64,000 nt of DNA from Micromonospora parathelypteridis (GTDB lineage Bacteria; Actinomycetota; Actinomycetes; Mycobacteriales; Micromonosporaceae): contig NZ_JACHDP010000001.1 of the NCBI RefSeq assembly GCF_014201145.1, forward strand, positions 4,774,001 through 4,838,000, read 5' to 3'. Below are positions 1 through 64,000 of this stretch, one piece after another (within the stretch, counting starts at the first letter, position 1; each line of letters begins with the position of its first letter). The notes beneath the pieces were generated by a model. It had not been told where the DNA came from, searched no databases, and saw only the letters and a program-made list of their open reading frames with translations. A program made the translations under genes and the position numbers.

Positions 1-159
1 GGCGTGCGAGAGGCTCAGGTCGCCGTTGGGGCCGCCTCGGACCGCGTCCGCGTCGGCGTCGGTCTGGCCATCATCGGTCCAGAAACAGACCGGGCAGGTC
101 CCCCCGCCGGTCCGGGATGCACAGCAGGGACAACCCACGGGAACCACTTGTTCACCCAC
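1..159 (-). CDS. CPCC-family cysteine-rich protein (3' end outside window)
   Basis: Reading the minus strand from a GTG at 159 gives 53 residues, open to the window edge. They carry the signature of the CPCC domain: CPCC at residues 10-13, then CPVCFW, DDGQ and a GGPNG stretch. In this family the two Cys pairs form a small zinc-ribbon-like fold of unknown function. The gene starts 25 nt after the stop of the SAM hydroxide adenosyltransferase on the same strand, so the two may be co-transcribed. The start is my choice: upstream codons stay open but no better start with a ribosome site is visible. The C-terminal part is missing. Confidence 0.72.
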   Translation of the reverse strand, partial: MGEQVVPVGCPCCASRTGGGTCPVCFWTDDGQTDADADAVRGGPNGDLSLSHA

Positions 160-184
160 CGGGGCAGCATTCCACAGTCGAATA

Positions 185-985
185 TCAGCCGGATACCCGC
201 AGGAGGTCCCCGGGAGCCACCCGGAGGACGTCCACCGCCCGCCCGCCGTTGACCGCGACCGCGACCAGATCGGCCGAGTCGACGTACACCACCAGGCCAT
301 CGTCCGGGGCGTCGCCGAAGGTCCGTCCCCGTACGGCCGGCCGGGCCGGCGTCGAATCCGGCGGACCGACCCGCAGCGCCGCCGGGAGCGGGTCGAGCAG
401 GTGCGCCGGTGCGGCCAACTGGACGTTGCCGAAATGGTCCACGGTCGACACCTCGGCGGTGAAACCGTGCGCGTCCGAGGTCAGCGTCGGTGACGGCAGC
501 CGGACCAGACCGGCCGGGTCGACCGGCGGTCCCGCCTCGCCCAGTGGTGCGCCGAGCGCCAGCCGGGCCGCGACCGGTGCGAAGACATCCCGGCCGTGGA
601 AGGTGCCGGACACCCGGTCGGCCAGCCAGCGCGGGTCGGTCAACTCTACGGCGGCGGTCACCCCGCCGAGCGCGGCCGCGGCGTCCGGCAGCAGCCCGTT
701 GTCCGGACCGACCAGCAGCCCACCCGGGGTGGCCAGCGCGACGCCCCGCCGGGCCGTGCCCACCCCCGGATCGACCACCGCCATGTGCACAACCGCCGGC
801 AGGTACGGCACCGTCTGCGCCAGCACCGCGGCGCCCCGCCGCACGTCCATCGGTGGCACCAGATGGGTCACGTCGATGACCCGGGCCGCCGGCGCGATCC
901 GGGCGATCACCCCGTGGCAGGCGGCCACGAAACCGTCGGTGAGGCCGTAGTCGGTGGTCAGCGAGATCCAGGGCGTGACGGACAT
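185..985 (-). CDS. SAM hydroxide adenosyltransferase (DUF62 family)
   Basis: The 266-residue product matches the length and motifs of the SAM hydrolase/fluorinase-chlorinase superfamily, which splits S-adenosylmethionine to adenosine and methionine in the hydroxide-using members. Visible motifs are the N-terminal TTDYGLTDGFV (10-20, catalytic Asp12), VDPGVG (71-76), GPDNG (93-97), FHGRDVFAP (129-137, with the conserved His130) and HFGNVQL (184-190). The long loop that marks the true fluorinase is not evident, so a halogenase is unlikely. The gene lies 9 nt after the GNAT gene and ahead of the CPCC gene on the minus strand. Its cellular role, possibly control of SAM level, is inferred from the family. 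Confidence 0.88.
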   Translation of the reverse strand: MSVTPWISLTTDYGLTDGFVAACHGVIARIAPAARVIDVTHLVPPMDVRRGAAVLAQTVPYLPAVVHMAVVDPGVGTARRGVALATPGGLLVGPDNGLLPDAAAALGGVTAAVELTDPRWLADRVSGTFHGRDVFAPVAARLALGAPLGEAGPPVDPAGLVRLPSPTLTSDAHGFTAEVSTVDHFGNVQLAAPAHLLDPLPAALRVGPPDSTPARPAVRGRTFGDAPDDGLVVYVDSADLVAVAVNGGRAVDVLRVAPGDLLRVSG

Positions 986-994
986 GCCGGCAGG

Positions 995-1489
995 CTAACC
1001 CTCGGCAACAGTGCTTCGTTCCAGGACGAGCTCGTCGTGCAGCGGGATCCCGTCCTCGCCCACCAGCGGGATCTCCGGCTTGAGCAGTCGGGCCCGGTCA
1101 ACCGCGCCCCGGTCCACGTCGACCAACCGCATTCCGCGCCGCTGGTAGAACCGCAGTGCCCGTAGGTTGTCGTTCGAAGTGATCAGCCACACCCGGGCCA
1201 GTCCGGCTGCGGCTGCGGTCGATGTCGCCGCCGCCAGCAGTGCCGTGCCGACGCCACCGCCGGGCTGGGACGCGACCAGGCTCACCACCTCCAGGCCGCC
1301 CTCGTCGACCCGGTAGGCCAGCGCGCCGACCACCGTCTCGCCGTCGACTGCCACCAGTGTCGGCAGGGTACGCAGGTCATAACGGGTGTCGTGGGCGATC
1401 ACGTAGGGACCGCCCCACTCGCGTTCGTGCAGTGCGTCGATCGCCGTCCGCTCGGCGGGTCGGGCCCCCCGTACCTCGAACCCACCCAC
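995..1489 (-). CDS. GNAT family N-acetyltransferase
   Basis: The 164-residue protein has the acetyl-CoA pyrophosphate loop of GNAT enzymes (QPGGGVGTAL, about 75-84), followed by the helix and the ITSNDN / ALRFYQRRGM motif typical of motif B. I start it at GTG 1489 because the open frame continues far upstream across the divergent lipoprotein gene, where the translation is not protein-like. The substrate cannot be told from the sequence. It is the first gene of a probable minus-strand operon with the SAM hydroxide adenosyltransferase (9 nt) and the CPCC protein. Confidence 0.8.
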   Translation of the reverse strand: MGGFEVRGARPAERTAIDALHEREWGGPYVIAHDTRYDLRTLPTLVAVDGETVVGALAYRVDEGGLEVVSLVASQPGGGVGTALLAAATSTAAAAGLARVWLITSNDNLRALRFYQRRGMRLVDVDRGAVDRARLLKPEIPLVGEDGIPLHDELVLERSTVAEG

Positions 1490-1634
1490 GTCCCGGCCTC
1501 CGATCGTTGCCGCTTCTGCTCTGCCCGCCGGAGAGAGTAGTCGTGTCGTGCGGTCGACCGGCGGAAGGCGGATATGGGACAGCGCGGTGACCGGCCAGCC
1601 CTTCCCGCCGCCGGACGCCGTTGGGCAGACTGCC

Positions 1635-2231
1635 ATGGTGACAGTTCGGAGCCTGCCCGCCGTCGGAGTCCTGCTGGCCGCCGTCGCGCTCGCGGCCGGC
1701 TGCGGCAGTGCCGACACCGGCCGACCGAAGGCGGTCCCATCCGACTCACCCGTGTCGGCTCCGGCGGCCACCGGTCTCCCGAGCGCGCCGACACCCTCGC
1801 CGATTTCGCCCACCGCGGGCGGCGCGGCCTCCCCGCCCGTGCCGGCTCCGTCCTCCGCCGAGGCGCAGGGACCCACGCAGCGACGGCCGGCCACCCCACC
1901 GCCGGTGGTGCTGCCGAAACGTCCGGCCGGGGCGCCCGGGGCGAAGCAGGTCGTCGACGCGTTCAAGGCGGCCGGCCTGAAGGTGCCGCACCCGAAGGAC
2001 CGCTCGGTCGACTGCGGACCGGACGGGCTCGGCCTGGGCTGCTCCGAGCTGATCGCCACCGACGCCGTCACCGTGTACGTGTTTCCGGACGAGATCAGCG
2101 CCGGTGACATCGCGGAGACCTGGAGCGGTCAGTCGTACCGGCGCGGCACGGTGGTGCTCAACTACCTTGAGGCGAAGACCCCGGCCGCCGAGCGCCCTCG
2201 CTACGAGAAGGTGCTCAACGCCCTTCGCTGA
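1635..2231 (+). CDS. Putative lipoprotein, conserved hypothetical
   Basis: The 198-residue product starts with a signal peptide ending in a lipobox (VALAAGC, Cys about 18), so it should be anchored to the outer face of the membrane. Residues about 25-95 are a Pro/Ser/Ala-rich linker. The folded part (about 100-198) has two Cys (VDCGPDG and LGCSEL) and the segment TVYVFPDEISAGDIAETW, which I do not recognise as a named domain. The gene is divergent from the GNAT gene (145 nt between starts) and convergent with lhr. A substrate-binding or surface role is possible but not shown. Confidence 0.75.
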   Translation: MVTVRSLPAVGVLLAAVALAAGCGSADTGRPKAVPSDSPVSAPAATGLPSAPTPSPISPTAGGAASPPVPAPSSAEAQGPTQRRPATPPPVVLPKRPAGAPGAKQVVDAFKAAGLKVPHPKDRSVDCGPDGLGLGCSELIATDAVTVYVFPDEISAGDIAETWSGQSYRRGTVVLNYLEAKTPAAERPRYEKVLNALR

Positions 2232-2305
2232 GCGCCGACCGGGTGCGACCCGTCGGGTGGTCGCCCGCCCAGCCGCGACGCCAGGAGATACGGCGCGGGG
2301 CTGGA

Positions 2306-5300
2306 TCAGCCGCGCAGGCGCAGGCCGCGCGGGGTGGCCCGGAAGCCGGCGGCGGTCAGCGCGTCGCGCAGCGGCGAGGAGTGCACGGCCTCGCCGTCGG
2401 CCCGCTCCACCGACAACGCGCCGAGGGCCCCGGAGTGGACGGCGTCGGCGAGCGCCTTGCCGGCTGCGGCGAGCGCGTCGGTGTCGTCACTGAAGGACAG
2501 CAGCGTCCGGCCGCCGCGCTCCACATAGAGAACGAGGTCGCCGCCGACCTGCACCACCAGCGCGCCCGCCTTGCGGCCGGCCCGGTGCCCGGTCGCCGGG
2601 GCGGCTCCGTCGCCGGAGTCGACGACGCGCTCCGGCCAGGGCAGCGCCGCGCCGTACGGGTTGGCCGGGTCGGTGGCGGCGAGCACGGTGGCCGGCGCGC
2701 CCCGGCCCCGGGCACCGTCGGTCGGTTCGGCCAGCGCGCGCAGCCGGTCCACCGCGCCGGGCACCGCGAACTGCGCCGCGCCCAGCCCTTCGACGAAGTA
2801 GCCCCGACGGGCAGCGCCACGCTCCTCCAGCGCCGACAGCACCGGGTAGACCGCCGAGAACCCGCCGACGACCTGCTCGGCCATCACCGCACCGCGCGTG
2901 ACCACCCCGTGCCGCTCCAGCAGCACGTCGGCGAGGGCGGCGGCGCGTCGGGTCGGGTCGACGTCCCGTTCGGGCAGGCGCGACCAGCGACCGGCGACGG
3001 TCGGCGGGCCACCTCGGCTGGGCAGCGCCACCCGACCGGGCCGCCGGTAACGGGTGCGCGGCGCGGACGGCCGCGAGCGGTGTGCGCCGCCGGCGCCGAG
3101 CACGGCGCGCAACGGGGCGAGCGTGTCGTTGGTGAGGTGCCCGGCCCAGACCAGGTCCCAGATCACCCCGGTCAGCGCGGCGTCGTCGGTCGAGCCGACC
3201 CGGTCGGCCAACGGCCGGAAGAACAGCGCCTGCCCGTCGCCGAGCGCGTCGAGCACCGCATCGTGCAGCGGGGTACGGGTCAACGCCTCGTCGGGCGGCG
3301 GGAGCAGCAGCGGTGCGGAGTCCGCGTACGCCAGGGTGACCCAGCCGTCGCCCCCGGAGATCGCCCCCGACCCCGCCCAGAGCACCTCCCCGCTGGCGCA
3401 CAGCTCGTCGAGCTGGGCGGGGGAGTAGTCCGCGACCCGACCGGGCAGCACCAACCGTTCCAGTGCGGAGGCTGGCACCGCCGCGCCCTGCAACTGCTCC
3501 ACCGTCGCGGCGAGCGCCTCCACACCTCGGGCGGACGAGCCGACCTGCTGCCAGCGGGGCAGGAACGTGGCCAGCGCGCGGGGCGGCACCGGCTCGATCT
3601 CGCGGCGTAGCGCCGCGAGGGAGCGGCGGCGCAGCATCCGCAGCACCTCGGCGTCGCACCACTGGGCGCCGGCCGAGTCCGGGGTGAACTCTCCGGAAAC
3701 CACCCGCCCGGTGCTGCCGAGCCGGCGCAGCGCCTGCTCGACGACGAACACGCCGAGCCCGAAGCGGGCCGCGCAGCTGGCGGCGGCGAACGGCCCGTGG
3801 GTGCGGGCGTAGCGGGCCACCAGGTCACCGAGCGGGTCGGCCACCGGGGCGAGGTACGCCTCGGCCACTCCGACCGGCAGTGCGACACCGAGGGCGTCGC
3901 GCAGTCGGGCGGCGTCCTCGACACCCACCCAGCGCTGCTCGCCGGCGATGCGGACCCGCAGCACTCGTCGGGTGGCCTCCAGCTCGGTCAGCCAGGCCTC
4001 CGGCACACCCCGCTCGGTCAGCTCGGCGTCGCTCAGGTCACCGAGCACCCGCAGCAGCTCGACGACGTCTTCGGCGTCGCGGGGACGGCGTTGCTCGGTC
4101 AGCCAGCGCAACTGCCGATCGGTCTCGGCGAGCACGGCCGGATCGAGCAACTCGCGCAGGTCGACCCGGCCGAGCAGCTCGCCCAGGAGCGTGGAATCCA
4201 GGGCGAGCGCGGCGGCGCGCCGCTCCGCGAGCGGGGCGTCGCCCTCGTAGAGGAACGCGCCGACGTAGCCGAAGAGCAGCGACCGGGCGAACGGGGACGG
4301 CGCGGAGGTCTCCACCTCGACCAGTCGCACCTTCCGGGTGGCCAGGTCGCGCATCAGCCCGGCCAGCGCCGGCTGGTCGAACACGTCCTGGAGGCACTCC
4401 CGGGCGGCCTCCAGGGTGACCGGGAAGTCCGCGTACTCGCGGGCGACGTCGAGTAGTTGCGCGGCCCGTTGCCGTTGCTGCCAGAGCGGCTGGCGGCGGC
4501 GCGGGTCGCGGCGGGGCAGCAGCAGTGACCGGGCGGCGCACTCCCGGAAGCGGGCGGCGAAGAGGGCGGAGGTGCCGACCGACTCCTCCACGAGCTGGGT
4601 GATCTCGTCCGGCTCGAAGACCACCACGTCGGCGCCGGGCGGCTCGTCGGCGGTGTCCGGAAGTCGCACCACGATGCCGTCGTCGGAGGGCATCACCTGG
4701 GCGTCCACCCCGTACCGCTCGGCCAGCCGGCGGCCCACCGCGAGGGCCCACGGCCCGTTGACGCGTGCACCGAGGACGCTGTGCACGGCGAGCCTCCAGT
4801 CGCCCAGCTCGTCGCGGAACCGCTCGACCACGATCGTGCGGTCGTCCGGCAGGGAGCGGGTGGCCTCCCGCTGCTCGCGCAGGTACGCCATCAGGTTGCC
4901 GGCGGCCCAGTCGTCCAGCCCGCCGTCACGCAGCGCGGTCAGCGCCGCCTCGTCGCTCTGCCGCAGCAGGGTGCGCACCCGCGCGCCGATGGCTCGGCCC
5001 AGCTCCACCGGCCGGCCCAGCTGGTCGCCCTTCCAGAACGGCATGCGCGCGGCCTGCCCGGGAGCTGGCGAGACCAGCACCCGGTCGGGAGTGATCTCCT
5101 CGATGCGCCAGGACGAGGAGCCGAGCAGGAAGACGTCACCGATCCGGGACTCGTAGACCATCTCCTCGTCCAGCTCACCGACCCGGGCGGCCCGTTCGGC
5201 ACCGGCCAGGAAGACCCCGAACAGCCCACGGTCGGGGATGGTGCCGCCGCTGGTCACGGCGAGTCGCTGTGCGCCGGGACGGCCGGTGAGCAGATCGGTG

Positions 5301-6973
5301 GCCCGGTCCCAGACCAGCCGGGGGCGTAGCTCGGCGAAGGCGGTGGACGGGTAGCGGCCGGAGAGCATGTCCAACACGGCGTGCAGCGCGGAGTCGGGCA
5401 GCTCGGCGAAGGGCGCGGCCCGGCGGACCAGCACGGCCAGGTCGCCGAGCGGCCACGGCTCCAGCGCCACCATCGCGACGATCTGCTGGGCCAGCACGTC
5501 CAGTGGGTTGCGCGGGTAGTGCAGCTCCTCGATCGCGCCGTCGGTCATCCGCTCGGCGACCACCGCGCAGGAGAGCAGGTCGCCGCGGTGCTTGGGGAAG
5601 ACCACCCCACGGGAGACGGCGCCCACCTGGTGCCCGGCCCGGCCGACCCGTTGCAGCCCGGCGGCAACGCTCGGCGGCGCCTCGATCTGCACCACCAGGT
5701 CGACCGCGCCCATGTCGATGCCCAGCTCCAGGCTGGAGGTGGCCACCACCGCGGGGAGCTGACCGGACTTGAGCGCTTCCTCGATGTGCTTGCGCTCCTC
5801 CCGGGAGACGCTGCCGTGGTGGGCGCGGGCTATCACCGGCGTCGCGCCGGTGGCCGCGCCGGACTGGGCCATCACCTCGGCCGGTGGCCGGTTGCGCGCC
5901 GGACCGGCGGGGCCACCCCACCGCTGCGCGCCGGATGCCGCGCCGTCGTCGCCGGCCGGGTCGTCGCCCGCCGACAACCCATCCGGTACGACGAGAGCGC
6001 CCTCGCCCGACGCCGAGGCCACCTCTTCAGCGGCCAACTCGTTGAGGCGGGCGCAGAGGCGCTCGGCACTGCGTCGGGAGTTGGTGAAGACGATGGTCGA
6101 GCGGTGTTGCCCGATGAGGGTGAAGACCCGCTCCTCCACAGCCGGCCAGATCGAGGCGCGGCGCGGCCCGGGGCCGCCGAGGTCGTCCTCCGGTGGCTGC
6201 TCCTGCTCGTCCAGGCGGGTCATGTCCTCCACCGGGACCTGCACGCTGACCTCGATGGTCTTCGTGCTGGCCGGCTGCACGACGTCGACCGGGCGGGCCC
6301 CGCCGAGGAACTGCGCGCAGGCATCGATCGGCCGGACGGTGGCGGAGAGGCCGATGCGCTGCGCCGGGGCGGGCAGCAACTCGTCCAGACGTTCGAGGGA
6401 GAGGGCGAGGTGGGCGCCGCGTTTGCTGCCGGCGACCGCGTGCACCTCGTCGACGATCACCGTCTGGATGCCGCGCAGCGAATCGCGGGCCGCGGATGTG
6501 AGCAGCAGGAACAGCGACTCGGGCGTGGTGATGAGGATGTCCGGTGGGGTGCGGGCGAAGGCTCGCCGCTCGTCGGCCGGCGTGTCGCCGGTGCGCATGC
6601 CGACGGTGATGTCGGGTGGTGCGACGCCCAGCCGGGTCGCCGCCTGCCGGATGCCGGCCAGCGGGGCACGCAGGTTGCGTTCCACGTCGACGGCGAGGGC
6701 CTTGAGTGGGCTGACGTAGAGCACGCGGCATCGTTGGCGAGCCTCGGCCGGCGCGGGCTCGCGGGCCAGCCGGTCCAGTGACCAGAGAAAGGCCGCGAGG
6801 GTCTTGCCGGAGCCGGTGGGCGCCACCACGAGGGCGTTGCGGCCAGCGGCGACCGAGCGCCAGGCACCGGTCTGTGCGGCGGTGGGCGCGGCGAAGGCGG
6901 CCTCGAACCAGGCGCGGGTGGCTGGGCCGAAGCCGGCCAGCACCGCGCCGGCGTCTGCGTCTGCCCCGGTCAC
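2306..6973 (-). CDS. lhr: Lhr-type ATP-dependent helicase, long form
   Basis: At 1555 residues this is a full-length Lhr, the superfamily 2 DNA helicase of bacteria and archaea that acts in repair as a 3'-to-5' translocase. The ATPase motifs are clear: Walker A APTGSGKT (51-58), DEVH box (175-178), the SAT-like LSATVRP, and QRVGRAGH of motif VI. The large C-terminal half, which in M. smegmatis Lhr forms a separate oligomerising module, is present. A longer frame reaches 7042, but I start at GTG 6973 (VTGADADAG), because the upstream residues are not helicase-like and run into the AT-rich promoter area. It is single-standing and convergent with the lipoprotein gene. Confidence 0.93.
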   Translation of the reverse strand: MTGADADAGAVLAGFGPATRAWFEAAFAAPTAAQTGAWRSVAAGRNALVVAPTGSGKTLAAFLWSLDRLAREPAPAEARQRCRVLYVSPLKALAVDVERNLRAPLAGIRQAATRLGVAPPDITVGMRTGDTPADERRAFARTPPDILITTPESLFLLLTSAARDSLRGIQTVIVDEVHAVAGSKRGAHLALSLERLDELLPAPAQRIGLSATVRPIDACAQFLGGARPVDVVQPASTKTIEVSVQVPVEDMTRLDEQEQPPEDDLGGPGPRRASIWPAVEERVFTLIGQHRSTIVFTNSRRSAERLCARLNELAAEEVASASGEGALVVPDGLSAGDDPAGDDGAASGAQRWGGPAGPARNRPPAEVMAQSGAATGATPVIARAHHGSVSREERKHIEEALKSGQLPAVVATSSLELGIDMGAVDLVVQIEAPPSVAAGLQRVGRAGHQVGAVSRGVVFPKHRGDLLSCAVVAERMTDGAIEELHYPRNPLDVLAQQIVAMVALEPWPLGDLAVLVRRAAPFAELPDSALHAVLDMLSGRYPSTAFAELRPRLVWDRATDLLTGRPGAQRLAVTSGGTIPDRGLFGVFLAGAERAARVGELDEEMVYESRIGDVFLLGSSSWRIEEITPDRVLVSPAPGQAARMPFWKGDQLGRPVELGRAIGARVRTLLRQSDEAALTALRDGGLDDWAAGNLMAYLREQREATRSLPDDRTIVVERFRDELGDWRLAVHSVLGARVNGPWALAVGRRLAERYGVDAQVMPSDDGIVVRLPDTADEPPGADVVVFEPDEITQLVEESVGTSALFAARFRECAARSLLLPRRDPRRRQPLWQQRQRAAQLLDVAREYADFPVTLEAARECLQDVFDQPALAGLMRDLATRKVRLVEVETSAPSPFARSLLFGYVGAFLYEGDAPLAERRAAALALDSTLLGELLGRVDLRELLDPAVLAETDRQLRWLTEQRRPRDAEDVVELLRVLGDLSDAELTERGVPEAWLTELEATRRVLRVRIAGEQRWVGVEDAARLRDALGVALPVGVAEAYLAPVADPLGDLVARYARTHGPFAAASCAARFGLGVFVVEQALRRLGSTGRVVSGEFTPDSAGAQWCDAEVLRMLRRRSLAALRREIEPVPPRALATFLPRWQQVGSSARGVEALAATVEQLQGAAVPASALERLVLPGRVADYSPAQLDELCASGEVLWAGSGAISGGDGWVTLAYADSAPLLLPPPDEALTRTPLHDAVLDALGDGQALFFRPLADRVGSTDDAALTGVIWDLVWAGHLTNDTLAPLRAVLGAGGAHRSRPSAPRTRYRRPGRVALPSRGGPPTVAGRWSRLPERDVDPTRRAAALADVLLERHGVVTRGAVMAEQVVGGFSAVYPVLSALEERGAARRGYFVEGLGAAQFAVPGAVDRLRALAEPTDGARGRGAPATVLAATDPANPYGAALPWPERVVDSGDGAAPATGHRAGRKAGALVVQVGGDLVLYVERGGRTLLSFSDDTDALAAAGKALADAVHSGALGALSVERADGEAVHSSPLRDALTAAGFRATPRGLRLRG

Positions 6974-7068
6974 CGGTCCATCGTGCCCCGCCGGTACGAC
7001 AACCACGACCGACCCCCGGCGGAATGTGCCGGACGAAAGCAAAAAGCGCTAAAAGTGTGCTTAATACG

Positions 7069-7083
7069 TTAAGTCTCACTTAA
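7069..7083. promoter_or_regulatory. Perfect palindrome in AT-rich gap, possible operator
   Basis: TTAAGT and ACTTAA flank a 3-nt spacer (CTC) as a perfect inverted repeat. It sits in a 177-nt divergent gap between lhr and the gene at 7151. From about 7038 to 7120 that gap is strikingly AT-rich for this genome, with several TTAA-like words and a possible -10 box TAAAGT near 7107. The symmetry and position fit a regulator binding site acting on one or both genes. Which regulator is unknown. Confidence 0.4.
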
Positions 7084-7150
7084 CTGCTTGCTTCTAAGGA
7101 GCAACATAAAGTAACTTCACTCCCAACGCGAACCGGGGTGAGGGGATTTG

Positions 7151-7537
7151 ATGGCCGGCGAGCAGCGCAACGTCGAACCGGGCACCGACGTGCTGATTCG
7201 CAAGGTTGACAGCCACCTTGCCGCGCTCCGCGGCGGCCTGCACGGTCCCGAGCTCGAGCTCGCCGAACGCCTCGCCCGTTGCCTGCGGGAGTTGGTTCTG
7301 TGCACCGCCCAGGCCAGCGCCGCCGATCGCGGCCAGGTCCGCGTCGCCGTCCATTACTTCGTGCTGCGCCGCGAGAGCCGAGGCCGACTGCTGTCGGTGC
7401 GGTCGCTGGCCGCCGCGGAGCGGGTGGTCGACAGGGTCGCGCGCCAGTTGGGCCGTGTCGACCTGCTGGCCGAGTTGGCGCGCGACCGCCCCGCCCGCGA
7501 CGACGCGCAGCCCATCAGCAACGCCCTCCTGCACTAA
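7151..7537 (+). CDS. Conserved hypothetical protein (128 aa)
   Basis: The ATG at 7151 follows an AGGGGAT ribosome site at proper distance; an in-frame TTG directly before it is less likely. The 128-residue product is charged, mainly alpha-helical in character (VDSHLAALRGGLHG, ELAERLARCLRELV) and has no signal peptide or membrane segment. I do not recognise a named domain. It lies alone behind the AT-rich control region and ends 232 nt before the Mrp operon, with a long inverted repeat between them. Confidence 0.6.
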   Translation: MAGEQRNVEPGTDVLIRKVDSHLAALRGGLHGPELELAERLARCLRELVLCTAQASAADRGQVRVAVHYFVLRRESRGRLLSVRSLAAAERVVDRVARQLGRVDLLAELARDRPARDDAQPISNALLH

Positions 7538-7567
7538 CCCCCGCACCCTCCGCCCACCCCCACCACG

Positions 7568-7642
7568 GTCGATCATGGAGTTGTGGTGGGTGACAAAGCT
7601 GGCGAGATGGACCTGAACGGGCACCACGACTCCATGATCGAC
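7568..7642. repeat. Long inverted repeat (21-nt arms) ahead of the mrp operon
   Basis: Arms at 7568-7588 and 7622-7642 pair over 21 nt with one mismatch, closing a 33-nt loop; the outer ends read GTCGATCATGG / CCATGATCGAC. No U-tract follows, so it is not a classic rho-independent terminator, though it could stop readthrough from the gene ending at 7537. Size and structure resemble six other inverted repeats in this window. Confidence 0.7.
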
Positions 7643-7769
7643 TCGGGCTCGGGGCACCCGACGTGCGGGCGAATTCCGGTAAAACCGCCCGGCGGGCAAC
7701 GAACTGGCGTCTGATCGCTGCTAGGCGCCACCGCTGCCCGGGCGTCGGCCACCTCGATCGGGAGCGCAG

Positions 7770-10604
7770 GTGCTGGTACTGCTCGTCCTCCACCTCGTGG
7801 CGGCCCTCGTTGCGCCTCTGCTCGTCCGATGGTGGGGTCCACGCGCGTGCTACCCGCTGGCGCTGGCACCGGCCGCCGCGTTCTGCTGGGCGGTGGCCCA
7901 TACGCCAGCCGTCGGTGACGGCGGGGCAGTGGTCGAGACGTACCCGTGGATCCGGCAGTTGGGCCTCGACATCGCGTTGCGGCTCACCACCCTGTCCTGG
8001 CTGATGACCCTGCTGATCGGCGGCATCGGCGCGCTGGTGCTGGTCTACAGCGCCCGCTACTTCAGCGCCGGTTCGAGCGGGCTCGCACAGTTCGCCGCGG
8101 TCCTGGTCGCCTTCGCCGGCGCGATGCTCGTCCTGGTCTTCGCGGACGATCTGCTGCTGCTCTACGTCGGCTGGGAGCTGACCACGATCTTCTCGTACCT
8201 GCTGATCGGGCACAGCACCGAGCGGCGCTCCAGTCGGTGGGCGGCGGCGCAGGCGTTGACCGTCACCACGCTGGGCGGGCTCGCCATGCTGGTCGGGTTC
8301 ATCCTGCTGGGCGAGCACGCCGGCACCTACCGCTGGTCGGAGATCGCCGCCCAGCCGCTGCCCGGCGGGGGATACCTGGTGGTCGCCGTGCTGCTGATCC
8401 TGGCCGGCGCGCTGTCCAAGTCGGCGGTGCTGCCGTTCAGCTCCTGGCTGCCGGTCGCGATGGCGGCGCCCACGCCGGTCAGCGCGTACCTGCACGCCGC
8501 CGCCATGGTCAAGGCCGGCGTCTACCTGGTCGGGTTGCTCGCGCCGGTGCTCGCCACGGTAGGCCCGTGGCGGCCGGTCGTGCAGATCGCCGGCGTGGCC
8601 ACCATGCTGCTCGGCGGCTGGGCCGCGCTGCGGCAGACCGATCTGAAGCTGCTGCTGGCGTATGGGACGGTCAGTCAGCTCGGCCTGCTGATCGCGGTGA
8701 CCGGGTCGGGCACCCCGGACGCCGCCCTGGCCGGCACCGCGATGCTGCTGGCGCACGCCCTCTTCAAGGCGGCGTTGTTCCTGGTCGTCGGCATCATCGA
8801 TCACGGTGCCGGCACCCGTGACCTGCGTGAGCTGTCCGGGCTGCGGCACTGGTCCCGGCCCCTGTTCGTGGTCGCGGTGCTCGCTGCGGCGTCGATGGCC
8901 GGCGTGCCACCGTTGGTCGGCTTCGTCGCCAAGGAGGCGGTGTTCGGGGCGTTCACCGACCAGCCGGTGCTCCTGGCCGGGCTGGTCGCCGGGACGGTGC
9001 TCACCGTCGCGTACAGCGCCCGCTTCCTCTGGGGCGCGTTCGCCGACCGGGCCGGCGTGGCACCGGTCCAGCCGGGCTCGATCGCCGCGGCGCTGCTGGT
9101 CCCGCCGGCGGTGCTCGCCGGGATCGGTGTGCTCGTCGGCCCGGCCGCGAGTGTGCTGGACGGCCTGCTGCGCCCGTACGCCGATCTGCTCGGTGGGGTC
9201 GACGCGCATCTGGCGCTCTGGTCCGGACCGACCCCGGCGCTCGGCCTGTCCGTGCTGGCCCTCGGCGGAGGCGGCCTGCTCTTCGCCGTGCGCGGGCCGC
9301 TCGTCCCGGTGCTGGCCCGGCTCCGTTCGCCGGTGGGCGGCAACCAGGGGTACGAGTGGATCGTGGGTCGGTTCGACCGGCTGGCCATCGAGGTCACCGG
9401 GGCGACCCAGCGCGGCTCCCTGCCGCAGTATCTCGGCGTCATCCTGGTGACCCTGGTGCTGGTGCCCGGCGGGGCGATGCTCTCCGCCAGCCCGTGGCGG
9501 GCTCGGATCCCGCTCTGGGACAGTCTGCTGCAACCGGTGGTCGTGCTGGTCATCGCGGTGGCCGCCGTGCTGGCGGTCGGTGCCCGCCGCCGCCTGACCG
9601 CGATGCTGCTGGTGGGCATGACCGGCTACGGCACCGCGATGCTGTTCGTCCTGCATGGAGCACCGGACCTGGCGCTCACCCAGTTCCTGGTGGAGACCGC
9701 GACGATCGCGGTCTTCGTGCTGGTGCTGCGTCGCCTGCCGGAGCGGTTCTCGGCCCGCCCGCTGCGCCGCAGCCGGTGGGCCCGCCGGGCGCTCGGGGTG
9801 GCGGTGGGTCTGGTGGCCGCCGGGCTGGCCCTCACCGCGGCCGGCGCCCGCCGGGCACCGGACATCTCCGCCGCCTTCCCGGATCTGGCGGTGGCCCACG
9901 GGTACGGCCGCAACGTGGTCAACGTGACCCTGGTCGACATCCGGGCCTGGGACACCATGGGCGAGTTGGCGGTGCTGGTGGTGGCGGCGACCGGGGTGGC
10001 CAGCCTGATCTTCGAGCGGTCCCGGACCGGGCCGCGACCGCGCCGGCCGGAGTCGGACACGCAGGCGAACCGACCCGGCCGGCCGGTGTGGCTGCGCGGC
10101 GGCCCCACCCTCTACGAGGAGCGGCGCTCGATCGTGTTGGAGGTGGTCATCCGGCTGATCTTCCACACCGTGGTGCTGTTCTCCCTGTTCCTGCTCTTCT
10201 CCGGGCACAACGCGCCGGGCGGCGGTTTCGCCGGAGGCCTGGTCGCGGGTCTCGCCCTGGTGGTCCGTTACCTGGCCGGCGGCCGGTACGAGTTGACCGA
10301 GGCGGCCCCGATCGGCGCGGGTGCGATCCTCGGCGCCGGGCTGGCCGTGTCGGTGGGCAGCGGCGTGGTGGCGCTGCTGGTCGGTGGATCGGTCTTGGAG
10401 AGCGCCAAGGTCGACCGGTCCCTGCCGCTGGTCGGCGACACCCACCTGGTCACGTCGCTCTTCTTCGACATCGGCGTGTACCTGGTCGTGATCGGGCTGG
10501 TGCTGGACATCCTGCGCAGTCTCGGGGCCGAGGTGGACCGGCACATCGAGGCAACCGGGGCGGCCACGGGCGGCCTGGCCGTCGACAAGGGCGAGCGGGC
10601 ATGA
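7770..10604 (+). CDS. mrpA: Mrp Na+/H+ antiporter subunit A fused to MrpB domain
   Basis: The 944-residue polytopic membrane protein is the large subunit of the multi-subunit Mrp/Mnh cation-proton antiporter. It is related to complex I NuoL (proton-channel motifs such as LLYVGWELTTIFSYLLIGH and the Lys-containing helices FSSWLPVAMAAPTPVSAYLHAAAMVKAG in two parts). The last ~160 residues carry the MrpB/MnhB domain (HTVVLFSLFLLFSGHNAPGG), so subunits A and B are one chain and no separate mrpB exists. The GTG start follows a GGGAG site. It heads a six-gene operon (A-C-D-E-F-G) for Na+ efflux and pH homeostasis. Confidence 0.93.
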   Translation: MLVLLVLHLVAALVAPLLVRWWGPRACYPLALAPAAAFCWAVAHTPAVGDGGAVVETYPWIRQLGLDIALRLTTLSWLMTLLIGGIGALVLVYSARYFSAGSSGLAQFAAVLVAFAGAMLVLVFADDLLLLYVGWELTTIFSYLLIGHSTERRSSRWAAAQALTVTTLGGLAMLVGFILLGEHAGTYRWSEIAAQPLPGGGYLVVAVLLILAGALSKSAVLPFSSWLPVAMAAPTPVSAYLHAAAMVKAGVYLVGLLAPVLATVGPWRPVVQIAGVATMLLGGWAALRQTDLKLLLAYGTVSQLGLLIAVTGSGTPDAALAGTAMLLAHALFKAALFLVVGIIDHGAGTRDLRELSGLRHWSRPLFVVAVLAAASMAGVPPLVGFVAKEAVFGAFTDQPVLLAGLVAGTVLTVAYSARFLWGAFADRAGVAPVQPGSIAAALLVPPAVLAGIGVLVGPAASVLDGLLRPYADLLGGVDAHLALWSGPTPALGLSVLALGGGGLLFAVRGPLVPVLARLRSPVGGNQGYEWIVGRFDRLAIEVTGATQRGSLPQYLGVILVTLVLVPGGAMLSASPWRARIPLWDSLLQPVVVLVIAVAAVLAVGARRRLTAMLLVGMTGYGTAMLFVLHGAPDLALTQFLVETATIAVFVLVLRRLPERFSARPLRRSRWARRALGVAVGLVAAGLALTAAGARRAPDISAAFPDLAVAHGYGRNVVNVTLVDIRAWDTMGELAVLVVAATGVASLIFERSRTGPRPRRPESDTQANRPGRPVWLRGGPTLYEERRSIVLEVVIRLIFHTVVLFSLFLLFSGHNAPGGGFAGGLVAGLALVVRYLAGGRYELTEAAPIGAGAILGAGLAVSVGSGVVALLVGGSVLESAKVDRSLPLVGDTHLVTSLFFDIGVYLVVIGLVLDILRSLGAEVDRHIEATGAATGGLAVDKGERA

Positions 10605-10659
10605 GCGCGAGGAGTGAGCCGGGGTTGCGAGCCCCGCAGTCGCGAATGGAGGCGGCACC

Positions 10660-11139
10660 ATGACGGCGAGCGGCGCTGGACCGACGCTGGTGCTGGTGCT
10701 GGCCGTCGCGGTGCTGGTCGGTTGCGGGGTGATCCTGCTGTTGGAGCGCAGCCTGACCCGGATCCTGCTCGGGGTGATCCTGCTCGGTAACGGGGTCAAT
10801 CTGTTGATCCTGCTGGGCGGGCGGCCCGGTGGGGCGCCGATCGTTGACACCGGCCCGGTCGAGCGGATGAGTGATCCGCTGCCGCAGGCGATGGTGTTGA
10901 CCGCCATCGTGATCACCTTCGGGTTGGCCGCGTTCCTGCTCGCGGTGGCGTACCGGAGTTGGTATCTGACCGGCGACGACGAGGTGCCCGACGACCTGGA
11001 GGACCGGCAGATCATCCGCCGGGCCGTGCGTAACGAGGTGGGCACCGTCGACCTCGGCGGGGAGGGCCCGAACGGCGATCCGGAGCAGGTCGATCCGGAG
11101 CCCGCCCGCCGCCGGCTGCGACGCGGGGACGAGGCGTGA
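10660..11139 (+). CDS. mrpC: Mrp antiporter subunit C
   Basis: The 159-residue protein has three membrane helices in its first ~105 residues and is homologous to NuoK. The segment LERSLTRILLGVILLGNGVNLLILLGG is split by family-typical Gly residues, and PLPQAMVLTAIVITFGLAAF is the MrpC hallmark. A charged cytoplasmic tail of about 50 residues follows, longer than in Bacillus MrpC. The ATG follows a GGAGG site. The stop overlaps the start of mrpD. Confidence 0.92.
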   Translation: MTASGAGPTLVLVLAVAVLVGCGVILLLERSLTRILLGVILLGNGVNLLILLGGRPGGAPIVDTGPVERMSDPLPQAMVLTAIVITFGLAAFLLAVAYRSWYLTGDDEVPDDLEDRQIIRRAVRNEVGTVDLGGEGPNGDPEQVDPEPARRRLRRGDEA

Positions 11140-12644
11140 TGAGCGCGCTGGTGCCGCTGCCGGTGGTGGTGCCGCTGCTCGGTGCGGCGCTGACGCTGCT
11201 GCTGGCGGGGCAGCCTCGGCTGCAGCGGGCCATCAGTGTGCTCTGCCTGAGCGGAACCCTCATTGTGGCGGTGCTGCTGCTGGTGCAGGCGTACCGGTAC
11301 GGGCCGGTGGTCGTGGCGGTCGGGGCGTGGCCGGCACCGGTCGGCATCGTGCTTGTCGCCGATCAACTCGCCGCGCTGATGGTGGTGGTCTCGTCGGCGG
11401 TCACTCTCTGCGTGCTGCTCTACTCGATCGGGCAGGGTCGCAGTGAGACGAGCGAGACCACGCCGGTGGTCATCTTCCACCCGACGTACCTGGTGCTCAC
11501 CGCGGGCGTCACCAACGCGTTCCTCGCCGGTGACCTGTTCAACCTCTTCGTCGGCTTCGAGATCCTGTTGGCCGCCAGCTTCGTGCTGATCACCCTGGGC
11601 GGCACGGAGACCCGGATCCGGACCGGGTCGACGTACGTGGTGGTCAGCATCCTCTCCTCGATGGTCTTCCTGACGGCGGTGGGCCTGGTGTACGCGGCCA
11701 CCGGCACGCTCAACCTGGCCCAGCTCGCCCACCGCCTCGACGACCTGCCCGACGGCGTCCGACTGGCCCTGGAGCTGATGTTGCTCCTGGCCTTCGCGAT
11801 CAAGGCGGCGGTCTTCCCGCTGTCGGCGTGGCTACCGGACAGCTATCCCACCGCGCCGGCCCCGGTCACCGCGGTCTTCGCGGGCCTGCTCACCAAGGTC
11901 GGCGTCTACGCGATCATCCGCACCGAGACGTTGCTGTTCCCCGGTGGACAGGCCGACGTGCTGCTCATGGTCGTCGCCGGGCTGACCATGGTGATCGGCA
12001 TCCTCGGCGCGGTGGCGCAGTCCGATCTGAAGCGGCTCTTCTCGTTCACGCTGGTGAGTCACATCGGCTACATGATCTTCGGTGTGGCGTTGAGCACCGC
12101 CGCCGGGCTCTCCGGCGCGATCTTCTACGTGGTGCACCACATCACCATCCAGACCACGCTGTTCCTCGTGGCCGGGCTGGTCGAGGAGCGCGCCGGCAGC
12201 ACCGACCTGCGCCGCGTCGGCGGGCTGGCCCGGGTGGCGCCGCTGCTCGGTGTCCTGTTCTTCGTCCCGGCCATGAACCTCGCCGGGGTGCCGCCGTTCT
12301 CCGGTTTCCTCGGCAAGCTCGGCCTGCTCCAGGCCGGGGTGGCGGCCGGCGGGCCGCTGCCCTGGGTGCTGGTCGCGGCTGGCACGTTGACCAGCCTGCT
12401 CACCCTCTACGTGGCGTCGCGGGTGTGGAACCTCGCCTTCTGGCGCGCACCCCGGCTGGCCACCATTGAGCCGGCCGTCCGGCTGCCGAAGCTGATGGTC
12501 GGGGCCACGGTGGCACTGGTCGCCTTCGGGCTGGCGCTGACCGTGCTGGCCGGTCCGCTCTTCGACGTCACCGCCGACGCAGCCGCCGACCTGCGACTGC
12601 GCACCCCGTACGTCCGTGCCGTGCTGCCGGGCGGCGTGCCGTGA
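11139..12644 (+). CDS. mrpD: Mrp antiporter subunit D
   Basis: A polytopic membrane protein of 501 residues, related to the NuoM/N proton-pumping subunits of complex I. Typical motifs include GDLFNLFVGFEILLAASF (with the conserved membrane Glu), AVFPLSAWLPDSYPTAPAPV and LTKVGVYAIIR. The ATG at 11139 overlaps the mrpC stop by one base; a GTG one codon upstream is an alternative start. With MrpA it probably forms the two ion-translocating modules of the complex. Confidence 0.93.
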   Translation: MSALVPLPVVVPLLGAALTLLLAGQPRLQRAISVLCLSGTLIVAVLLLVQAYRYGPVVVAVGAWPAPVGIVLVADQLAALMVVVSSAVTLCVLLYSIGQGRSETSETTPVVIFHPTYLVLTAGVTNAFLAGDLFNLFVGFEILLAASFVLITLGGTETRIRTGSTYVVVSILSSMVFLTAVGLVYAATGTLNLAQLAHRLDDLPDGVRLALELMLLLAFAIKAAVFPLSAWLPDSYPTAPAPVTAVFAGLLTKVGVYAIIRTETLLFPGGQADVLLMVVAGLTMVIGILGAVAQSDLKRLFSFTLVSHIGYMIFGVALSTAAGLSGAIFYVVHHITIQTTLFLVAGLVEERAGSTDLRRVGGLARVAPLLGVLFFVPAMNLAGVPPFSGFLGKLGLLQAGVAAGGPLPWVLVAAGTLTSLLTLYVASRVWNLAFWRAPRLATIEPAVRLPKLMVGATVALVAFGLALTVLAGPLFDVTADAAADLRLRTPYVRAVLPGGVP

Positions 12645-13252
12645 CCGGCCCTCCCGAGACTGCCCGGGATGCTCCTGGGCCCGCCCCGTCGGGTCGCGGC
12701 CGGTTCGGGCGCCGGCGGGACCAGACGGTGGCGCTCGGGTGGCTGGTGGTGGTCTGGAACCTGCTCTGGGGCGACATCAACTGGGCGAACGTGGCCGGTG
12801 GTCTGCTGGTGGGCGGCGCGGTGCTGGTCTTCTTCCCGCTGCCGGCGGTCAGCTTCGGTGGGCGGCTGCGGGCCCGGGGGGTGCTGGTGTTCGCGGCGCG
12901 GTTCGGTGTGGAGTTGGTCAGCGCGAGCCTGCACGTCGCCCGGATCGCCGTGCAGCCCGGCTACCGGCCGCGTGGGGCGATCATCGCGGTCCAGTTGCGG
13001 GTGCCCACCGACCTGAACCTGGCGCTCACCGCCGAGGCGGTCTCGCTGGTGCCGGGCACGCTGATCCTCGAGGTGGACCGGGACTCCGGAACGCTCTACC
13101 TGCACGTGCTGGACACCCACGGGCCGGCGGACCTGGACCTGGCCCGGGAACGCACCCTCACCGTCGAGCGGCGACTCGTCCGAGCGGTGGGCTCCACCGC
13201 TGAACTGCGCCGCGTCGAGACCGACCGATCCGAGAGGGGAAACCGCCCGTGA
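12641..13252 (+). CDS. mrpE: Mrp antiporter subunit E
   Basis: The 203-residue subunit begins at a GTG that overlaps the mrpD stop by 4 nt. A ~25-residue polar N-terminus precedes two membrane helices (VALGWLVVVWNLLWG and NVAGGLLVGGAVLVFF). The C-terminal soluble domain holds the MrpE pattern (LTAEAVSLVPGTLILEVD, then LYLHVLD). MrpE is needed for assembly and activity of Mrp complexes in characterised systems. Confidence 0.9.
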   Translation: MTGPPETARDAPGPAPSGRGRFGRRRDQTVALGWLVVVWNLLWGDINWANVAGGLLVGGAVLVFFPLPAVSFGGRLRARGVLVFAARFGVELVSASLHVARIAVQPGYRPRGAIIAVQLRVPTDLNLALTAEAVSLVPGTLILEVDRDSGTLYLHVLDTHGPADLDLARERTLTVERRLVRAVGSTAELRRVETDRSERGNRP

Positions 13253-13512
13253 ACACGTTCCTGGCCGTCGTCCTCACCGTCCTGCTGTCGGTGACCGCGC
13301 TCCTCGCGCTGGCCCGCCTCTACCGCGGCCCGTCGCTGGTGGACCGGGTGATCGCCGCGGACATGCTGCTCGCCACCATGATCGGCGCGGTGGGCGCCGA
13401 GGCGGCGGTCAACCGCCATGCCACCACACTGCCCGTGCTGGTGGTGCTCTCCCTGCTCGGCTTCGTGGGCTCGGTGTCGCTGGTCCGTTTCGCGGTCCGG
13501 GAGCAGCAGTGA
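13249..13512 (+). CDS. mrpF: Mrp antiporter subunit F
   Basis: This 87-residue protein has three helices and the family motif RLYRGPSLVDRVIAADML. Its GTG start overlaps the mrpE stop by 4 nt, a sign of translational coupling, as elsewhere in this operon. MrpF is a small structural subunit of the antiporter. Confidence 0.92.
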   Translation: MNTFLAVVLTVLLSVTALLALARLYRGPSLVDRVIAADMLLATMIGAVGAEAAVNRHATTLPVLVVLSLLGFVGSVSLVRFAVREQQ

Positions 13513-13871
13513 TCGCGACGATCGCGGACTGGCTGGGCGCCGCTTGTCTGATAGCCGGCGCGCTGCTCGGCCTGGCCGCCGGGGTCGGCGTACTGCGGTT
13601 CCCGGACGCGCTGTCCCGGATGCACGCGGCCACCAAGCCGCAGGTGCTCGGGGTGCTCCTGCTGCTGCTGGGCATCGCGTTGCGGCTGCGGTCCCCGGCG
13701 GATCTGGGCATGATCCTGCTGGTGGCGGTCTTCCAGTTGGCGACCGCGCCGGTCGCGGCCCAGATGATCGGGCGGGCCGCGTACCGCTCGGGGCGGCTCG
13801 ATCGGGGCCTGCTCGACGCCGATGAGCTGGCCGAACGTGGGCCGGGTGGTGGGTCGGCCGGGCCGGCGTGA
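13509..13871 (+). CDS. mrpG: Mrp antiporter subunit G
   Basis: The last gene of the operon encodes a 120-residue membrane protein with the MrpG signature GVLRFPDALSRMHAATKPQ (about 26-44) and three helices. The GTG start overlaps the mrpF stop by 4 nt. No clear hairpin terminator follows; the next gene set starts about 90-180 nt downstream. Confidence 0.92.
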   Translation: MIATIADWLGAACLIAGALLGLAAGVGVLRFPDALSRMHAATKPQVLGVLLLLLGIALRLRSPADLGMILLVAVFQLATAPVAAQMIGRAAYRSGRLDRGLLDADELAERGPGGGSAGPA

Positions 13872-13947
13872 CGACCTGGTCGGCGGCGGGTGAACCGGAC
13901 GTTCCGCTCCTTCGGCCCACCCCCAGCGGAGTCCCAGCCAGCGCCGA

Positions 13948-13953
13948 TAAAAT
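13948..13953 (+). promoter_or_regulatory. Probable -10 box before the CNNM gene pair
   Basis: TAAAAT is an extended A/T word in a GC-rich gap and matches a sigma-70-type -10 hexamer. The expected start point, about seven bases on, is the A of an ATG at 13960, so the message would be leaderless. No convincing -35 is seen at the usual distance. Confidence 0.4.
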
Positions 13954-13959
13954 AGCGGC

Positions 13960-14061
13960 ATGATCGACTCTTCTGCCCAGGAGGGCAGCAGTAGCCAGCC
14001 GGGTCGTGCCCGGCATATCCCCGTACCGACGACCCCGGGAGCCCTGAGCGACCCGTGTTGA
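13960..14061 (+). CDS. Possible leaderless upstream ORF (33 aa) overlapping the CNNM gene
   Basis: The ATG at 13960 lies seven bases after a TAAAAT box. It opens a 33-residue frame with five Pro and a C-terminal Cys (segments HIPVPTTPGA, then LSDPC). Its stop at 14059-14061 overlaps the GTG start of the CBS protein gene at 14055, in another frame. Two short GC-rich hairpins lie inside it (about 13973-13988 and 13999-14013). This could be a leader peptide that couples or attenuates translation of the downstream pair. It may equally be chance; nothing shows that it is translated. Confidence 0.3.
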   Translation: MIDSSAQEGSSSQPGRARHIPVPTTPGALSDPC

Positions 14062-15410
14062 TCGTCGTTGGTCTTCTTCTGATCATCGTTCTCACTGCCG
14101 CCACCGGTTACTTCGTGGCGCAGGAGTTCGGCTATGTCGCCGTGGACCGGGGCAAGCTGCGCCAGCTCGCCGATGACGGCGATCAGGCCGCCGCCCGGGC
14201 CCTGACCGTCACCAGCCGGCTCTCCTTCATGCTCTCCGGCGCTCAACTCGGCATCACCGTCACCGCCCTGCTCGTCGGTTACGTCGCCGAGCCGTACCTC
14301 GGCGGTGGCATCGCCGACCTGTTCGGCGTGGCCGGCGTCAGCGAGGCCGTCAGCCTGCCGCTGTCGGTGGCGTTGGCCCTGGTCATCGCCACCGTCGTGC
14401 AGATGGTCCTCGGTGAGCTCGCTCCGAAGAACCTGGCCATCGCGCGAGCCGAGCAACTGGCCCGGGCGCTGAGCCGATCCACCCTGATCTACCTGGCCGT
14501 CGCCGGGCCACTGATCCGGCTCTTCGACCGGGCCTCGGTGCGTCTGCTGCGCCGCATCGGCATCGAGCCGATCGAGGAGCTGCCCAGCGGCGCCACCCCG
14601 GCGGACCTGGAACAGATCATCGCCGAGTCCCGCGAGGAGGGCAGCCTCGACGCCGAGATGTCCACGCTGCTCGACCGAGGTCTGGACTTCCGCGAGCTGA
14701 CCGCCGGCGAGGCCATGGTGCCCCGGGTCGACGTGCACACCGTACGGGCGCACGAGCCGGTCAGCCGGGTGGTCGAGCTGCTCGACACCGGCCACTCCCG
14801 CTTCCCGGTGCGCGGGGCGGAGGGCGTCGACGACCTGCTCGGCGTCGTCGGCATCGCCGACGTGCTCGGCGTACCCCCGGGGAAGCGGGCAACCACGCCG
14901 GTGAGTGAGGTGGCCGTGCCGCCGCTGCTCGTACCGGAGACGTTGCCCCTGCCCACGGTGCTCGACCGCCTGCGGTCCGGGCACCGGCAGATGGCCTGCG
15001 TGGTCGACGAGTACGGCGGCTTCGCCGGCGTGATCACGCTGGAGGACATCGCCGAGGAGCTGGTGGGCCCGATCCGGGACGAGGACGACCCGCCCGATCG
15101 GGCGCCGGCCCGGCAGGACGACGGGTCCTGGGTGGTGCCGGCCCGCTGGCGGATCGACGAGGTCGCCGACAGCACCGGGATCGCGCTGCCCGAGGCGCCG
15201 GAGTACGACACCCTGTCCGGGTTGGTGATGCGGGAGCTGGGCCGGGTGCCGGAGGTCGGTGACCGGCTGGAGATCAGCCTGCTGCCCGAGGGGGCGGACG
15301 GCGAGGACAACGAGGCGGAACCTCGGGCGTTGGTCGAGGTGCTGGCCGTGGATCGGCACGTGGCCGACTCGGTACGGCTGCAGCTGACCAAACCGGGGGT
15401 GAGCGCGTGA
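14055..15410 (+). CDS. CNNM/CorC-type transporter with DUF21 and CBS domains
   Basis: The 451-residue protein has the order of the hemolysin C-like / CNNM family: an N-terminal DUF21 membrane domain (about 1-190; FVAQEFGYVAVDR, SGAQLGITVTALLVGY, GELAPKNLAIARAE), two CBS domains (about 205-335; VDEYGGFAGVITLEDIAEELVG) and a C-terminal CorC_HlyC domain (about 355-445). Family members move Mg2+ or related divalent cations. The GTG start overlaps a small upstream ORF. The stop overlaps the start of a second family member by 4 nt, so the two proteins may work as a pair. Confidence 0.9.
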   Translation: MLIVVGLLLIIVLTAATGYFVAQEFGYVAVDRGKLRQLADDGDQAAARALTVTSRLSFMLSGAQLGITVTALLVGYVAEPYLGGGIADLFGVAGVSEAVSLPLSVALALVIATVVQMVLGELAPKNLAIARAEQLARALSRSTLIYLAVAGPLIRLFDRASVRLLRRIGIEPIEELPSGATPADLEQIIAESREEGSLDAEMSTLLDRGLDFRELTAGEAMVPRVDVHTVRAHEPVSRVVELLDTGHSRFPVRGAEGVDDLLGVVGIADVLGVPPGKRATTPVSEVAVPPLLVPETLPLPTVLDRLRSGHRQMACVVDEYGGFAGVITLEDIAEELVGPIRDEDDPPDRAPARQDDGSWVVPARWRIDEVADSTGIALPEAPEYDTLSGLVMRELGRVPEVGDRLEISLLPEGADGEDNEAEPRALVEVLAVDRHVADSVRLQLTKPGVSA

Positions 15411-16471
15411 GCCCCGGGATCGCGCTGTTCAGCTCGGTGATCCTGCTGGCGCTGAACGGGTTCTTCGTGGCCGCCGAGTTCGCTCTGGTGGCCAGCAAGC
15501 GGTACCGCCTCGAGCAGGCGGCGGCTGCAGGTGGTCGGGCGGCACGCGCCGCGCTGGACGGCGTCCGCGAGCTGTCGCTGATGTTGGCCGGCGCACAGCT
15601 CGGCATCACGCTGTGCACCCTGGGTCTCGGCGCGTTGGCCGAGCCGGCGATCGAGCACCTGCTCAGCCCGCTGCTGCACGCGGTGGGCCTGCCGGACGCG
15701 GCCAGTCACCTGATCGCCCTGGTCTTCGCCCTCGGGGTGGTCACCTTCCTGCACCTGGTGGTGGGGGAGATGGCGCCGAAGTCGTGGGCGATCACCGACG
15801 CGGAGCGCTCGGCGACGTTGCTCGCGCTGCCGTTCCGCGGGTTCGCCCGGGTGTCCCGACCGGTGCTCTCCGCGCTCAACGCCCTGGCCAACGCGATCCT
15901 GCGGCTGGTCGGGGTGAACCAGCAGGATCAGCTCGCCCAGGTGCACGGCCCGGACGAGCTGCGGATCCTGCTGGAGCAGTCCCGTGAGCACGGGCTGCTC
16001 GGCGCCGAGCAGCACCAGTTGCTGACCAGCATGCTGGAGTTGCAGGGCACGTCCGTGGCGCAGGTGATGGAGCCGTTCGCCACCATGGTCACCGTCCAGC
16101 GGGACGACCCGGCCGAGCGGATCGAAGAGATCAGCCGGGACAGCGGTCGGTCCCGGTTGGCGGTGCTGGACGAGGCGGGCGACGTCTGCGGCCTCGTGCA
16201 CGTCCGGGAGGCGGTGCGGGTGGTCACCACCGGCCGTGTCGCCACCGCCGGGGCACTGATGACGCCCGCGTTCACCCTGCCCGCGACGTCCTCGGTCACC
16301 GAGGCGGTGGCAGCGATGCGGGCCCGGCAGTCGCAGCTCGCGCTGGTGCGCAACGGCGGTGGCCCGGCTCGGCCGATCGGCTTCGTGGCCCTGGAGGACC
16401 TCCTGGAGGAGGTCATCGGCGAGTTCGACGACGAGACCGACACGGTGCCGCGCGGGCGGCGGTTGCGCTGA
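15407..16471 (+). CDS. CNNM/CorC-type transporter, shorter paralogue
   Basis: The 354-residue protein belongs to the same family as its upstream neighbour (NGFFVAAEFALVASKRYRLEQ, AGAQLGITLCTLGLGALAEP, GEMAPKSWAITDAERSA). It has a DUF21 membrane domain and two CBS domains, but it ends soon after the CBS pair and lacks the CorC_HlyC tail of the first protein. The CBS part is weaker in motif than in the partner. The GTG start overlaps the previous stop by 4 nt. A stem-loop follows the stop. Tandem long/short pairs of this family are common in actinobacteria. Confidence 0.88.
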   Translation: MSPGIALFSSVILLALNGFFVAAEFALVASKRYRLEQAAAAGGRAARAALDGVRELSLMLAGAQLGITLCTLGLGALAEPAIEHLLSPLLHAVGLPDAASHLIALVFALGVVTFLHLVVGEMAPKSWAITDAERSATLLALPFRGFARVSRPVLSALNALANAILRLVGVNQQDQLAQVHGPDELRILLEQSREHGLLGAEQHQLLTSMLELQGTSVAQVMEPFATMVTVQRDDPAERIEEISRDSGRSRLAVLDEAGDVCGLVHVREAVRVVTTGRVATAGALMTPAFTLPATSSVTEAVAAMRARQSQLALVRNGGGPARPIGFVALEDLLEEVIGEFDDETDTVPRGRRLR

Positions 16472-16477
16472 GCTGCC

Positions 16478-16510
16478 GACCCGGCCGCGCCGACGAGGTG
16501 CGGCCGGGTC
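16478..16510 (+). terminator. Stem-loop after the CNNM pair
   Basis: GACCCGGCCGC and its exact complement form an 11-bp stem with an 11-nt loop, 6 nt after the stop of the second CNNM gene. There is no T-run, as usual in high-GC actinobacteria. Confidence 0.55.
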
Positions 16511-16616
16511 AGCGCGCGGTGCGGCCGGGTCGGCGCTGCGGGCTTGAGGTCGGCTCGACGGGGTAGGCGCGGCTGGTGCGGGGCCGCCGGGGCCCTGTCC
16601 CGGGAAGGGGCGCGCG

Positions 16617-17546
16617 GTGCGGCTGACGGGGGTGTCCCGGGAGTCCGGCTCGACGGGACTTTCCGTGCAGACCACGCTGCCCAACCCGAGCACCCGGCCG
16701 GGCCTGCGCCTGCCGGGGCGGGTCACCCTCGCCGCCGGGCCGGAGGATGTGCTGGTTCGACACATCCGGCTCGGCCTCGTCACCACGGTCGAGCCGGATG
16801 ACCCGGCCGCCGCCCGGCGACTCGTGCAGTTCCACCAACTGCCGATCGCCGGCCGGTTCGTCGTACCGGCCGGTCGGCGTCGGGCGGTCGACTTCGCGTT
16901 GCCACTGCCGTGGGAGACCCCGCTGACCATTTTCGGCGGGGTGCCGCTGCTGAGCCTGCGGATGGGTCTGCGTACCGAGGTGTCCGTCGACCCCGATCTC
17001 GACCAGGGCGCCATGGTGCCGGTCTTCGTGCACCCGATCCCCACCCAGCAGCACGTGCTGGCGGCGCTGGGCACGCTGGGTTTCATGATTCGTCAGGCCG
17101 GGTTGCAGGAGGGCGGGTTGCCCGGGGTGGAGCACACCCTGCCACTGCACCAGCGCTGGGGGTACTGGGTGGGGCCGCTCTACGCCGGCCCGATCACCGA
17201 GCTGGAGGTGATCTTCGTGACCAACTCGGTTGGCATGGAGGCGATCCTCTGGATGGATCGTCGGCTGGCGCTCGCCGGGATCACCCACCAGAGCATCAGC
17301 CGGTTCCGGATCTGGCATGCGGACACGGATCGGCGGGACTGGGTCGCCACCGTGGACGGCTGGATACGCCAGGCGATCAACCGGCACGCGGCCGCTGCCG
17401 CGCACGCCGACTGGTCCGCGCAGATCGCGGGGTCCGCCCATGTCAGTCGCCACCCCGACGAGCCGGTCCAGCCCGGCTACGGCCTCGGCGGCACCGCCGG
17501 CAGCGCCGGCGTAGGTGGCGGCGGCTCCGGCGGCGACGGCACCTGA
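16617..17546 (+). CDS. Spo0M-like sporulation-control protein
   Basis: The 309-residue product resembles Spo0M, an arrestin-fold protein that affects sporulation and cell-cycle control in Bacillus and is widespread in actinobacteria. The beta-rich N-terminal domain has the pattern RPGLRLPGRVTLAAG, HIRLGLVTTVE, FALPLPWETPLT (about 27-105) and LRTEVSVDPDLDQG. The C-terminal half (VEHTLPLHQRWGYW, GPLYAGPITELEVIFVT) fits longer actinobacterial members. The last ~30 residues are a Gly-rich tail. The GTG start follows an AAGGGG site. It is a single gene convergent with the LysE gene, with a long inverted repeat between them. Confidence 0.8.
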   Translation: MRLTGVSRESGSTGLSVQTTLPNPSTRPGLRLPGRVTLAAGPEDVLVRHIRLGLVTTVEPDDPAAARRLVQFHQLPIAGRFVVPAGRRRAVDFALPLPWETPLTIFGGVPLLSLRMGLRTEVSVDPDLDQGAMVPVFVHPIPTQQHVLAALGTLGFMIRQAGLQEGGLPGVEHTLPLHQRWGYWVGPLYAGPITELEVIFVTNSVGMEAILWMDRRLALAGITHQSISRFRIWHADTDRRDWVATVDGWIRQAINRHAAAAAHADWSAQIAGSAHVSRHPDEPVQPGYGLGGTAGSAGVGGGGSGGDGT

Positions 17547-17572
17547 CCGACCCGCCCCGCGCCCCGCGCCCC

Positions 17573-17651
17573 GCGCGCGATCTTGCACTTTCTGCCCCGG
17601 CAATTCGCCCAAGCTGGGCATTTTGGCGACAGTAAGTGCAAGATCGCGCGC
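17573..17651. repeat. Long inverted repeat, family A copy 1
   Basis: Arms at 17573-17590 and 17634-17651 pair over 18 bp without mismatch (core GATCTTGCACTT) around a 43-nt loop. It lies between two convergent genes. The inverted repeat at 21008-21080 is a diverged copy in the opposite orientation: both the arms and the loop match (CTGCCCCG, GGGCAT and CGACA at equal places), so the two share ancestry and are not just similar hairpins. Confidence 0.8.
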
Positions 17652-17705
17652 AGCATGGGGGCGGGCGGGGCGGGCCAGCGCGGGGCGGTGCGGCGCGGCC
17701 GGGGG

Positions 17706-18377
17706 TTAGCCGGCGCTGGCTGTGGCCAGCTTGAGGCTGAAGGCCAGGAAGAGGGCGGCTACCGCCGTGGTGGCACCTGCGGCCAGTCGGCGGCGTCGGC
17801 GGAACTGCGTGGCCAGGAAGGTGCCCGCGAAGATCAACGCGGTCAGGTAGAGCGCGCTGGTCAGCTGGGCGATCAGTCCGAGCAGCAGGAACGACAACGC
17901 CGGCCAGGCGTAGCCGGGGTCGACGAACTGGATGAAGAACGAGATGAAGAAGAGGATCGCCTTCGGATTCAGCAGGCTGATCACCAGCGCCTTGCGGAAC
18001 GGGCTGCGCATCGCCGCCGGCTCCGCGGCGTCGATGAGCCGCGGCGTAGACGGGTCGTTGCGGTCGCGCCAGCGCCGCGCGGCGCCGAGCAGCATGGTCA
18101 CCCCGACATAACCGAGGTACGCGGCACCGGCGTACTTGATCACCAGGAACAACGGCGGGTACGCCTTGAGCAGCGACGCCACTCCGGCGGCGGAGAGGAA
18201 CATCAGCACCCCGTCGCCGACGAACACGCCACCGGCGGCCCGATAGCCGACCCTGACGCCCCGTTTGGCCGCGGTGGAGAGCACGAAGAGTGAGTTCGGC
18301 CCGGGCAGCAGGATGATGGCCACGGTGCCCAGCACGTACGTCCAGATGTCGGTGATTCCCAGCACGCCCGCCATCAT
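17706..18377 (-). CDS. LysE/RhtB family amino-acid exporter
   Basis: The 223-residue membrane protein has the LysE-family pattern: ILLPGPNSLFVLSTAAKRGVR near the N-terminus, GAAYLGYVGVTMLL in the third helix, and FRKALVISLLNPKAILFFISF in the middle, in segments typical of amino-acid or metabolite efflux. I start it at the ATG at 18377, which overlaps the stop of the upstream PPOX-GNAT gene (TGATG). A longer open frame exists but is inside that gene. The neighbours (PLP-related oxidase-acetyltransferase fusion, MocR regulator) suggest export of an amino acid or amine under MocR control. Confidence 0.87.
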   Translation of the reverse strand: MMAGVLGITDIWTYVLGTVAIILLPGPNSLFVLSTAAKRGVRVGYRAAGGVFVGDGVLMFLSAAGVASLLKAYPPLFLVIKYAGAAYLGYVGVTMLLGAARRWRDRNDPSTPRLIDAAEPAAMRSPFRKALVISLLNPKAILFFISFFIQFVDPGYAWPALSFLLLGLIAQLTSALYLTALIFAGTFLATQFRRRRRLAAGATTAVAALFLAFSLKLATASAG

Positions 18378-19618
18378 CACGCCACCGATGCGGTCCGACG
18401 AAGCATTTCTCGCAGCCTGACCTGTGCGTTCGGCCACTCATCGACGGTCATCGCGTACTGCACGGTGTCGCGCCAGGAGCCGTCCGGGCGCTGCCGGTGC
18501 ATCCGGAGCACCCCTTCCCGGGTCGCGCCGAGGCGTTCGATGGCGGCCTGGGAGCGAACGTTGCGGATGTCGGTGTGCCACACCACCCGGACCGCGCCCA
18601 GGTCGTCGAAGGCCCTGCTGAGCAGCAGCAGCTTCGCCTCGGTGTTGATCCCGGTGCGCCACCAGGGTCGGCCGAGGAAGGTGTGCCCGATCGCCACCGA
18701 CCGTCGCTGCGGGTCGATGTCGTAGTAGGACGTGCTGCCGACCACCGCCCCGGTCGCGGCGCACCGCTGCACCCAGGCCACCCGTTCGCCACGGTGCTGG
18801 GCGGCCAGGGCGGTGCCGATGACCTCGGCGGTCCCGGCGGGGGCGGTGGGCAGCGCGTCGCTGAGGTGCCGCCACACCTCCGCGTCCGCCGTGGCGGCGT
18901 GCAGCTCGTCGGCGTGCGCCAACTCCAACGGTTCCAGCCGGACCTGCGCGCCGTGCAGCGACACCGGTTCGTGCCAGGGAGTGCGGGCCGTTCGCAGGAA
19001 CGCGGGCAGCGGTGCGGTGACCCCGGCGTCCGGCTCGGGTGCCCCGGCGGTCAGCCGCAGCGGCAGCACGCCGGCCCAGTGCGGCAGGTGCAGGTCGGCC
19101 TCGTCCTCGCGGACCCCGCCGGTGCGGGCACGGACCGACACCTCGTGCAGTGGCAGCGCCAGCACGGCGGTCTCGGCCAGCTCGCGTCGGCTGGGTGGGC
19201 GGGTGTCCGTGCTGCGTCCCGCGCCGACCTTCTCGACCAGCGCGGTGAGCATGGCGATCTTCTCCTGCTCGTCGGTGACCAGTCGGGCGGTGCCGAGCGC
19301 GACGACGGAGCGGTAGTTGGCGCTGTGGTGGAACTGGGAGCGGGCGTAGACCAGCCCGTCGAGCAGGGTCACCGCGACGCAGACCGGCAGCCCGTCGCCC
19401 CGGGCCGCGAGCAGCGGACGGCTGCCGGTGGAGCCGTGCAGGTAGAGCGTGTCGCCGATGCGGACGTGCAGGGTGGGCAGCACCCGTGGCTGGCCGTCGA
19501 CGGTGAAGCTGAGCGCACAGTCGTACGCCTCGTCGAGCACCGCGTGGGCGGCGGCCCGGTCGTAGCTCATCTTGTCGCGCGACCGGTTCGGTGTGGTCCG
19601 GGCGGTGGGTGGGTACAT
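18377..19618 (-). CDS. PPOX (FMN split-barrel) - GNAT acetyltransferase fusion
   Basis: The 413-residue protein joins two enzyme folds. Residues about 15-175 match the pyridoxamine-5'-phosphate-oxidase-like FMN-binding split barrel (YDRAAAHAVLDEAYDCALSF, LYLHGSTGSRPL, HHSANYRSVVALGTARLV). Residues about 220-400 are a GNAT acetyltransferase of the RimJ/RimL type (RLEPLELAHADEL, GSTSYYDIDPQRRSVAIGHTFLGRPWWRTG in parts, NVRSQAAIERLGATREGVLR). The ATG at 19618 has an AAAGGGG site five bases away, which supports this start. It overlaps the LysE gene and diverges from the MocR gene. The joint substrate is not known. Confidence 0.85.
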   Translation of the reverse strand: MYPPTARTTPNRSRDKMSYDRAAAHAVLDEAYDCALSFTVDGQPRVLPTLHVRIGDTLYLHGSTGSRPLLAARGDGLPVCVAVTLLDGLVYARSQFHHSANYRSVVALGTARLVTDEQEKIAMLTALVEKVGAGRSTDTRPPSRRELAETAVLALPLHEVSVRARTGGVREDEADLHLPHWAGVLPLRLTAGAPEPDAGVTAPLPAFLRTARTPWHEPVSLHGAQVRLEPLELAHADELHAATADAEVWRHLSDALPTAPAGTAEVIGTALAAQHRGERVAWVQRCAATGAVVGSTSYYDIDPQRRSVAIGHTFLGRPWWRTGINTEAKLLLLSRAFDDLGAVRVVWHTDIRNVRSQAAIERLGATREGVLRMHRQRPDGSWRDTVQYAMTVDEWPNAQVRLREMLRRTASVA

Positions 19619-19628
19619 GCTCGCCCCT

Positions 19629-19642
19629 TTGTTCTAGTACAA
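19629..19642. promoter_or_regulatory. Palindrome over the divergent MocR / PPOX-GNAT promoters
   Basis: TTGTTCTAGTACAA is a 14-nt near-perfect palindrome (12 of 14 positions symmetric) in the 34-nt gap between the two divergent starts. It overlaps TACAAT (19638-19643), the likely -10 of the MocR gene, and ends 10 nt before the ribosome-site side of the other gene. This is a good candidate for the MocR operator, acting on both sides. Confidence 0.55.
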
Positions 19643-19652
19643 TCTCTTGTTT

Positions 19653-20993
19653 GTGTCAGCACGCTATCAGTTCACCGGTACGACGGCCGTCGAGATTTCG
19701 GCCAGCATCGAGTCGGGCATCCGTACGGGCGCACTGTCGCCAGGGGCCGCCCTGCCGCCCGTGCGGGCACTCGCCGCCGAGCTGGGCGTCAGCCCCGCCA
19801 CCGTGGCCCGCGCCTATCAGGAGCTGCGTCAGCGCGGCCTGCTCGCCACGGCCGGCCGGCACGGCACCCGGGTACGCCCCCGCCCTCCGGTCGCCGCTCG
19901 CCGCTCCGCGCTGCGTCCCCCACCGTTGCCCGGTGCCCGAGACCTGTCCCGGGGTGAGCCCGATCGTCGACTGCTCCCCCCGCTCGGCCCGCACCTGGCG
20001 GCGCTCGCCGCCGAGACCGGCCCGTCGATCGGCTACTCCGACGCCGGGGTGCTGCCCGAGTTGGCCGAGGTGGCCCGCGCCCGGCTGAGCGCTGACGGCG
20101 TACCGGCGGGGGAGCTCACCCTCACCGGCGGCGCGCTGGACGGCATCGAGCGGCTGCTCGGCGCACACCTGCGCCCCGGAGACGCGGTGGCGGTGGAGGA
20201 CCCGGGCTGGGCCAACCTGCTCGACCTGGTCGCCGCGCTGGGGCTGCGCCCGATCGGCGTACCGCTCGACGACGAGGGGCCGCTGGTCGCCGGGGTGGCC
20301 GCCGCGCTCGACGCCGGAGCACGGGCGCTGGTGGTCACCAGCCGGGCGCAGAACCCGACCGGCGCCGCCGTCTCGGCCGCCCGCGCCGAGGCGCTGCGGG
20401 CGCTGCTCGCCGGCCGGCGGGACCTGCTGTTGATCGAGGACGACCACGCCGCGGAGCTGGCCCGCGTACCCCTGCACCCGCTGGCTGGGGCGACCGGGAG
20501 CTGGGCCTTCGTCCGCTCGGTGAGCAAGCCCTTCGGCCCGGACCTGCGGATGGCGGTGCTGGTCGGCGACGAGACCACGGTGGCCCGGGTGACCGGCCGT
20601 ACGCGGGTCGGCGCCGGTTGGGTCTCCACCGTGCTGCAGCGGCTGGTCCTCGCCCTCTGGCAGGACCCGACGGTCACCGAGTTGGTGCAGCGGGCGGCGC
20701 AGAGCTACGAGCAGCGGCGCAACGGGCTGCTGACCGCGCTGGCCGAGCACGGCCTGACCGCTCACGGCCGCAGCGGCATCAACATCTGGCTGCCGGTCGC
20801 GGACGAGACCAGCACGGTCACCGCGCTGCGCGATGCCGGCTGGGCGGTGGCCCCCGGCGCCCTCTACCGGATCGCCGCGCCACCAGCCCTCCGCATCACC
20901 GTCAGCCCCCTGGGCGCAGAGGATCTAGCCCCCCTCGCGGCAGCGCTGGCCCAGGCCGAAAACCCCACCCCACCCCGAGGCTTCCCCACCTAA
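19653..20993 (+). CDS. MocR-type GntR/aminotransferase-like transcription regulator
   Basis: The 446-residue protein has a GntR winged helix at the N-terminus (about 20-80; LPPVRALAAELGVSPATVAR, then AYQELRQRGLL) and a fold-type I aminotransferase domain. The latter shows EDPGWANLLDLV, SRAQNPTGAAVS, the Asp of IEDDHAAEL, and the PLP-binding Lys292 in SVSKPFG. Such proteins sense PLP or an aldehyde/amine adduct and do not usually transaminate. The GTG start lies ten bases after a TACAAT box, so the mRNA may be nearly leaderless. It probably controls the divergent PPOX-GNAT and LysE genes and itself. PdxR is possible, but no pdxS/pdxT is near. Confidence 0.87.
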   Translation: MSARYQFTGTTAVEISASIESGIRTGALSPGAALPPVRALAAELGVSPATVARAYQELRQRGLLATAGRHGTRVRPRPPVAARRSALRPPPLPGARDLSRGEPDRRLLPPLGPHLAALAAETGPSIGYSDAGVLPELAEVARARLSADGVPAGELTLTGGALDGIERLLGAHLRPGDAVAVEDPGWANLLDLVAALGLRPIGVPLDDEGPLVAGVAAALDAGARALVVTSRAQNPTGAAVSAARAEALRALLAGRRDLLLIEDDHAAELARVPLHPLAGATGSWAFVRSVSKPFGPDLRMAVLVGDETTVARVTGRTRVGAGWVSTVLQRLVLALWQDPTVTELVQRAAQSYEQRRNGLLTALAEHGLTAHGRSGINIWLPVADETSTVTALRDAGWAVAPGALYRIAAPPALRITVSPLGAEDLAPLAAALAQAENPTPPRGFPT

Positions 20994-21007
20994 CCCCCAA
21001 CCCCACC

Positions 21008-21080
21008 CGCGATCTTGCACTTTGTGTCGTTGATATGCCCGCTATGGCCGATAAGTCGGGGCAGAAAGTGCAAGATCGCG
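21008..21080. repeat. Long inverted repeat, family A copy 2
   Basis: Arms at 21008-21023 and 21065-21080 form a perfect 16-bp stem (CGCGATCTTGCACTTT) around a 41-nt loop, 14 nt after the MocR stop. The reverse complement aligns with the copy at 17573 along its whole length, with scattered changes in the loop. Confidence 0.8.
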
Positions 21081-21128
21081 AGGATTCGGGGCGGACGCGA
21101 TGGGTATGCGGGCGCCGGAGGTGGGGTC

Positions 21129-21248
21129 ATGGCTTCAGGTGGTTCGCGCAAGGGTGTCTGGATCGCGGTGGCGGTGGCGGTGATCATCATCATCATCGTG
21201 CTGATCGCGATCGCGTCCGGTGGGGACGGCGGCGGTAACGGGTACTGA
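21129..21248 (+). CDS. Small single-span membrane protein (39 aa)
   Basis: An ATG at 21129 with a GGAGGTGGGG site just upstream opens a 39-residue protein. A short basic N-terminus (MASGGSRKG) precedes one strongly hydrophobic helix rich in Ile/Val (about 10-29) and a Gly-rich tail. By the positive-inside rule the N-terminus would be cytoplasmic. The good ribosome site and the clear membrane helix support a real gene. Its function is unknown, and no neighbour gives a hint. Confidence 0.55.
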   Translation: MASGGSRKGVWIAVAVAVIIIIIVLIAIASGGDGGGNGY

Positions 21249-21307
21249 CGCGGGGCAGCGTTCGGCACCGCGCCGGGGCGTACCCGGCACTGAGCATCGA
21301 ACAGGTA

Positions 21308-21313
21308 TATAAC
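21308..21313 (+). promoter_or_regulatory. -10 box for the udgX gene
   Basis: TATAAC lies 7 nt before the ATG at 21321, so transcription would begin at or next to the start codon and the mRNA would be leaderless; there is no ribosome site. No good -35 is visible. Confidence 0.5.
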
Positions 21314-21320
21314 AGTCGGT

Positions 21321-22025
21321 ATGGCCGAGCAGACCGGGAGCGCCGTAGGCGCCCAGCGGTTCATCCCGTCCGACGCCGACACCATCGACGACCTGCGCAC
21401 CGCGGCCGGCGGCTGTCGGGGCTGTGAGCTGTACCGGGACGCCTCGCAGACGGTCTTCGGCAGGGGCGACGAGAGTGCCCGGGTGGTGCTGGTCGGCGAG
21501 CAGCCCGGCGACATGGAAGATCAAAAAGGGCTGCCCTTCGTCGGCCCCGCCGGAAGGCTGCTGCGCCGCGCGGTCGATGACGCGGGGCTGGACCCGGCCG
21601 AGCTCTACCTCACGAACGCCGTCAAGCACTTCCGCTTCGAGCTGCGCGGCAGGCGACGCATCCACCAGACCCCGGACCAGGTGCACATCACCGCCTGCCG
21701 ACCCTGGTTGGTCGCCGAGTTCGCCCGGCTGCGTCCGGAGATCGTGGTGGTGCTCGGCGCGACTGCCGCCAAGGCGCTGCTCGGCCCGTCCTTCCGGGTC
21801 ACCCGGCAACGCGGCGAACTGCTGCTCTGGCCGGAGGCGGCCCAGCACCCGGAGGACTTCCGGCGGGTGCCGGTGGACGACTCCGGGCAGCGGGCCGATG
21901 CGCCGACGGCTCGGCTGCTGGCCACCATCCATCCGTCCGCGGTGCTGCGCGCCGACGACCAGGACAAGGCGTACGAGGGGCTGGTCACCGACCTCGCCGT
22001 CGTCACCCGCGCCCTACGCGACTGA
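21321..22025 (+). CDS. UdgX-type uracil-DNA glycosylase/uracil-binding protein
   Basis: The 234-residue protein belongs to the UDG superfamily and shows the marks of UdgX. These are motif A GEQPGDMEDQKG (59-70), the iron-sulfur Cys residues (GCRGC at 31-35 plus ITACRPW), motif B HPSAVLR near the C-terminus, and the UdgX-specific insertion RRRIHQ (111-116). In M. smegmatis UdgX the His of that loop bonds covalently to the sugar after uracil release, so the enzyme stays attached to DNA; here this is His115. Pathway: uracil repair or tolerance. It is a single gene with a likely leaderless message. Confidence 0.87.
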   Translation: MAEQTGSAVGAQRFIPSDADTIDDLRTAAGGCRGCELYRDASQTVFGRGDESARVVLVGEQPGDMEDQKGLPFVGPAGRLLRRAVDDAGLDPAELYLTNAVKHFRFELRGRRRIHQTPDQVHITACRPWLVAEFARLRPEIVVVLGATAAKALLGPSFRVTRQRGELLLWPEAAQHPEDFRRVPVDDSGQRADAPTARLLATIHPSAVLRADDQDKAYEGLVTDLAVVTRALRD

Positions 22026-22096
22026 CGTCAGGATCTGTCCAGGATCGACGGTCCGCCGGGGATTTCGCAGTGGTCGCCGCTGGGTAACGAGGATCG

Positions 22097-22666
22097 ATGG
22101 ACGTGAACAGCGAAGCGCGGCGGGCCGGGGAGTCCGCCGAGGCCACCGGGCGTCGGGGATGGAAGCGATTCGTCGAGCGGGCGACCGGGCTGCAGATAAT
22201 GGCCGTCTACTGGGTGCCGATGACGCTGCTGATCGGGCTGCCGGTGCGCTGGCTCTTCGACCGGCAGGAGTCCCTTGTCGAGGCCGTGCTGAACGCCGCC
22301 CTGAGCGTCGTCTGGATCGGCCCCTCGGTCTACCTGGGCCAGCGGGTCGTGGGTGACGTGCGGCGGGATCCCGACGGGTATGCACTACGCACCGGCACCG
22401 TGCCCGAGGACGACGCGGCACGGGCCGACCTGCCCGCGTACCTGGCAGGACAGCGGCGGGCCACCTGGGCGGCACTGCTGTTCATCATGGGCGTGTCCCT
22501 CGGTCTGGTCCTGCTCGCTCTGCTCGGCGCCGACAACGAGGGCTTCGCGGTGATCTTCAGTGCCGTCGCCGTGGTCAGCGTGGCCGTCGCCGCGTTCACC
22601 CTGACCCGGATCCGCCGGTTGACGCACCTGCTCGCCGCGCCCAACCCACCGGGACCGCGTGAGTGA
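22097..22666 (+). CDS. Conserved hypothetical membrane protein (189 aa)
   Basis: The ATG at 22097 follows a GAGG site. The product has a polar N-terminus of about 30 residues and four likely membrane helices in two pairs (about 35-55, 65-85, 125-145 and 150-170), separated by a charged loop (VVGDVRRDPDGYALR). I recognise no named domain. It stands alone between udgX and an MFS gene on the same strand, with about 70-100 nt on each side. Confidence 0.65.
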   Translation: MDVNSEARRAGESAEATGRRGWKRFVERATGLQIMAVYWVPMTLLIGLPVRWLFDRQESLVEAVLNAALSVVWIGPSVYLGQRVVGDVRRDPDGYALRTGTVPEDDAARADLPAYLAGQRRATWAALLFIMGVSLGLVLLALLGADNEGFAVIFSAVAVVSVAVAAFTLTRIRRLTHLLAAPNPPGPRE

Positions 22667-22766
22667 ACGACGTCCGGAGGTGCCTGCCCTACCGGGGTGA
22701 AACCCACTGCCGCTGGTCGGCGTGAGTGCGCGAGGATGGGTCACCCCCCCGTCGTGAGGAGCGCCG

Positions 22767-24137
22767 ATGGCCACCGACCTGACCGCGCCGCGCACCACCG
22801 CCCGACCCGACGTCGCGTCGATCCAGCGCCGCACCCTGCGGCTGCTCTTCACCACCCAGATCATCGGCGGCATCGGCGTGACCATCGGCCTCTCCGTCGG
22901 AGCGCTGCTCGCCGCACGGGTCGCCGGCACCGCGATGGCCGGCGTGGCACAGAGCGCCGGGGTGGTCGGCGCGGCGCTGCTCGCCGTCCCGGTCACCCGG
23001 ATCATGGCGCGGAACGGCCGGCGACCGGGCCTGGTGGTGGCGTACGCGGTCGGTGCCGTCGGCGGCGTGCTCGTGGTGCTGGCCGCGGCCACCCGCTGGG
23101 TGCCACTGCTCTTCCTCGGCATGCTCCTCTTCGGCGGGGGCACCGCCGCGAACCTGCAGGCCCGCTACACGGCTGTGGATCTCGCCGAGCCGGCCCGCCG
23201 GGGGCGGCAGCTCTCCCTGATCGTCTGGGCCACCACCATCGGTGCGGTGGCCGCCCCGAACTTCGCCGCGCTGGCGGACCGGGTCACCACCGGCTGGGGG
23301 CTGCCCGCGCTGGCCGGCCCGTTCGCGTTCAGCTCGGTCGCGTTCGCGCTGGCTGCCGTCGTACTCCTCGGGTTGCTCCGGCCCGACCCGCTGCTCACCG
23401 CGCGGCGGCTCGCGGCGGCCAACGCGCCGGCTGTCGACCGGCCGCTTGCCGCCGACGCGCCGGCGGACGGCGGCCCGGCCGGCGGTGCGCCCGCCGCCGC
23501 GCCGGTCGGGGTGGGCGCGCCGCGCGGCGCCGGGATGCGTGCGGCCTGGTCGGTGGTACGCGGGCTGCCCGCTGCCCGGCTCGGCATCGCCGCCGTGGCG
23601 GTGGGCCACCTGGTGATGGTGGCGGTGATGGCGATGACCCCGGTCCGGCTCGGTGAGTCGCACGCCGACGCCGACGTGTTGCGGCTGGTCGGCATCGTGC
23701 TGAGTCTGCACATCGCCGGCATGTACGCGTTCTCCCCGGTGGTCGGCTGGCTCACCGACCGGCTCGGCCGGCGGGCGGTGATCCTCGGTGGGGTCGGGCT
23801 GCTGCTGGCCGCCTGCGCGGTGGCCGGCACCGCCGGGCACCACACACCCCGGCTCTCGGTGGGTCTGGTCCTGCTCGGGCTGGGCTGGTCGGGGACGATG
23901 GTGGCCGGCTCGACGCTGCTGTCCGAGTCGGTGCCGGCGGGTGTGCGGCCGAGCGTCCAGGGGTTGTCCGATCTGATCATGGGCCTGGCCGGGGCCGGTG
24001 CCGCCGTGGTCAGCGGGTTTGTCATGCAGTTCGCCGGTTATCCCGTGCTCACCCTGCTCGCGGCGGTCGCGGTGGTGCCCCTGGTGGCGCTAGCGTTGCG
24101 CCCGGTGCCGACCGGGGCACCGGACGAGGAGGGCTGA
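22767..24137 (+). CDS. MFS transporter
   Basis: The 456-residue protein has about twelve membrane helices in two halves with a long Ala/Pro-rich central loop (about 215-250). The cytoplasmic loop between helices 8 and 9 has the MFS motif DRLGRRAVILGG. A related motif in the first half (MARNGRRPGLVVAY) marks the repeat. A GAGGAG site precedes the ATG. Substrate unknown; the form fits a drug or metabolite exporter. The stop is 5 nt from the DUF3046 gene, so it may be transcribed with it. Confidence 0.87.
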   Translation: MATDLTAPRTTARPDVASIQRRTLRLLFTTQIIGGIGVTIGLSVGALLAARVAGTAMAGVAQSAGVVGAALLAVPVTRIMARNGRRPGLVVAYAVGAVGGVLVVLAAATRWVPLLFLGMLLFGGGTAANLQARYTAVDLAEPARRGRQLSLIVWATTIGAVAAPNFAALADRVTTGWGLPALAGPFAFSSVAFALAAVVLLGLLRPDPLLTARRLAAANAPAVDRPLAADAPADGGPAGGAPAAAPVGVGAPRGAGMRAAWSVVRGLPAARLGIAAVAVGHLVMVAVMAMTPVRLGESHADADVLRLVGIVLSLHIAGMYAFSPVVGWLTDRLGRRAVILGGVGLLLAACAVAGTAGHHTPRLSVGLVLLGLGWSGTMVAGSTLLSESVPAGVRPSVQGLSDLIMGLAGAGAAVVSGFVMQFAGYPVLTLLAAVAVVPLVALALRPVPTGAPDEEG

Positions 24138-24142
24138 TCACC

Positions 24143-24343
24143 GTGCGGCTGACCGACTTCTGGACGCGCCTGGACGAGGCGTTCGGGCCCGGCTACGCGG
24201 CCAGCATCGCCCGCGACCAGGTGCTGTCGCAGCTCGGCGGACGGACCATCGAGCAGGCACTGGCGTCGGGGGAGCAGACGCATGTCGTGTGGAGGGCGGT
24301 CTGTGCCGCGTACCCCGATCGAGTGCCCGCTCGACTACGCTGA
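24143..24343 (+). CDS. DUF3046 protein
   Basis: This 66-residue protein matches DUF3046, a small actinobacterial family nearly always found just upstream of recA (RLTDFWTRLDEAFGPGYA, then LGGRTIEQALASG, with a conserved WRAVC). The GTG start follows GAGGAGGG at a slightly long distance. Function is unknown; its conserved place suggests a link with recA. Confidence 0.85.
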   Translation: MRLTDFWTRLDEAFGPGYAASIARDQVLSQLGGRTIEQALASGEQTHVVWRAVCAAYPDRVPARLR

Positions 24344-24380
24344 GCAGCCTTTTCGCCGCTTCCGCGTGTCGCTTGTCGAG

Positions 24381-24396
24381 TCGTACACCTGTTCGG
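24381..24396 (+). promoter_or_regulatory. SOS box (LexA operator) of recA
   Basis: TCGTACACCTGTTCGG matches 10 of the 12 fixed positions of the actinobacterial SOS box TCGAAC-N4-GTTCGA. A weak -10-like word (TATTGT) follows at about 24398. This places recA under LexA control, as in related genera; lexA itself lies at 58.1-58.9 kb. Confidence 0.7.
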
Positions 24397-24527
24397 CTAT
24401 TGTCCACAGCGGGGTGCTCGTCCACAGCTCGCGGCCCGTCGGCTGGTTTTCTGTCGGACCCAGCGCCTAGCGTGTCCGCGTGACGCGAAGCTCAGCAAAG
24501 ACGCCGGCGAAGGCAGGGGTGGCAACC

Positions 24528-25574
24528 ATGGCAGCAGGGCCTGACCGGGAGAAGGCACTCGACCTTGCTCTCGCTCAGATTGACAAGCAATTCGGCAAGG
24601 GCTCGGTGATGCGACTGGGTGACCGGCCGGTCATCCAGACCGCCATCATTCCGACCGGCTCCATCGCCCTTGACGTGGCGCTGGGCATTGGCGGCCTGCC
24701 GCGCGGCCGGGTGGTCGAGATCTACGGTCCCGAGTCCAGCGGTAAGACCACGGTGGCACTGCACGCGGTGGCCAACGCCCAGCGCAACGGCGGCATCGCC
24801 GCCTTCATCGACGCCGAGCACGCGCTCGACCCGGAGTACGCGAAGGCCCTCGGCGTCGACACCGACGCGATGCTGGTCTCGCAGCCCGACACCGGCGAGC
24901 AGGCGCTGGAGATCGCGGACATGCTGATCCGCTCCGGCGCTCTGGACATCATCGTGATCGACTCGGTGGCGGCCCTGGTGCCGCGCGCCGAGATCGAGGG
25001 CGAGATGGGCGACAGCCACGTGGGCCTCCAGGCCCGGCTGATGAGCCAGGCCCTGCGGAAGATCACCGGTGTGCTCAGCAACACCGGCACCACGGCGATC
25101 TTCATCAACCAGCTGCGGGAAAAGATCGGTGTCATGTTCGGCAGCCCGGAGACCACGACCGGTGGTCGGGCGCTGAAGTTCTACGCCTCGGTCCGGCTCG
25201 ACGTGCGACGCATCGAGAGCCTCAAGGACGGCACCGACGTGGTCGGTAACCGCACCCGGGTCAAGGTCGTGAAGAACAAGGTCGCCGCGCCGTTCAAGCA
25301 GGCCGAGTTCGACATCATGTACGGCAAGGGCATCTCGCGTGAGGGCTCGCTGATCGACGTCGGCGTGGAGCAGGCGATCATCCGCAAGTCCGGCGCCTGG
25401 TACACGTACGACGGTGACCAGCTCGGCCAGGGCAAGGAGAAGGCCCGGGAGTTCCTGAAGGAAAACCCGGACGTGGCCGCCGAGATCGAGAAGAAGATCC
25501 TGGAGAAGCTCGGCGTCGGGGTCGGCGCGAGTGACGCCGCCGGTGGCCCGGAGTTGCCGCCGGTCGACTTCTGA
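24528..25574 (+). CDS. recA: RecA recombinase
   Basis: From the ATG at 24528 the protein has 348 residues, the usual RecA length. An in-frame GTG at 24480 would add 16 residues of no family resemblance. The Walker A loop is GPESSGKT (67-74). MRLGD, the strand with [18 protein letters not shown], loop 1 ([19 protein letters not shown]), and [14 protein letters not shown] are all present. No intein interrupts it. RecA forms filaments on single-stranded DNA, drives strand exchange and triggers LexA self-cleavage. recX follows after 14 nt. Confidence 0.97.
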
Positions 25575-25588
25575 CCGGTCGCTGACCC

Positions 25589-26281
25589 ATGGCAGGACGA
25601 CGCGCCCGTACGGGGCGGGGCTGGGATGCCAGTCCGCCCCGTACGGGCGACGCCAGCGAGCCGCCTCGCCCTCGGCGGGGCGGCCGGGGCCGGTCCGCGG
25701 AGGCCGACGCCGTCGAGTCCCCGGCACCGCCTCGTGACGAGTCGGAGGTCGCCCGCGAGATCTGCCTGCGCCAGCTCGCCGTCCGGCCACGCACTCGGGC
25801 CGAGCTGGCCGGGGCGTTGGCCAAGCGGGGCATCTCCGAGGAGATCTCGGCCGAGGTGCTCGACCGGTATGACGAGGTCGGCATCATCGACGACGCGGCG
25901 TTCGCCCGGGCCTGGGTGTCCAGCCGGCACGCCGGGCGTGGCCTGGCTCGCCGGGCGCTCGCCAACGAGCTGCGCCGAAAGGGCGTGGACGGCGAGGTGG
26001 CCACCGAGGCGCTGGGCGAGCTGGACGAGGAGACCGAGGCGGACACCGCCCGTGGCCTCGTGGAGCGCAAGCTCCGCACCGCCCGAGGTGAGCCTGACGC
26101 GATCTTCCGGCGGCTGGTGGGCATGCTGGCCCGCAAGGGTTACCCGCCCGGCGTGGCGATCCGGGCCGTGAAGGACGCGCTGGCCGCGCAGAGCGCCGAG
26201 GCCGCCGAGTTCGCGGAGCAGATAGACGCCGACGCGCTCGCCGACGCCGAGGGCGAGCTGGACCGCGACAACCGCTCGTAG
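25589..26281 (+). CDS. recX: RecX regulator of RecA
   Basis: The 230-residue protein carries three-helix RecX repeats after a variable, basic, Pro-rich N-terminus of about 50 residues. Family motifs are EICLRQLAVRPRTRAELAGAL, LDRYDEVGIIDDAAFARAWV (in parts) and RRALANELRRKGVDGE. RecX binds RecA filaments and limits their activity. It lies 14 nt after recA and is surely in the same operon. Confidence 0.93.
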   Translation: MAGRRARTGRGWDASPPRTGDASEPPRPRRGGRGRSAEADAVESPAPPRDESEVAREICLRQLAVRPRTRAELAGALAKRGISEEISAEVLDRYDEVGIIDDAAFARAWVSSRHAGRGLARRALANELRRKGVDGEVATEALGELDEETEADTARGLVERKLRTARGEPDAIFRRLVGMLARKGYPPGVAIRAVKDALAAQSAEAAEFAEQIDADALADAEGELDRDNRS

Positions 26282-26358
26282 GGTTGAGCGGCCCGGTGGA
26301 GGCGTGGGCCCGATGGTGAAGGCGTTTCTGAGCGGCGGGCGCAGCGGCTGACGTCGGC

Positions 26359-26958
26359 TCAGCGGGGAAAGCGCAGGCTCTCCACGAGCAGGTCGCAGCC
26401 CGCCCGCATCTCCACCGCCAGCCGGTCGTGCCGGCAGTCGATCAAGAGCTGGTCGGTGCTGCCCGGCATGATGCCGAAGACCATCACGTCCGCGACACCC
26501 GGCAGCGCCGCACCGTCCGACCAGGGACCGGTGGGGACGTTGGACATGTCCATCCGGACGACCTTCGCGCCGTCCAGCGTGAGCCGTTCGATCGACGGGT
26601 CCTGCACCATCAGCGCCGGGTCGTCGACCAGCAGCAGGTCCATCGGTGTGCCCTCGACCGGGTTGGCCGGAGTCACCATCACCGAGACGGTGTCGCCCTC
26701 GGCCGCGCCCCTGGGCGAGAGCTGGACACAGCCCGCTCTGGCGAGGGGGAGGCACGGGCGTGCCGTCCAACCCTTCGGCGCGGTGAAGCTCACCCGGCCA
26801 TCCTCGGTGGTGGTCCGCTCACCCGGGTCGAGCCGGGTCGTGTCGCCCGCCCGGGTGGTGTCGCCCGCGCCGGTGCTCGACCGCTGGTTGCCGAGGGCCA
26901 CCACGACGCCGAACGAGAGCACCAGCACGACCCCGAAGAGGAGCACCTTCCGCATCAT
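26359..26958 (-). CDS. Membrane-anchored conserved hypothetical protein
   Basis: The 199-residue product begins with MMRK and a hydrophobic segment (about 4-22) that may be a signal anchor; there is no lipobox. A Thr/Asp-rich spacer follows with a repeated GDTTR. The outer domain (about 50-199) opens with RVSFTAPKGW, as in small secreted domains, and has four Cys that could pair (RPCLPLARAGC, IDCRHD, GCDLL). I do not recognise a named function. It is convergent with recX. Confidence 0.65.
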   Translation of the reverse strand: MMRKVLLFGVVLVLSFGVVVALGNQRSSTGAGDTTRAGDTTRLDPGERTTTEDGRVSFTAPKGWTARPCLPLARAGCVQLSPRGAAEGDTVSVMVTPANPVEGTPMDLLLVDDPALMVQDPSIERLTLDGAKVVRMDMSNVPTGPWSDGAALPGVADVMVFGIMPGSTDQLLIDCRHDRLAVEMRAGCDLLVESLRFPR

Positions 26959-27049
26959 GCGCGGAACGTACGGGCGGAGCAGAAGGTCGACAATCCCCCG
27001 GCGGCGTGGAGTCTGTCCACACGCGCATCGGCGTGGACACCGGACGGAT

Positions 27050-27122
27050 GATCACGCTCGATCCAGGATCCAGGGGCAACGTCGCGGCGCTGAAGCCACG
27101 ACTTCCAGGATCTAGCGCGATC
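27050..27122. repeat. Imperfect inverted repeat, family B copy 1
   Basis: The outer arms 27050-27067 and 27105-27122 pair at 15 of 18 positions (GATCACGCTCGATCCAGG on the left). An inner stem (GTCG-C-GGC / GCC-A-CGAC) makes a long hairpin. The outer word GATC-nn-GCTCGATCCAGG recurs in the perfect repeat at 48963-49041. Confidence 0.6.
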
Positions 27123-27690
27123 TTGCCGGGGTGGGGTGCGGCACGTTCGCGGGTGCTGGGGTCGTGGTTGTCACAAAGTCGCCTTTGGGCATGGTGTCGC
27201 CGTCGCTGAACAGGTACGACATCCGTATCCGAGCCGTCGGCTCGCCGTGTTTGTCCGCCGGTGTCCGGCACGACATCAGCTTTCAGTGACCGTGCAACTT
27301 CGCTCCGTTCGGGGGGTTTGATCATGAGTCCTTGACCAGAGCACCCCCGGCGACCTAGCCTCGCCATACAGGCTCACATTGCCCGACCAGCGCAGGCTAA
27401 GCGCACAACATAGATCGCGTAACAGAACAGCATCACTTTGGCCGACTCCCGGCCTTTGGCGGCAGATCCGGACAGGCCGGTCCGGAACGCCGCGACAACT
27501 GCACCCGGTCGCCGACGTTGCCCGCGGGCACCGCCGGCGGAGAGAGCTACCCATGGCCAGCCGCTCCGGTCGGGCGTCCACAGCCGCAGGAGTGTGCCCT
27601 CGGCACGGTCGCTGCGGTCTCGACGTTAGGGGAGGCGGCCATGGCGGGGCGGCGGCACAGGTTCACCGGTAGACCCGACTCGGTCCCGGC
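27123..27690. other. 568-nt gap before rny without a supported gene
   Basis: The gap has lower GC than its surroundings, mainly at about 27150-27450. It has open frames on both strands, but none shows codon use, a ribosome site or a motif that I would trust. It contains GC-rich short hairpins and a possible -10 (TAGACC, about 27670) for rny. It may hold a decayed gene, a regulatory RNA or a long leader. I could not assign a known RNA family. Confidence 0.4.
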
Positions 27691-29457
27691 ATGAACGCCT
27701 TCGACGTCGTGCTCCTCGCGGCCGTCCTCGTCCTCGCCGTGGTGGTGATCGGGGCCGTGCTGGTTGGCATTCGGACGCTGCGCCGCATGGGCGCTGCGCC
27801 GGCCCCGGAGGATCCCGCCTTCATCGCCGAGAAGGATCGCCAGGAGCAGTCGCTGGCCGCCCTTCGCAACGCGGCCGACGAGGCGAACAGCACGATCGAC
27901 GTGGCGAAGTCCGCGGCGGCGGCAGCGCGTACCGAGGCGGCGGCGGCGAAGGCCGAGGCGAAGGCCGCCCGCGCCGAGGCGCGCCGGGTGCTCGACGACG
28001 CCCGCGCCGAGGCGGACACCGTCCTGGAGCGTGCCCACAACCAGGCCGAGGCGGACGCCGAGCAGTTGCGGACGACGGCCCGGCGCAGCGGCGAGCGGGA
28101 GGTCGCGGTGCTCGCCGCCACCACCCGGGAGCAGGCTGCGGAGGTGGAGCGTCGGGCGGCCCGGATGGACGAGCGGGAGCGGATGCACACCGAGGAGGTG
28201 GAGCGGTTCGCCGAGCGGGAGCGGCAGCTCACCGAGGCGCGTGCGGCTCTCGCGGCCCGGGAGTCCACGCTCGCCCAGCGGGAGGCCGAGCTCACCGAGT
28301 CGGAGGAGTTGCGCCGTCGGGAGTTGGAGCGGGTCGCCGGGCTCACCGCCGACGCGGCCAGGCTGGAGTTGGTCGAGGCGATCGAGACGTCCGCCAAGCG
28401 GGAGGCGGCGCTGTTGGTGCGCGACATCGAGTCCGACGCGCGCAGCACCGCCGAGCAGCGGGCCCGACACATCGTGGTGGACGCGATCCAGCGGGTCGCC
28501 AGCGAGCAGACCGCGGAGAGCGTGGTCAGCGTCCTGCACCTCCCCGGTGACGAGATGAAGGGGCGGATCATCGGCCGGGAGGGGCGCAACATCCGCGCCT
28601 TCGAGTCGGTGACCGGCGTCAACCTGATCATCGACGACACCCCCGAGGCGGTGCTGCTCTCCTGCTTCGACCCGGTCCGCCGCGAGGTGGGGCGGCTGAC
28701 CCTGGAGAAGCTGGTCCTGGACGGGCGGATCCACCCGCACCGGATCGAGGAGGTCTACGACCTGGCCCGGCAGGAGGTGGAGGAGCTCTGCCTCCGCGCC
28801 GCCGAGGATGCCCTGGTCGAGGTCGGCATCACCGAGATCCACCCGGAGTTGGTGACCCTGCTCGGCCGCCTGCGCTACCGCACCTCGTACGGGCAGAACG
28901 TGCTCAAGCACCTGGTCGAGACCGCGCACATCGCCGGCATCATGGCCGCCGAGCTGCGGCTGGATGTGCCCATCATCAAGCGGTCGGCGTTCCTGCACGA
29001 CATCGGCAAGGCGCTCACCCACGAGGTGGAGGGCAGCCACGCCATCATCGGCGCGGACCTGGCCCGTAAGTACGGCGAGCACGAGGACGTGGTGCACGCC
29101 ATCGAGGCGCACCACAACGAGGTGCCGCCGCAGACCATCGAAGCCGTGCTCACCCAGGCCTCGGACGCCTGCTCCGGCGGTCGGCCGGGCGCGCGTCGGG
29201 AAAGCCTGGAGGCGTACGTCAAGCGCCTGGAGCGGATCGAGGAGATCGCGGCCAGCAAGCTCGGCGTGGACAAGGTCTTCGCCATGCAGGCCGGTCGGGA
29301 GATCCGGGTGATGGTCAAGCCGGACGACGTGGACGACATCGGGGCGGCCGTGCTGGCCCGGGACGTGGCCAAGCAGATCGAGGAGGAGCTGACCTACCCG
29401 GGTCAGATCCGGGTCACCGTGGTCCGCGAGTCCCGGGTCACCGAGATCGCCCGCTAG
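27691..29457 (+). CDS. rny: Ribonuclease Y
   Basis: The 588-residue protein has the RNase Y plan: an N-terminal membrane helix (about 5-27), a long Ala/Glu/Arg-rich coiled coil (about 45-260), a KH domain (GRIIGREGRNIRAFE, from 291), an HD phosphohydrolase domain (HDIGK, His436-Asp437, and IEAHHNEVPP), and the C-terminal dimer region. It is a membrane-bound endoribonuclease that starts mRNA decay. The coiled coil is longer and more Ala-rich than in Bacillus. The start has no clear ribosome site. A strong hairpin follows the stop. Confidence 0.93.
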   Translation: MNAFDVVLLAAVLVLAVVVIGAVLVGIRTLRRMGAAPAPEDPAFIAEKDRQEQSLAALRNAADEANSTIDVAKSAAAAARTEAAAAKAEAKAARAEARRVLDDARAEADTVLERAHNQAEADAEQLRTTARRSGEREVAVLAATTREQAAEVERRAARMDERERMHTEEVERFAERERQLTEARAALAARESTLAQREAELTESEELRRRELERVAGLTADAARLELVEAIETSAKREAALLVRDIESDARSTAEQRARHIVVDAIQRVASEQTAESVVSVLHLPGDEMKGRIIGREGRNIRAFESVTGVNLIIDDTPEAVLLSCFDPVRREVGRLTLEKLVLDGRIHPHRIEEVYDLARQEVEELCLRAAEDALVEVGITEIHPELVTLLGRLRYRTSYGQNVLKHLVETAHIAGIMAAELRLDVPIIKRSAFLHDIGKALTHEVEGSHAIIGADLARKYGEHEDVVHAIEAHHNEVPPQTIEAVLTQASDACSGGRPGARRESLEAYVKRLERIEEIAASKLGVDKVFAMQAGREIRVMVKPDDVDDIGAAVLARDVAKQIEEELTYPGQIRVTVVRESRVTEIAR

Positions 29458-29510
29458 ACCTTCGCACCCGCCCGACCGACGTTTGGGCCAGCCAGTCTGT
29501 GACCGAAGCG

Positions 29511-29545
29511 AGAAGGGCCAGCCCGGACACCGGGCTGGCCCTTCT
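29511..29545. terminator. Bidirectional terminator between rny and gluD
   Basis: AGAAGGGCCAGCCCGG and its exact complement form a 16-bp stem with a 3-nt loop between convergent genes. The stem starts with AGAAG and ends with CTTCT, giving short U-rich tails both ways. Confidence 0.85.
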
Positions 29546-29560
29546 GCTGCGAGCTGAGGG

Positions 29561-30529
29561 TCAGATGCCCCCGGTGCCCTCGGCCTGGGACATCAGTGCC
29601 GCGGGCGGCGGGTTCTGTGCCGGGGTGCCGGCGGTCTTGCGGCCCTTGGCGAGCCGCCGCTGCACGTACTGGGCGAGCTTCGACAGCGAGTAGTTCACCA
29701 CGATGAAGAGCACGGCGATCACGACGTAGACCTGGATCGGGTTGCCCAGCACGCCGATGATCTGCTTGCCGATGTTCAGGGTCTCCTCGTAGCTGATGAT
29801 GAACCCCAGCGAGGTGTCCTTGAGCACCACGACCAGCTGACTGATCAGTGCCGGCAGCATGATCCGGAAGGCCTGCGGCAGCAGGATCATCCGGGTGCTC
29901 TGTGCCGGGGACAGCCCGATGGCGGCGGCGGCCTCGGCCTGGCCGCCCGGCAGTCCCTCCATACCGGAGCGGAGGATCTCGCCGATCACCACCGAGTTGT
30001 AGATGGTGAGGCCGATGATCAGATACCAGAGGTTGTCGAGGTAGAGGCCGAACTCGGGGAAGCCTCGGGCCACGAAGAAGATGGTGAGCACGACGGGCAG
30101 GCCGCGGAACACCTCGACGCAGACGCGGGTGAGCGCCGAGAGCAGGGTGCTCAGCCCGCGCAGCAGGTACGCCAGCGGCGTCGCCATACCGGTGAACCGG
30201 AGCCGGGTCAGGCTCTTGAGCTGGATCCGCAGCACGGCGAGCAGTGTGCCCAGGATCAGCGACGCCACGATGGCCAGCGCCGCCGCGATCAGGGTGTTCT
30301 TGAAACCGAGGCCGATCCGGTCCCACACCTGGGAGAAGTTCTCGTTGGAGGGGTCGATCAACGGGCCCCACAGCTCCATGGAGAGCTGGCCCTTGTCGTC
30401 CAACGGCCGGTAGATCAGGAAGTACGCCCCGACGAGCAGGACCAGCCCGGCGACGATGCTGCTGATCAGCGTGATCCGCCGCTGCCGAGGCCCGGGGACG
30501 TCGTAGAGGACGCTGGTCTGCTGACTCAT
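29561..30529 (-). CDS. gluD: Glutamate ABC transporter permease GluD
   Basis: The 322-residue inner-membrane permease is of the HisMQ/GlnP type. The EAA loop that docks the ATPase reads GQAEAAAAIGLSPAQSTRMI. An N-terminal extension with one helix (about 20-45) precedes the usual five-helix core. It pairs with GluC, and its ATG overlaps the gluC stop by 4 nt. It is the last gene of the minus-strand gluABCD operon, which takes up glutamate or a related amino acid. Confidence 0.9.
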   Translation of the reverse strand: MSQQTSVLYDVPGPRQRRITLISSIVAGLVLLVGAYFLIYRPLDDKGQLSMELWGPLIDPSNENFSQVWDRIGLGFKNTLIAAALAIVASLILGTLLAVLRIQLKSLTRLRFTGMATPLAYLLRGLSTLLSALTRVCVEVFRGLPVVLTIFFVARGFPEFGLYLDNLWYLIIGLTIYNSVVIGEILRSGMEGLPGGQAEAAAAIGLSPAQSTRMILLPQAFRIMLPALISQLVVVLKDTSLGFIISYEETLNIGKQIIGVLGNPIQVYVVIAVLFIVVNYSLSKLAQYVQRRLAKGRKTAGTPAQNPPPAALMSQAEGTGGI

Positions 30530-31233
30530 CGGGCCACCGCCTGTCGCTTCTCGATCCGGTCCAGCAGGGCGCCGAGCGGCACCGTCATGATCAGGTAGCC
30601 GATCGAGATGCCGATGGCGACCGGGACGAAGGCGTAGCCCTCGGCCCCGGTGAGCTGATCAGCACTGGCCGACAGGTCGCCGACCACCCCGAAGAAGCCG
30701 GCCAGCGCCGAGTTCTTGATCATTGCGATGATCACCGAGCCGAGCGGCACGATCGAGGCCTTCCAGGACTGCGGCAGCACCACGTAGCGCAGGTTCTGCC
30801 CGAAGGTCAGCCCCAGCGACCGCGCGGCTTCCGCCTGACCGGCGGGCACCGCGTTCACCCCGGACCGCAGCGCCTCGCAGACGAACGCGGCGGTGTAGAG
30901 CACCAGGGCGATCAACGCGAACCGGAAATACGGTAGGTCGGTGCCGAGTCGTTTGAACAGCGAGTCGACCACCGGGATGCGGAGGAAGTCCGCGTTGGAG
31001 CCGAGCGCCGGCAGACCGAACGCGGCGAAGAACATGACCACCGTCAGCGGCATGTTGCGGAAGACGTTCACGTAACTGGTGCCGAGAGCGCGCAGCGGCG
31101 GCACCGGGGAGATGCGGAGTACCGCCACGATGGCGCCCAGGATGAGGGCGCCGATCGCGGCGAGTAGGCAGAGCTGGAGGGTGAGCCAGAAACCACCCGC
31201 AAAGACGTCGAACTTGTCGATGAGCACGTTCAC
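30526..31233 (-). CDS. gluC: Glutamate ABC transporter permease GluC
   Basis: The 235-residue permease has the EAA loop GQAEAARSLGLTFGQNLRYV and the NVFRNMPLTVVMFF segment found in polar amino-acid permeases. The stop overlaps the start of gluD, and the start lies 41 nt after gluB. GluC and GluD form the membrane channel. Confidence 0.9.
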   Translation of the reverse strand: MNVLIDKFDVFAGGFWLTLQLCLLAAIGALILGAIVAVLRISPVPPLRALGTSYVNVFRNMPLTVVMFFAAFGLPALGSNADFLRIPVVDSLFKRLGTDLPYFRFALIALVLYTAAFVCEALRSGVNAVPAGQAEAARSLGLTFGQNLRYVVLPQSWKASIVPLGSVIIAMIKNSALAGFFGVVGDLSASADQLTGAEGYAFVPVAIGISIGYLIMTVPLGALLDRIEKRQAVAR

Positions 31234-31274
31234 GGGTCGGTGTTCCTCCCCACCCTCCAGATCGAAGGATCAGA

Positions 31275-32153
31275 TCAGTAGCGGTTGATGGTGGGCGCCG
31301 AGCCCAGTTCCGCGCCGAACTTGCCGGCGGTGTCGTCCCAGGCCTTCTTCCAGCTGCCGTCGGCGACCGCCTTGTCCAGCGTGTCGTTGACGAAGCTGCG
31401 GAAGTCGGCGTCCTCCTTCTTCACCCCGATGCCGTACGGCTCCTTGGTGAAGTTGGTGCCAGCCAGCTTGAAGGAGGCCTCGTCCTTGGCGATGTAGCCG
31501 AGCAGGATCACGTTGTCCGTGGTCACGGCGTTGACCTGGCCACCCTTGAGGGCGTCCCGGCACTTGTCGTAGGTGTCGAAGAGCACCAGCTGGGAGCCGA
31601 CGTCCTTGACGTACTGCTTGATCGTCTCGGCCGGGGTGGAGCCGGTGACCGAGCAGACCTTCTTGGTGCCGTCCTTGAACGAGTCCGGGCCGGTGATGGT
31701 GGTGTCGTCCTTCTTGACCAGGATGTTCTGGCCGGCCTCGTAGTACGGGCCCGCGAAGGCGATCCGCTCCTTGCGCTTGTCGTTGATCGTGTAGGTCGCG
31801 GCGACCAGGTCGACCGTGCCGTTGACGATCACGTCCTCGCGGACCTTCGAGGGGGCTTCCACCCACTCGATCTTGTCCTCGGGGATGCCGAGCTCCTTGA
31901 CGATGATCTTGGCGATCTCGACGTCGAAGCCCTCCGGCTTGCCGGACAGACCCTTCAGGCCGAAGCCGGGCTGGTCGAACTTGGTGCCGACCTTGATCTT
32001 CTGGGCCTTGTTCAGCTTCTCCATGGTGCTGCCGGCGGTGAAGGACTTGCTGCCAGCGCCGGTGCCCTCCCCGCCGTCGTCGCCACCACAGGCGGTGAGG
32101 CCGAGCGCCAGAGCGGCGACCGCGGCGACTGCCGCAACGCGCTTGATACGCAT
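31275..32153 (-). CDS. gluB: Glutamate-binding lipoprotein GluB
   Basis: I start this 292-residue protein at the ATG at 32153, preceded by an AAGGAG site; the frame stays open far upstream into gluA, which is only overlap. The signal peptide ends in the lipobox LTACGG (Cys about 22). The mature part is a family 3 solute-binding protein (KIKVGTKFDQPGFG, GFDVEIAKII, then IEWVEAP). It captures the substrate outside the membrane for GluC/GluD. Confidence 0.92.
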   Translation of the reverse strand: MRIKRVAAVAAVAALALGLTACGGDDGGEGTGAGSKSFTAGSTMEKLNKAQKIKVGTKFDQPGFGLKGLSGKPEGFDVEIAKIIVKELGIPEDKIEWVEAPSKVREDVIVNGTVDLVAATYTINDKRKERIAFAGPYYEAGQNILVKKDDTTITGPDSFKDGTKKVCSVTGSTPAETIKQYVKDVGSQLVLFDTYDKCRDALKGGQVNAVTTDNVILLGYIAKDEASFKLAGTNFTKEPYGIGVKKEDADFRSFVNDTLDKAVADGSWKKAWDDTAGKFGAELGSAPTINRY

Positions 32154-32209
32154 ACTCTTCTCCTTCTTCAACGGAGCCCACCGAGTACGGCGCGCTCCAC
32201 TACGGACGC

Positions 32210-32956
32210 CTAGTGCGTGAGGATCTTGGAGAGGAAGTCCCGGGCTCGCTCGCTGCGCGGGTTGGCGAAGAACTCCGCAGGCGGGGCATCCTCGACCAAC
32301 TGCCCGTCGGCCATGAAGATGACCCGGTTCGCGGCGTGCCGGGCGAAGCCCATCTCGTGGGTGACCACGACCATCGTCATGCCGTCGCTGGCCAGCGAGG
32401 TCATCACGTCGAGCACCTCGCCGACCATCTCCGGGTCCAGTGCGCTGGTGGGCTCGTCGAAGAGCATCGCCTTGGGCTGCATGGCCAGTGCCCGGGCGAT
32501 GGCCACCCGCTGCTGCTGGCCGCCGGAGAGCTGGGCCGGGAACTTGTCCGCCTGGTTGGCGATGCCGACCCGGTCGAGCAGGGCCAGGCCGCGCTCGCGG
32601 GCGGCGGCCGGCTTCTCCTTGCGGACCTTGATCGGGCCGAGGGTGACGTTCTCCAGGATGGTCTTGTGGGCGAAGAGGTTGAAGGACTGGAACACCATGC
32701 CCACCTCGCTGCGCAGCTTCGCGAGGGGCTTGCCCTCGGCCGGCAGTGGCTGGCCGTCGAAGGTGATGGTGCCCGAGTTGATTGGTTCCAGTCGGTTGAT
32801 GGCGCGGCACAGCGTCGATTTGCCGGAGCCGGACGGGCCGATCACCACGACCACCTCGCCCCGGCCGACCGACAGCGAGACGTCGTCCAGCACGTGCAGC
32901 GGCCCGAACCACTTGTTGACCGCGTCCAGCACGATGAGCGGTTCGCCCGTCGTCAC
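32210..32956 (-). CDS. gluA: Glutamate ABC transporter ATPase GluA
   Basis: The 248-residue ATPase has Walker [11 protein letters not shown]-loop VFQSFNLF, signature LSGGQQQR, Walker [13 protein letters not shown] and the H-loop VVTHEMGFA. It powers uptake through GluC/GluD. I use the GTG at 32956 as start. A GTG three codons upstream (32965) fits about as well, and the frame is open to an ATG at 33016 that lies at the predicted promoter. It is the first gene of the operon, 56 nt ahead of gluB. Confidence 0.92.
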
Positions 32957-33014
32957 GTCGTCCACCGTCCCCTGTCGTCTCCCGGATCGGGGTCGGTTGA
33001 CCCCCGGTGCGGCC

Positions 33015-33045
33015 ACTGTAGGCGGCGTGATGTGGCGGAATGCAA
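33015..33045 (-). promoter_or_regulatory. Possible promoter of gluABCD
   Basis: On the minus strand TTGCAT (33045-33040) and TACAGT (33020-33015) resemble -35 and -10 boxes, with a 19-nt spacer that is slightly long. It lies about 60 nt upstream of gluA in the divergent gap to selD. Confidence 0.3.
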
Positions 33046-33160
33046 CTCAGCGGGTCACGGAGCGGTAACACCGGTCACGATCGTCGTCGCGCGTCCGATT
33101 CCGGTCACTGTGCGAGCCGGGACGGTGGCGATCGTGGTGTGTTGTCGAGATCATGGAGGG

Positions 33161-34150
33161 ATGACCGAACCCGTACGCCTGACCCGTTACGCCCGCGGCG
33201 GTGGCTGCGCCTGCAAGATCCCGCCGGGGGAGCTGGAGATCATGGTGTCGGGCCTCGGCCCGGCCACCGGCACCGCCGAGCTGCTGGTCGGATTGGACCA
33301 CGGCGATGACGCGGCGGTGGTGCGCCTGGATGAGCGGACCGGCCTGGTCAGCACCGCCGACTTCTTCACCCCGGTGGTCGACGACGCGTACGACTGGGGT
33401 CGGATCGCCGCGGCCAACGCGCTGTCCGACGTGTACGCGATGGGCGGCACCCCGCTGGTGGCCCTCAACCTGCTCTGCTGGCCGCGCGACGTACTGCCGA
33501 TGGAGTTGGCCGGTGAGGTCCTGCGCGGCGGCCAGGACGTGGCCCGGGAGGCCGGCTGTCATCTGGCCGGCGGGCACAGCGTGGACGACGACGGCCCGAA
33601 GTACGGCCTCGCGGTCACCGGCACGGTCCGACCGGAAGAGTTGATCACTCTCGACGCCGGGCGGGCCGGGGTGCCGTTGTCGCTGACGAAGCCGCTCGGT
33701 GTGGGTGTGCTGAACACCCGGCACAAGTCCACCGGTGAGAGCTTCCCGGAGGCGGTGGCCACGATGAGCGCCCTCAACCGGGATGCCGCTCGCGCGGCGG
33801 TCGCGGCCGGCATCCGCTGTGGCACCGACGTGACCGGGTTCGGGTTGCTCGGGCACGCCTCGAAGTTGGCCCGGGCCAGCCAGCTCACGGTGGCCATCGA
33901 CACCGCCCGGGTGCCGTACCTGGCCGGTGCGCGAGAGGCGCTGCGCGACGGGTACGTCAGCGGCGGCAGCCAGCGCAACCTGCAGTGGGTCACCCCGTGG
34001 ACCGATTTCGGAGCCGCGGGCGAGGACGAGCGGTTGCTGCTGGCCGACGCGCAGACCTCCGGCGGTCTGCTGGTCGCCGGCGAGGTGCCCGGCGCGCCCG
34101 TGGTGGGTGAGTTGCTGCCCCGCAGCGAGCACCTGGTCGTGTTGCGCTGA
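33161..34150 (+). CDS. selD: Selenide, water dikinase (selenophosphate synthase)
   Basis: The 329-residue enzyme makes selenophosphate from selenide and ATP, the selenium donor for selenocysteine and selenouridine. The N-terminal loop GGGCACK has the catalytic pair Cys16 and Lys19, as in E. coli Cys17/Lys20; the residue is Cys and not selenocysteine. GDDAAVV, the segment with ANALSDVYAMGG, and TGFGLLGHASKLA are the family's Asp/ATP-binding motifs. The ATG has GGAGGG directly before it, which is close. No selA, selB, selenocysteine tRNA or selU is seen in this window. Confidence 0.92.
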   Translation: MTEPVRLTRYARGGGCACKIPPGELEIMVSGLGPATGTAELLVGLDHGDDAAVVRLDERTGLVSTADFFTPVVDDAYDWGRIAAANALSDVYAMGGTPLVALNLLCWPRDVLPMELAGEVLRGGQDVAREAGCHLAGGHSVDDDGPKYGLAVTGTVRPEELITLDAGRAGVPLSLTKPLGVGVLNTRHKSTGESFPEAVATMSALNRDAARAAVAAGIRCGTDVTGFGLLGHASKLARASQLTVAIDTARVPYLAGAREALRDGYVSGGSQRNLQWVTPWTDFGAAGEDERLLLADAQTSGGLLVAGEVPGAPVVGELLPRSEHLVVLR

Positions 34151-34258
34151 CCGCCGCCCGGCGACCGGTCGGAGGGCGGTTGCGAACGCGAGGACACGCG
34201 GCGGCGGTGGTGCGGTCGGCGCACCATAGCCGATAAACTGTCACCTTCCCGCTACTCC

Positions 34259-34272
34259 GAGCAACGTTGCTC
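34259..34272. promoter_or_regulatory. Perfect 14-nt palindrome, LacI-type operator candidate
   Basis: GAGCAACGTTGCTC is perfectly symmetric around a central CG, the layout of LacI/GalR-family operators. It lies 126 nt upstream of the gene at 34398. A -10-like TAAACT (34234-34239) sits just before it, so binding could block early transcription. No LacI-family gene is in the window. Confidence 0.45.
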
Positions 34273-34397
34273 AGGGAAATTTTGCCCGGAATGGTCACAG
34301 ACCGGTAACTTGCCCCCGGCTGGGGTCAAATGCCCCCCACCATCGTGTGTAAGGCCCGATCCGGAGGCCGGTGGGACGAACGCAGCGAGGAGGCGGA

Positions 34398-34877
34398 ATG
34401 ACCGAGCTGTGGAACTGGAGAATCGACGGGGTACGACCCGTGGAGGTCTACCCTGCGCTGGCCGAGGCGCTTGGTCGGGTGGTGATGCCGCTGGCGGTGG
34501 CCGACCCGGCCCGGCTGCCGGCGTACGCGGTGGTGTGTGACGTCTGGCAGGCGCCGGGCGAGTTCGCGACGGTCGTGGACTGCTACGGGGTTCCCGAGCG
34601 GCTTCCCGAGCACGCGAGCATCGCCGCGCTCGCTCGACTGCTGGGCCGCAACTGCCTGTTGCGCGACGACACGCTCGACGCGGGCCGGCACCTGCTCGTC
34701 GCCCCGGACGGCACGGTCCGTCCGGTGCACTTCGACGTGCGGGACACCGACGACGGTGAGGTACTCAGCAGGCGACGGCTCTGCACCCTGGGCGACCCGG
34801 GTTGCCGGGGCTGGTCGCAGTGCCACCGCTCGCGTTGGGCGCCCGACACGATCGCCCCGGCGCTCGCCGCGGCCTGA
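34398..34877 (+). CDS. Conserved hypothetical protein (159 aa) upstream of fxs locus
   Basis: The ATG at 34398 follows a strong GAGGAGG site. The 159-residue protein is soluble, with several aromatic/Cys pieces (YAVVCDVWQAPGEF, GRNCLLRDD, LCTLGDPGCRGWSQC). Its C-terminal stretch of Cys and Trp is unusual and could bind metal. I do not know the family. It is on the same strand as the fxs genes, but a DUF2277 gene and a hairpin lie between them, so membership of that operon is unlikely. Confidence 0.6.
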   Translation: MTELWNWRIDGVRPVEVYPALAEALGRVVMPLAVADPARLPAYAVVCDVWQAPGEFATVVDCYGVPERLPEHASIAALARLLGRNCLLRDDTLDAGRHLLVAPDGTVRPVHFDVRDTDDGEVLSRRRLCTLGDPGCRGWSQCHRSRWAPDTIAPALAAA

Positions 34878-34895
34878 CCCTGCACGGGTCAGGCC
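34871..34895 (+). terminator. Stem-loop at the stop of the 34398 gene
   Basis: GGCCTGACCC and its exact complement form a 10-bp stem with a 5-nt loop. The stop codon lies within the left arm. It separates this gene from the fxs cluster. Confidence 0.55.
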
Positions 34896-34934
34896 CGGCC
34901 GGTCCCGCGCCGGTGAGTCGAGCGCTGCTGCCGA

Positions 34935-35186
34935 TCAGCTGGACGCGGTGGCGGCCTGCCGGTCCGTGGTGCCCGATCCGGCACCCCGCACCACCAGTTG
35001 ATCGAGCAGGTCGCGCGTCGCTTCGGCCACGGCGGCCACCGCGGCGTCGAACGCGGCGGCGTTGTGTGCGGCGGGCGCCCGGAAGCCAGAGATCTTCCGG
35101 ACGTACTGCAACGCGGCCGCCTCGACGTCCGCGTCGGTTACCTGCGGGGTGAACGGCTCACGCAGCGTCTTGATGCTCCGGCACAT
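34935..35186 (-). CDS. DUF2277 family protein
   Basis: From the ATG at 35186, which has a GGAGGAG site, the 83-residue product begins MCRSIKTLR, the invariant start of DUF2277. It continues with the family's AALQYVRKISGFRAP. The last ~15 residues are a variable polar tail. Function is unknown. It is divergent from fxsA (151 nt between starts) and is probably unrelated to that cluster. Confidence 0.88.
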   Translation of the reverse strand: MCRSIKTLREPFTPQVTDADVEAAALQYVRKISGFRAPAAHNAAAFDAAVAAVAEATRDLLDQLVVRGAGSGTTDRQAATASS

Positions 35187-35337
35187 GTGCGCTCCTCCTC
35201 TGTCGGCACCCGGGGTGCAGGCAACTGTACCGACGGTGACACTGGGTCGATATTTGTCTATCCTGGTCACGGACGAGAGCCTTTCGAGCAATTGCTGCCG
35301 CTCGCGCTCCCAGCGCCCGCGCCCCCGGAGACTCATT

Positions 35338-35526
35338 GTGGACCATGCCCCCACCCGCTCACCCCGTCCTGACCCAGACAACCTCACCCGCAGCCTGCAC
35401 ACCCCGTTGCAGCGGATCGCCGTCGAGCACGCCGATCTGATCGAGGCGGTTCGCAGGCGCGTCGTGGCGAACGATTCCGCCCCGTCCGGCAGCGTGCCCG
35501 TCGCCGCCTTCAACTCGTCCATCTGA
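35338..35526 (+). CDS. fxsA: FxsA, FxSxx-COOH ribosomal peptide precursor
   Basis: A GTG at 35338, seven bases after GGAG, opens a 62-residue peptide ending in FNSSI, which fits the family's C-terminal rule F-x-S-x-x-COOH. The leader is charged and helical (SLHTPLQRIAVEHADLIEA, then VRRRVV), followed by a Ser/Ala/Val-rich stretch before the motif. Family knowledge: FxsB-type radical SAM enzymes link the Phe side chain to the Ser two residues on as a three-residue cyclophane. The stop is 3 nt before fxsB, so translation is probably coupled. No second core motif is seen. Confidence 0.85.
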   Translation: MDHAPTRSPRPDPDNLTRSLHTPLQRIAVEHADLIEAVRRRVVANDSAPSGSVPVAAFNSSI

Positions 35527-35529
35527 GCG

Positions 35530-37857
35530 ATGGCCTGCCGGTGCGGTCCACCCGGAGTGGGCGGACCCTGCCGGCGGATCAGCCAGTTCGTGCTGAAGGT
35601 GCACAGCCGCTGCGACCTCAGCTGCGACCACTGCTACGTCTACCAGCACGCCGACCAGACCTGGCGGGGCCGACCGGTGCGGATGCCACCGGCCACGGTC
35701 CGAGCCGCCGCGCAGCGCATCGCCGAGCACGCCCGCGAGCACGGGTTGCCGGTCGTGCACGTGGTGCTGCACGGGGGTGAGCCGCTGCTGCTGGGCGCTG
35801 CGGGCCTGCGCGAGGTGCTGGCCGAGCTGCGGGCGGCGATCACGCCGTCGACGCGGCTCGACCTGCGGATGCAGACCAACGGCGTGCTGCTCGACGAGGA
35901 GCTGTGCCGGCTGTTCGTCGACCACGAGGTGCAGGTAGGCGTCTCGTTCGACGGCGACCGTGCCGCCAACGACCGGCACCGGATCTTCGCCCACGGCGGC
36001 AGCAGCCATGACCACGTCCGGCGAGCCCTGGCCCTGCTCCGGCAGCCGGAGCACCGCGCCAGCTACGCCGGCATCCTCTGCACGATCGACGTCCGCAACG
36101 ATCCCGACCGGGTGTACGAGGCGCTGCTGGCCGAGAGCCCTCCCCGGGTGGACCTGCTGCTGCCACACGCCACCTGGGACCACCCCCCGCTGCGCCCCGG
36201 GCCCACCCCGTACGCCGACTGGCTGGGGCGGCTGCACCGGCGGTGGGTGGACGACGGGCGCCCCATGTCGATCCGGCTGTTCGAGGCGCTGCGGCCGGGT
36301 GGCGGCGGCACCGAGGCGTTCGGCCTCGCGCCGGCCGACGTGCTCGTGATCGAGGCGGACGGCAGTTGGGAGCAGGTCGACTCGCTGAAGACCGCGTACC
36401 ACGGGGCCGCCGGCACCGGGTTCGACGTGTTCGGGCATTCGGTGGACGACGTGGCCCGGCACCCCGGGGTCGCCGTCCGACAGGAGGGCATGGCCGGGCT
36501 CTGCGCGACCTGCCGGGCCTGCCCGGTGGTCGACCAGTGCGGCGGCGGCCTGTACGCCCACCGCTGGCGCACCGGCTCCGGCTTCGACAACCCGTCGGTG
36601 TACTGCGCCGACCTGCTCCGCCTGATCGACACCGTGAACGCGTACCCGCCGCCAGCCCCGCCCGCGCCGAGCGGGTGGGTCGCTCCGCCCGTCGTCGAAC
36701 TGCTGGACGACCTGGCGACCGGGCACGGGTCGACGCAGACTCTCACCCGGCTCGCTGACGACCAGTTCGCCAGGGTGCGGGTGCTGCTGACGGCCTGCCG
36801 CGACGAGGTTGGCTCCGCGGCAGCCTGGGAGGTGCTCGCTCACCTCGACCAGGAGGCGCCGGAGGCACTCCGGGCGATCCTGGAACACCCCTTCGTGCGG
36901 CCCTGGCTGGTGCATCGCCTCGTCTCGTCGGCCCGCTTCAACGAGGGCGAGGCCGCCGACCCGCTGCCGGCCCTCGCCGTCACCGCGGCCCTCCGGGCGG
37001 GCCTCTCGACCACGCTCAACGTTCCCGTGCGGGCCAACGCGATCATGTTGCCCACGCTCGGCAGCCTGGCGCTGCCCGACCCGGGGAAGAGCGCCGAGGT
37101 GAGCGTCCTGCCGGGTGGGTTCCGGGTCCGTGCTGGGTCGGCCGAGCAGACGGTCCTCCTCGACCCGATGGCACCGCCGTCGGCCGGCTGGCGACCGACT
37201 CGCGGCGTGCCGGTGCCCGGCGGCCGGTTGCTTCTCGAGGACTGCGATCCGTACCGGGACTGCTACGGCCAGCGGGTGGCCCCCCGCCTGGAGACCCCGG
37301 CGGCGCAGGCGTTGGGCCGTACCCTGGCCGAGGCCTGGCGGGTCGTGCACCGGGACGTGCCGGCGCACGCGGCGGCGCTCGACGGCGGTCTGCGTGCGGT
37401 CGTGCCGCTGGCGCCCGACCCGGCGAGACCATTGCGGAGCGCGACCGCCCGGCAGGCGTTCGGCGCGGTCGCGGTCACCCCCGATCCCGATCCGGAGGCG
37501 ATGGCGGTGCTGCTCGTGCACGAGTGGCAGCACGCGAAGCTCGGTGCCGTGCTCGACCAGTACGACCTCGTCCAGCCAGGTCAGGGCACGCCAATCCGGG
37601 TGCCCTGGCGCCCCGACCCGCGGCCGCCCGAGGGTGTGCTCCAGGGGGTGTACGCCCACCTGGCGGTTACCCAGGTGTGGCGGGCCCGAGCGGCCACCGA
37701 CCATGCGGATGCGTCAGCGCACGCCGCCCGTTACCTGGCGTGGACCCGGGATGGCGTCGACGCGCTGCTGGCCAGCCGGTCGCTCACCGAGGCGGGTGAG
37801 CGGTTCGTCGGCCAGTTGCGGCACGCCCTGGAGGAGACCTGTGTCGGGTCCGGATGA
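35530..37857 (+). CDS. fxsB: FxsB, radical SAM/SPASM peptide maturase fused to an HExxH domain
   Basis: The 775-residue protein has a radical SAM core with the 4Fe-4S motif C28-x3-C32-x2-C35 (CDLSCDHC), the GGEPLL motif, and a SPASM region with the Cys set CATCRAC / VVDQCGGG / VYCADL (about 320-360). A linker leads to a second domain (about 395-775) with HEWQH (His664-His668) and the downstream PWRPDPRP / GVLQGVYAH pattern of the HExxH family now linked to peptide beta-hydroxylation. Many FxsB proteins carry this extension in a degenerate form; here the HExxH is intact. It should install the cyclophane in FxsA and perhaps add a hydroxyl. The start is coupled to fxsA. Confidence 0.92.
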   Translation: MACRCGPPGVGGPCRRISQFVLKVHSRCDLSCDHCYVYQHADQTWRGRPVRMPPATVRAAAQRIAEHAREHGLPVVHVVLHGGEPLLLGAAGLREVLAELRAAITPSTRLDLRMQTNGVLLDEELCRLFVDHEVQVGVSFDGDRAANDRHRIFAHGGSSHDHVRRALALLRQPEHRASYAGILCTIDVRNDPDRVYEALLAESPPRVDLLLPHATWDHPPLRPGPTPYADWLGRLHRRWVDDGRPMSIRLFEALRPGGGGTEAFGLAPADVLVIEADGSWEQVDSLKTAYHGAAGTGFDVFGHSVDDVARHPGVAVRQEGMAGLCATCRACPVVDQCGGGLYAHRWRTGSGFDNPSVYCADLLRLIDTVNAYPPPAPPAPSGWVAPPVVELLDDLATGHGSTQTLTRLADDQFARVRVLLTACRDEVGSAAAWEVLAHLDQEAPEALRAILEHPFVRPWLVHRLVSSARFNEGEAADPLPALAVTAALRAGLSTTLNVPVRANAIMLPTLGSLALPDPGKSAEVSVLPGGFRVRAGSAEQTVLLDPMAPPSAGWRPTRGVPVPGGRLLLEDCDPYRDCYGQRVAPRLETPAAQALGRTLAEAWRVVHRDVPAHAAALDGGLRAVVPLAPDPARPLRSATARQAFGAVAVTPDPDPEAMAVLLVHEWQHAKLGAVLDQYDLVQPGQGTPIRVPWRPDPRPPEGVLQGVYAHLAVTQVWRARAATDHADASAHAARYLAWTRDGVDALLASRSLTEAGERFVGQLRHALEETCVGSG

Positions 37858-38665
37858 GCGGCATCCGCCCACTCTGGGCCGTCCTCGCCTCGCCGACGAC
37901 CTGCGGACGCTGGGCGTCCGCCCGGGCGCGTGCCTCGTGGTGCACTGCGGCCTGCGGCGGTTGGGCCCGCTGGAGCACGGACCAGCGACCCTCGCCGGCG
38001 CACTGCGGGACGTCCTCGGCCCTGCCGGCACGCTGCTGGTGCCCACACACACCGACGGCAACTCGACAACCTCGCGGACCCACCTGGCGGCCACCGCCGG
38101 CATGGACCGGGCTCAGCGCGACCGGTACGAGGCGGCGTTGCCGGGCTGGGACCGCCGGACCACCCCCTCCCAGCGGATGGGTGCGCTCGCCGAGTACGTC
38201 CGCTGCGCCCCCGGCGCCGTACGCAGTGATCATCCGCAGACCTCGTTCGCCGCGCTCGGCCCTCGGGCCGGGCAGCTCACCAGCGGTCACGAGCTCACCT
38301 GCCACCTCGGAGAACGCTCACCGGTGGGCGGCCTCTACGCGGCGGACGGGCAGATCCTGCTGCTCGGTCTCGGGTACGAGGCGTGCAGCGCCCTGCACCT
38401 GGCCGAGTACCGGCTGCCGGTGCCGCCGCCCGAGCGCGACTACCGCTGCTTCCGGCTCGTCGAGGGGCGCCGGGTCCGCCTCGACTTCCGCGGTCTCGAC
38501 CTCGACGACGGCGACTTCCCCACGGTGGGTGCCGCGCTCGACGACGCGCCGTTCGTCGCACACGGTCGGGTCGGTCGGGCAGACGCTCGCCTGCTGCCGG
38601 CGCGCGCCACTGTGGACTTCGCGGTCGGCTGGTTCACGGCGAACCGATTGGCGGCGCGACGTTGA
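37841..38665 (+). CDS. AAC(3)-fold N-acetyltransferase in the fxs operon
   Basis: The 274-residue protein belongs to the aminoglycoside 3-N-acetyltransferase / YokD fold: PTHTDGN (68-74), RTTPSQRMGAL, and SDHPQTSFAA (129-138, with the conserved His131). The GTG at 37841 has GGAGGA five bases before it and lies inside the end of fxsB, with a 17-nt overlap in another frame. Family members acetylate amines with acetyl-CoA; not all act on antibiotics. In this place it might acetylate the modified peptide or a small molecule linked to it. True aminoglycoside resistance cannot be judged from sequence. Confidence 0.88.
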   Translation: MSGPDERHPPTLGRPRLADDLRTLGVRPGACLVVHCGLRRLGPLEHGPATLAGALRDVLGPAGTLLVPTHTDGNSTTSRTHLAATAGMDRAQRDRYEAALPGWDRRTTPSQRMGALAEYVRCAPGAVRSDHPQTSFAALGPRAGQLTSGHELTCHLGERSPVGGLYAADGQILLLGLGYEACSALHLAEYRLPVPPPERDYRCFRLVEGRRVRLDFRGLDLDDGDFPTVGAALDDAPFVAHGRVGRADARLLPARATVDFAVGWFTANRLAARR

Positions 38666-38717
38666 CGCGGGGTCTACGCTGATGTTCCGGCCGCGTGGGG
38701 AGGGCGGAGGGGCTGCG

Positions 38718-39377
38718 GTGAGCACAGTGGACGCACCCTCCCGAACGCGCGCGCCGCTCTTCTTCCTCAGCTATTCGAGAGCGCCGGTCCGTCGGGCCAC
38801 CGGCAAGCCCGCCGAATATGTTTCCCGGTTCTTCGAGGACCTCTCCGTCCACGTCAGCGAGCTGGTCGGCCCGGTGACCGGGGTCGACGCGGGCTTCCTG
38901 GACAGCTCCATCGCGGGCGGGGAGCGCTGGAGTCCGGAGCTCCTCGAGGCCGCCGGCACCTGCCAGGTCTTCGTCCCGCTGGTGTCCAGCGCGCTGCTCG
39001 GCAGCGAGTGGTGTGGCCGGGAATGGGACGCCTTCTCCCGCCGACGGATCGTCCCGCGGCACAGCTCCGCCTCGGCCCACGAGACGGCGATCGTGCCGGT
39101 CACCTGGTCGCCGACGAACGGCGCCGCACTGCCCCGGGTGCTCCGCGACATCCAACGGTTCTCCCCGACCGCCGTGCCGGATCCCGACATCGCGGTGCAC
39201 TACCAGCGGGATGGGGTCTATGGCTTGCTGACCATGCAGTGGGAGAACGCGTACCGGGCGGTGGTCTGGCGGCTCGCACAGCGGATCGTGGCCATCCACC
39301 GGTCGTACCTGGTGGAGCCCTGGGTGCCGGAGAGCGCGGACGAGCTGTGCAACCGGTTCGCTGAGGAGCCGGGATGA
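38718..39377 (+). CDS. TIR-domain protein of the fxs locus
   Basis: The 219-residue protein is almost only a TIR domain. LFFLSYSRAP (14-23) fits the first strand and loop, GFLDSSIAGGERWSPELLEA the second part, and SEWCGREWDAF (96-106) the WCxxE motif with Glu102, the position of the catalytic Glu in NAD-cleaving TIRs. The GTG at 38718 follows GGAGGGG. The end overlaps FxsC by 4 nt. Whether it cleaves NAD, makes a signal nucleotide or only binds partners cannot be seen. Confidence 0.85.
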   Translation: MSTVDAPSRTRAPLFFLSYSRAPVRRATGKPAEYVSRFFEDLSVHVSELVGPVTGVDAGFLDSSIAGGERWSPELLEAAGTCQVFVPLVSSALLGSEWCGREWDAFSRRRIVPRHSSASAHETAIVPVTWSPTNGAALPRVLRDIQRFSPTAVPDPDIAVHYQRDGVYGLLTMQWENAYRAVVWRLAQRIVAIHRSYLVEPWVPESADELCNRFAEEPG

Positions 39378-40645
39378 GCCCGCCGGCGGACCGGCGTCGA
39401 CCGGCGGCGCGCGGGACGTACTTCTTCCTCAGCTATGCCCACTCGGCGCCGGCGCCGGGAGCGCGGGCCGACGCCGACGTCTGGGTCGGCCAGTTCTTCA
39501 CCGATCTGTCCGACGCGGTGCGGCGCCAGGCGCGACCGGTGGCCGGGATGCGCATCGGCTTCTTCGACCAGCACATCCCGTTGGGCGCGGACTGGAAGGC
39601 CGCTCTCGCCGAGGCACTCGGTGACGCCGAGGTCTTCGTCCCGCTCTACTCACCCGGCTACTTCAGCCGTCCGTGGGCACTGGGGGAGCAGGAGTCCTTC
39701 CGGGCACGGTTGGCCGCCGCCAAGCCGGCCCGGACCGCCGCCGGCCATCTCATCCCGGTGCTGTGGATCCCGTTCCCTCCGTGGGAGGCCCATCCGGAGT
39801 TGGACGGCGCACTGGACCTGGGTCGGGACGTCCCGGAGTACGCCGAGGACGGCCTACGCGCGTTCTGCATGCTCGCCTCCTACCGGGAGCAGTACGAGCT
39901 GCTGCTGAGCCGCCTGGCCGGTCAGATCGTGCACATCGCCGAGCGGCGACCGCTGGGCCCGTCCCGGGCGCCCGGCCTCGACGAGGTCGCCCGCCCGGCG
40001 CCGACCGACCCGGACTTCGTCGTCGCCGTCCTGGCCCCGACCCAGGACCGCCTCCCGGCCGACCGCGACCCCGCCGGCTACGCCGCCAACGGCCGGCTCT
40101 GGCGGCCGTACGGGCGCAGCCAGGAGTTGCCCGCGGCCGAGTACGCGGTGAGCACCGCCGAGCGTCTCGGGCTGTCCGCCCGCACGGAAGATTTCGCGCA
40201 GGCCGCCGGGCTGCTCGATCGTCGACCGGCCGTGCTGCTGGTCGACCCGTGGATAGCGGCGACCCCGGATGGGCCCGAAGGCCTCGCCCGCATGCTGCAC
40301 GGTCTGCGGGAGTGGGTCGTTCCCCTGGTGGTCACCGACGAGGAGGACACCCAGGACGCGACCCGGTGGGCGACCGAGGTGACGCAGGTGCTGCACGACG
40401 CCGGTCTGCCCCAGGTGAAGCGTGCCTGCAGCATGCCGGAGTTCGTCGACCTGATGCCGGCGCTGGTCACCGAGGCCCGCCGCCAGTTCCTGAAATACGG
40501 CCCGGTCGTCCCCTTCGAACCACCGCCGGAGCCGGTGCCGAGCCTGCGGGACGGCCTGTCCGCCGCCGGCCCGACCGGTACGCCCGACCCCGCGTCCACG
40601 CCTGATGATCCGGCCCCACCGCGTACCCACGGAGAAAACCGATGA
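39374..40645 (+). CDS. fxsC: FxsC, TIR-like protein
   Basis: The 423-residue protein has an N-terminal TIR-like domain (YFFLSYAHS, 16-24; IPLGADWKAALAEALGDAEVF in parts; PWALGEQESF with Trp101 and Glu105 as a WxxxE). A second alpha/beta domain (about 215-370: DFVVAVLAPTQDRLP, AVLLVDPWIAA, WVVPLVVTDEEDTQD) looks like a degenerate receiver or Rossmann-type module. The tail is Pro-rich. The family is defined by its link to FxSxx-COOH clusters. Its ATG overlaps the TIR gene, and its stop overlaps fxsT by 4 nt. Confidence 0.87.
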   Translation: MSPPADRRRPAARGTYFFLSYAHSAPAPGARADADVWVGQFFTDLSDAVRRQARPVAGMRIGFFDQHIPLGADWKAALAEALGDAEVFVPLYSPGYFSRPWALGEQESFRARLAAAKPARTAAGHLIPVLWIPFPPWEAHPELDGALDLGRDVPEYAEDGLRAFCMLASYREQYELLLSRLAGQIVHIAERRPLGPSRAPGLDEVARPAPTDPDFVVAVLAPTQDRLPADRDPAGYAANGRLWRPYGRSQELPAAEYAVSTAERLGLSARTEDFAQAAGLLDRRPAVLLVDPWIAATPDGPEGLARMLHGLREWVVPLVVTDEEDTQDATRWATEVTQVLHDAGLPQVKRACSMPEFVDLMPALVTEARRQFLKYGPVVPFEPPPEPVPSLRDGLSAAGPTGTPDPASTPDDPAPPRTHGENR

Positions 40646-43600
40646 ACAACGATCGCGAAGGTCAGGTCGTCACCTTCTACTCGTTCAAGGGTGGGACGGG
40701 TCGGACGATGGCGCTGGCCAACGTCGCCTGGATCCTCGCGGCCAGCGGCCGGCGGGTCCTCGTCGCCGACTGGGACCTCGAGTCACCCGGCCTGCACCGC
40801 TTCTTCCACCCGTTCCTCGACGCCGAGGCGATCCAGGGCACCAGCGGCGTGATCGACATGATCCGCGACTACGAGTGGGAGACCACCCGGGTCGACGACC
40901 GGCCGGATCGCTGGATGGAGCAGTACGCCCGGGTCGGGCGGCACGCGTTCTCGCTGCGCTGGAACTTCCCGGACGGCGGCGGCCTCGACTTCCTCTCCGC
41001 CGGCCGGCAGAACAGCGACTACGCCGTGTCCGTGAGCGGGCTGGACTGGGACAACTTCTACAACCGGCTGGGCGGTGCGCAGTTCTTCGAGGCGCTGCGG
41101 GCGGACATGAAGCGCCAGTACGACTTCACCCTGATCGACAGCCGGACGGGGTTGAGCGACGTCGCCGACATCTGCACCCTGCACCTGCCGGACACCCTGG
41201 TCGACTGCTTCACGCTCAGCGACCAGGGCATCGACGGGGCGGCCCGGGTGGCGCACTCGGTGCGGGACCGGTACCGCCGGCGCGACATCCGGGTCCTGCC
41301 GGTGCCGATGCGGGTGGACCAGGCCGAGAAGGAACGGGCCGAGGCGGGTCGCCTGCTGGCCATGCGCCGGTTCGCCGGCTTGCCGGCGGGCATGACCGAG
41401 GCGGAACGGCGGCGATACTGGGCGGCGGTCGAGGTCCCGTACCGGCCGTTCTACGCGTACGAGGAGACACTGGCGACGTTCGGTGACCCGCCCGGCTCGC
41501 CGACGTCGCTGCTGGCCGCGTTCGAGACGTTGACCGGGATCCTCACCGACGGTGCGGTGACCGCGCTGCCGGTGATGGACGAGTCGGTGCGGGAGCGGGG
41601 CAAGGCCCGCTTCCGGCGGCGTACCGAGGCGATCGACGACCAGATCGTGCTCCGGTGCGCGCCGGAGGACGCCATCTGGGCCGAGTGGCTGGAGCGGGTG
41701 CTCAGCTCGGCCGGGCTGCGGGTGGTGGACCCCACCGCCGCCGTCGGGTCCGCCGGTACGCCTGCCCCGCGCACGCTGACCGTAGTGTCGCCGGCCTACG
41801 TGGCGACGCCGTCGGGCGGTCTGCCCGACCGCGACACGAGCACCGGCTCCACGGCCCTCGCCGTGTACGTCGCCGACCTGCGCCCGCTGGCCGAGTTCCC
41901 TTCCCAGAGCTCCACCAACCTGGTCAACGTGAGCGCCGCGACCGCCGTGGAGCGGGTGTTGCGGCTGGTCGGCCGGCCAGTGCCGTCGTCGGCGGACGGC
42001 CCGGCGGGTGGGAGTTCCCGCTATCCCGGCGCCGAGCCGTTGATCTTCAACGCGCCCAACCGGAACGCCCGCTTCACCGGCCGGGAGGACGACCTGGCAC
42101 GGCTGCGCGCGCAGTTGCAGAGCGGGGGCAGCGCGGTGGTGCTGCCGGTCGCCCTGCAGGGCATGGGCGGTGTCGGTAAGACCCAGGTGGCCCTGGAGTA
42201 CGTGCACCGGTACAAGGCCGCGTACGACGTGGTGTGGTGGATCGTGGCGGACCCGCCGCAGTTCGTCGACACCGCCCTCGCCGACCTCGCCGGTCGCCTC
42301 GGCATCCTCGCCGGGCCAACCCTGCCCGACACGGTCCGGTCGGTACTGCAGGTGCTGAGTCGGGGCGAGCCGTACGAGCGGTGGCTCGTCGTCCTCGACA
42401 ACGCCGAAGAGCTCGACCAGATCGAACCCTTCCTGCCACAGGGCCCCGGGCACGTCCTGCTGACCTCCCGCAACCGGGCCTGGGGGGACCGGGCGAACCC
42501 GATCCAGGTGGATGTCTTCGACCGCACCGAGAGTGTCGCGCACCTCGCCCAGCGGGTGCCCACGATCAGCGCCGAGGAGGCCGACCGCGTGGCCGAGGCG
42601 CTCGGCGATCTGCCGATCGCGGTGGCGGCGGCGGGCGCGTGGCTCGCCGACACCGGCACGTCGGTCGCCGACTACCTGCGGCAGATCGAACGACACGGCC
42701 CCAGCGCGCTGTCGGTGGAGGCCACCTGGGACCTGTCGCTGAACCGGCTGCTCGACCAGGCGCCTGCCGCGTACCGGCTGTTGCAGCTCTGCTCGGTGCT
42801 GGCCCCGGAGATCGCACTCGAACTCGTCTACAGCGACGAGATGGCGGCAGCTCTCGTGCCGTTCGACCCGTCGGTGTCGGAGCGGCTCGTGCGCGGTGCC
42901 CTGGTCCAGCAGATCAACCGGTTGGCGCTGCTGAAACTGGACGTCCAGGGCGGGCGGGTCCAGGTGCACCGGCTGCTGCAGGCGGTGGTACGCGACCGGA
43001 TGACCGATGACGAGATCAACGCCGCCCGACACCAGGTGCACCTGGTGCTGGCCGCGTCCCGGCCCCGCGGTGACGTGGACGACCCGACCACCTGGGCCCG
43101 GCTGCGCATGCTCTGGCCGCACCTGGAGGTCTCCGAGGCGCTGACCTGCCCGGACGAGTCGGTGTGTCAGCTGCTGATCGACCGCGTCCGCTATCTGTGG
43201 CAACGCGGTGGCCTGGACCAGGCCGACGGGTTCAGCCAGGAGGTGGACGACACCTGGTCCGCCCGGCTCGGCGACACACAGGACGAGGCCGACGCGACGG
43301 CGCTCGGTCGACAGTTGCTGCACCTGCGGTTCAACCGGGCGAACATCCTGCGCAGCCTGGGCCGGTTCGAAGAGGCCCGGGACCTGGACGAGGCGGTGCT
43401 GGCGGAGCAGCGTCGGCTGCTGGGCCCGCTGCACCCGCACAGCCTGATGACCGCCGGCAGCCTCGGCGGCGACCTGCGGGCGCTCGGCCGCTACGCCGAA
43501 GCGCTGGATCGGGACCGGTCCACCTACGCCTCGTGGCTTCAGGTGTTCGGTGAGGACCACCCACGGACGTTGAGTGCGGCCAACAACCTCGCCGTCTCGT

Positions 43601-44511
43601 ACCGGCTGGTCGGCGACTACCGGTCGGCCCGCCGCTGGGACGACGAGGTGCACCAGCGGCGGCGGCTGGTGCTCGGCCCCACCAACCCGTACACCCTCGT
43701 CTCCGCCGTCCGCCTGGGCAGCGACCTGCGGGAAGCCGGCGAGTACGAGAGGTCGGCCACCCTGCTGCGCACCGTGTACGACTCGTACTGCGAGGTGCTC
43801 GGGCCCGACGACGGTAGAAGCCTCAGTGCCCAGGTCAACCTGGCGGTGTCGATGCGCAGCGCCGGCCGGGCGGGCGAGGCGGCGCCGATGTTCGAGGCGG
43901 CCTACCGGAAGTTCGACGAACTCTTCGGACCGGACAACCCGGACACGGTGGCGTGCCGGTCGAGCCGGGCGGCGAATCTGCTGGCCGTTGGCGACGCGGG
44001 CCGGGCGTTTACCGAGATGACCGCCGTGATCCAGGCGTACGAGGAGGAACTCCGGCTCGGCCCGGAGCACCCGCACACCCTGGCGACGTTGAGCAACATC
44101 TCCGCCGCCGAGCGTGCGCTCGGCCGCAGGTCGGAGTCGCGTGCATCGGCTGCCCGGGCTGCCGGAGAGTTGCGCAAGGTGCTCGGCCCCGACCACCCGC
44201 ACACGCTCGCGGCGGAGGTGAACCAGGCGGTGTGCCTCGCCGAGGAGGGCGACTGGGAGTCGGCACGGGACCGGCTGCGGGAGACCGCCGGCCGGCTGTC
44301 CGCGGTGATCGGCGCGGACCACCCGGACACGCTGCGCTGCCTCGGCGATCTCGCCCTGGTGTCGAGGCGGGCCGGCGACGGCGCTCCCGCCGAGGACGTC
44401 GGCGCGGTGGCGGAGCGGCTGGCCGAGGTGATCGGCCACGAGCACCCGACCGTGCAGACCCTGCGCGAACGGCGGTTCGTCGTCCGCGTGATCGACCCGC
44501 ACACGATCTGA
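40642..44511 (+). CDS. fxsT: FxsT, KGGxGR-ATPase / TIR-like / NB-ARC / TPR protein
   Basis: The 1289-residue multidomain protein starts with a MinD/ParA-like ATPase whose loop is FKGGTGRT (15-22), with Arg21 in place of the signature Lys; VADWDLESPG follows. A TIR-like segment lies at about 320-430 (DQIVLRCAPEDAIWAEWLERVL). An NB-ARC/STAND NTPase follows with Walker A GMGGVGKT (507-514) and Walker B WLVVLDNAEEL. About nine TPR units of some 42 residues with LGPxHPxTL linkers fill 840-1280. The plan is that of an NLR-like sensor. It closes the fxs operon and is followed by a hairpin. Ligand and output are unknown. Confidence 0.9.
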   Translation: MNNDREGQVVTFYSFKGGTGRTMALANVAWILAASGRRVLVADWDLESPGLHRFFHPFLDAEAIQGTSGVIDMIRDYEWETTRVDDRPDRWMEQYARVGRHAFSLRWNFPDGGGLDFLSAGRQNSDYAVSVSGLDWDNFYNRLGGAQFFEALRADMKRQYDFTLIDSRTGLSDVADICTLHLPDTLVDCFTLSDQGIDGAARVAHSVRDRYRRRDIRVLPVPMRVDQAEKERAEAGRLLAMRRFAGLPAGMTEAERRRYWAAVEVPYRPFYAYEETLATFGDPPGSPTSLLAAFETLTGILTDGAVTALPVMDESVRERGKARFRRRTEAIDDQIVLRCAPEDAIWAEWLERVLSSAGLRVVDPTAAVGSAGTPAPRTLTVVSPAYVATPSGGLPDRDTSTGSTALAVYVADLRPLAEFPSQSSTNLVNVSAATAVERVLRLVGRPVPSSADGPAGGSSRYPGAEPLIFNAPNRNARFTGREDDLARLRAQLQSGGSAVVLPVALQGMGGVGKTQVALEYVHRYKAAYDVVWWIVADPPQFVDTALADLAGRLGILAGPTLPDTVRSVLQVLSRGEPYERWLVVLDNAEELDQIEPFLPQGPGHVLLTSRNRAWGDRANPIQVDVFDRTESVAHLAQRVPTISAEEADRVAEALGDLPIAVAAAGAWLADTGTSVADYLRQIERHGPSALSVEATWDLSLNRLLDQAPAAYRLLQLCSVLAPEIALELVYSDEMAAALVPFDPSVSERLVRGALVQQINRLALLKLDVQGGRVQVHRLLQAVVRDRMTDDEINAARHQVHLVLAASRPRGDVDDPTTWARLRMLWPHLEVSEALTCPDESVCQLLIDRVRYLWQRGGLDQADGFSQEVDDTWSARLGDTQDEADATALGRQLLHLRFNRANILRSLGRFEEARDLDEAVLAEQRRLLGPLHPHSLMTAGSLGGDLRALGRYAEALDRDRSTYASWLQVFGEDHPRTLSAANNLAVSYRLVGDYRSARRWDDEVHQRRRLVLGPTNPYTLVSAVRLGSDLREAGEYERSATLLRTVYDSYCEVLGPDDGRSLSAQVNLAVSMRSAGRAGEAAPMFEAAYRKFDELFGPDNPDTVACRSSRAANLLAVGDAGRAFTEMTAVIQAYEEELRLGPEHPHTLATLSNISAAERALGRRSESRASAARAAGELRKVLGPDHPHTLAAEVNQAVCLAEEGDWESARDRLRETAGRLSAVIGADHPDTLRCLGDLALVSRRAGDGAPAEDVGAVAERLAEVIGHEHPTVQTLRERRFVVRVIDPHTI

Positions 44512-44522
44512 TCAAGGGCGGT

Positions 44523-44558
44523 CCGGCGGGTGGGTGGGGCGTTTGACCCGCCCGCCGG
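44523..44558. terminator. Terminator hairpin after fxsT
   Basis: Arms 44523-44535 and 44546-44558 pair at 12 of 13 positions (CCGGCGGG core) around a 10-nt loop containing GTTTG, between convergent genes. Confidence 0.6.
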
Positions 44559-44581
44559 GCTGCTCGTTCACGTCTTGGATC

Positions 44582-45514
44582 TCAGTGTCGCGGGCTGGTC
44601 GCCAGCTCCGGGTTGGCCAGCCAGGTCAGGGTCTGCGGCAGGATCTCCACCGCCCCGAAGTGCGCGGCGCCGGGCTGCACCTGGACCTCGGCGCGTGAGA
44701 TTCGTGCGGCGAGCCAACGGGAGTGCTCCACCGGGGAGAAGCGGTCCTGCTCGCCGTGCCAGAGTCGGACCTCCGCGCGGATGGTGCCGAGGTCGAACCC
44801 CCAGCCCCGCCGAATCGCCAGCACATCGTCGATCCAGCCCTCGGGGCCGTGCCGCAACGCCTCGGAGTACATGTCGGTCAGCAGGCGGCGGATCGCGATG
44901 TCGTCGACCACTCGGATGTCCGCCTCGGGCAACTGGGGGCGGAGGAAGTCCAGCAGCGTCATCGGGTCCTTCCGGGCCTCTTCCGCGCGGACCTTCAGGT
45001 TGAGCGTCAGCTCGGTCAGGTCCTCGTCGGCCTGCCCGTAGTCCTCCACGTTCGTCTCGGCCATCCCGGCGTACCAGTCGAGGTCGGGTGCGCCGGCCGG
45101 TGCGAGCCCCACCAGCACGGCGGCCCGGGTGACCCGGTCGGGCAGCAGCGCCGCACAGGCCAGGGCGTGCGGCCCTCCGCCGGATCGGCCCACCACCGCG
45201 AACCGCTCGATGCCGAGGTCGTCGGCGATCGCCGCCACGTCGGCCGCGGCGTCGGCCACCCGCCGACCCTCGTGCCGGTGGGAGTCGCCGTAACCGGGTC
45301 GGTCGTAGCAGACGAGGTGCACGCCGAGGCGGTAGACGACGATGCCCCGGGGCCGGGGGCCGCTGCGGCTGCCCGGGGTGCCGTGCAGCAGGAAGACCGC
45401 GGGCCCGTCCGGTGCGCCGGAGGTCTCCACTGCGAGGTGCCGGCCGTCCGGGGTCGTGACGGTGCGCTGTGCCGCATCTTGTCGCGTCACGGTTGGCCTC
45501 CCGCGGGTCGTCAT
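44582..45514 (-). CDS. Alpha/beta hydrolase
   Basis: The ATG at 45514 has a GGGAG site; the longer frame upstream is not protein-like. The 310-residue protein has the oxyanion motif HGTPGSR (44-50), the nucleophile elbow GRSGG (Ser111), the acid loop GEQDRFSP and the catalytic His in PGAAHFG near the end. The substrate is unknown; the form fits proline iminopeptidase- or epoxide-hydrolase-like enzymes. It is convergent with fxsT, so it is not part of that operon. Confidence 0.85.
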
Positions 45515-45710
45515 GTGCTCCCCCGTGAACGGAGCCGCGCATCGTCGGCGCCGAGTGCAAAGCCCCCGAAATCGCCCAGAACACATCCTTGTTGTGCAGC
45601 GTACTGCCCGTCGTGGATGCCCGCCATGGGCCGCCGGGTCAATGCCGGTGGGTTGGGGTCGTCAAACGGGCCGCTACCCTGGTAGCCCGAGGGGAAGGGG
45701 CACCAAGAGG

Positions 45711-47204
45711 GTGGCTAGGACCTACAACGTCGTGACGTACGGCTGCCAGATGAACGTGCACGATTCTGAGCGCATCTCCGGCCTGCTCGAACAGGCTGGC
45801 TACGTGCGCGCGGTGCCGGCCGACGACTCCCCGGACATCGTCGTCTTCAACACCTGCGCGGTGCGGGAGAATGCGGACAACCGGCTCTACGGCAACCTCG
45901 GTCGTCTGCGCCCGGTGAAGGACAAGCACCCCGGGATGCAGATCGCGGTCGGCGGCTGCCTGGCCCAGAAGGACCGGGGTGAGATCGTCCGCAAGGCGCC
46001 CTGGGTGGACGTGGTCTTCGGCACCCACAACATCGGTGCGCTGCCGGTGCTGCTCGAGCGGGCCCGGCACAACGCCGCCGCCGAGGTGGAGATCCTCGAG
46101 TCCCTCGACGTCTTCCCCTCCACGCTGCCCGCCCGCCGCGAGTCCACGTACGCCGGCTGGGTGTCGATCTCGGTGGGCTGCAACAACACCTGCACCTTCT
46201 GCATCGTGCCCGCGCTGCGCGGCAAGGAGAAGGACCGCCGTCCCGGCGACATCCTCTCCGAGGTGCGCGCCCTGGTCGACGAGGGCGTACTGGAGGTGAC
46301 CCTGCTCGGGCAGAACGTCAACTCCTACGGCGTCGAGTTCGGTGACCGGTACGCGTTCGGCAAGCTGCTGCGCGCCTGTGGTGACATCGACGGGCTGGAG
46401 CGGGTCCGGTTCACCAGCCCGCACCCGAAGGACTTCACCGACGACGTGATCGCCGCGATGGCCGAGACACCGAACGTCTGCCACTCGCTGCACATGCCGT
46501 TGCAGTCCGGCTCCGACGACGTGCTCCGGGCGATGCGCCGGTCCTACCGCTCCGAGCGCTACCTGGGGATCATCGAGAAGGTCCGGGCAGCGATGCCGGA
46601 CGCGGCGATCACCACCGACATCATCGTCGGCTTCCCCGGCGAGACCGAGGCCGACTTCCAGCGCACGCTGGACGTGGTCCGCGAGGCCCGGTTCTCCTCG
46701 GCCTTCACCTTCCAGTATTCGAAGCGTCCCGGCACCCCCGCCGCGACGATGGACGACCAACTGCCCAAGCAGGTCGTGCAGGAGCGCTACGAGCGGCTGG
46801 TGGCATGCGTCGAGGAGATCACCTGGGCGGAGAACAAGCGACTGGTGGGGGAGACCGTCGAGGTGCTCGTCGCGGTCGGCGAAGGGCGCAAGGACGAGCG
46901 GACCGGCCGGATGTCCGGTCGGGCCCGCGACGGTCGGCTGGTGCACTTCGCGACCGAGGCCCCCGGCACGGAGTCGATGGCCGGCCAGATCCGGCCGGGA
47001 GACATCGTGCACACCACGATCACGTACGCCGCGCCGCATCACCTCAACGCCGACGGGGCGCCGGTGGCGCACCGACGGACCCGGGCCGGTGACGCGGCCG
47101 AGGCGGGACGATCCCCGCGTACCCCCGGGGTGTTGCTGGGTCTGCCGACGATCGGCGCGCCGCCGGTCGCGGCCGCGCCCACCGCGGGCTGCGCCACCCA
47201 CTGA
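45711..47204 (+). CDS. miaB: tRNA-2-methylthio-N6-isopentenyladenosine synthase MiaB
   Basis: The 497-residue methylthiotransferase has three parts. The UPF0004 domain has three Fe-S Cys (YGCQMN with Cys12, [14 protein letters not shown]). The radical SAM core has [10 protein letters not shown]-terminal TRAM domain follows. It adds a methylthio group to i6A37 of tRNA, the product of MiaA (51.3 kb). The GTG at 45711 is my start; the frame runs upstream into the hydrolase region without family resemblance. The last ~45 residues are a lineage-specific Ala/Pro tail. A strong hairpin follows 6 nt later. Confidence 0.95.
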
Positions 47205-47210
47205 GCTACG

Positions 47211-47238
47211 GAAGGGCCCCTTGGACAAGGGGCCCTTC
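47211..47238. terminator. Bidirectional terminator after miaB
   Basis: GAAGGGCCCCTT and its exact complement form a 12-bp stem with a GGAC loop, followed by CTCTT. It serves miaB and the convergent pectate lyase gene. Confidence 0.85.
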
Positions 47239-47253
47239 CTCTTACCGCTGCGC

Positions 47254-48636
47254 TCAGACGGTGATCCGGCCGACGCCGGCGCCCGCCGTCACGATGGACT
47301 TGACGTTGCTCGCGGTGTCCAGCTGGTAGGAGTACGGGATGCCGGCCACGCTGCCGCCGGTCTGGCCCGTGGGCGAGTTGACGAAGTGGTTGTTGCGGGC
47401 GACCAGGCTGCCAGGCCCGGAGTCACCCTCACCGAGGTGGTACGGGTCGTCGACGTTCTCGAAGTAGTTGCCCTCGACGAGCACACCGGCGTTCTCGGTG
47501 GACGCGACGCCGTAGCCACCGTTGGCCCGGTAGTAGTTGTTGTACACGTGCACCGGGTTGCCGAAGCGCACCCGGGGGTTGCGCTGGTTGCTGCCGTCGA
47601 ACCAGTTGTGGTGATAGCTCACCCGCAGGTGACCGACGTCCTGGCTGGCGTTGTCGTCGCTGTGGCCGAGCAGCATGTTCTTGTCGTGGCTGAAGACCCG
47701 GTTCCACGACACGGTGACGAAGTCCGAGCCGCGCTTGATGTCGACCGCGCCGTCGTACCCGTTGGTGAAGCTGTTGTGGTCGATCCAGATGTTGGTGGCC
47801 GACTCCTGCACGTTGATCGCGTCGTCGTTCCAGTCCCGGAAGGTCAGGTTCCGGATGATGACGTTGCGGTCACCGTTGATGTTGAGCCCGCAGCCGGCGA
47901 TGGTCGCGCCGGAGTTGCCGAGGATGGTCTTGTTGGACCGGACCCGCAGCATTCCGGAGCAGGAGATGGTCCCGGACACCCGGATCACCGCGGCGCCGGT
48001 GGCGTTCAACGCGCTGGTCAGCGCCGAGGCGTTGGTGACGGTGGTCGTCGCGGCGTTGCCGCCACCGGTGGTGCCGCCGTTCTGGGTGGCCCAACCGACC
48101 AGACCGGTCTGCGGCGGGTTGTTCGTCGGGGGCGGCGTGCTGGGTGGTGGGGTACTGGGTGGCGGCGTGCTCGGCGGCGGGGTGCTCGGTAGCGGCGGAG
48201 TGGTCGGGGTGGTGCCCCCGGTGCAGGCGACGTTGTTCAGGGTGAAGCTGGTCGGGACCGGGTTGCTGGAGTTGTTCCAGCTCGCGTTGAAGCCGAACGA
48301 GGTGCTGCCGTTGGTCGCCAGGTTGCCGTTGTAGTCGACGTTGGTCGCGGAGACCTGACCACCGCTCTGTGTAACGGTGGCGCCCCACGCCTGGTTGACC
48401 TGCTGACCGGCCCCGTACGACCAGCGCAGCGTCCACCCGGAGATCGGGTCGCCGAGGTTGGTGACCGTGACGTTGCCGGTGAACCCGCCCGGCCACTGGC
48501 TGGCGACCGAGTAGGCGATCCGGCAGCCGGCGGCCGCCTGGGCGGACACGGCGGTCAGCAGCCCGGCGGTGACGAGGGTGGCGGTGGCTGCGGCGGTGGT
48601 TGCGATCAGCGTCATTCGACGCCGTCCTGTGCGCAT
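47254..48636 (-). CDS. Secreted pectate lyase (PL1) with N-terminal CBM2
   Basis: The 460-residue protein has a long signal peptide ending in SAQA (about 34). A family 2 carbohydrate-binding module (about 36-138: YSVASQWPGGFTGNVTVTN, GWTLRWSYGAGQQVNQAWG, with its Cys pair and surface Trp) is joined by a Pro/Thr/Ser linker with PPPST repeats (139-172) to a pectate lyase domain. The lyase has WIDHNSFTNGYDGAVDIKRG in parts and RNPRVRFGNPVHVYNNYY, the catalytic Arg region. It cleaves pectate outside the cell while bound to cellulose. The ATG at 48636 follows AAAGGAAG. A LacI-type operator lies upstream. Confidence 0.92.
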   Translation of the reverse strand: MRTGRRRMTLIATTAAATATLVTAGLLTAVSAQAAAGCRIAYSVASQWPGGFTGNVTVTNLGDPISGWTLRWSYGAGQQVNQAWGATVTQSGGQVSATNVDYNGNLATNGSTSFGFNASWNNSSNPVPTSFTLNNVACTGGTTPTTPPLPSTPPPSTPPPSTPPPSTPPPTNNPPQTGLVGWATQNGGTTGGGNAATTTVTNASALTSALNATGAAVIRVSGTISCSGMLRVRSNKTILGNSGATIAGCGLNINGDRNVIIRNLTFRDWNDDAINVQESATNIWIDHNSFTNGYDGAVDIKRGSDFVTVSWNRVFSHDKNMLLGHSDDNASQDVGHLRVSYHHNWFDGSNQRNPRVRFGNPVHVYNNYYRANGGYGVASTENAGVLVEGNYFENVDDPYHLGEGDSGPGSLVARNNHFVNSPTGQTGGSVAGIPYSYQLDTASNVKSIVTAGAGVGRITV

Positions 48637-48781
48637 GCTGCTTCCTTTCGATGAGGCGGACGGACCGTCGCGACGCCCATGCCCGTGGGCGGCGAATGAT
48701 GGCCGGGACCAGTGGTCCTCGGGCCCGCCAGTGCAGAACGTGAAGGAAAGCGGCTCCCGCGCTCGCGCTCGCCGATGTGCA

Positions 48782-48795
48782 GGCAAGCGCTTTCC
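48782..48795. promoter_or_regulatory. LacI-type operator upstream of the pectate lyase gene
   Basis: GGCAAGCGCTTTCC is a near-perfect palindrome centred on AAGCGCTT, the core of sugar-responsive LacI/CebR-type operators in actinobacteria. It lies 146 nt upstream of the start codon. Just beyond it, on the minus strand, TTTACA with a 17-nt spacer to TTCTAT could be the promoter, so binding would cover the start of transcription. Confidence 0.6.
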
Positions 48796-48962
48796 TGATA
48801 GAAGCATAGAAGCGTATGAATGTAAATGGCCGGGGCGGTCGATGCGCGGTAGGCGTGCCGCCGAGAGTGGTGGGACGGAACATGCGAGCGCAGGTCAATG
48901 CGTCGCCGTCGCGCCGTCGGCGCATGTCGCCTGGCCCTCCGACCCACGGCGCGTCTACCCCG

Positions 48963-49041
48963 CTTGATCGTGCTCGATCCAGGTTGTAGTGGTCTCACTC
49001 GGACTCGGATGCCACTACTTCCTGGATCGAGCACGATCAAG
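48963..49041. repeat. Long inverted repeat, family B copy 2
   Basis: The arms run 30 nt each (48963-48992 and 49012-49041): 21 bp are perfect (starting CTTGATCGTGCTCGATCC), then come two mismatches and seven more pairs, around a 19-nt loop. The outer sequence is shared with the element at 27050. It lies between the pectate lyase promoter and the terminator of the DUF349 gene. Confidence 0.8.
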
Positions 49042-49084
49042 GGCGTGGCCGCGCGGGGCGTGGCCGCGTGGGGCCCGGACATGC

Positions 49085-49120
49085 GGGAGCCCCCGGTCCC
49101 GTGCGGGACCGGGGGCTCCC
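49085..49120 (-). terminator. Terminator of the DUF349 gene
   Basis: GGGAGCCCCCGGTCCC and its exact complement form a 16-bp GC-rich stem with a GTGC loop, 13 nt beyond the stop of the minus-strand gene. Confidence 0.75.
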
Positions 49121-49133
49121 GGAGAACGTCAGC

Positions 49134-50342
49134 TCAGCCGGCCTGCTCGGCGAGCTGGAGGAACTGCCGCTTGGCGGCGAGCGCCTGCTCGGCGTCCTTG
49201 ATCCGGCGCGTGTCCCCGGCGCTCTGCGCCCGGGCCAACCGCTCCTCGGCTTCCGCGACCTGCGCCCGCATCTGGGCGAGCAGCGGGTTGTCCTCCTTGG
49301 TGGTGCGGCGCCACGCCGAGTCCATCACGTCGCGGACCTTGTCGTCGATGACGCGGAGCCGGCGCTCCAGCCCGGCGGCTGCCTCGCGGGGCACCCGGCC
49401 GGCCTCGTGCCACTGTGCCTGGATCTCCCGCAGCTTGGCCTGGGCGCCCTTCGGGTCGGCGTCGATGTCCAACGCCTCCGCCTCGGCGAGCAGGGCCTGC
49501 TTGCGCTCCAGATTGCCGCGCTGCTCGTTGTCCCGTGCCGAGAAGACCTCACTGCGCCGGCTGAAGAAGGCGTCCTGCGCGCCCCGGAATCGTTCCCAGA
49601 GCTTCTGCTCGGCCTCCTTGGAGGCGCGCGGCGCGGCCTTCCACTGGGTCATCAGATCCTTGAGCTGGTTGGCGGTGGCGGCCCAGTCGGTGGATTCCTG
49701 GAGCTTCTCCGCTTCGGCGACCAGCTCCTCCTTGGCCGTCTGCGCCTGCTTGCGCTGCGAGTCCAGGGAGGCGAAGTGGGCGCCACGGCGGCGGGTGAAA
49801 CCGTCCCGGGCGGCGGCGAACCGCTTCCACAGCTCACCGTCGGCCTTCTTGTCGACCCCACGGATGGTCTTCCACTCGTCGAGGATCTCCTTGAGCCGGT
49901 CCCCGGCGGTCTTCCACCCGGTCGACTCGGCGGCGAGCTTCTCGGCCTCCTCGACCAGCGCCGTCTTGCGGGCCAGTGCCTCGCCGCGAGCGGCGTCCCG
50001 GGCCGCGCGCGCTTCGCCGGCCTTCTCCTCGGCGAGGGTGGCCAGCTTGTCCAGGCGAGCGGCCAGCGCGTCGATGTCGCCGACCACGTTGGCCTCGGGC
50101 AGCGTGGTGCGGATCCGCCGGATCGTGCTCAGCGAGTGTCCGGCATCCGCCGCACCCGACTTGAGACGCGCTTCGGTCAGGTCCACCTCGGTCACCAGGT
50201 CGGCGAAGCGGCGTGCGAAGTGCGCAAGGCCCTCCTCCGGTGCTCCCGCCTGCCAGGATCCGACCACCCGCTCGCCCTCGGTGGTCTTGACGTACACGGT
50301 GCCGTCCGCGTCCACCCGTCCGAAGGCAGTCCAGTCGCTCAT
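49134..50342 (-). CDS. DUF349 protein, coiled-coil
   Basis: I start this 402-residue protein at the ATG at 50342 (MSDWTAFGRVDADGTVYV), the usual start of actinobacterial DUF349 proteins. At least three DUF349 units follow (each with an ...LxxLxxxWKxxxR...LWxRF pattern, for example DEWKTIRGVDKKADGELWKR) in a highly charged helical protein with no membrane part. The family is conserved between miaB and miaA in actinobacteria, and its function is unknown. An RNA- or ribosome-related role is only an inference from the neighbourhood. Confidence 0.88.
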   Translation of the reverse strand: MSDWTAFGRVDADGTVYVKTTEGERVVGSWQAGAPEEGLAHFARRFADLVTEVDLTEARLKSGAADAGHSLSTIRRIRTTLPEANVVGDIDALAARLDKLATLAEEKAGEARAARDAARGEALARKTALVEEAEKLAAESTGWKTAGDRLKEILDEWKTIRGVDKKADGELWKRFAAARDGFTRRRGAHFASLDSQRKQAQTAKEELVAEAEKLQESTDWAATANQLKDLMTQWKAAPRASKEAEQKLWERFRGAQDAFFSRRSEVFSARDNEQRGNLERKQALLAEAEALDIDADPKGAQAKLREIQAQWHEAGRVPREAAAGLERRLRVIDDKVRDVMDSAWRRTTKEDNPLLAQMRAQVAEAEERLARAQSAGDTRRIKDAEQALAAKRQFLQLAEQAG

Positions 50343-50543
50343 GTGCCCATCCTCGTTCTCCCGGCGTCGAGGGAACGATCCCCCGTCGCCGCCACGGCGC
50401 AGCCAAGTTGCTTCCGGCATTGTCACAGGTCCGACCCGGTCCGCGTCGAGCGCCTATCGCCGACCGTGACCATACGGTGTCCTAGGGGCCGAATGACCGG
50501 ATCGGCGCGGAGACGCTCCGGGGATTCCCGCTACGGTGATCAG

Positions 50544-51260
50544 GTGCCACTGGTCGCTGCTGCCGTCTGCCCGCATCCGCCCCTGCTCGTGCCCGAGGTG
50601 GCCGGCTCCACGGCCCCGGAGCTGGACGACCTTCGGGCGGCCTGCGACACCGCCGTACGCCGGTTGCTGGCCGCCGAACCGGACACCGTGCTCTTGCTGG
50701 GCACCGGTCCGGCGACCGGCCCGATCCCCAACCCGGCGACCGGCACGCTGCAACCATGGGGTGTCGACCTGGATGTGCCGTTGGTCTCCGGCCAGCCCGA
50801 TCGCGGTGCGGTGCTGCCGTTGAGCCTGACCATCGGGGCGTGGTTGCTGGCCCGACACCACACACGGGAGCGGGTGACCGCCGTGCAGGTGGCTGCCGAC
50901 GCCGGCCCGGCCGAGCTGGCCGCGCTCGCCGACGAGATCAACGCCGTGGCGGGCCGAGTGGCGTTGCTGGTGCTCGGGGACGGCTCGGCCTGCCGGGGGG
51001 AGAAGGCCCCCGGGTACGACGACCCGCGCGCCCGCCCGTACGACCAGCGGGTCGCCACGGCCCTGGCCGAGGCGGACCTGGACGGCCTGCTCGACCTCGA
51101 CCCGGTGCTGTCGGCGGAGTTGAAAGCGGCCGGCCGCGCGCCGTGGCAGGTGCTCGCCGGCGCGGCCCGATCGGCCGGCGGCGGGTGGCGCGGTGAGCTG
51201 CTGCACGACTCGGCCCCCTACGGCGTCGCCTACTTCGTGGCGTCCTGGGAGCGGGTGTGA
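50544..51260 (+). CDS. Class III extradiol dioxygenase-like protein
   Basis: The 238-residue protein has the start VPLVAAAVCPHPPLLVPEV of the extradiol ring-cleavage dioxygenase class III B-subunit-like family, with His11 as a possible metal ligand, and later LLVLGDGSACRGEKAPGY and PYGVAYFVASWE. Family members upstream of miaA in actinobacteria have no proven reaction, and the full metal-binding set of true dioxygenases is not obvious. The GTG at 50544 is chosen because the longer frame overlaps the DUF349 gene. It overlaps miaA by 4 nt. Confidence 0.82.
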   Translation: MPLVAAAVCPHPPLLVPEVAGSTAPELDDLRAACDTAVRRLLAAEPDTVLLLGTGPATGPIPNPATGTLQPWGVDLDVPLVSGQPDRGAVLPLSLTIGAWLLARHHTRERVTAVQVAADAGPAELAALADEINAVAGRVALLVLGDGSACRGEKAPGYDDPRARPYDQRVATALAEADLDGLLDLDPVLSAELKAAGRAPWQVLAGAARSAGGGWRGELLHDSAPYGVAYFVASWERV

Positions 51261-52180
51261 CCAGCGAAGGACCCGGCACGGTCGTCGCGGTGGTCGGCCC
51301 GACCGCCGCGGGTAAGTCGGCGCTGAGCATCGCGTTGGCGCACGCCCTCGACGGGGAGGTGGTCAACGCCGACTCGATGCAGCTCTACCGGGGCATGGAC
51401 ATCGGGACCGCCAAGTTGACCCCCGCCGAGCGGGACGGAGTGCCGCACCACCTGTTGGACATCTGGGAGGTCACCGAGCCGGCGAGCGTCGCCGAGTACC
51501 AGCGGCTGGCCCGCGCGGCGGTCGACGACATCCTGTCCCGGGGGCGGGTGCCGCTGCTGGTCGGTGGGTCCGGGCTGTACGTGCGGGCGGTGTTGGAGCG
51601 CTTCGAGTTCCCCGGCACCGACGCGGTGCTGCGCGAGCGGCTGGAACGGGAGTTGGCCGAGGTCGGCCCGGCGCCGCTGTACGCGCGGCTGCGTGCCGCC
51701 GACCCGGTCGCCGCCGAGGGCATCCTCCCCGGCAACGGGCGGCGGATCGTCCGGGCCCTGGAGGTGATCGAGCTCACCGGCGCGCCGTTCACCGCGTCGC
51801 TGCCGCAGCCGACGCCGTACTACCCGTCGGTGCAGCTCGGCGTCGACCTGGACACCGGGCTGCTGGACGAACGGATCGCGCTGCGGGTCGACCGGATGTG
51901 GGCCGACGGCCTGGTGCCCGAGACCCGCGAGCTGGTCGGGCGAGGGCTGCCCGACGGGCGGACGGCGAGCAGGGCGCTCGGCTATCAGCAGGTGCTGCGC
52001 CTGCTCGCCGGTGAGCTGACCGAGTCGCAGGCGCACGACGAGACGGTCCGGGCCACCCGGCGGTTCGTCCGCAGGCAGCGGTCCTGGTTCCGGCGCGACC
52101 CGCGGATCCACTGGCTGGATTCGGGCGGACCGGACCTGATCGGGGACGCCCTGCGCCTGGTGCCGTCCGCTGCGCGATGA
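51257..52180 (+). CDS. miaA: tRNA dimethylallyltransferase MiaA
   Basis: The 307-residue enzyme adds the isopentenyl group to A37 of tRNA, the substrate of MiaB. It has the P-loop GPTAAGKS (14-21), NADSMQLYRGMDIGTAK with the catalytic Asp, LVGGSGLYVRAV, NGRRIVRALEV and the C-terminal RRQRSWFRRD. The GTG start overlaps the previous stop. dapF follows after 7 nt. Confidence 0.95.
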   Translation: MTSEGPGTVVAVVGPTAAGKSALSIALAHALDGEVVNADSMQLYRGMDIGTAKLTPAERDGVPHHLLDIWEVTEPASVAEYQRLARAAVDDILSRGRVPLLVGGSGLYVRAVLERFEFPGTDAVLRERLERELAEVGPAPLYARLRAADPVAAEGILPGNGRRIVRALEVIELTGAPFTASLPQPTPYYPSVQLGVDLDTGLLDERIALRVDRMWADGLVPETRELVGRGLPDGRTASRALGYQQVLRLLAGELTESQAHDETVRATRRFVRRQRSWFRRDPRIHWLDSGGPDLIGDALRLVPSAAR

Positions 52181-52187
52181 TGGGGGC

Positions 52188-53039
52188 GTGGAGTTCACCA
52201 AGGGCCACGGCACCGGCAACGACTTCGTCCTCCTTCCCGACCCGGACGGTCAGCTCGATCTGACCCCGGAGCTGGTCGCGGCGCTCTGCGACCGGCGGCG
52301 CGGCATCGGTGCGGACGGCGTACTGCGGGTGGTCCGCGCGGCCAAGCATCCGGAGGGCGCCGGGCTGGCCGGCGAGGCCGAGTGGTTCATGGACTACTGG
52401 AACGCCGACGGCTCGTTCGCCGAGATGTGCGGCAACGGTGCCCGGGTCTTCGTGCGCTACCTGCTCGAGACCGGGTTGGCGACGCCCGCCGGCGCGGCGC
52501 TGCCGGTGGCCACCCGGGCCGGCGTCGTGCGCGCGCTGGTCGAGGGCGGCACGGTGTCCGTCGAGATGCGCCGCCCCCGGCTGTACGACGGCTCCACCGC
52601 CACCCTGGGTGGGCTGACCCTGCCCGGCACCGCCGTGGACGTCGGCAACCCGCACCTGGTCTGTGTCCTACCGACGGGTGTCGAGTTGGCCGAGCTGGAC
52701 CTGACCACGGCGCCGGGGTTCGATCCGACGGTCTTTCCGACCGGGGTGAACGTGGAGTTCATCGTGGCGGGTGACCCGGTCGACGGCACCGACGGGCACA
52801 CGTTGATGCGGGTGTACGAGCGCGGCAGCGCCGAGACCCTGTCCTGCGGCACCGGTGCCTGCGCGGTGGGCGCTGTGGCCCTGCGCGACGCCGGCCGGGA
52901 CACGGGCGTGATCGCCGTCGACGTCCCCGGCGGCCGCGTGACGGTCACCGTCACGGCCGACTCCTGCTGGCTCTCCGGCCCCGCCGTTCTGGTAGCGACC
53001 GGCGAGATCAACCCCGCCACCCTGCAGCCGTCCGCCTGA
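52188..53039 (+). CDS. dapF: Diaminopimelate epimerase
   Basis: The 283-residue enzyme turns LL- into meso-diaminopimelate for lysine and peptidoglycan. It shows KGHGTGNDFVLLPD at the N-terminus, the catalytic Cys in MCGNGARVF and the second in SCGTGACA. The GTG at 52188 follows GGGGGC seven bases after miaA. It is the last gene of the dioxygenase-like/miaA/dapF operon; a long perfect inverted repeat follows. Confidence 0.95.
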   Translation: MEFTKGHGTGNDFVLLPDPDGQLDLTPELVAALCDRRRGIGADGVLRVVRAAKHPEGAGLAGEAEWFMDYWNADGSFAEMCGNGARVFVRYLLETGLATPAGAALPVATRAGVVRALVEGGTVSVEMRRPRLYDGSTATLGGLTLPGTAVDVGNPHLVCVLPTGVELAELDLTTAPGFDPTVFPTGVNVEFIVAGDPVDGTDGHTLMRVYERGSAETLSCGTGACAVGAVALRDAGRDTGVIAVDVPGGRVTVTVTADSCWLSGPAVLVATGEINPATLQPSA

Positions 53040-53078
53040 CGCAGCCCCCCCGGCCCCGTTCACGCAGCGCCCACCCCT

Positions 53079-53138
53079 GTTGATCAAGAGGTTTGCGTCA
53101 GGATCAGCGCGGCTCCTGACGCAAACCTCTTGATCAAC
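53079..53138. repeat. Perfect 25-bp inverted repeat between dapF and malic enzyme
   Basis: Arms 53079-53103 and 53114-53138 are exact complements over 25 bp (outer GTTGATCAAGAGG, inner GCGTCAGGA) with a 10-nt loop. It lies between convergent genes and could act as a terminator for both, but lacks a U-tract. It is the longest perfect stem in the window. Confidence 0.8.
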
Positions 53139-53161
53139 CCAGAAGGAGGGGCTGCGGCCCG

Positions 53162-54628
53162 TTACGGGGTTGCGCTTGCGTTGGCTGCGATCTCCGGGAG
53201 GTCGGCGGGGCCGGGGTCGGCGGCCGGCAGCGGGCTGGGGTTGTGCGCGGCGGCGCGGACGGCGGCGGCGACCGCCGGTGCGACCCGGGAGTCGAAGACG
53301 CTCGGCACGATCACCGTCGGGTTGATCTTGTCCTCGCCGACGACGTCGGCGATGGCCCGGGCCGCCGCGATCGCCATCTCCTCGGTGAACTCCTCGGCGT
53401 GCGCGTCCAGCATGCCGCGGAACACCCCCGGGAAGGCGAGCACGTTGTTGATCTGGTTCGGCTGGTCCGAGCGGCCGGTGGCGACCACGGCGGCGTGCTT
53501 GCGCGCCTCCCGCGGGTCGACCTCCGGGTCCGGGTTGGCGAGCGCGAAGACGATCGAGTCCTTGGCCATCTGCGCGATGTCCTCGCCGGTGAGCAGGTTC
53601 GGCGCGCTCACACCGATGAACACGTCGGCACCCCGGATCGCACCCGGCAGGTCGCCCGAGTAGTTCTCCTTGTTGGTGTTCTCCGCCAGCCATTGCCACG
53701 CCGAGTTGAGCCCGGTCAGCCCACGGTGCAGGGCGCCCTGCCGGTCGTACGCGATGATGTCGCCGACGCCCTGGCGCAGCAGCAGCTTCATGATCGCGGT
53801 GCCGGCCGCGCCAGCTCCGGAGACGACCACCCGGACGTCCTCGAGCTGCTTGCCCACGACCCGCAGCGCGTTGGTCAGCGCGGCCAGCACGCAGATCGCG
53901 GTGCCGTGCTGGTCGTCGTGGAAGACCGGGATGTCCAGCGCCTCGCGCAGCCGCGCCTCGATCTCGAAGCAGCGCGGCGCGGCGATGTCCTCCAGGTTGA
54001 TCCCGCCGTACGCCGGCGCGATCGCCTTCACGATCTGCACGATCTCGTCGGTGTCCTGGGTGTCCAGCACCACCGGCCAGGCGTCCACCCCGCCGAAGCG
54101 CTTGAACAGCGCCGCCTTGCCCTCCATCACCGGCAGCGACGCGGCCGGGCCCAGGTTGCCCAGGCCGAGCACCGCCGAACCGTCGCTGACCACCGCGACG
54201 GTGTTGCGCTTGATGGTCAGTCGCCGGGCGTCCGCCGGGTTCTCGGCGATCGCCATGCAGACCCGGGCAACCCCCGGGGTGTACGCCCGGGACAGCTCGT
54301 CGCGGTTGCGCAGGGCGACCTTCGAGGTCACCTCGATCTTGCCGCCCAGGTGCAGGAGGAACGTCCGGTCCGACACCTTCCGCACGTCCACGCCGTCCAA
54401 CGCGGTCAGCGCGTCGACGACCTGATCGGCGTGGCTGGCGTCGGCGGTGTCACAGGTCAGGTCGACGATCACGTGGGTCGGGTCCGAGTCCACCACGTCC
54501 AGCGCCGTGACGATCGCCCCGGCCTCACCGACAGAGGTGGTGAGCCGGCCGATCGAAGAGGCGTCCGCGGTCACGGCGATCCGGATGGTGATCGAAAATC
54601 CGGCGCTCGGCAGTCGGGTGATGGCCAC
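53162..54628 (-). CDS. NAD(P)-dependent malic enzyme with ACT-like N-terminal domain
   Basis: The 488-residue protein has an ACT-like domain at about 10-90 (SITIRIAVTADASSIGRLTTSVGE). The malic enzyme follows: YTPGVARVC, the Lys in KRNTVAVVSDGSAVLGLGNLGP, FHDDQHGTA with metal ligands, and the Rossmann loop GAGAAGTA. It converts malate to pyruvate and CO2. The ACT part suggests feedback by an amino acid, as in related actinobacterial forms. The ATG at 54628 has GGAGGG about nine bases away. The C-terminal 40 residues are a Pro/Ala tail. Confidence 0.93.
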   Translation of the reverse strand: MAITRLPSAGFSITIRIAVTADASSIGRLTTSVGEAGAIVTALDVVDSDPTHVIVDLTCDTADASHADQVVDALTALDGVDVRKVSDRTFLLHLGGKIEVTSKVALRNRDELSRAYTPGVARVCMAIAENPADARRLTIKRNTVAVVSDGSAVLGLGNLGPAASLPVMEGKAALFKRFGGVDAWPVVLDTQDTDEIVQIVKAIAPAYGGINLEDIAAPRCFEIEARLREALDIPVFHDDQHGTAICVLAALTNALRVVGKQLEDVRVVVSGAGAAGTAIMKLLLRQGVGDIIAYDRQGALHRGLTGLNSAWQWLAENTNKENYSGDLPGAIRGADVFIGVSAPNLLTGEDIAQMAKDSIVFALANPDPEVDPREARKHAAVVATGRSDQPNQINNVLAFPGVFRGMLDAHAEEFTEEMAIAAARAIADVVGEDKINPTVIVPSVFDSRVAPAVAAAVRAAAHNPSPLPAADPGPADLPEIAANASATP

Positions 54629-54717
54629 GGGATCCCTCCGTCACGGCTGTGCGGCCGATCGGCCGCCGCCCGCATTTCTACCGGGTTGTCGCAGCCGACC
54701 AGCATTCGCCCCCACTT

Positions 54718-54745
54718 TTGGCGACCTTGAGCATGGGCATATAGC
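54718..54745 (+). promoter_or_regulatory. Promoter of hflX
   Basis: TTGGCG (54718-54723) and TATAGC (54740-54745) with a 16-nt spacer fit a housekeeping promoter. It implies a 5' leader of about 60 nt to the TTG start at 54812. Confidence 0.55.
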
Positions 54746-54811
54746 AGGTGCGTTCGGCGTTGTGTCATGTCAGGATTGCGTTCTACTTATCAAAACGGAC
54801 AGGAGAACCGC

Positions 54812-56266
54812 TTGCGAGACCAGGAGAGCTTTGTCCCCGTCGAGGACGAGCTCGACGACGTCACCACCGGCGAGATGGACCTGTCGGAGCGGCAGTCCCT
54901 CCGACGCGTCCCGGGCCTGTCAACCGAGCTCACCGACGTCACCGAGGTGGAATACCGCCAGCTGCGGCTGGAGCGGGTCGTCCTGGTGGGCGTCTGGACC
55001 GAGGGCACGGTGACCGACGCGGAAAATTCGCTGACCGAGCTTGCCGCGCTGGCCGAGACCGCCGGTTCGCAGGTGCTCGAAGGGCTCATCCAGCGCCGCA
55101 CCCGACCCGACCCGGCCACGTACATTGGCCGCGGCAAGGTCGACGACCTCGGCAAGGTGGTGCTCTCCACCGGTGCCGACACGGTCATCTGCGACGGCGA
55201 GTTGTCCCCGTCGCAGCTGCGCAACCTGGAGCAGCGCACCAAGGTCAAGGTCGTCGACCGGACCGCGCTGATCCTCGACATCTTCGCCCAGCACGCCAAG
55301 AGCAAAGAGGGCAAGGCCCAGGTCGAGCTGGCCCAGCTCGAATACCTGCTGCCCCGGCTGCGCGGTTGGGGTGAGACGCTCTCCCGGCAGACCGGTGGTT
55401 CCGGCCGTGGTGGCGGCGCCGGTGGCGGTGTGGGTGTTCGTGGTCCCGGTGAGACCAAGCTGGAGACCGACCGGCGGCGTATCCGCCACCGCATCTCCCG
55501 GCTGCGTCGCGAGATCAAGAGCATGCGGACGGTACGCGTGACCAAGCGCGCCCGCCGTTCCCGCAACGCCGTCCCCGCGGTCGCCATCGCCGGCTACACC
55601 AACGCCGGCAAGTCCAGCCTGCTCAACCGCCTGACCGGCGCGGGCGTGCTGGTGGAGAACGCGTTGTTCGCGACGTTGGACCCGACCACCCGGAAGGCGA
55701 CCGCCTCGGACGGCCGGCTCTACACCCTGTCCGACACGGTCGGCTTCGTCCGGCACCTGCCGCACCAGATCGTCGAGGCGTTCCGCTCGACGCTGGAGGA
55801 GGTCGCGGAGGCGGATCTGGTGGTGCACGTCGTCGACGGCACCCACCCGGATCCGGAGGAGCAGGTCCGGGCGGTCCACGCGGTGCTCGCCGAGGTGAGC
55901 GCCGACCGGCTCCCCGAGTTGCTGGTGGTCAACAAGACCGACGCGGCCGACGAGGACACGCTGCTGCGGCTCAAGCGGCTCTGGCCGGACGCGATCTTCG
56001 TTTCCGCGCACTCCGGGCGGGGCATCGACGGGCTGCGCGCGGCGATCGAGGAGCGGCTGCCGCGCCCGGCCGTGGAGGTCCGGGCCGTGCTGCCGTACGA
56101 CCGCGGTGATCTGGTGGCCCGTGTGCACCGCACGGGCGAGGTGCTCAGCACGTCGCACCTGCCGGAGGGCACCCTGCTGCACGTCCGCGTCGGCGCGGAG
56201 CTCGCTGCGGAGCTGGCGCCGTTCGACGTCGAGCGGCAGGGGCAGGCGGCCGGCAGCCGATCCTGA
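54812..56266 (+). CDS. hflX: GTPase HflX
   Basis: I start at the TTG at 54812 because AGGAG lies six bases before it and the family's N-terminus begins here; an ATG at 54767 would add 15 residues but has no ribosome site. The 484-residue protein has the HflX domain (DPATYIGRGKVDDL, then the Gly-rich loop GRGGGAGGGVGVRGPGETKLE in parts) and a G domain with GYTNAGKSSLLN (G1), DTVGF (G3) and NKTD (G4). HflX binds the 50S subunit and splits stalled ribosomes. An ordinary promoter lies upstream. Confidence 0.93.
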   Translation: MRDQESFVPVEDELDDVTTGEMDLSERQSLRRVPGLSTELTDVTEVEYRQLRLERVVLVGVWTEGTVTDAENSLTELAALAETAGSQVLEGLIQRRTRPDPATYIGRGKVDDLGKVVLSTGADTVICDGELSPSQLRNLEQRTKVKVVDRTALILDIFAQHAKSKEGKAQVELAQLEYLLPRLRGWGETLSRQTGGSGRGGGAGGGVGVRGPGETKLETDRRRIRHRISRLRREIKSMRTVRVTKRARRSRNAVPAVAIAGYTNAGKSSLLNRLTGAGVLVENALFATLDPTTRKATASDGRLYTLSDTVGFVRHLPHQIVEAFRSTLEEVAEADLVVHVVDGTHPDPEEQVRAVHAVLAEVSADRLPELLVVNKTDAADEDTLLRLKRLWPDAIFVSAHSGRGIDGLRAAIEERLPRPAVEVRAVLPYDRGDLVARVHRTGEVLSTSHLPEGTLLHVRVGAELAAELAPFDVERQGQAAGSRS

Positions 56267-56316
56267 GCGACCACGGCGTCATCCAACCGAAACCCGTGGC
56301 ATGCGACACTGGCCGA

Positions 56317-58071
56317 ATGCGCCGCGTTGTTTCCTCGGTCACGGTTGCCCTCGGCCTGTTCGGGGCAACCGTGGCGCTCGCCGGAGTCGCCGCAGCGGCT
56401 CCCGCCCCCGGGTTGTCCGTGCTCCCCGCCGCCGCTGTCGGCCAGAAGCGGTGCACGATCACCGACGAGCGGCTGCGGGAGCTGTCCGGGCTGGTCGCGA
56501 CCAAGAGCGGCTTCATCGTCATCAACGACGACACCGAAAACGCGGCACGCGAGCGGGTCTTCTTCCTCGACAGCAAATGCAAGATCGCGAAGGATCCGGT
56601 GCGGTACCCGGGGCAGGGCCCGACCGACACCGAGGACCTGGCCCTCTCCAAGGATGGCGGCACCCTCTGGATCGCCGACACCGGTAACGCCACCACCGCG
56701 AAGGAGCGCCGCACCCGCGTCGCGCTGTGGTCGATGCCGGTCACCGGCGCGAAGCAGCCGACGCTGCACCGGATCTCCTACCCCGGGTCCAAGGCGTACG
56801 AATCCGAGGCGCTGCTCATCGGCGACGACGGAAAACCGCTGCTCATCACGAAGGTGACAAGCGGTAAGGCCGAGATCTACACCCCGACGGCGGCCTTGAA
56901 GAACGGCGACACCGACCCGGTGCCGATGGGTAAGGTCGGCGAGATCACGCTGCCAAAGACGCAGACGGAGAACACGCTCAACACGTTCGGCCGGATCGCC
57001 ATCACCGGCGCGTCCCGTTCGCCGGACGGCTCCCGAGTGGTTCTGCGCACCTACGCGGATGCCTTCGAGTACGACGTGAACGGCGGCGACATCCTCGGTG
57101 CGCTCACCACCGGCAAACCGCGGGTGACGGCGCTGGCCGACCCGTTCGGCGAGGCCATCAGCTACACCTCGGACGGTAAGGCGTTCGTCACCGTCTCCGA
57201 CGCGGGCCGGTTCACCGAGGACGAGACCCTCGACATCCTCAGCTACACCCCGTCCAACTCGACCGCGGTGCCAGCGGCCCCGGCCGGGGCCGCCAAGCCG
57301 GCCGCCTCGAAATCCTGGACCGCCGGGCTGGGCCTCGACGAGATCATGTACATGGTCGGCGCGGTCGGGTTGATCGGCCTGCTGCTGGTCGGCGCCGGCA
57401 TCATCGGCATCGTCCGTGCGCGTCGCCGGCTGCCGGAGGCCGACGCGGAGACACCGGACCCGGATGGCGGGCCGCTCGGCCCGCGCGCAGGCCGTGCCGG
57501 CGACGGTTTCGCAGCGCCGAATGACCGTAAGGGCGGTGTCTACGGTGGCGGCGCCCCGGCGGGCGGCGCGGCTTACGGCGGTGGCGCGGGTCGCGGTGGC
57601 CCGGCCCCGGCAGGCGGCGCCGTGTACGGTGGCGGCCGGCCGGCAGCCGCAGGCAGTGGCTACGGTGCGGCACGGCCGGACGGCGGGGCCGGCGGTGGCG
57701 TGTACGGCGGAGCTCGCCCGCCAGCCGGTGGCGGTGGTCGTCCTCCAGCCGGTGGCGGTCGCCCGCCGGTTGGTGGCGGTGGTCGTCCCCCGGCGAGTGG
57801 CACCGGTCGCCCCCCGGCCGGTGGCGTCGGCCGTCCCCAAGGCGGTGGCGGCGGTCGGCCGCAGGGTGCCGGCGGTCGTCCTGGCGGCGGTGTGTACGGC
57901 GGTGACGGCAGCCAGCCCGGCGCTGGTCGTGCCGAGCCGCCCCGGCGCGGTGGGCAGGAGCCCGACTACCGAGGCCAGCGGCCCGGCCGTCGGCGTGACG
58001 ACGACGCGCCCGTCGATCCGTACGGGCCGTATCCCGGGGGCGGTCGCGGCCCCCGGGGCGACCGCTACTGA
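56317..58071 (+). CDS. Signal-peptide / beta-propeller-like / TM protein with Gly-rich tail
   Basis: The 584-residue protein has a signal peptide (MRRVVSSVTVALGLFG, cut near residue 30), an outer domain of about 290 residues with repeated strand patterns like a beta-propeller (LSGLVATKSGFIVINDD, DTEDLALSKDGGTLWIAD, YESEALLIGDDGKPLLI), one membrane helix (about 350-370), and a cytoplasmic tail of about 200 residues. The tail is made almost only of G, P, R, A and Y in units like GGGRPPAGG and VYGGG. I know no function. A GTG at 56296 is an alternative start. The tail may mediate weak multivalent contacts; this is inference. Confidence 0.78.
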   Translation: MRRVVSSVTVALGLFGATVALAGVAAAAPAPGLSVLPAAAVGQKRCTITDERLRELSGLVATKSGFIVINDDTENAARERVFFLDSKCKIAKDPVRYPGQGPTDTEDLALSKDGGTLWIADTGNATTAKERRTRVALWSMPVTGAKQPTLHRISYPGSKAYESEALLIGDDGKPLLITKVTSGKAEIYTPTAALKNGDTDPVPMGKVGEITLPKTQTENTLNTFGRIAITGASRSPDGSRVVLRTYADAFEYDVNGGDILGALTTGKPRVTALADPFGEAISYTSDGKAFVTVSDAGRFTEDETLDILSYTPSNSTAVPAAPAGAAKPAASKSWTAGLGLDEIMYMVGAVGLIGLLLVGAGIIGIVRARRRLPEADAETPDPDGGPLGPRAGRAGDGFAAPNDRKGGVYGGGAPAGGAAYGGGAGRGGPAPAGGAVYGGGRPAAAGSGYGAARPDGGAGGGVYGGARPPAGGGGRPPAGGGRPPVGGGGRPPASGTGRPPAGGVGRPQGGGGGRPQGAGGRPGGGVYGGDGSQPGAGRAEPPRRGGQEPDYRGQRPGRRRDDDAPVDPYGPYPGGGRGPRGDRY

Positions 58072-58088
58072 CCGGCGTCAGAACGAAT

Positions 58089-58117
58089 GTGGGTGAGTGC
58101 CCGTGGCACTCACCCAC
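58089..58117. terminator. Bidirectional terminator upstream-convergent with lexA
   Basis: GTGGGTGAGTGCC and its exact complement form a 13-bp stem with a CGT loop between the stops of the Gly-rich-tail gene and lexA. Confidence 0.8.
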
Positions 58118-58129
58118 CCCAACGACCGG

Positions 58130-58915
58130 TCAGATCCGGCGCAGCACCGCCACGACCCGGCCCATGATGGTGGCGTCGTCACCGGGGATCGGGTCGAAGG
58201 CCGGGTTCTGTGGCATCAGCCAGACGTGCCCGTCGCGCCGCCGGTAGGTCTTGACGGTCGCCTCGCCGTCGAGCATGGCGGCCACGATCTCGCCCGAGTC
58301 GGCGGTCGGCTGCTGCCGAACTACCACCCAGTCGCCGTCGCAGATCGCCGCGTCGAGCATCGAGTCGCCCTTGACCTGGAGCATGAAGACCTCGCCCTCG
58401 CCCACCAGCTCGCGGGGCAGCGGGAAGATGTCCTCAACGGCCTGCTCGGCGAGGATCGGCCCACCGGCGGCGATCCGACCGAGCATCGGCACGTACGCCG
58501 GGGTCGGTCGTTGTGCCCGGGACAGCTCGTCGTCGATGGCCTCGCTGGGGGCGCGGACGTCCACCGCGCGGGGCCGGTTGGGGTCGCGGCGCAGGAAGCC
58601 CTTCTTCTCCAGCTCCTTGAGCTGGTAGGCGACGCTGGACGGCGACACCAGGCCGACAGCCTCGCCGATCTCCCGGACGCTCGGCGGGTAGCCGTGCCGC
58701 TCCACCCAGGTGCGGATGAACTCCAGGATGCGCCGCTGGCGGGCGGTCAGGTCGACCGTCGCCGGGTCGGGGAAGGCGCTGACCACCGGGGTGACCGGGC
58801 GCACGGCGGGCTGACCCGTTCGGCTGCGCGCGGCACTGCGGCGTCGGGTGGCTGGCGGGCCCGCGTCGGTGATCTGCTGCGGGCTCTTCGGCCGGCTGGC
58901 CCGGTCCTCGGTCAC
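58130..58915 (-). CDS. lexA: LexA repressor
   Basis: The 261-residue protein has an N-terminal extension of about 50 residues, then a winged helix ([30 protein letters not shown]) and the S24 self-cleavage domain: cleavage site Ala150-Gly151, nucleophile Ser185 (GDSMLD), Lys222 (ATVKTYRR). It represses SOS genes until RecA filaments trigger cleavage. The GTG start follows a GGAGGACG site. Two SOS boxes upstream imply autoregulation. Confidence 0.96.
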
Positions 58916-59012
58916 GTCCGTCCTCCCTGGTCGGCGCTGGGTGCCTCGTCGGCTCGTGGTGCGTGCGGTGGTGCCACGTTGTTCATGACCGTATAGGTGA
59001 GATCAGTCATTT

Positions 59013-59028
59013 TCAAACATCTGTACGA
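59013..59028. promoter_or_regulatory. SOS box 1 of lexA
   Basis: TCAAACATCTGTACGA matches 10 of 12 fixed positions of TCGAAC-N4-GTTCGA. It overlaps the region where the -35 of lexA is expected; the minus-strand -10 candidate TATACG is at 58995-58990. Confidence 0.7.
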
Positions 59029-59065
59029 CCTCTCACCGGCGTGTCGGGGTGAAAAACCACTCCGG

Positions 59066-59081
59066 TCGTACGGATGTTCTG
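59066..59081. promoter_or_regulatory. SOS box 2, between lexA and nrdR
   Basis: TCGTACGGATGTTCTG matches 9 of 12 fixed positions of the SOS consensus, and its centre is 53 bp from that of box 1, about five helical turns. It probably works with box 1 on lexA; an effect on nrdR, 375 nt away, is less likely. Confidence 0.55.
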
Positions 59082-59282
59082 ATAAATGGTACGTCAGGTA
59101 GCACTAGTGTTCGATCGTCGGCTGTTTTCCGGAGCACTTCGGCCTGCTGGCCGGTAACTCGGGCGGGGTGTCGGCGTTGGGTCTTCGGGCGTGCTGGTGG
59201 GTGCGGATGACCGGATGGTCCGTGACGCGCCGGACACGCCGCTCAACTTGACCCGGCTTCCCCAGCGACATACGGTCGACCC

Positions 59283-59292
59283 CTAGATGTAG
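59283..59292. promoter_or_regulatory. Possible NrdR box upstream of nrdR-nrdJ
   Basis: CTAGATGTAG, an imperfect palindrome (8 of 10) followed by TAGTGACAC, resembles the core of NrdR boxes (CTA-n-AT-n-TAG). It lies 164 nt before the nrdR start. NrdR sites usually come as a spaced pair; I found no clear second one, so this is tentative. The rest of the 540-nt lexA-nrdR gap shows no gene. Confidence 0.4.
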
Positions 59293-59455
59293 TAGTGACA
59301 CGGGCGTAAGTTGCCCACAGGTTGGGTCCGACTACCGACCGCACTCCAGTAACGTCGACCACGGCGGGAGTCATCCGAGGATGGCACCGTCGCGGTGAGC
59401 CGTGCCCGGGAGTGCCCGGTGCGGTCGCAGTCGATCATTTTGATGGAGGTGGGCG

Positions 59456-59959
59456 ATGCGGTGTCCGTACTGCCGGCACGCTGACTCCCGGGTGGTCGAC
59501 TCGCGGGAGGCCGACGACGGCCAGCTCATCCGACGGCGGCGATCCTGCCCGGAGTGCGGCAAGCGGTTCACCACCGTCGAAGAGGCGGTCCTCGCGGTCG
59601 TGAAGCGCAGCGGGGTGACCGAGCCGTTCAGCCGTACGAAGATCATCGGCGGGGTGCGCAAGGCGTGCCAGGGTCGGCCGGTCGACGAGGACTCGATCGC
59701 GTTGCTGGCTCAGAAGGTCGAGGAGACCGTGCGGGCCAAGGGTGCGGCCGAGATCCCCAGCCACGACGTAGGGCTGGCGATCCTGGGCCCACTCCAGGGC
59801 CTGGACGAGGTGGCGTACCTGCGGTTCGCCAGCGTCTACCGGTCCTTCGACTCGCTCGCGGACTTCGAGCAGGAGATCGAGACACTGCGGGCCGCCGCCC
59901 GTGCCCGCGAGGGCGCGGCGGGGGCCGGGGCGGCGGAACCCGCCGGCCGTACCAATTGA
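59456..59959 (+). CDS. nrdR: NrdR transcriptional repressor
   Basis: The 167-residue repressor has the zinc ribbon CPYC...CPEC (residues 3-34) and an ATP-cone domain ([30 protein letters not shown]). It senses ATP/dATP and represses ribonucleotide reductase genes. A GGAGGTG site precedes the ATG. nrdJ follows after 29 nt, so regulator and target share an operon. Confidence 0.95.
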
Positions 59960-59988
59960 GATTTGCGTTTTACGAGGGGGCGGATGAG

Positions 59989-62883
59989 ATGTCGGGGGAT
60001 GGTGTGACGACAAGCAGGTCACGAAGCAAGGCCAACGCGAGCGCTGGGCTGAAGATCGAGCGCGTGTGGACGACCGAGGGGGTCCACCCGTACGACGAGG
60101 TCACGTGGGAACGCCGTGACGTCGTGATGACGAACTGGCGGGACGGCTCGATCAACTTCGAGCAGCGGGGGGTCGAGTTCCCGGAGTCGTGGAGCGTCAA
60201 CGCGGCCAACATCGTCACCACGAAGTACTTCCGGGGCGCGGTGGGGACCCCGGAGCGGGAGTGGTCGCTCAAGCAGTTGATCGACCGGGTGGTCAGCACC
60301 TACCGCACCGCGGGCGAGGAGTACGGCTACTTCGCCAGCCCGGCGGACGCCGAGATCTTCGGGCACGAGCTGACCTGGATGCTGCTGAACCAGGTGTTCA
60401 GCTTCAACTCGCCGGTCTGGTTCAACGTCGGCACGCCGTCGCCGCAGCAGGTCAGCGCCTGCTTCATCCTGGCCGTCGACGACTCGATGGACTCGATCCT
60501 CGACTGGTACAAGGAGGAGGGGCTGATCTTCAAGGGCGGCTCCGGCTCCGGGGTCAACCTGTCGCGGATCCGCTCGTCCCGTGAGCTGCTCTCCTCCGGC
60601 GGCACCGCCTCCGGCCCGGTCAGCTTCATGCGCGGCGCGGACGCCTCGGCCGGCACCATCAAGTCCGGTGGGGCGACCCGCCGGGCGGCCAAGATGGTCA
60701 TCCTCGACGTGGACCACCCGGACATCGAGGAGTTCGTGGTCACGAAGGCGCGCGAGGAGCACAAGATCCGTGCGCTGCGCGACGCCGGCTTCGACATGGA
60801 CCTCGGCGGCTCCGACATCGTCAGCGTGCAGTACCAGAACGCCAACAACTCGGTCCGGGTCTCGGACGAGTTCATGTCGGCGGTGGAGAACGGCGGCGGC
60901 TTCGACCTGCGCGGCCGGCTGGACGGCTCGGTGATCGACACCGTCGACGCCAAGAAGCTGTTCCGCACCATCTCCCAGGCCGCCTGGGAGTGCGCCGACC
61001 CGGGCCTGCAGTACGACGACACGATCAACGACTGGCACACCTGCCCGGAGACCGGGCGGATCACCGCGTCGAACCCGTGCTCGGAGTACCTGCACCTGGA
61101 TAACTCCTCGTGCAACCTGGCGTCGCTCAACCTGATGAAGTTCCTCCGCGCCGACGGTGGCTTCGAGGTGGAGAAGTTCGTCAAGTCCGTCGAGTTCGTC
61201 ATCACCGCGATGGACATCTCGATCTGCTTCGCCGACTTCCCGACCGAGAAGATCGGCGAGACCTCCCGCGCCTACCGGCAGCTCGGCATCGGCTACGCCA
61301 ACCTCGGCGCCCTGCTGATGGCCACCGGCCTGCCGTACGACTCGGAGCAGGGCCGTTCGGTCGCCGCGTCGATCACGTCCCTGATGACCGGCACCGCCTA
61401 CCGTCGCTCCGCCGAGTTGGCTGGCGTCGTCGGCGCGTACGAGGGCTACGCCCGCAACGCCGAGCCGCACAAGCGGGTCATGCGCAAGCACGCGGCGGCC
61501 AACGACGAGATCAAGCCGACCAGCCCGGTGGCCACCGCGATCGTCCGCGAGGCGACCAAGCAGTGGACCCAGGGCAACAAGATCGGTGACAAGTTCGGCT
61601 GGCGTAACGCGCAGGCGAGCGTCCTCGCCCCGACCGGCACGATCGGCTTCATGATGGACTGCGACACGACCGGCGTGGAGCCGGACCTGGCGCTGGTCAA
61701 GTTCAAGAAGCTGGTCGGCGGCGGCTCGATGCAGATCGTCAACCAGACGGTTCCGCGCGCCCTGCGCAGCCTCGGCTACCCCGAGGAGCAGGTCGAGGCG
61801 ATCGTCGAGCACATCGCCGACCACGGCCACGTGGTGGACGCCCCCGGCCTCAAGCCGGAGCACTACCCGGTCTTCGACTGCGCCATGGGGGAGCGGACGA
61901 TCGCCCCGATGGGGCACGTGCGGATGATGGCGGCCATCCAGCCGTTCGTCTCCGGCGCCATCTCCAAGACGGTCAACATGCCGGAGGCGGCCACCGTCGA
62001 GGACGTCGAGAAGATCTACTTCGAGGGCTGGAAGCTCGGCCTCAAGGCGCTGGCGATCTACCGGGACAACTGCAAGGTCGGCCAGCCGCTCTCGGTGGCC
62101 AAGTCCAACAAGGCCACCGAGCCGGCCGCCGTCGAGACCGCCCCGGCCGCGCCGGCCGCGGTGGAGAAGGTCATCGAGTACCGGCCGGTGCGCAAGCGCC
62201 TGCCGAAGAAGCGCCCGTCGGAGACGGTCAGCTTCTCCGTCGGAGGCGCCGAGGGCTACCTGACCGCGTCGTCCTACCCGGACGACGGCCTCGGTGAGGT
62301 CTTCCTCAAGATGTCCAAGCAGGGCTCGACCCTGGCCGGGGTGATGGACGCCTTCTCGGTGGCCATCAGCATCGGCCTGCAGTACGGCGTGCCGCTGGAG
62401 ACGTTCGTCAGCAAGTTCACCAACATGCGCTTCGAGCCGGCCGGTATGACCGACGACCCGGACGTGCGGATGGCGGCCTCGGTGATGGACTACATCTTCC
62501 GTCGCCTGGCGCTGGACTTCCTGCCCTACGAGCGCCGTGCCGAGCTGGGCATCTTCACCGCGTCCGAGCGGGCCGCCCAGCTGCGGGCCGAGGCCGACGC
62601 GGAAGCCGCAGCGGTCACCGGTGTGGAGCTCACCGCGATGGCGTCCTCGGCACCGGTGGAGGCCCCGGCGAAGCCGGAGGCCGTCGCGCAGCCGGCCCAG
62701 GAGATGGCCGACGTGGCCGCCGCCAAGCCGGCTCCGAGCGTGGGTTCCAGCACCGAGTTGCTGGAGGCCGTGATCGGCAAGGCCGCCGACGCACCGCTCT
62801 GCTTCACCTGCGGTACGAAGATGCGCCCCGCCGGTAGCTGCTACGTCTGCGAGGGCTGCGGCTCCACCAGCGGCTGCAGCTGA
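59989..62883 (+). CDS. nrdJ: Vitamin B12-dependent ribonucleotide reductase (class II)
   Basis: The 964-residue enzyme reduces ribonucleotides with adenosylcobalamin and so needs no oxygen and no second subunit. Visible are SACFILAVDDS (one redox Cys), the thiyl-radical Cys region NPCSEYLHLDNSSCNLASL, GTIGFMMDCDTTG and a C-terminal Cys-rich tail (CFTCG ... CYVCEGCG) that serves for rereduction or zinc binding. An Ala/Pro linker precedes the tail. The ATG at 59989 is chosen over the open upstream frame, which is a shadow of nrdR. Confidence 0.95.
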   Translation: MSGDGVTTSRSRSKANASAGLKIERVWTTEGVHPYDEVTWERRDVVMTNWRDGSINFEQRGVEFPESWSVNAANIVTTKYFRGAVGTPEREWSLKQLIDRVVSTYRTAGEEYGYFASPADAEIFGHELTWMLLNQVFSFNSPVWFNVGTPSPQQVSACFILAVDDSMDSILDWYKEEGLIFKGGSGSGVNLSRIRSSRELLSSGGTASGPVSFMRGADASAGTIKSGGATRRAAKMVILDVDHPDIEEFVVTKAREEHKIRALRDAGFDMDLGGSDIVSVQYQNANNSVRVSDEFMSAVENGGGFDLRGRLDGSVIDTVDAKKLFRTISQAAWECADPGLQYDDTINDWHTCPETGRITASNPCSEYLHLDNSSCNLASLNLMKFLRADGGFEVEKFVKSVEFVITAMDISICFADFPTEKIGETSRAYRQLGIGYANLGALLMATGLPYDSEQGRSVAASITSLMTGTAYRRSAELAGVVGAYEGYARNAEPHKRVMRKHAAANDEIKPTSPVATAIVREATKQWTQGNKIGDKFGWRNAQASVLAPTGTIGFMMDCDTTGVEPDLALVKFKKLVGGGSMQIVNQTVPRALRSLGYPEEQVEAIVEHIADHGHVVDAPGLKPEHYPVFDCAMGERTIAPMGHVRMMAAIQPFVSGAISKTVNMPEAATVEDVEKIYFEGWKLGLKALAIYRDNCKVGQPLSVAKSNKATEPAAVETAPAAPAAVEKVIEYRPVRKRLPKKRPSETVSFSVGGAEGYLTASSYPDDGLGEVFLKMSKQGSTLAGVMDAFSVAISIGLQYGVPLETFVSKFTNMRFEPAGMTDDPDVRMAASVMDYIFRRLALDFLPYERRAELGIFTASERAAQLRAEADAEAAAVTGVELTAMASSAPVEAPAKPEAVAQPAQEMADVAAAKPAPSVGSSTELLEAVIGKAADAPLCFTCGTKMRPAGSCYVCEGCGSTSGCS

Positions 62884-62897
62884 CGTACGCGAAACGC

Positions 62898-62938
62898 GGC
62901 GCTGCCCCGGCTTCCCTCGTGGGAGTCGGGGCAGCGCC
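62898..62938 (+). terminator. Terminator after nrdJ
   Basis: GGCGCTGCCCCG and its exact complement form a 12-bp stem, with a further TCCC/GGGA pairing in the loop. GTTTCC and later GTTTTC follow. It is 14 nt past the nrdJ stop. Confidence 0.75.
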
Positions 62939-62961
62939 GTTTCCAGGTTTTCTCGACGGCT

Positions 62962-63019
62962 CCATGTCGCCGACATTGCGGTATCCCGGGCACGGGATAC
63001 CCCTACATCGGCGACATGG
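62962..63019. repeat. Inverted repeat between nrdJ and folD
   Basis: The arms (27 nt each) pair over 12 outer (CCATGTCGCCGA) and 9 inner (GGTATCCCG) bases, with a 6-nt unpaired part between and a GGCA loop. It lies between convergent genes, directly after the nrdJ terminator, so it is probably not needed for termination of nrdJ. Confidence 0.65.
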
Positions 63020-63059
63020 TGTCGATCATGTCCGCGACGTGACCTGGGTGCCCGCCGGG

Positions 63060-63959
63060 CTACTGGCTCGCGCGCTCGGCGGCGCGCACGGCGTTGCGGA
63101 ACAGCATCGCGACGGTGGTCGGACCGACCCCGCCGACCCGCGGCGTGATGGCGCCGGCGACCTCGGCGCACGCTTCGTCCACGTCCGGGAGGAGGCGCCG
63201 CCCGTCGTAGCGGACGCCGGCGCCGATGACGACGGCGCCCGGCTTGACGTGCTCAGGCTGAACGATCCGGGGTACGCCGGCGGCGGCGACGAGGATGTCG
63301 GCGCGGCGGGTGTAGCGGGTCCAGTCGGGCACACCGGTGTGTACGACGGTGACGGCGGCGTTGGCGGTCGGGCGCTTCTGGGCGAGCAGCATCGCCAGGG
63401 GGCGGCCAAGGGTGGCGCCCCGGCCGAGGATGACGACCTCACGACCGGCGACGGGGATCTCGTAGTACGCGAGGAGGGCTTCGATGCCGGCGGGGGTGCA
63501 CGGCAGCGGGCCGGGCAGGCCGACGGCGAGACGCCCCATGTTCAGCGGATGCATGCCGTCGACGTCCTTGTCCGGGTCGATGGTCTGCAGCGCCGCGTCG
63601 TAGTCCAGATGCCCCGGCACGGGGTACTGCACGAGCAGCCCGTGCACGGCCGGATCGGTGTTGAACCGGGCAATGGCCTGGTGTAGCTCGGCCTGGGTGA
63701 CGGTGGCAGGCAGATGTACGTGTGGGGAGGCGAACCCGAGCGCGGCGGCTTGACGCTGCTTGATGGCGATGTAGCCGGCGCTGGCGTCGTCGTCGCCGAC
63801 GAGGATGGTGGCGAGGCTCGGTGTGATCCCGCGGCTGCGCAGGCGGGCGGCTGCGGCGGCGGTCTCGGCCAGGACCGCCTCGGCGACGGGTGCGCCCGGC
63901 AGGAGCCGGGCCGTGCCCGACGGGGTGTCGTGCTCGACGGATGTGCTGGTAGTGGTCAT
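63060..63959 (-). CDS. folD: Methylene-THF dehydrogenase / methenyl-THF cyclohydrolase FolD
   Basis: The 299-residue bifunctional enzyme links 5,10-methylene- and 10-formyl-tetrahydrofolate. The YxxxK motif is Tyr63-Lys67 (GYIAIKQRQA). VQYPVPGHLD matches the substrate site. PDKDVDGMHPLNMGRL and GRGATLGRPLAMLL match the nucleotide-binding part; the usual Ser of GRSxxVG is Gly here. The N-terminus is about 15 residues longer than the E. coli enzyme, and the protein is more diverged than a typical housekeeping FolD. Its ATG overlaps the stop of an upstream minus-strand frame, which suggests an operon continuing past the window. Confidence 0.88.
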   Translation of the reverse strand: MTTTSTSVEHDTPSGTARLLPGAPVAEAVLAETAAAAARLRSRGITPSLATILVGDDDASAGYIAIKQRQAAALGFASPHVHLPATVTQAELHQAIARFNTDPAVHGLLVQYPVPGHLDYDAALQTIDPDKDVDGMHPLNMGRLAVGLPGPLPCTPAGIEALLAYYEIPVAGREVVILGRGATLGRPLAMLLAQKRPTANAAVTVVHTGVPDWTRYTRRADILVAAAGVPRIVQPEHVKPGAVVIGAGVRYDGRRLLPDVDEACAEVAGAITPRVGGVGPTTVAMLFRNAVRAAERASQ

Positions 63960-64000
63960 GACGGTTCCTCGACGCAGGCGCCCAGGCGGTCGACGCCCGC
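63956..64000 (-). CDS. 3' end of an upstream gene coupled to folD (partial)
   Basis: On the minus strand the last 14 codons (GVDRLGACVEEPS at the end) stop at a TGA that overlaps the folD ATG in the ATGA form usual for coupled genes. Too little is present to name it; it may be a folate or one-carbon enzyme, which is only a guess from the neighbour. Confidence 0.4.
   Translation of the reverse strand, partial: AGVDRLGACVEEPS

Follow-up and report, generated by a model that had tools for sequence, protein, structure and literature searches.

The locus described here raises the question of why the genes for a small, enzymatically modified peptide should share an operon with TIR and STAND proteins, and what the peptide might do in such company. 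It lies in the 64,000-nucleotide stretch of Micromonospora parathelypteridis DNA that we analyzed (hereafter the window); the host is a soil actinobacterium. With genes called as open frames and no gene finder, six ORFs, each open throughout, lie head to tail on the forward strand between positions 35,338 and 44,511, in the order fxsA, fxsB, AAC(3)-family acyltransferase, standalone TIR, fxsC and fxsT. Spacing is 3 nt between fxsA and fxsB, a 17-nt overlap between fxsB and the AAC(3) gene (the start of the latter taken as the GTG at 37841), a 52-nt gap between the AAC(3) and TIR genes, and 4-nt overlaps at both the TIR–fxsC and fxsC–fxsT junctions. ORF coordinates, spacing and family matches thus confirm the tightly spaced six-gene operon of the preliminary description, at the coordinates given there and with its single 52-nt gap. 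The sole sigma-70-like match in 35100–45800 is a promoter-like site upstream of fxsA (GTGACA-17-TATCCT, 35236..35264, +), i.e., one in 10.7 kb against 0.1 expected. In 14 aligned upstream regions (the window and 13 close relatives) the first hexamer is identical throughout, and the second reads TATCCT in 10 and TATTCT in four. No terminator-like site was found in the same 10.7 kb, the interior of the operon included.

Relatives were compared at 110 hand-picked FxsB loci, 70 from the matches listed in a search of the family and 40 from a search of the class, a choice that favored high scores and contig-internal positions. These comprise 34 loci with non-fused FxsB, one (L040) with FxsB in separate frames and 75 with FxsB fused to a C-terminal HExxH domain; adding the window gives 76 fused loci. 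Close Micromonospora relatives are over-represented, with 15 loci including the window.

At the head of the operon, fxsA (35338..35526, +) encodes a 62-aa precursor ending in AAFNSSI-COOH, recognized by this tail and its position before fxsB; the C-terminal FNSSI, presumably the core that is crosslinked, is encoded at 35509..35523 (+). Its score against TIGR04268 is 21 bits, below the 28-bit cut-off; the F-x-S-x-x motif at the extreme C-terminus, with the stop codon 3 nt before fxsB, marks it as a precursor of the FxSxx-COOH/triceptide RiPPs. An ORF with an F.S.. tail adjoins fused fxsB in 72 of 76 loci, these being among only 104 such ORFs out of 17380 in the fused loci overall, and the final residue of the tail is I, L or V in 60/72. 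This tail, together with the HMM matches below, bears out the earlier assignment of the families to the known FxSxx-COOH system: by its sequence, the locus is an FxSxx-COOH/triceptide system, known in outline.

The next gene, fxsB (35530..37857, +), codes for a cyclophane synthase of the radical SAM/SPASM type that also carries a fused aKG-HExxH domain. The protein scores 541 bits against TIGR04269 (cut-off 370), and cysteines 28, 32 and 35 of its CxxxCxxC motif are retained in all 76 fused loci. TIGR04269 presumably denotes the same family as InterPro IPR026335, and FxsB is on this basis a member of the MscB-containing family. According to the cited text on MscB, that enzyme links residues i and i+2 through a bond from Phe C4 to Ser C-beta (PMC11002830; InterPro IPR026335). 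The C-terminal domain, at 154 bits against TIGR04267 mod_HExxH (cut-off 40), bears the motif of the aKG-HExxH beta-hydroxylases as HEWQH (37519..37533, +); domains of this type are peptide beta-hydroxylases per NCBIfam, and such proteins are termed peptidases in the cited part of PMC7159879. The nearest solved relatives of FxsB are ChlB (9gm3, 22nu) and ChlH (8s5f). Since the HExxH motif, kept in 63 of the 76 fused loci, is lost in 13, hydroxylation appears dispensable.

The AAC(3)-family (Antibiotic_NAT) acyltransferase gene (37841..38665, +; PF02522, 241 bits) is accessory: it is found in 53/76 fused loci, with His131 kept in 53/53, and its presence and absence take 11 parsimony changes on the tree. 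A role in aminoglycoside resistance was rejected, as it scores 163 bits against the aminoglycoside equivalog NF033082, under the 270-bit cut-off, and its best solved match, FrbF (3sma, 161.8 bits), ranks above the aminoglycoside AAC(3) entries. Nor did any particular peptide residue stand out by eye as tied to this gene among the precursors listed.

The remaining three genes furnish the conflict-type domains. The standalone TIR (38718..39377, +; NF040588, 164 bits), an accessory paralogue of the FxsC N-terminus, is present in 40/76 fused loci and keeps glutamate 102 of its WCxxE motif in 40/40. FxsC (39374..40645, +) combines a TIR domain with the FxsC C-terminal domain and exceeds both curated cut-offs (153.5 versus 130 bits for NF040588; 64 versus 55 bits for TIGR04276), which places it, with FxsT, in an FxsC/FxsT module. 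Its glutamate column is kept in 67/73 loci; 16 of the loci without a standalone TIR have FxsC with CGxE, and no locus has the canonical motif in both proteins. Neither protein carries the canonical TIR motif in 17/73 loci, four of which also lack the glutamate. On the criterion of a catalytic-type glutamate, the standalone TIR and, in most loci, FxsC are candidate NADases. The TIR profile also matches the plant TIR resistance proteins L6, RUN1 and SNC1 and a bacterial TIR (best E 3.3e-5).

FxsT (40642..44511, +) joins a MinD/ParA-like KGGTGRT ATPase, a degenerate TIR, an NB-ARC domain and TPRs; it scores 971 bits against NF040586 (cut-off 300) and 138 bits against NF047398, NB-ARC and TPR being matched. 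Both KGGTGR and the NB-ARC Gly-Lys are kept in 72/72. Its TPRs match structures of kinesin light chain, the TPRs of which bind peptides. Of the three TIR-type domains previously counted in the operon, Pfam recovers two in the proteins of the window; the third, that of FxsT, goes undetected there, TIR_2 (Pfam) being found in 14 of 22 aligned FxsT proteins, and profile comparison of the FxsT interdomain stretch with the FxsC TIR gave no significant match. Relative to the nearest relative, identity is 100% for the AAA, 98% for the NB-ARC and 91% for the TPR parts, as against 78–81% for the HExxH region, AAC(3) and TIR. FxsC occurs in 73/76 fused loci, and an uninterrupted FxsT frame in 72/76; the preliminary description had named absence of the TIR and STAND genes from most relatives as grounds against its reading, and the reverse was found. 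The near-universality that it asked after holds for FxsC and FxsT and fails for the AAC(3) gene and the extra TIR. The constant parts thus appear to be FxsA, fused FxsB, FxsC, FxsT and a further protein, ABH, with AAC(3) and the extra TIR optional.

ABH (44582..45514, −; frame open to 45586) is an alpha/beta-hydrolase convergent with fxsT and outside 35338–44511. The earlier statement that no leader protease gene is present had overlooked this conserved hydrolase beyond 44511 along with the HExxH domain fused to FxsB. ABH has the alpha/beta-hydrolase fold with a Ser-Asp-His triad and a Pfam match to Hydrolase_4/S33 (33.6 bits); esterases, epoxide hydrolases, dehalogenases and haloperoxidases make up most of its 50 listed fold matches, and the lack of an S33 peptidase among them excludes nothing. 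In the fetched stretches it accompanies fused FxsB plus FxsC in 74/74 sampled loci and non-fused FxsB in 0/34, a Fisher comparison that ignores kinship; the three fused loci without FxsC lack it as well. Plain synteny was dropped as an explanation, since flanks differ outside the close clade, ABH lies upstream of the operon in three loci (L078, L112, L113) and it was not found in any of the 34 non-fused stretches. In a named set of loci overlapping the hand-picked one, FxsB, FxsC, FxsT and ABH occur together in Micromonospora, Actinoplanes, Phytohabitans, Virgisporangium and Plantactinospora, as well as in Streptomyces, Actinacidiphila and a Catenulispora MAG. An ABH subfamily profile gave 28 matches of at least 364 bits, the next being at 300 (394 genomes, at most five candidates scored in each), a gap partly due to construction, as fxs copies and their nearest homologues had gone into the profile. 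Of the 28, 23 lie near fused-length FxsB, one (G141) beside a shortened FxsT, and four in stretches without an fxs gene. By these sequence criteria ABH is a core partner of the full fused-FxsB set in the sampled relatives; 11 non-fused loci with FxsC and no ABH within the fetched stretch indicate that not every FxsC system needs it.

Taken together, we tentatively propose, with a little less than even confidence, that a STAND/TIR switch is gated from within the cell by a triceptide, a cyclophane peptide of ribosomal origin. The modified C-terminal peptide would stay in the cell and bind the FxsT/FxsC complex at its TPR or TIR part, either keeping it inactive or licensing it. If a disturbance altered peptide level or maturation, the NB-ARC protein FxsT might then bring the TIR proteins together, and their NADase-type site would act on NAD+. 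ABH might control the level of the peptide by trimming or inactivating it or one of its bonds, and AAC(3), where present, may cap an amine. An antiviral role, the polarity of the ligand and the function of ABH are what we infer; that the peptide is intracellular we likewise infer, solely from the lack of a recurrent exporter. The joint retention of FxsB, FxsC, FxsT and ABH, the FxSxx precursor in 72/76 loci, the single promoter-like site without an internal terminator, the lack of a recurrent exporter, the invariant WCxxE and NB-ARC Gly-Lys, the TIR and TPR profile matches, and the shared absence of FxsC and ABH from three fused loci all support this reading. It is weakened by the missing canonical TIR motif (17/73), the lost HExxH (13/76), the 11 non-fused FxsC loci without ABH, the lack of phage matches, the non-defence nature of the identified flank genes and the slow evolution of the candidate sensor FxsT. 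Covariation between peptide and proteins adds nothing to it: among tests of ten domains against three peptide stretches, the tail covaried with FxsC (partial r 0.28, p 0.002), a signal that vanishes without nine loci of two tail types, and at other stretches TPR, HExxH and others also gave p under 0.05. On the tree, the canonical TIR motif was lost once and the tail changed twice, all within one clade, and for this reason we do not count the covariation as evidence. The preliminary interpretation stands insofar as the STAND/TIR genes are constant and no exporter recurs; its step of a peptide trigger, ligand or inhibitor of TIR stays conditional. In a more specific form, which we consider rather doubtful, this would be an NLR-like switch with a self-made ligand: FxsT/FxsC would read the tail of their own crosslinked peptide, the level of which the constant ABH would set, and the TIR enzyme would be released by a failure of maturation or turnover rather than by a foreign pattern.

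The same parts might instead serve multicellular actinobacteria as a conserved switch in physiology or development (programmed cell death or differentiation), not directed at phages. We regard this as somewhat unlikely, though FxsB of either type is found in 196/300 sampled genomes of the family and 79/394 of the class, and the close Micromonospora clade shares both chromosomal surroundings and the promoter-like site. Slow FxsT evolution and the phage searches agree with it too: FxsB had no match in 50,697 phage records, or in IMG/VR in a search limited to close relatives. Against it, FxsB is patchy within the genus (absent from at least 20 genomes), the surroundings differ in other relatives, and the domain set resembles the conflict systems in the cited part of PMC7159879. 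Mobility was rejected as a lead: the 18 plasmid records were all below 60% identity (at most 50% among those listed, covering 45% of the query), and one, at 11.85 Mb, is hardly a plasmid.

An anti-phage abortive-infection system, with the peptide or its absence triggering TIR, draws on the TIR, NB-ARC and TPR parts and on the treatment of related systems as conflict systems in the cited part of PMC7159879, but is in our view unlikely. The nearby defence genes that the preliminary description suggested looking for did not appear when eight flank ORFs were searched against Pfam and NCBIfam, the flank genes identified being DUF2277, selD, a solute-binding-domain protein, miaB and pectate lyase. 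In a scan with individual PADLOC models, the six operon proteins gave only single-model matches (pVip on FxsB, 32 bits; PDC-M28B candidate-system models on FxsT, 80 bits), and the sensor evolves slowly. Finally, that the triceptide is simply exported as an antibiotic or signal, with the TIR/STAND proteins only as regulators or immunity, is highly unlikely, for although FxsB-family enzymes make RiPP crosslinks and 53/76 loci have an N-acyltransferase gene, that gene is less constant than FxsC and FxsT, and no exporter recurs. As far as the survey of flank ORFs of at least 90 aa reaches (about −5.5 to +14.4 kb), the earlier claim of no transporter is upheld, no flank gene family other than ABH occurring in more than 9/61 loci outside the close clade.

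Kaur et al. (2020, PMC7159879) described the coupling of FxSxx peptides to STAND ATPases, and section 24 of that work already tied them to STAND/TIR conflict proteins, perhaps as 'a peptide toxin or signal'. As presented there, those systems share with ours the FxSxx precursor, the radical SAM/SPASM enzyme and a STAND ATPase with TIR, TPR and MinD/ParA-like parts, including standalone occurrence in actinobacteria. Section 24 has a separate metallopeptidase gene, whereas here HExxH forms part of the fused FxsB, in a domain family for which hydroxylation was later reported; the cited text places no AAC(3) with the FxSxx system, whereas one is in the operon here, and pairs an alpha/beta-hydrolase with caspase-containing and GTPase systems, not the FxSxx system. 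The Phe C4–Ser C-beta, i to i+2 link of MscB (PMC11002830) matches the F-N-S of FxsA, though that account, in the text cited, concerns chemistry only, without TIR/STAND context. ChlBH (Morishita et al. 2024, as relayed in the cited part of PMC12636437) shares the fused radical SAM and aKG-HExxH organization, with ChlB and ChlH structures matching FxsB; the residues that ChlH hydroxylates are Asp and His in its own cyclophane substrate peptide, whereas the FxsB motif is at times lost. Through FrbF, the AAC(3) gene resembles the FrbF and YokD-type Antibiotic_NAT acyltransferases. What appears new relative to the known outline is that ABH accompanies the full fused-FxsB set in the relatives sampled, and the comparison yields a small testable set of five constant and two optional parts. 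Should FxsT indeed be gated by the peptide, a bacterial NLR-like protein would have as its ligand a ribosomal product crosslinked by enzymes, and TIR signalling would thereby be connected to the chemistry of peptide tailoring.

The six genes that the preliminary description placed head to tail at 35338–44511 on the plus strand are borne out as open frames at these coordinates and with the spacing it gave. Family scans recovered their products, in order, as FxsA (below the cut-off), FxsB, an Antibiotic_NAT acyltransferase (AAC(3)), a standalone TIR protein of the FxsC type, FxsC, and the TPR protein of the FxSxx-COOH system (FxsT), with a mod_HExxH domain fused to FxsB. Across the 10.7 kb scanned, there is a single promoter-like site, ending 74 bases upstream of the fxsA start, and no terminator-like site was found; where the region upstream of fxsA could be aligned, in the window and in 13 close relatives, this site is conserved throughout (14/14). 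The genome, a single contig of 7.01 Mb, encodes only one FxsB above the family cut-off. Divergent from fxsA lies a DUF2277 gene (34935–35189, minus strand), and the other flanking genes include selD and miaB.

Among 300 genomes of the family, 196 encode an FxsB that scores above the cut-off; a set of 394 genomes from the class contains 79 with such an FxsB and 105 with FxsT (NF040586). From the FxsB matches we picked 110 neighborhoods of about 20 kb each, whose six-frame ORFs were searched using profiles for which the proteins of the window had served as seeds. In 76 of these loci, the window included, the radical SAM and HExxH regions of FxsB lie in a single frame. The preliminary description proposed comparing such loci for conservation of the TIR, AAC(3) and FxsT components, and this conservation holds only in part: FxsC (73/76) and FxsT (72/76 in one frame, with a further locus, L053, where it is split over two) are near-constant, whereas the AAC(3) gene (53/76) and the standalone TIR (40/76) are variable. 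When mapped on the tree of FxsT and FxsB, the distribution of AAC(3) needs 11 changes; the placement of the canonical TIR motif (WCxxE in the standalone TIR or CGxE in FxsC) needs two. Four loci with a non-fused FxsB (L089, L092, L093 and L099) hold, in a 20-kb stretch, two FxsC–FxsT pairs of opposite orientation, and in L146 and L149 (Micromonospora noduli and M. alfalfae) one FxsC is followed by two consecutive FxsT genes.

The predicted active sites of these components differ in how strictly they are retained. The radical SAM cysteines of FxsB are invariant (76/76), and the HExxH of its fused domain is present in 63 of the 76 and lost in 13. In FxsT, the KGGTGR motif and the NB-ARC lysine are likewise invariant (72/72), and its TIR domain has a degenerate appearance in the 22 loci compared. 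The WCxxE glutamate is found in all 40 standalone TIRs. The corresponding glutamate column of FxsC is kept in 67 of 73 loci, the CGxE form itself being restricted to 16 of the 73, all of them devoid of a standalone TIR; a further 17 of the 73 have neither. The FxSxx precursor was recovered at 72 of the 76 loci. Its last residue is Ala, His or Met at 11 of 17 loci without a canonical TIR motif, versus none of the 54 with one, but the loci concerned (L048, L063, L081 and their kin) form a single clade. At one locus with a non-fused FxsB (L131), the precursor tail has a repeated core (FNSFI ... FNSFI), and the other fxs profiles gave no match in that stretch.

That the operon is party to an evolutionary arms race finds little favor in these data: among close relatives, the ATPase parts of FxsT are the most conserved pieces; the nearby defense genes raised in the preliminary description are absent from the identified flanking genes (eight frames scanned, two of them without a match); and FxsB was not found in phage records, with IMG/VR yielding neither a close FxsB nor an FxsC relative.

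The peptide is inferred to act inside the cell, chiefly on the strength of the constant set of FxsC, FxsT and an alpha/beta-hydrolase (44582–45514, minus strand, convergent with fxsT) and of the absence of a recurrent exporter. Possible functions of the hydrolase are trimming, inactivation or binding of the peptide. Fold neighbors of the hydrolase weakly favor an enzyme acting on a small bond over an endopeptidase. Two single cases fit a dependence on FxsC and FxsT: the Streptomyces phyllanthi locus (L176) has open frames for FxsB and AAC(3), no detectable FxsC or FxsT, and a hydrolase that survives only as fragments; in L195 (genome G141), a full-length hydrolase adjoins a shortened FxsT.

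Beyond two papers naming 'FxSxx-COOH', the literature matches listed in a wider search (15 of 24) included no further paper on the system, and in other listings no title or abstract start paired the hydrolase with FxsB; an earlier description may exist, since subscription papers (e.g., Phan and Morinaka 2022) fell outside the search. The TIR profile matches solved structures of plant TIR resistance proteins and of a bacterial TIR, all at weak E-values (best 3.3e-5). The Phe-Ser cyclophane chemistry is taken from MscB, as presented in a review (PMC11002830). The HExxH family, according to PMC12636437, comprises alpha-ketoglutarate hydroxylases and also enzymes cleaving the peptide backbone, so the domain fused to FxsB may have a processing role.
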